Below are positions 1 through 14,030 of a DNA stretch of 14,030 nucleotides, piece by piece. The notes beneath the pieces were generated by a model that searched no databases, was not told the origin of the DNA, and worked only from the letters and a program-made list of their open reading frames with translations. Positions within the stretch are counted from its first letter, which is position 1. Every line of letters begins with the position of its first letter. The stretch is from Candidatus Falkowiibacteriota bacterium (GTDB lineage: Bacteria > Patescibacteriota > Patescibacteriia > Patescibacteriales > UBA12075): the NCBI GenBank assembly GCA_003647675.1, contig QMNH01000007.1:1-14030 (forward strand). Reading direction: 5' to 3'. The translations under genes were made by a program, and so were the position numbers.

Positions 1-1495
1 TCCTTCTGGTTTTTTCAAGCAGTAAATTATATTTTTCATTAAATTCCGCATATTGCCCTTTTTGTAGTTCGGTTTCTTGCGGAAAATCGTTTAACAAATC
101 ATTAATTTCAGTAAATAATTTTTTAGCTCCTTCTTCATTACTGTAAAGCAAGTTAGCTTCAGCCTGATTTTGCTTTTTTTCAATCAGAGCGGCTAGTTCA
201 CTATAGGATTGTTGTAAGTTTTCTTTATTTGTTTTTATTTTTGTCCGGGCGATATTAATGGAAAAAATAATCAGGAATACAATTAATAAAATTAATAGTA
301 TTTTACTTTTTTTGTTAAGGTGTACTAAAAATGAGCCTGTTTTTAAAATTTTTTCTTTTAGGCCTGATTTTGCTTGGCCGGAAATAGCAGTAATTTTTTC
401 TTTATTAGTGAAATTTTTATAAATATAATAGAAAAAGTTAGCCGAATAGAAAAAAACATTTTTTATTGCCTGCCATATTATTTTTATTGCTCGTCCGGGT
501 TTTTTCTTTACGTATATCCTATCTTTAAGGATGATAGTATTTTCTTTTTTTGTTTTTTCTTTGCCCCTTTTCATAAACAGCGCTGGAAGTTTAATCCATT
601 TTTTAAAGCTGATTATGCCTGATGGGGTTAGTAAATTTTCAGTATTATCTTCGGTTTTGCTTAAGTCTGTAATTGATTCGCTTGGAGCCGCGAGATAAGT
701 AAATTTTTCTTTTTCTTTTTCACTGCCAATCGGGCCTTTTATTATTAATCCGACAAAGGATACATAAAAATTTATTTTGGATAAAATATTTTTAATTTGT
801 TCTACCGCGCTTATCGGGGGCAGGGTTGAAATTATTTTAATGATTTGTTTGCTTGAAATATATTCCGGCAAAGCTTCGTTTGAGATAAAGAAAAAACTGC
901 CAAGCGGTATCTGTCCGCTTATTACATTGGAAAACAATTTTGTATTGTTGATTTTTGTTTCCTCGCCAATTAAGTTTGTGATACTATATTTTTCATTTTC
1001 CGGTTCTTTTTTTTCTGAATTACTTAAGCCGCTATCTTTTAGTTTTTTAAGATTTTTTTCAATTTTTTTCTTTTTGTAAATTAAAAATACTTTATTTTTT
1101 CCGACATTAGCCAAATAAAGCATATTCTCGTGGATTATTCCGATTGTAATATTAATATCTAAGCTAGTTAATTTTATTTTTTCATTATCAATAAAATTCA
1201 AAAAATCTTTATTTGTTTTAGCTAATGCAGATTCAAAAATGTGCTCAGTTTTTAAGGTGGTAATTTTTTCTTTTAAAAATATTTTTTCATTTTGATAATA
1301 ATTTTGATTAATTTTATCTATTAAGAAATGTATAATTTTAAGGCTATTGGCTTTATTGTTTTCTATTTCAATTAATATGAATAATTTCCCGGCTAAGGCT
1401 TTTTTGGCGGCATCGGGCTCTGATATAAATATTTCGCAGGTAGTTTTAGCGTTTTTTTCAGGTTTTAAGTTTATTTGTGCTATTTTTATGCTCAT
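1..1495 (-). CDS. PP2C-like pseudo-phosphatase with one membrane segment (partial, C-terminus outside window)
   Basis: This frame stays open for 498 residues from ATG at 1495 to the window edge, so the C-terminus is missing. Residues about 30-240 follow the order of a PP2C (PPM) phosphatase fold. GKLFILIEIEN (36-46) sits where GxLFxVxDGMGGH is expected, NVGKNKVFLI (130-139) replaces the NxGDSRxYL strand, and GSFFFISNEAL (199-209) replaces the DxLLLxSDGL strand. The metal-binding Asp/Gly residues are therefore replaced (DG to EN, GDS to GKN, SDG to SNE), which suggests a catalytically dead domain. A basic stretch near 300-335 precedes one hydrophobic segment (399-415), followed by a polar, probably coiled-coil region from about 420 on. 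The N-terminus is probably cytoplasmic and the C-terminus extracellular. The start is chosen because it is the first ATG about 30 nt downstream of a consensus promoter; there is no SD. The fold assignment is from motif order by eye and is moderately sure; the exact role is unknown. Confidence 0.85.
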   Translation of the reverse strand, partial: MSIKIAQINLKPEKNAKTTCEIFISEPDAAKKALAGKLFILIEIENNKANSLKIIHFLIDKINQNYYQNEKIFLKEKITTLKTEHIFESALAKTNKDFLNFIDNEKIKLTSLDINITIGIIHENMLYLANVGKNKVFLIYKKKKIEKNLKKLKDSGLSNSEKKEPENEKYSITNLIGEETKINNTKLFSNVISGQIPLGSFFFISNEALPEYISSKQIIKIISTLPPISAVEQIKNILSKINFYVSFVGLIIKGPIGSEKEKEKFTYLAAPSESITDLSKTEDNTENLLTPSGIISFKKWIKLPALFMKRGKEKTKKENTIILKDRIYVKKKPGRAIKIIWQAIKNVFFYSANFFYYIYKNFTNKEKITAISGQAKSGLKEKILKTGSFLVHLNKKSKILLILLIVFLIIFSINIARTKIKTNKENLQQSYSELAALIEKKQNQAEANLLYSNEEGAKKLFTEINDLLNDFPQETELQKGQYAEFNEKYNLLLEKTRR

Positions 1496-1510
1496 AATTT
1501 TAATATTTTT

Positions 1511-1539
1511 TTGACTTTAGGGCTATATGTTATTATACT
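1511..1539 (+). promoter_or_regulatory. Sigma70-type promoter of the wHTH gene
   Basis: TTGACT (1511-1516), a 17-nt spacer, then TATACT (1534-1539). Each box differs from consensus at one position. The predicted transcription start near 1546 gives a leader of about 30 nt to the ATG at 1576, without an SD. Its -10 box overlaps the -10 box of the divergent promoter by four bases. Confidence 0.7.
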
Positions 1540-1561
1540 ATAGAAAAGCATAGAAATTCAA
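1532..1561 (-). promoter_or_regulatory. Sigma70-type promoter of the PP2C-like gene
   Basis: Read on the minus strand: TTGAAT (1561-1556), an 18-nt spacer, and a perfect TATAAT (1537-1532). The predicted start is near 1525, about 30 nt before the ATG at 1495. It overlaps the divergent plus-strand promoter, so the two can hardly be occupied at the same time. Confidence 0.65.
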
Positions 1562-1575
1562 ATTATATTTTATTT

Positions 1576-2250
1576 ATGTTAGGAAAATTGTTTGGTTCCA
1601 AAACCAGAGTTAAAATTTTAAAATTATTTTTATCAAAGCCGGACGAGCGTTTTTATATTAGGCAGATTGCCCGCGATTTAAAGCTGCAGCTTAATTCAGT
1701 CAGGCGTGAGTTAGAAAATTTGGAGCAATTCGGGTTATTAACTTCCAGTCCTATGGATTTAAGCGAAAAACCGCCTGAAGAAGAAATAGTAATTCAAACC
1801 TTGAGCGACGTAAAGGAAAGCAAGAAAAAGAAAAAAATAAAAAAAGAGGCTCTGCCAACCAAGACTGATAAAAAATATTTTCGGGTAAATACGGATTTTA
1901 TATTGTATGAAGAAATTAAAGCATTAATAATAAAAGCCCAGGTTTTGTATGAAAAGGATTTTATTAACAAAATTAGCAAAATTGGCAATTTACGATTATT
2001 GATTTTATCCGGTTATTTTGTGAATGACCCAGCGGCTCCGGTGGATTTATTTATAGTGGGCAAATTTAATAAAAATAAGTTAACTAAATTAATAGGGGAG
2101 CTTGAAAGCGATTTAAACAGAGAAATTAATTATACCATAATGGCATTAAAAGAATATCAATTTCGCCGCGATATTACTGATATATTTTTATATGATTTAT
2201 TGGAAAGAAGAAATATAGTAGTAATTGATTTAATAAGCAGAAAACCATAA
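1576..2250 (+). CDS. Winged-helix protein with degenerate nucleotidyltransferase-like domain
   Basis: 224 residues. The N-terminal 1-58 is a winged helix-turn-helix: SKTRVKILKLFLSKPDERFY, then IRQIARDLKLQLNSVRRELE as the helix pair, and LGL-type wing residues (FGLLTSS). A charged Lys-rich linker (78-100, KESKKKKKIKK) follows. Residues 138-218 look like a minimal nucleotidyltransferase fold: RLLILSGYFVNDPAAPVDLF, where a hG[GS]...DxD signature would be. The Ser is Tyr147 and the second Asp is Phe159, so metal binding is unlikely and the domain may be a ligand or partner sensor. It is divergently transcribed from the PP2C-like membrane gene, with overlapping promoters, which suggests it regulates that gene, itself or both. 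No SD; the ATG lies 30 nt from the predicted transcription start. The DNA-binding call is fairly sure; target and ligand are unknown. Confidence 0.85.
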   Translation: MLGKLFGSKTRVKILKLFLSKPDERFYIRQIARDLKLQLNSVRRELENLEQFGLLTSSPMDLSEKPPEEEIVIQTLSDVKESKKKKKIKKEALPTKTDKKYFRVNTDFILYEEIKALIIKAQVLYEKDFINKISKIGNLRLLILSGYFVNDPAAPVDLFIVGKFNKNKLTKLIGELESDLNREINYTIMALKEYQFRRDITDIFLYDLLERRNIVVIDLISRKP

Positions 2251-2313
2251 TTTTTATAATTTTATCAGTTTTTTACCTAATCTTAAATAATAAAAAATAA
2301 TTTAATTATAAAT

Positions 2314-2348
2314 AAAAAATCCTTTTAAATAAGGATTTTTTGTTTTTT
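2314..2348 (+). terminator. Intrinsic terminator after the wHTH gene
   Basis: An 11-bp perfect stem, AAAAAATCCTT (2314-2324) with AAGGATTTTTT (2331-2341), has a 6-nt loop. It is followed by GTTTTTTATT. The U-rich 3' side makes it a plausible rho-independent terminator; the A-rich 5' side means it could also act on the minus strand. Confidence 0.75.
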
Positions 2349-2438
2349 ATTGCACCCATATTGATAATAAAATAAATAATAGCTAATTTTAGCGATATCA
2401 ATAATTAATAATAGTAAATTAAATAAATTAAATAGCAC

Positions 2439-2467
2439 TTGACAATTTTACAATAATATGCTAAATT
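2439..2467 (+). promoter_or_regulatory. Extended -10 promoter of the Wzz-like gene
   Basis: Perfect TTGACA (2439-2444), a 17-nt spacer, and TAAATT (2462-2467) preceded by TGC (2459-2461), which makes an extended -10 element. The predicted start near 2474 gives a leader of only about 20 nt to the ATG at 2495, with no SD. Confidence 0.65.
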
Positions 2468-2494
2468 TTTAAGTTAATTTTTATTTTTAAATTT

Positions 2495-3250
2495 ATGGAA
2501 TTACTTCAATTTATTAAATTAATCGGCAAAAGAAAACAGACAGTAGCGACTGTTGTTGTTTTATTTTTAGTAATAGCAATAATTTTTACTTTTACCCAGC
2601 CCTTTAAATACGCCAGTGAAACAAAGATTTTAGTTATTCAGAATTTTCCCCAAGGGTCTGATCCTTACGCGATTTCACGCTCTAACCAATATCTTAGTTC
2701 GGTTTTAGCCCGGATTGTTAATACTAATTTATTCTATAATGAAGTAATTAATTCCGGTTTTAATATTAAAAAAGAATATTTTTCGCAAAACGTGGAAAAA
2801 CAAATTAGGCTTTGGAATAAAACAGTTAGCGCGAAAACCATAGGAGATTCCGGCTTAATCAGTATAAAAGTTGTTCATCTTGACAAATACCAGTCTGACC
2901 AAATTTTAAGAGGAGTTAATAATGTTTTAAAGACTAACCATGCTTTTTATCATGGTTTAGGCGACCAGGTAGCAATTAAAACCGTGGATCAGCCCTATAC
3001 AACGGATTGGCCGGTTGAACCGAATATTGTTTTAAATCTTATGTTATCTCTGGTTTTTGGCGTAGTATTTAGCTTTAGCTTGATTTTTCTATTTCCTGAA
3101 GAAAAATTTAGCTTCAAAATGTTTTTTTCACGGCGAAAAGGTTTTACCGGTGAATATACGAATGTTGAGGATATTGACTCGGAAAAAGAATACGATCAAT
3201 CTAAAAATTTTGATTATAAAATTAGGAAGTATAATCCTTCGGAGGTTTAA
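2495..3250 (+). CDS. Wzz-like polysaccharide chain-length/co-polymerase protein
   Basis: 251 residues. It has two membrane segments (about 17-35 and 178-200) that flank a periplasmic/extracellular region of about 140 residues, the layout of Wzz/PCP chain-length determinants. A Pro-containing stretch leads into the second segment (VDQPYTTDWPVEPNIVLN, 164-181), like the Pro-rich motif of this family. The extracytoplasmic part is short for Wzz, and the cytoplasmic C-terminal tail (about 201-251) is polar with several Tyr (YTNVEDIDSEKEYD). There is no Walker motif, so it is not a fused tyrosine kinase. The start is the ATG right after an extended -10 promoter; no SD is present. Function is inferred from topology and from the glycan genes downstream (8464-12870), which are separated from it by the exported-protein block. 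It could also be a generic anchor protein of the same topology. Confidence 0.8.
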   Translation: MELLQFIKLIGKRKQTVATVVVLFLVIAIIFTFTQPFKYASETKILVIQNFPQGSDPYAISRSNQYLSSVLARIVNTNLFYNEVINSGFNIKKEYFSQNVEKQIRLWNKTVSAKTIGDSGLISIKVVHLDKYQSDQILRGVNNVLKTNHAFYHGLGDQVAIKTVDQPYTTDWPVEPNIVLNLMLSLVFGVVFSFSLIFLFPEEKFSFKMFFSRRKGFTGEYTNVEDIDSEKEYDQSKNFDYKIRKYNPSEV

Positions 3251-3398
3251 GCAATTGGCTGATGATAATTGTTTGTGTTGGAATGGAAACAAGGCGGTTA
3301 AATTCAGAAAAATTATAAATTATAATAACTAAATTATAAATAAGCACTTAATTTTAAATAGTTAATTCAAAATTTTGATTAAATATAGTTTAAATTTA

Positions 3399-3449
3399 TC
3401 AGGTTTCTAAAATTAAAAAGAATTTTTGTTTTTAGATTTAGAAGCCTGA
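3399..3449. repeat. Long imperfect inverted repeat in intergenic region 3251-3572
   Basis: Arms 3399-3419 and 3429-3449 (21 nt each) pair with 18 Watson-Crick pairs, two G-U pairs and one mismatch around a 9-nt loop. The base of the stem holds the only G+C-rich pairs (TCAGG/CCTGA). No T-run follows on either side, so it is not a typical intrinsic terminator. It lies between the Wzz-like gene and the promoter of the OmpA-like gene. It may end or process the upstream transcript, or be a protein site. The rest of 3251-3398 is featureless AT-rich DNA. Confidence 0.65.
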
Positions 3450-3464
3450 ATTACAAATTGTAAT
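3450..3464. promoter_or_regulatory. Perfect 15-bp palindrome, candidate operator
   Basis: ATTACAA-A-TTGTAAT is an odd-centred perfect palindrome ending 13 nt upstream of the TTGACA of the next promoter. Spacing and symmetry fit a dimeric repressor or activator site. The binding protein is unknown, and AT-rich DNA produces such palindromes by chance, so this is tentative. Confidence 0.4.
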
Positions 3465-3477
3465 AAAGGTGAGTTCG

Positions 3478-3504
3478 TTGACAATTAAATATATAAAATA
3501 TGTC
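3478..3504 (+). promoter_or_regulatory. Probable promoter of the exported-protein block
   Basis: Perfect TTGACA (3478-3483). The best -10 candidate is TATGTC (3499-3504) at 15 nt, which is weak and short-spaced. The -35 box is convincing and the -10 box is not. The position, 60-90 nt upstream of the corrected start at 3573, leaves room for the two leader hairpins. Confidence 0.45.
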
Positions 3505-3525
3505 AGTAAAGATTAATTTTAATGA

Positions 3526-3567
3526 TTGCGCGAGCGCGCAACAATGGTCCGAGCGGACCGAAGGAGG
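3526..3567 (+). promoter_or_regulatory. Two GAGC-capped hairpins plus SD in the leader of the OmpA-like gene
   Basis: Hairpin 1: TTGCGC (3526-3531), loop GAGC, GCGCAA (3536-3541). Hairpin 2: GGTCC (3546-3550), loop GAGC, GGACC (3555-3559). One base later comes the SD AAGGAGG (3561-3567), five nt before ATG 3573. The frame is open back to an ATG at 3522, but that extension would translate both hairpins and bury the signal peptide, so it is better read as an untranslated leader. The hairpins may protect the mRNA end or tune access to the SD. Confidence 0.7.
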
Positions 3568-3572
3568 AAGAA

Positions 3573-4586
3573 ATGAAAAAGAATCTATGGTTAAGCGTGA
3601 TTATTGTTTTAATGATTTTTTGTGTAGGCAGTACAGCATATGCAAATGAAAAGCTTGGGAGTTTTTATCTTGGTGCTTTTACCTCAGAGAAGGCGAACTG
3701 GACCGATAGTATGGATTCTCAGCTTTTATCAGCTATGGCAAATGTTCCCGCTCAAGCCAGTCTTAAAATTTTCGGTCATACCGATAATTCCGGACCCAAG
3801 GCTTTTAACGAAGGGCTTGCCGATAAACGAGCTAAATTAGTGGCCAGCCAGATCAAAAAACTAAGTCCAGAAATCAGTATTACTGAGGTTACCGGAATAA
3901 TTTATCAGGCCGGTTCTAATGACGTTGATTACAAGATGGCCCGGGTTGAGGTAGAGGTGCCCGATGGATGGCTTATTACTAACAAAGAGTTAGCTAACGA
4001 GTTTAAAAAAGGTATTGTTGATTTAAGGGCTGAGCAGATTAAGCAAGGCCAGTCAATTCAGAATCTCGAAAAGCTTACTCAGGAAACAAGCCAGGGAGTA
4101 AAGAGCGTTACACAGAAAGTAAACGGAGTAGAACGTGAGCTAGAGACGGCAAAATTTCAGGCAAACGTTGAGGCTGAGAAAAACAAATTTAACATTTTTC
4201 TGATTCTTTGTGTGGTTTTGGTTATTCTTATTGTTTTAGTTTTCGTCTATGTAGCGATAAGAAGAGGCCTGAAAAAAACAGGTGATAAAATTGAAGCAGT
4301 CAATGAAGAAATTCAAGAGACTGTTGTTAGTACGGTTTTATCAAAAGCTTTTCGATTCAAGGTAGAAAGCGAAGGCAAGTTATATTTGGTGCCAATCAAG
4401 CAGGAGGCTAATGAAAAATGGAGCGCGCCTTTTATCACTGAGAAAAAACAGCCTGTTCAATTTATTGATCTTAAAGCGACAAAAAAGAATGTTAAAAATA
4501 TTTTTAACGGGAAGCAAAAAGATTTTTTTCGATCTCAAGTTGATAAGTTGATAGAAAATGGGGTAATAACAGTAATGGAACAATAA
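3573..4586 (+). CDS. Exported OmpA-like domain protein with transmembrane segment and cytoplasmic tail
   Basis: 337 residues from ATG 3573. That start is chosen over 3522 because AAGGAGG lies five nt upstream and a signal peptide follows at once (MKKNLWLSVIIVLMIF..., likely cleavage after AYA, residue 24). Residues about 43-130 resemble the OmpA C-terminal peptidoglycan-binding domain: GHTDNSGP...NEGLADKRAKLV. Asp71 and Arg86 sit where OmpA family members bind diaminopimelate, and VEVEV forms the last strand. Residues about 135-205 are a polar, heptad-like coiled coil (LRAEQIKQGQSIQNLEKL). A second hydrophobic segment (207-228) is followed by RRGLKK and a 107-residue cytoplasmic tail that I do not recognise. 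The result would be a type I membrane protein linking peptidoglycan outside to something inside. It is first in a block with a lipoprotein and a LysM protein. OmpA-like assignment is good; role is inferred. Confidence 0.88.
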   Translation: MKKNLWLSVIIVLMIFCVGSTAYANEKLGSFYLGAFTSEKANWTDSMDSQLLSAMANVPAQASLKIFGHTDNSGPKAFNEGLADKRAKLVASQIKKLSPEISITEVTGIIYQAGSNDVDYKMARVEVEVPDGWLITNKELANEFKKGIVDLRAEQIKQGQSIQNLEKLTQETSQGVKSVTQKVNGVERELETAKFQANVEAEKNKFNIFLILCVVLVILIVLVFVYVAIRRGLKKTGDKIEAVNEEIQETVVSTVLSKAFRFKVESEGKLYLVPIKQEANEKWSAPFITEKKQPVQFIDLKATKKNVKNIFNGKQKDFFRSQVDKLIENGVITVMEQ

Positions 4587-4606
4587 TAAGATAAACAATA
4601 AATAAA

Positions 4607-4632
4607 TTCGGTTCCCGTAAAAAGGAACCGGA
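4607..4632 (+). promoter_or_regulatory. Intergenic hairpin between OmpA-like and lipoprotein genes
   Basis: CGGTTCC (4609-4615) pairs with GGAACCG (4624-4630) around an 8-nt loop; T4608-G4631 and T4607-A4632 can extend it. No T-run follows, so it is probably an mRNA processing or stability element, or a partial attenuator, inside the operon. The lipoprotein SD (AAGGAG, from 4648) lies 15 nt downstream. Confidence 0.55.
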
Positions 4633-4660
4633 TAATAAAAAGTTTATAAGGAGACGAGCA

Positions 4661-5692
4661 ATGAAACGAAAATATATACCAGTTTTACTGATTATCGTAT
4701 TATTCGCGATAAGCGGATGCGCGAGCAATAAAACCAAGCCAGAGGAAATGTTTTTTGCACCGGATTTTCCGAAAACAAAAAAGGATATTATAACAAATAT
4801 AGATTTTCGTTTGCCAGAAAAGTTAGATGTAGCAGATACAGCTTTTCTTGGCGAGTCGGGAATAAAAATTCCATCGTTTTCATGGAAAACAGTGGAATGG
4901 AAAAAGGAAAAGAACGGAAAATGGAAAGTAGTGGGAGAGTGGTATGCTCTTAGACTGGAAATACCCAACGAAGAACCATTGCTAGTTATTACTTTTCCGG
5001 ACGACGGAAGAGATCATTTTGGTAATTTAATCTCGGTTAGAGATCATGCTGGCCTAAGATTATATAACCAACAGGGGCAATATATTCACGTCCCCGAGGG
5101 TTGGCGCAAGGTTAATCCCGATGATTATCCGAATTTTTTTACTAAAATTTCGGATAAAAATACGGTTAAATTAACCAAAGGTAGCCTGGAGTATGACGAT
5201 TGTATGAATTTTTACGATAAGTTTATAACTGAAGCTTTAGAAAGCAGGGATAAAGTTTACAGTAAGTACGATGTACCAATAGGAACTCCATTCAGTAAAG
5301 AACTTTTAGACCGAGTTAAAAATGATCCGGAAGTGGAAAAGCTTAAGTCTTTTTTCTTTGATAATTGGTACGTGTTTTTCACATACCCGCTGTTGTCCCC
5401 CGTGGATTATGGCGCGTTTATATTCATATCCAAGGCTTGGCAAATTCCAACAACATTTTGGAAAGATGACACTGATAGGCCTGGCTATATGGACCGGCGA
5501 TTAACTGCCAGTGGTGCGTACAATATGATGGAATATTATTCGCGTAAATATGGCGGATTCGGTAGCGGAAGTGGTGGAGTAGAAAAATTACTTTCTCCGG
5601 AATTAAAGCAAACGATAAAGGAAGTTCACGGAAAAGATTTTACTACCTACGGTGAATACAACGCCTGGGTGATAAAACAAAACAATCAGTAG
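4661..5692 (+). CDS. Lipoprotein of unknown function
   Basis: 343 residues. The N-terminus MKRKYIPVLLIIVLFAISGC is a lipoprotein signal peptide with lipobox I-S-G-C and the acylated Cys at 20. Ala follows at +2. The mature protein is soluble-looking, rich in Lys/Asp and aromatic residues, with no second membrane segment. A short Gly/Ser stretch (GGFGSGSGGV, about 299-308) links the last helix-like part, which ends AWVIKQNNQ. I do not recognise the family. It starts from ATG 4661 with SD AAGGAGA about nine nt upstream, 74 nt after the OmpA-like gene and 43 nt before the LysM gene, so the three probably form one operon. G+C and codon use match these neighbours rather than the glycan genes. Anchoring to the outer face of the cytoplasmic membrane is the safe inference. 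Confidence 0.85.
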   Translation: MKRKYIPVLLIIVLFAISGCASNKTKPEEMFFAPDFPKTKKDIITNIDFRLPEKLDVADTAFLGESGIKIPSFSWKTVEWKKEKNGKWKVVGEWYALRLEIPNEEPLLVITFPDDGRDHFGNLISVRDHAGLRLYNQQGQYIHVPEGWRKVNPDDYPNFFTKISDKNTVKLTKGSLEYDDCMNFYDKFITEALESRDKVYSKYDVPIGTPFSKELLDRVKNDPEVEKLKSFFFDNWYVFFTYPLLSPVDYGAFIFISKAWQIPTTFWKDDTDRPGYMDRRLTASGAYNMMEYYSRKYGGFGSGSGGVEKLLSPELKQTIKEVHGKDFTTYGEYNAWVIKQNNQ

Positions 5693-5735
5693 AAAGGTTA
5701 TAGGTTTTTATTACACAGGAAAGGAGGTGAAGCAG

Positions 5736-7460
5736 ATGAAAAAGCTATTAATAGCAGTAGCGGCACTAGCTGTCGTATTGTTTCCCGTAAGCGTTACGGC
5801 CGGAACTTATAAAGTAAAACCTGGCGATTGTTTGATCAGAATAGCGAGCAGGTTTGGCTCAACGGTTAACGAACTCGTGAGAATCAACCGGATTTCAAAC
5901 CCGAACTTGATTTTTGCCGGTACGAACATAAATATTCCAGGAGAGATTACAGATGAGGCTGTTACTGCTTCACCTAAGCCTTTTTACTGGAAAAATGTGA
6001 ACGTAGATCCGGTAGGACCCCGAAGAAGCTCAACAATAATGATTGATAAATTTTCTTTTTCGGAAGACAAGAAAATTAATGAAGAGGTAAAAAAGAAGTT
6101 AATTGAGAAAGTATCGGCTAAAGATTTTCGATGGATAGGACTAAAGGACGGCGACTATTTTGAGCAAATGGGATTTGGCGAATACAGAGTTCGGGATAAT
6201 GTTTTCGCGGCCTGGGGACAAGGACAGCTTTACGCGGCTAGACTTTACGAAGTTGAACATAAGGGCCGTAAATATTTTTTAGCTGAACCCTTAGTATGCC
6301 ATAACTGGTGCTGGTGGAGAGAAAAAATTAAAAAGAAGAAGCTACTATTGCTTCTTATGCCCCCGCCAATTAAAGGCCAGCCGACCGAAACTTTATTAGT
6401 CGAAAAAAAGCAAAAAGAGAAATTTGTATGGCGTCCCGATTGGGAGACATGGTTTTATGTCGGGCATTACATCGGCGCCCAGGAAGAAAATGAACATGAT
6501 TGGTCAGAATATTATGGTGGTAATGTTTCCTTTTTTCCTCACGAATGGCGTTTGGGTAATGGAATTTTTCGAGCCGGACCCGCATTTCAATACGTGGGTT
6601 GGCGCGGAGAAGCTGACAGGTCTGTTGAATACTGGGGCCACATGAATTTGTTTGGCGGTGAAGGCCAGTTTATTACCGGCGACACCAAGACTCAGTTTAA
6701 AGCTTATTTCGGCAAAAAGTATGGCGGAGTTAGCGGTCTTGGATTTCCCTATGAACAAAGACAAGAAAACCGGATTTTAGCCATCGAGCCGTCCCACGTG
6801 AAGTGGTACGGTGACCGGAAGTGGTTTCCTGAGATAGAAGTTGGCGGACGCTTTGAATTTGATTTAGACGGAAAAAGGCACTCTTCATGGGATGGTAATT
6901 CGATTCCCGAGGCCGACGATCCAGCCGACAATCAATCTTATTACAGTATTCGCGCTAAAACAGAGGTCTACCAAGGAAAGTATGTTACGCCGACCGCTGA
7001 ATTAACATTCGGTTATCGCTGTTTTGACGAGGCTTATCACCTTGAACCGCGTGCTGGAGTTAAGTTGTTTCGCAACCTTGTTGAAACCGATGTTAGCTAT
7101 AACATAGTGGAGGGGCCGAATAACAATATGGTTGGCGCGCATGTTATTCTTAATGTCAGCGATGGCGTTAAAAGACTCTGTTATTGGCTTAAAACCAAAA
7201 ACCGTGGCAATCAAGCGGATAAAGTTAAAGCCGAAGAAGAGTCGGACAGTAGGAAAAAGCTGAAACCGGCAATTTCCGAAGTTACTGTCAATGAAAGCGT
7301 TAAAAGGCTTTATTATCGGCTTAAGGTGAAAAATTCAGATTATCAAGCTAATAATCGGGGTGATAACCAAGCCAAAATAAGTTCAGTCCAAAAGGATAAT
7401 AGGCAACCGCCGATTGATCCGGCTTCTGCAGAAGCAATGGACGAAATAGAGCTTATGTAA
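5736..7460 (+). CDS. Secreted LysM protein with beta-strand-rich C-terminal region
   Basis: 574 residues from ATG 5736. A GTG nine nt upstream (5727) overlaps the SD GAAAGGAGGTGA and is rejected. The signal peptide is 1-22 (MKKLLIAVAALAVVLFPVSV-TA). LysM domain at 24-68: TYKVKPGDCLIRIASRF...NPNLIFAGTNINIPG, a peptidoglycan/glycan-binding repeat. Residues about 80-195 form a second, unrecognised domain ending in a Cys/Trp cluster (VCHNWCWW, 187-194). A basic, poly-Leu and Pro linker follows (KKKKLLLLLMPPP, 199-211). Residues about 238-475 consist of alternating polar/hydrophobic strands rich in Gly, Tyr, Trp and Phe, such as AELTFGYRCF and PRAGVKLFRNLVETDVSYNI, resembling an outer-membrane barrel. 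The C-terminus carries two copies of a VKRL-Y-LK-KN unit. A true barrel would be surprising in a monoderm-type cell, so the fold is uncertain. Confidence 0.87.
   Translation: MKKLLIAVAALAVVLFPVSVTAGTYKVKPGDCLIRIASRFGSTVNELVRINRISNPNLIFAGTNINIPGEITDEAVTASPKPFYWKNVNVDPVGPRRSSTIMIDKFSFSEDKKINEEVKKKLIEKVSAKDFRWIGLKDGDYFEQMGFGEYRVRDNVFAAWGQGQLYAARLYEVEHKGRKYFLAEPLVCHNWCWWREKIKKKKLLLLLMPPPIKGQPTETLLVEKKQKEKFVWRPDWETWFYVGHYIGAQEENEHDWSEYYGGNVSFFPHEWRLGNGIFRAGPAFQYVGWRGEADRSVEYWGHMNLFGGEGQFITGDTKTQFKAYFGKKYGGVSGLGFPYEQRQENRILAIEPSHVKWYGDRKWFPEIEVGGRFEFDLDGKRHSSWDGNSIPEADDPADNQSYYSIRAKTEVYQGKYVTPTAELTFGYRCFDEAYHLEPRAGVKLFRNLVETDVSYNIVEGPNNNMVGAHVILNVSDGVKRLCYWLKTKNRGNQADKVKAEEESDSRKKLKPAISEVTVNESVKRLYYRLKVKNSDYQANNRGDNQAKISSVQKDNRQPPIDPASAEAMDEIELM
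7165..7348 (+). repeat. Two-copy 52-bp in-gene repeat at the 3' end of the LysM gene
   Basis: Copies at 7165-7216 and 7297-7348 lie exactly 132 bp (44 codons) apart and match at about 37 of 52 positions. Both begin GCGTTAAAAG and end ATCAAGC. They encode VKRLCYWLKTKN (478-489) and VKRLYYRLKVKN (522-533), each followed by a polar NQA/YQA stretch. This indicates an old internal duplication of a basic tail module. Confidence 0.7.
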
Positions 7461-7480
7461 AGCCAAGTATTAAATAAAAC

Positions 7481-7577
7481 ATACTTTCAATAGCCGGCAG
7501 GGGACGAGCGTCCTTAAAGAAGGTTCCGAGCGGAACTGGTCGAAACGGGATCGAGCGATCCCTAGCTTAGAAAGTTG
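7481..7577 (+). ncRNA. Candidate multibranched structured RNA with three GAGC-capped hairpins
   Basis: Hairpin 3: GGAC (7502-7505), GAGC, GTCC (7510-7513). Hairpin 4: GTTCC (7523-7527), GAGC, GGAAC (7532-7536). Hairpin 5: GGGATC (7547-7552), GAGC, GATCCC (7557-7562). ACTTTC (7483-7488) pairs with GAAAGT (7570-7575), extended by T7482-G7576 and A7481-T7577, to close a four-way junction. It lies 20 nt after the LysM stop codon, in the 421-bp gap 7461-7881. It could be a 3' UTR stabiliser of the upstream mRNA, a processed small RNA, or an unusual terminator; there is no T-run after it. A perfect 12-bp palindrome, TTGTTTAAACAA (7579-7590), follows directly. Confidence 0.5.
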
Positions 7578-7633
7578 TTTGTTTAAACAAGTAAAAAGAA
7601 AAAAAATAAAAAAATCATAAAAACGAAAACAAT

Positions 7634-7673
7634 GAGGCAAAAATCAGTAAAATTTTACATAAATTTTTGCCTC
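7634..7673. promoter_or_regulatory. Nested inverted repeats abutting the -35 box, candidate operator
   Basis: GAGGCAAAAAT (7634-7644) and ATTTTTGCCTC (7663-7673) are perfect 11-bp inverted arms. Between them lies a second perfect palindrome, GTAAAATTTTAC (7647-7658). The right arm ends exactly where TTGACA begins. As RNA it could be the last hairpin of the upstream transcript, but no U-run follows. An operator for the next promoter is the favoured reading. Confidence 0.5.
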
Positions 7674-7702
7674 TTGACATATATTCTGATTTGATGTATG
7701 AT
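7674..7702 (+). promoter_or_regulatory. Strong sigma70-type promoter of the small secreted protein gene
   Basis: Perfect TTGACA (7674-7679), a 17-nt spacer, and TATGAT (7697-7702), one base off consensus. The predicted start near 7709 leaves an unusually long leader of about 170 nt before ATG 7882, in a genome whose other leaders look 20-30 nt long. Confidence 0.75.
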
Positions 7703-7708
7703 ATAAAA

Positions 7709-7881
7709 TCTTAAACGCACATTAATAAATAAAAAAGTTGGGGAGGTCCCAACTAATTGAGCGCGGCTCCTCCCTGAAAAATTTGCTTAGAGGCAGAAAA
7801 GGAGGTGGTGACGCGCGGGAAGTGAAAAAACGAAAAATTAAAAACGAAAAACTAAAAACATAATAAAAGGAGGAAAGAAAC
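7709..7881 (+). promoter_or_regulatory. Structured leader with competing GGAGG/CCTCC pairings and an orphan SD
   Basis: GTTGGG (7737-7742) can pair with CCCAAC (7748-7753). GGGAGG (7741-7746) can instead pair with CCTCCC (7769-7774); the two helices share bases and exclude each other. CCTCC is also an anti-SD that could pair with AGGAGG at 7800-7805 or with the gene's own AGGAGG at 7868-7873. GAGC (7759-7762) pairs with GCTC (7766-7769) as a small local hairpin. AAAGGAGGTG at 7798-7807 is a near-perfect 16S complement without a well-spaced start. The nearest short frame is GTG 7822 to TAA 7863 (13 basic codons), 16 nt away. No known riboswitch class is recognised. Confidence 0.5.
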
Positions 7882-8337
7882 ATGAAAAAGACTCTTGCAG
7901 TATTGGCAATTGTTGGACTGGCGATGATTTTCGTCACTGCCGGATGGTGTGGAAACGATCAACCTTATCGTTCCCTGAACGCTTATGACATCGGAAACGA
8001 TTCTTATGTTCCTAATCGTGCCATTAAAGTAATTCCTGGCGTAGGAAAAAATTCACAGATAATCGGTTTTTCCGATTATAACGGATGGGGAGTAGGAGGT
8101 CCCGAGAGTATTGATCCGGATGTTTTGGCAGCAACTTCAGGTGTTTATCTGCCCGAAATAAATATGTGGAAGTTTTCAGATGTTGCCGGAAAAAGATTTC
8201 ATCCCTCGATTTTTGATAAAACCGGAAAACGATCCTGGGCAAAATTGGAAGATCTTCCGGACTTCATGTCCGCAACCTGGATTAATAGGGATGTTCCAAA
8301 TAAACCCTGCATTCAGGTTAATAGGGCAAAACAGTAG
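7882..8337 (+). CDS. Small secreted protein of unknown function
   Basis: 151 residues. It has a clear signal peptide (MKKTLAVLAIVGLAMIFVTA, cleavage near residue 20-24). The Cys at 23 follows Gly-Trp, so there is no lipobox. The mature part of about 127 residues is polar with many Asn, Asp, Gly, Pro, Trp and Tyr (YDIGNDSYVPNRAIKVIPGV, GWGVGGPESIDPD), typical of a compact extracellular beta-rich domain. Two Cys (23 and 144) remain. No family is recognised. The start is fixed by AGGAGG (7868-7873) eight nt upstream and by the signal peptide. It has its own strong promoter, a long structured leader and a strong terminator, so it is a monocistronic and probably highly expressed unit. G+C and SD style match the three exported-protein genes before it. 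Confidence 0.85.
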   Translation: MKKTLAVLAIVGLAMIFVTAGWCGNDQPYRSLNAYDIGNDSYVPNRAIKVIPGVGKNSQIIGFSDYNGWGVGGPESIDPDVLAATSGVYLPEINMWKFSDVAGKRFHPSIFDKTGKRSWAKLEDLPDFMSATWINRDVPNKPCIQVNRAKQ

Positions 8338-8361
8338 CAAAGGGGAGGCTACCGCACAACA

Positions 8362-8397
8362 CAAGGGTATTCGTAAAGAATACCCTTGCTTTTTTTT
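8362..8397 (+). terminator. Strong intrinsic terminator closing the exported-protein block
   Basis: Perfect 11-bp stem CAAGGGTATTC (8362-8372) with GAATACCCTTG (8378-8388), loop GTAAA, then C and eight T. It separates the small secreted gene from the glycan operon. A second small hairpin, GTAGC/GCTAC (8334-8338, 8348-8352), overlaps the upstream stop codon. Confidence 0.93.
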
Positions 8398-8463
8398 CAA
8401 AAATGTGTTATAGTTTATTGTTATATATTTTAATAATAAGTAAGACTTCTTTAAGCTGATAAA

Positions 8464-9816
8464 ATGGCTAATATTAAAGAAAAAGAGCTGAATATTTTAG
8501 AGCGCTTAGTAATTTTAATAGGCGGTGTTTTTCTTTTTTTGTTAATTTCAGGGAAAGCCAGTCTTTTTTTATGCCTAGGTATAGCAATTATTGCCTTAAT
8601 ATATTTTTTGGGGCGCAAGTATTTATGGCTATTTTTAGTTTTAGCTCCAATTAGCCTAATTTTTGGGCAAATTATCTATATTCAAATAACCACTGGTTGG
8701 GTTTATGAGGCTAGTTTAGCTGAGATTTTTTTGGGACTGGCCGCAGTTGTTTATTTTTTGGACATATATTTAAACAATAAATTTACCAGTGTTAAAATCG
8801 ATCAGGTTATTATTATTTTATTAATTTATTTACTGTTTTCCTTGGCGGCCGTTTTTTACGCCATTGATTGGCGTTTATATATTTTTGGCCTGAAAGTCGG
8901 GGTGTTTTCATTTTTGGCCTATTTTTTAAGTTTAAATTTATTGCGAGAAAAAAAACAAAAGATTTTTTTATTGATAAGCCTTTGTTTGACCGGTTTTATT
9001 TTAAGTCTGGGGGTAATGCAAAAATTTTACGGGATGGGTTTTTCGTCTGAATTTTTCTTTAGCCGGAATACTATAATTATCCCTTTCGGACCCTTAGCCA
9101 CAACCGCGGCTATGTTAAGTTTTTTAGCGCCGATAATTTTGGGCTTTTATTTTTCATTGACGCCTTCAAACAAAAGTAGACCCTATATTTTTATTTTATT
9201 TATTTTTTCTTTTCTCGGCGTTTTCATTAGCTTGGGTAAGGGCGCGATAATCAGCCTGCTTATCGGACTAAGTTATTTATTTTTAAAATTAAAGAAAAAG
9301 CGTCCGGCTTTTTTATTATTCTTTTTAGTTTTTATATTACTGGGCTATTTATTTTTAAATCCTTTTTTGGCCGGCATTTTTACCCGCGTAAAAACAACCC
9401 TGGTTGATGTTAATACGGAATTTAGAATAAAAGAATATAAAGCCGGCTGGGAGCTTTTTTCCGCGCATCCCTGGTTCGGAGTCGGCCCGGGCCAGCAGCT
9501 GATATATTTTGAAAAGATGCTGGATATGGAAAACCGGGCGCAGGTTAATAATTTTTTAATTCAAGCTTTGCTGGATTTAGGCCTTATTGGGGGAATGCTT
9601 GTATTTTGGCTATTAATTAATATTTATAGAAAAACAAAAAAAATATTATTAAATAAAAACAACCAAGATATAGCTTTAAAACTTGGTTTTACGGCCGGTG
9701 CGATAGTTGCCTTTTTTAACGGCTTAGTTGAAGTAACATTTTTTGCTTTACCATACGCGATAATATTTTGGTTAGTATTAGGAATATTTTTAAATGATAA
9801 TAAAAAATATGTTTAA
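8464..9816 (+). CDS. O-antigen ligase / Wzy-type polymerase-like membrane protein
   Basis: 450 residues, almost entirely hydrophobic, with roughly ten to twelve membrane segments. The Wzy_C/O-antigen ligase signature is visible. A large loop begins at FRIKEYKAGWELFSAHPWFG (320-339), continues VGPGQ, then VNNFLIQALLDLGLIGG (361-377), the place of the usual HNxYL...LGxxG. The His of that motif is Val361 here. SLGKGAIISLLIG (256-268) fits the conserved segment before the loop. Members transfer or polymerise undecaprenyl-linked glycans outside the membrane, or ligate glycans to proteins; which one cannot be told from sequence. It starts at ATG 8464 after a strong terminator, without an SD, and overlaps the next gene. 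Very low G+C, unlike the block just upstream. Confidence 0.85.
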   Translation: MANIKEKELNILERLVILIGGVFLFLLISGKASLFLCLGIAIIALIYFLGRKYLWLFLVLAPISLIFGQIIYIQITTGWVYEASLAEIFLGLAAVVYFLDIYLNNKFTSVKIDQVIIILLIYLLFSLAAVFYAIDWRLYIFGLKVGVFSFLAYFLSLNLLREKKQKIFLLISLCLTGFILSLGVMQKFYGMGFSSEFFFSRNTIIIPFGPLATTAAMLSFLAPIILGFYFSLTPSNKSRPYIFILFIFSFLGVFISLGKGAIISLLIGLSYLFLKLKKKRPAFLLFFLVFILLGYLFLNPFLAGIFTRVKTTLVDVNTEFRIKEYKAGWELFSAHPWFGVGPGQQLIYFEKMLDMENRAQVNNFLIQALLDLGLIGGMLVFWLLINIYRKTKKILLNKNNQDIALKLGFTAGAIVAFFNGLVEVTFFALPYAIIFWLVLGIFLNDNKKYV

Positions 9817-11668
9817 ATTATCAGTCATAATTATAAATTACAATACTCCGGACATGACCGAGCGGGTAATAAAAAATTTCTACGCCCAAGAATCGGATTT
9901 GTCGGTTGAGTTTATTTTAATTGACAATAGCACGGAAAAATTTTTTTCGTCGGAAACAGCCGGTAAGCTGGGCGTAAAATTAATAAAAAATAATTATAAT
10001 GCCGGCTTTGCCGCGGCAGTAAACCAAGGTCTTAAAGAAGCTAGAGGAGAATATGTGCTTCTTTTAAATTCAGATGTTTTAATAGAAAATAGATCAGTGA
10101 GCCGGCTTACTGCTTACATGGAAAAAAATAAAGATGTTGGCATTATTGGCCTAAGAATGGTTTTTCCGCACGGGAGACTTCAGTTAAGTTGCGGCCGGTT
10201 TCCGGCGTTTTGGCCGGAATTTTTACGCTTATCCGGGCTTTATAGAATATTTTCCGGTAGCACATTGCTTAACAAAAAAGAGCTAGAAAACAATTCAAAA
10301 ATTCCAATAGCGGTTGATTGGGTATCAGGCGGCTGTTTGCTAATTAAAAGAGAATTGTTTAAGCGCTTGAACGGGGTTGATGAAAAATATTTTTTAGGCG
10401 GAGAAGATTTTGATTTAGGCTGGCGCGCGCGACAAGCCGGTTTTAAGACAATGTATTATCCAAAAGCAAAAGCAGTGCATTTTCTTGGTTTTTCTTCCGG
10501 AACAGAGGGTACCCGGTCTTTAAAGAGACTTCAATATGACCGCGCGGGCATAGATTATTTTTTAAAGAAAAATTTTTTAAGAAAAAGAATTAACAGGTTA
10601 GCAATAAAATTAATGCATAATATCAGAATAATAATAATAAAAATAACAAATAATATAAAAAATATGCTAAAAAAGAAATTAATTCCGCGGGATGCGACCG
10701 TTGCAATAACTTACGGGTGTAATTCGCGCTGCCAAATGTGCAATATTTGGCAGATAAAAAATCCGCCCTCGCTTTCACTTGAAGCAATAGGCAATTTAAG
10801 CTCTAAGTTGAAATATATCAATATTACGGGCGGAGAGCCTTTTCTACATCCACAATTAGTAGATATTGTGAAAATCATAAAGACAAATAACCCGAAAGTC
10901 CAGATTATAATTTCCTCAAATGGCTTAGCTACGGGGTTAATAACAAAAACCATAGCAAAAATATTTAAATTTGATCCAAGGATTGGCGTTCGGATTTCAA
11001 TTGACGGTCTTAGAGATACACATAATAAAATTAGGGGAGTGAACAATATGTTTGAAAACGCTATGGCAACAGTTAAAGCCTTAAGAGAGATCGGGGTAAA
11101 AAATTTAGGCATTAGTTTTACTATAATGGAAAACAATGCTTCTGAAATAAAAGACGTTTATGCCTTGGCTAAAAAGGGAAAATTGCAGTTGGCGTTGGCC
11201 TTGGTACAGAATTCCGATATTTATTTCAGTAAAAAGACCAACCAAATAAATACGGTATCAAGGGTAGCTGACGGTTTGGATTATATAATTAAAGAAGAAT
11301 TAACAAGCCGTCATCCAAAGAATTGGGCGCGGGCATTTTATGATTACGGCTTAAAGCTCTACGCGTTAAAAAAACAAAGACTTCTTAAAAGCGGCGCCGG
11401 TTTTGATTCTTTATTTATTGATCCGAATGGAAAAGTGTATCCGAGTAATTTAATTAATTTAAACATGGGAAATATAAATAAAAGTAATCTGGACGTAATT
11501 TGGCAGTCAGGGCAAGCAGTGAAGGTCAGAAAAAAAATAAAAAACGAAAATATTCAGGAAAGCTGGATAATTTGTACTATCAGAGGCGAGATGAAGAAAA
11601 AAATATTAAAAGTATTAAGCTGGATAATAACCAGTAAATTAAAAGCATCATTTGGTTTTAAGGTATGA
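9809..11668 (+). CDS. GT2 glycosyltransferase fused to a radical SAM/degenerate SPASM domain
   Basis: 619 residues from ATG 9809 (MFKLSVIIINYNT, typical GT2 start). ATG 9794 adds five residues; neither has an SD. Residues 1-235 form a GT-A glycosyltransferase of the rhamnosyltransferase-like GT2 type: NYNTPD, LIDNS, LLLNSDVLI (metal site at 87-89), VSGGCLLIKRELF, GGEDFDLGWRARQAG. A low-complexity basic linker (about 255-290) contains Met286 (10664), where a separate radical SAM gene would start. Residues 295-530 are radical SAM: CNSRCQMC (304-311) gives Cx3Cx2C, then ITGGEPF and SSNG, and RISIDG. The C-terminal part matches SPASM (FIDPNGKVYP) but lacks most cluster Cys. It overlaps the previous gene by 8 nt and the next by ATGA. 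Possibly glycan assembly coupled to a radical modification; the substrate is unknown. Confidence 0.87.
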   Translation: MFKLSVIIINYNTPDMTERVIKNFYAQESDLSVEFILIDNSTEKFFSSETAGKLGVKLIKNNYNAGFAAAVNQGLKEARGEYVLLLNSDVLIENRSVSRLTAYMEKNKDVGIIGLRMVFPHGRLQLSCGRFPAFWPEFLRLSGLYRIFSGSTLLNKKELENNSKIPIAVDWVSGGCLLIKRELFKRLNGVDEKYFLGGEDFDLGWRARQAGFKTMYYPKAKAVHFLGFSSGTEGTRSLKRLQYDRAGIDYFLKKNFLRKRINRLAIKLMHNIRIIIIKITNNIKNMLKKKLIPRDATVAITYGCNSRCQMCNIWQIKNPPSLSLEAIGNLSSKLKYINITGGEPFLHPQLVDIVKIIKTNNPKVQIIISSNGLATGLITKTIAKIFKFDPRIGVRISIDGLRDTHNKIRGVNNMFENAMATVKALREIGVKNLGISFTIMENNASEIKDVYALAKKGKLQLALALVQNSDIYFSKKTNQINTVSRVADGLDYIIKEELTSRHPKNWARAFYDYGLKLYALKKQRLLKSGAGFDSLFIDPNGKVYPSNLINLNMGNINKSNLDVIWQSGQAVKVRKKIKNENIQESWIICTIRGEMKKKILKVLSWIITSKLKASFGFKV

Positions 11669-12870
11669 AAATTTTACAGATAAACAAATTTTATTATTTA
11701 AAAGGCGGCAGTGAGCGCCATGTTTTCGGCTTGTCCGAAATTTTGGAAGAAAAAGGCCATAAAGTAATTCCATTTTCCATGCAAGACCCTAAAAATAAAA
11801 AATCTGAATTTGAAAAATATTTTGTTAAACCGATAGATCTTCATAAGTTTAATATTATAAATATTATTAAATATTTTTATAATTTTGACGCCGTAGCCAA
11901 ACTGAAAAAATTAATCAAAGACCAGAAGCCGGACATTGCCCATCTTCATAATATTACCGGCCAATTAACTCCGGCAATAATTAGAGTGCTTAAAAAGCAT
12001 AATATCCCGATAATAATGACTTTGCATGATTACCGGTTAATATGCCCCAATAGCCAGCTTTATAGCCAGAGAGAGATTTGTTATCGCTGTCAGGGAGGAA
12101 AGTATTATAATTGTCTTTTAAGAAAATGCGTCCATAATTCATTTGGGAAAAGCTTATTAGCCATGCTTGAATCTTATTTAAATAATAAATTTTTAAATTA
12201 TTATAAGCATATTGATTTATTTATCGCGCCCAGCCAATATATGAAAGAAATAAGTGCAAGGTTCGGAATTCCGGAAAATAAAATAAAAGTAATTTATAAT
12301 TTTATTCCCAAAGATATTAATATTAGTTTGAAAACGGATAGCAAGCAAACAGAAAATTATTTATTATATTTCGGTCGTTTAAGCAAAGAGAAGGGGATAG
12401 ACGTTTTAATAGATGCCTTTAAGGAAGTAAAAGAATATAATTTAAAAATTGTCGGTTCCGGTCTGGAGTTTGAAAATATACAACAGAAAATAAAAAAATT
12501 AAGTTTAACTAATATTGAATTACTAGGTCCGAAATACGAGAAAGAATTACAGGAATTAATTAAAGGCGCGAAAGCAGTAATCATCCCGTCAGTCTGGCAG
12601 GAAAATATGCCATATAGTCTGCTTGAGTCTTTGGACGTGGGTAAAATTGTGATTGCTTCCAATATTGGGGGAATGAAAGAGGTTATAATTGACGGACAAA
12701 ATGGGTTTTTATTTAAACCCGGGGATAGCATTGAGCTAGTTAATAAAATAAAAAATTTAAAAATAGTTGATAATAAGGCCATAGAAAGTAATATTAAAAA
12801 AACAGCATTAAAATTTAGCATAGAAGAATACGTAAACAGTTTAACGGAAATATACAAAAAATTGATTTGA
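11665..12870 (+). CDS. Glycosyltransferase family 4
   Basis: 401 residues. A GT-B enzyme: the N-terminal domain starts MKILQINKFYYLKGGSERHV (GGSE loop near the acceptor side). The C-terminal domain has NYLLYFGRLSKEKGIDVLI (231-249), with Arg238 and Lys243 as probable phosphate-binding residues. The EX7E motif lies in ENMPYSLLE (Glu313, Glu321), and SNIGGMKEVIIDGQNGFLF follows. A Cys cluster (127, 139, 142, 150, 155) in CPNSQLYSQREICYRC...CLLRKC may bind metal; such clusters occur in a subset of GT4 enzymes. It transfers a sugar from a nucleotide-sugar to a lipid-linked glycan at the cytoplasmic membrane. The ATG overlaps the preceding TGA as ATGA, so translation is probably coupled. Donor and acceptor cannot be read from sequence. 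Confidence 0.9.
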   Translation: MKILQINKFYYLKGGSERHVFGLSEILEEKGHKVIPFSMQDPKNKKSEFEKYFVKPIDLHKFNIINIIKYFYNFDAVAKLKKLIKDQKPDIAHLHNITGQLTPAIIRVLKKHNIPIIMTLHDYRLICPNSQLYSQREICYRCQGGKYYNCLLRKCVHNSFGKSLLAMLESYLNNKFLNYYKHIDLFIAPSQYMKEISARFGIPENKIKVIYNFIPKDINISLKTDSKQTENYLLYFGRLSKEKGIDVLIDAFKEVKEYNLKIVGSGLEFENIQQKIKKLSLTNIELLGPKYEKELQELIKGAKAVIIPSVWQENMPYSLLESLDVGKIVIASNIGGMKEVIIDGQNGFLFKPGDSIELVNKIKNLKIVDNKAIESNIKKTALKFSIEEYVNSLTEIYKKLI

Positions 12871-12878
12871 CAGATAAA

Positions 12879-12907
12879 TTGACAATTAATAAAAAATTTG
12901 ATAACTT
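12879..12907 (+). promoter_or_regulatory. Possible extended -10 promoter before the propeller gene
   Basis: Perfect TTGACA (12879-12884), a 17-nt spacer, and TAACTT (12902-12907) preceded by TGA, an extended -10 arrangement like that at 2439-2467. A second TTGACA (12867-12872) overlaps the end of the GT4 gene. The -10 box is weak. The predicted start is near 12914, about 23 nt before the ATG at 12937. Confidence 0.4.
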
Positions 12908-12936
12908 TTAGCTAATAAAAAACAAATTTTAAATAT

Positions 12937-14030
12937 ATGAGAAAAAAAATATTTTTAATTATTTTGCCCGTTGTTTTGGTATTAGCTCTTTTGGCCGGAG
13001 CAATAACTGCGCCAAAAGCAAAAAGCCAGATTACTCCGTATTACTCCGGAGAGGCGGTTAATTTTAACGGTGAGGTTTATATCGGTACAACCAATACCGG
13101 TTTTTTTGAGTTATTTAAGCTTATTGATAATAGGATTACCAGAGTCGGTACTATTTTTTCCAAAGATCCGGCTAATAGCTATTTTCTGGACACTGAATTA
13201 AGTAAAGAAAATGGGCGATTGTATATTTATTTGGTTAATGGAACATATATTTATAAATACAGAATGAATTATAATATGACATTAGAGTTGGTAAAGAGAG
13301 CAGAAGATAATAGCGGCGAATATATTTTCGGCATAAGTAAATTTGGCAATAATATCATTACCACCGATAAAAAGGGGATAAAAGTTTGGAATAGCGATTT
13401 AGTAATAACAAATTCATTTAAAGATGAAGTAAATTTTCCTGATAATTTAGCGTTTTCAGACAATGGCAATTATTTTTTTAATATATATTTTGAATATTTT
13501 GCTATTATTGAATCTTTTTACAGAAATATTATAAACGGAGTTGATCTTAGCACTAATGATTTTCATGCCCGCCGCCCTTATTTTGACAACATTGAAGGGG
13601 CGGTATATTTAGTTGATGATTCGCGTTTGCAAAAATATTATTTAGACACCGGGATAGTTGCCGAATTTAATCATATTTCCGACCTTGGTTATGACGTTGA
13701 CGGTCTTGATGGGGCAGGCTATGTATATTTTTCTGATGGGATTGGAATAGTAAAAAACCATAAAAACGACTTAAAGCCCGAAGATTGGGTTTTTACTACT
13801 GATATTGGGCCGGGAAACGGCTGGGCCATGGGACTGCGCGCAGTAGAATATGGGAGCGGGGAAGCGGTTATTGTGTTTAACGGAAGTAGCATATTAGTCT
13901 TTGATGATAATTTTAATTTAATAGATTTATATGAAGCCAGAGAAATAAACGATTATAATGATGGATTTAATTATGAGCCTTTATATTTAAATTTAAACAA
14001 AAATTGGGGTTTTCCCGGTAGCTATGTTAA
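12937..14030 (+). CDS. Secreted beta-propeller-like protein (partial, C-terminus outside window)
   Basis: An open frame runs from ATG 12937 to the window end (364 codons, no stop). The N-terminus MRKKIFLIILPVVLVLALLA is a signal peptide or anchor, with possible cleavage near residue 30 (KAKS-Q). The rest is made of repeated four-strand-like units of about 40 residues with a recurring YI/YF...D-G-I-K pattern: GEVYIGTTNTGFFELF, GRLYIYLVNGTYIYKY, NNIITTDKKGIKVWNS, GAVYLVDDSRLQKYYL and AGYVYFSDGIGIVKNH. This fits a beta-propeller of five or more blades. No enzyme motif is seen. It has no SD and very low G+C like the glycan genes. It follows the GT4 gene by 66 nt, so it may be the last gene of the operon or have its own promoter. 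Likely a cell-surface or secreted recognition protein; this is inferred. Confidence 0.85.
   Translation, partial: MRKKIFLIILPVVLVLALLAGAITAPKAKSQITPYYSGEAVNFNGEVYIGTTNTGFFELFKLIDNRITRVGTIFSKDPANSYFLDTELSKENGRLYIYLVNGTYIYKYRMNYNMTLELVKRAEDNSGEYIFGISKFGNNIITTDKKGIKVWNSDLVITNSFKDEVNFPDNLAFSDNGNYFFNIYFEYFAIIESFYRNIINGVDLSTNDFHARRPYFDNIEGAVYLVDDSRLQKYYLDTGIVAEFNHISDLGYDVDGLDGAGYVYFSDGIGIVKNHKNDLKPEDWVFTTDIGPGNGWAMGLRAVEYGSGEAVIVFNGSSILVFDDNFNLIDLYEAREINDYNDGFNYEPLYLNLNKNWGFPGSYV

Follow-up and report, generated by a model that had tools for sequence, protein, structure and literature searches.

Hairpin arrays, often with one recurring loop per locus, around an exported-protein operon of Patescibacteria

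What reads a set of five small hairpins that share one four-letter loop and differ in all their stems? The window, i.e. the whole stretch of 14,030 nucleotides analyzed, encodes on its + strand the chain-length determinant protein Wzz (2495-3250, Pfam Wzz), which serves as the synteny anchor, followed by an exported protein (omp, 3573-4586) with a TM-like segment and a weak OmpA-type domain that stays under the Pfam cut-off, a predicted lipoprotein (lipo, 4661-5692), an exported LysM protein (lysM, 5727-7460, its likely ATG at 5736), and a small exported protein (7882-8337). Neither the lipoprotein nor the small protein returned any Pfam or NCBIfam family. Array A is located in the 5' leader of omp, downstream of a GTTGACAAT element (3477-3485, + strand) to which many orthologous leaders possess a similar (C)TTTGACAA(t). 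It comprises the hairpins TTGCGC-GAGC-GCGCAA (3526-3541) and (U)GGTCC-GAGC-GGACC(G) (3545-3560), the latter abutting with its 3' end the Shine-Dalgarno sequence AAGGAGG of omp (3561-3567, + strand). Array B, upstream of the small gene, occupies the gap between lysM and that gene in the window and the lipo-lysM gap in several relatives. Its hairpins are GGGGAC-GAGC-GUCCUU (7500-7515, two G·U), GGTTCC-GAGC-GGAACT (7522-7537), and GGGATC-GAGC-GATCCC (7547-7562), framed on the same strand by a predicted closing stem that pairs 7467-7488 with 7570-7588, with small interruptions. Once G·U is allowed, the stems at 3545-3560, 7500-7515, and 7522-7537 reach 6 bp.

A hairpin scan bears out the description given by the sequence-only reading: all five hairpins are present on the + strand, perfectly paired, with a GAGC loop and a C-G closing pair, and all lie in untranslated DNA, outside likely coding sequence. 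An alternative, longer ATG frame from 3522 spans both hairpins of array A, but the omp start at 3573 is preferred because of its strong Shine-Dalgarno sequence. Chance is excluded as the source of the set: five C(GAGC)G hairpins are observed in the window against a mean of 0.04 (maximum 1) in 200 dinucleotide shuffles, in which no C-closed loop with a stem of at least 4 was present more than twice. Fold prediction assigns the array A hairpins a probability of 0.92-1.0, except that the first has an outermost pair at 0.45, and the middle hairpin of array B 0.98-1.0. The two outer hairpins of array B, at 7502-7513 and 7547-7562, face a rival predicted pairing between their own arms and reach probabilities of 0.28 and 0.29 within 140 nt of context, dropping to 0.02 within 81 nt; the minimum free energy fold of array B has the same energy as the fold forced to hold all three hairpins. 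Rfam 15 families, at gathering score, return no match in the window and only six tRNAs and one L10 leader in 11 related loci, none of them at the arrays. A scan for intrinsic terminators (a stem followed by a U-tract) lists none of the five hairpins on the + strand and reports 7536-7523 on the - strand only.

The GAGC hairpins look locus-specific to the window. A covariance model built on the five copies had been predicted to match many sites beside exported-protein genes in relatives; within the data searched, GAGC arrays occur only in the window. The model (R1) recovers four of the five hairpins in the genome of origin and reports matches in 11 of 109 genomes (E <= 0.5) and in 14 of 379 (E <= 0.1), both counts being below the rough E-value expectation under stricter filters that lose weak matches. 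No second GAGC cluster was found by it in either genome set; one genome, G423, has two matches 38 kb apart, and every other genome among the matches listed has at most one. Across 712 kb, or 61% of the own genome, there is no further non-coding GAGC hairpin of at least 5 pairs, while four such hairpins lie inside coding frames; a contig of this genome beyond the 712 kb (L022) adds one more, antisense to an open frame. A genome-wide GAGC hairpin repeat was considered and rejected, CGAGCG occurring 248 times against 260 in the reversed control; CCGAGCGG has 26 occurrences against 24 in the control. Counts of CGAGCG pairs 8-38 nt apart in 111 genomes resemble the reversed control as judged by eye on unsummed counts. 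The own genome has 11 such pairs against 1 in its reversed control; three of these 11 pairs belong to the window arrays, and the remaining eight listed have no matching stems by eye.

Orthologous loci were reached by the lipoprotein sequence (9 of 111 genomes) and by a Wzz profile (82 of 111). The OmpA protein had matches in 3 of 111 genomes from the order (2 of 19 in a smaller set), and the LysM protein matched 47 of 379 genomes of the phylum, outside its own genome by the LysM domain region only. No orthologues were returned by LysM scans of genome contigs or by OmpA and small-protein scans of viral contigs, and no orthologous loci by an exact promoter pattern search or by DNA searches of phages and plasmids. 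A lipoprotein profile run on 380 genomes of the class gave five matches, two of them new, G757 and the weak G530. The former carries wzz, omp, and lipo, together with a single C(AAAT)G hairpin flanked by CTTGACAAT and the Shine-Dalgarno sequence; its contig stops inside the next gene, ahead of any array B, and so offers no array B for loop comparison.

Many of the syntenic wzz-omp-lipo-lysM loci of related Patescibacteria contain rows of hairpins in comparable gaps, each locus with its own common loop, either GATT, GATA, ATTT, ATCT, AATT, GGAT, GAAT, or AAAA. The sequence-only reading had named loops not kept in orthologous loci as grounds for refutation; the locus-specific GAGC would on that standard refute the idea, but these loci reveal a different pattern. 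The recurring feature is a rule of one loop for the hairpins of an operon, not the loop sequence itself; the loop varies between species and appears to change in concert within the set.

This rule was quantified in 19 operon loci, in which 49 of 204 within-locus hairpin pairs have the same loop, against a permuted mean of 4.96 and a maximum of 16 in 5000 permutations; 48 of 201 remain when the window is left out, and 40 of the 49 come from the loci L210, L261, and L209. Over 71 loci, 20 same-loop within-locus pairs (10 in L210, 6 in the window) compare with 0.27 in shuffles (maximum 3). Ten of the 19 operon loci are devoid of a common tetraloop, including L213 and L215 despite hairpins at these places. 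Counts of the C-loop-G 6-mers are diagonal in six loci (own loop 5, 7, 3, 5, 5, and 4, foreign loops 0-2), in a test whose loops were picked from the very loci counted. They are not diagonal in L267, L214, and L268, where the own counts of 0, 1, and 2 do not exceed those of some foreign loops and where loop sharing amounts to two hairpins each. A single loop serves two separate gaps in the window, L208, L209, L210, and L261; in L211 the gaps differ, with GAAT/GGAT in one and ATCT in the other. The 52 loci without the operon exhibit a weak excess, 5 of 61 pairs against 1.34, equaled or surpassed in 54 of 5000 permutations, and two of these five pairs are one contig counted twice. The position in front of omp can also be compared: the hairpin ends 13 nt before the start codon in the window, 9 in L208, 15 in L209, 11 in L210, 17 in L211, 12 in L261, and 13 in L267, as well as 16 nt before it in both L213 and L318.

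Twenty-nine sites picked by the 6-mer alone have 123 of their 145 stem cells paired, 16 of them as G·U. These represent 16 of the 38 non-Watson-Crick cells, where 2 in 12 are expected (p = 2e-4), and this enrichment therefore points to RNA. Loop 6-mers with at least three further pairs are found at 18 of 28 non-coding sites and at 4 of 13 elsewhere in six loci, which is not significant (Fisher p = 0.09); one of these four, at 5680 in L210, precedes the likely omp start. The excess of G·U among non-Watson-Crick cells argues against DNA operators, i.e. inverted repeats for a dimeric DNA-binding protein, as does the layout of the arrays: operators usually conserve their arms and vary at the center, whereas the arrays combine a constant center with variable arms. 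Some copies do adjoin a TTGACA-like element and a winged-helix-like gene lies close by in several loci; we nevertheless consider operators very improbable.

In two genomes of one genus (L209 and L211), each of the four orthologous loops of an array has a T/C difference at loop position 3; the alignment of 110 columns holds one further loop difference and 14 differences outside the loops. If the hairpins merely stabilized the mRNA, as a 5' protector and a 3' barrier to exonucleases, the loops would be alike because the hairpins are duplicates with diverged stems. Such stabilizing 5' hairpins are present in the E. coli ompA mRNA, and the position of the window arrays, one in a 5' leader and the other downstream of the final operon gene, together with their short stems, would suit this role. 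However, each of the four hairpins of L209 has its own orthologue in L211 and the loops nonetheless differ in parallel, a result that duplication leaves unexplained, and GAGC receives no stability bonus in the energy model, being 0.8 kcal/mol less stable than GAAA. Plain stabilization is thus an unlikely account.

The proposal that selection acts on RNA hairpins read through their loop is supported beyond its original evidence, except that the loop itself is not kept across species. The suggested loop-loop contact in cis is unsupported: the same gaps show no excess of the loop complement, the self-complementary AATT excepted, and by reasoning rather than computation kissing between identical copies is open to AATT and, once G·U is allowed, to GATT, but to no other loop. 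A partner in trans could be a small antisense RNA with a seed complementary to the loop and its closing pair. Through G·U wobble, seed and loops could drift in step (an AGAU seed can pair with both ATTT and ATCT), and such a tolerant partner would allow a wholesale change of the four-letter loop, including T/C in four loops at once. We find this unlikely, as the seed of four to six base pairs is weak, the gaps are not enriched in the complement, and the own genome, across the 712 kb covered, holds five non-window places able to display a CGCTCG hairpin, coding status aside.

The computed features are the RNA-type stems, loop sharing within loci, its extension to two gaps in five loci, and the parallel loop difference between L209 and L211. 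We favor, with about even confidence, a reading in which the hairpins are the sites of one candidate loop-reading trans factor that controls the exported-protein operon post-transcriptionally. This cellular factor, probably a protein and less likely an RNA, would read the loop and the C-G closing pair and ignore the stem. Bound beside the Shine-Dalgarno sequence it would set omp translation, and bound at array B it may protect, localize, or titrate, the control acting on translation or decay of the omp-lipo-lysM mRNA. Its specificity would drift between species, with the loops following. A phmmer search reports no CsrA- or Hfq-like protein in 61% of the own genome (contigs C1-C80 of 209) or in 69 other loci, at E <= 0.1 and with an approximate E. 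coli CsrA query. A more tentative proposal is that Patescibacteria possess a new class of post-transcriptional regulator, in which a species-specific loop code displayed on these arrays is read by a putative trans factor, both co-evolving rapidly enough to differ even within a genus. No earlier account of such hairpin arrays was found in the portion of the literature outside subscription journals that was screened, which is weak evidence of absence.

Hairpins recognized by their loop normally retain it over long evolutionary times; here one loop tends to recur per operon, and the whole set can differ between close relatives. Judged by GAGC alone, the arrays would pass as a one-genome curiosity, and covariance models with a fixed conserved loop would miss such RNA families. 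If this pattern holds, a co-evolving reader becomes searchable, a comparative set of nine loops is at hand (for three of these loops, two hairpins each), and surface-protein expression in uncultured ultra-small bacteria gains a rare regulatory handle.

Among known systems, antitermination by N in lambdoid phages likewise relies on loop-specific hairpin recognition, the boxB loop being phage-specific and common to both nut sites of one phage; unlike the arrays, boxB is a single hairpin accompanied by boxA. TIGR-Tas loci are RNA-guided arrays with a conserved loop repeat between variable spacers, known from phages and parasitic bacteria, and they resemble the present arrays in their tandem units, variable flanks around a constant loop, and locus-specific repeats. 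In their dual-repeat form, edge and loop repeats alternate with ~9-nt spacers, whereas no edge repeat is seen here, loop-to-loop spacings are 19, 22, and 24 nt, and the arms are complementary to each other; a second, stem-loop type carries box C/D motifs. Since Pfam also identifies no adjacent Nop-domain Tas protein among the ten window proteins scanned, we regard a TIGR-type array as extremely improbable.

As the sequence-only reading rightly noted, GAGC is neither a GNRA nor a UNCG tetraloop. The CGAGCG of all five hairpins fits the rare cGANCg tetraloop reported in group IIC introns, where it docks into a receptor inside the intron; the arrays occupy mRNA gaps instead, and sister loci use non-GANC loops. 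The CsrA/RsmE sites, in the flaA leader and the CsrB/RsmZ sponges, also consist of several short hairpins with one common loop motif. CsrA acts on two stem-loops of the Campylobacter flaA (flagellin) mRNA which, as in array A, lie in a short leader and reach the Shine-Dalgarno sequence of an exported surface protein. Among the loops listed for the loci, GGA-type common loops occur only in L267 and in one L211 hairpin, the window having GAGC. Csr loops hold GGA across species, whereas the arrays described here vary their loop by species.

Five hairpins on the forward strand of the window carry the loop GAGC closed by a C-G pair, two in front of the exported-protein gene omp (3526-3541 and 3546-3559, array A) and three behind lysM (7502-7513, 7523-7536 and 7547-7562, array B). 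This set, as listed in the sequence-only reading, is confirmed, since dinucleotide shuffles of the window yield 0.04 such hairpins on average and 1 at most. Three of the five stems reach 6 bp once G·U pairs are allowed. RNAfold prefers the hairpin form for both upstream copies and for the middle copy of array B; the arms of the outer two downstream hairpins can pair with each other into a competing fold, which equals the hairpins in a 140-nt context (both -38.2 kcal/mol) and is better by 2.9 kcal/mol in an 81-nt context. The 3' region 7461-7680 is predicted to fold much more stably than its shuffles (z -4.3); for the stretch 3440-3580, z is -2.9. No Rfam family matches in the window. In the omp-lipo gap there is a G+C-rich hairpin (4609-4630) with a loop other than GAGC.

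The window makes up one of the 209 contigs of a 1.17-Mb genome (89% complete). A genome repeat is rejected: the 6-mer CGAGCG occurs at background frequency genome-wide, and contigs C1-C80 (712 kb) hold no further non-coding GAGC hairpin with at least 5 pairs and four in coding frames. A covariance model built from all five hairpins had been predicted to give many matches in relatives. This expectation did not hold: at E <= 0.5 the model matches in 11 genomes out of 109 from the order, and at E <= 0.1 in 14 out of 379 from the phylum. Both counts fall below what the approximate E-values would lead one to expect, and matches cluster only in the window's own genome, the two in genome G423 lying 38 kb apart.

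The gene order wzz-omp-lipo-lysM, wzz being a chain-length determinant gene, is found again in other genomes of the order, often preceded by an hth gene and with certain genes absent or not recognised. Among 111 genomes from the order, 82 match a Wzz profile; 60 further loci were taken from around these matches, and 71 loci (L-numbers) were analysed, window included (L223 and L271 are one contig; L219 was left out as a copy of L254). Operon gaps in other genomes contain hairpin rows too, with shared loops of their own. RNAfold gives six hairpins with GATT in L210, six with GATA in L261, five with ATTT in L209, three with ATCT and two with GAAT in L211, and two each with AATT in L208, GGAT in L267, GAAT in L214 and AAAA in L268; the window, L208, L209, L210 and L261 each use one loop in two separate gaps.

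Chance is rejected for this sharing by two tests, shuffle and permutation. Stem enumeration over the 71 loci finds 20 same-loop pairs (16 of them due to L210 and the window) against a shuffle mean of 0.27 and a maximum of 3. When the loops of RNAfold hairpins are permuted among 19 loci, with the window's leader end set by hand at 3572, 49 of 204 pairs share a loop against a mean of 4.96 and a maximum of 16 in 5000; L209, L210 and L261 supply 40 of the 49, the count without the window is 48/201, and a shared loop is present in nine loci and absent from ten. The 52 loci without any of the four operon genes show a weak excess (5/61 pairs with a shared loop), partly from a duplicate contig. The 6-mer C-loop-G shows a diagonal pattern of counts in six loci and not in L267, L214 and L268; this is a description and not a test, the loops having been picked from those very loci. 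Under a strict array rule (at least 3 hairpins inside 350 nt with the same loop and closing pair and different stems), only the window, L210 and L261 match in 1.19 Mb of other loci, some places being refetched, and the arrays of L208, L209 and L211 fall short; the 712 kb of the own genome yield the window array and one other, a C(GGCG)G triple in L123 (reverse-strand coordinates about 3716-3758). L213 and L215 have hairpins at comparable places without a shared tetraloop, several in L213 showing CATCG/GATCG variants by eye. The neighbouring gaps 4668-4832 and 5292-5425 of L255 contain two hairpins with a nearly identical stem and a CAA loop, likely an ordinary duplication.

The shared loop is not accounted for by duplication and later divergence of the stems, because the hairpins of L209 (G027) and L211 (G026), both of genus g21, are recognisable one to one. 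Their lipo-lysM arrays differ by 19 substitutions over 110 aligned columns. Five of these fall inside the four loops (16 positions in total), and four of them follow one pattern, the third base of every loop being T in L209 and C in L211. When 19 substitutions are placed at random, 536 of 200,000 trials hit a shared position in all four loops, with no requirement for the same letter change. All four loops thus appear to be selected together by something. L210, the third g21 genome with the operon, has GATT at the same four places according to RNAfold. By eye, and with no comparison with chance, these arrays seem enclosed by short matching stems (UUAUUC/GAAUAA at L209 6976 and 7091, UUAUUCC/GGAAUAA at L211 7308 and 7421, UUAUCUU/AAGAUAA at L210 7534 and 7634).

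Stem pairing was assessed at sites chosen by the 6-mer C-loop-G alone in the six clearest loci (28 non-coding sites and L210 5680); two of these sites are evidently no hairpins and were kept. Of 145 flanking positions, only partly independent given the common ancestry of L209 and L211, 107 form Watson-Crick pairs, 16 form G·U pairs and 22 form neither. Among the 38 positions outside Watson-Crick pairing, 16 are G·U, against 2 in 12 expected (p = 2e-4). At least three further pairs occur at 18/28 non-coding sites versus 4/13 other occurrences (p = 0.09, not significant). The G·U enrichment points to hairpins that act as RNA, not DNA.

The window, L208, L209, L210, L211, L261 and L267 each have a hairpin that ends 9-17 nt ahead of the omp start codon, with the Shine-Dalgarno in the interval; in L213 and in L318, a locus found later, the distance is 16 nt. 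L214, L215 and L268 did not show such a hairpin. In the window and L268, array B occupies the gap between lysM and a small exported protein gene. It precedes lysM in L208-L211, L213 and L214, and in L261 it is flanked by two unnamed frames that lie upstream of lysM. In the window, a near-consensus sigma-70-like promoter (TTGACA-17-TATGAT, 7674-7702) in the lysM-small gap, downstream of array B, separates the array from the small gene. The leader of that gene (7736-7820) has a strong hairpin, AGTTGGG-GAGGT-CCCAACT, together with a CTCCTCC run able to pair with GGAGG further downstream; this may be a separate switch. At 3477-3485 and in orthologous leaders, (C)TTTGACAA(t) precedes the omp-proximal hairpin; it resembles a -35 box, and no -10 is seen by eye at the usual distance. 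TTTGA[C/A]AA occurs within 700 nt after wzz in 11/17 operon loci (within a frame in L256) versus 5/52 others, the window and L215 having TTGACAA in its place. Further on, a single open frame (9794-11668) encodes a family 2 glycosyltransferase and a radical SAM/SPASM enzyme, a putative fusion or assembly effect.

Since the stems are free and relatives differ in the shared loop of the whole set, these arrays would imply one reader for the hairpin loops. Beside the Shine-Dalgarno, it would be expected to control omp translation; on array B, it could act by protection, localisation or titration. This reader is more probably a protein than an RNA: no enrichment of the loop complement is seen nearby, and the contact would span only four to six bases. 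The sequence-only reading, selection on RNA structure, was right in kind and wrong in detail, and the arrays appear to represent a new RNA element that evolves in an unusual manner. Membership of the Csr system fails, as GGA is missing from the window hairpins; CsrA was not found in the part of the own genome read. Loops like Csr sites are present in L267 (GGAC, GGAT and GGAT, gap 3339-3526) and L211 (one GGAT, gap 5193-5374), with no CsrA found in the parts searched. The Campylobacter flaA mRNA is the nearest worked example: its 45-nt leader has two stem-loops, CsrA binds their GGA-containing loops, and the mRNA in turn titrates CsrA.
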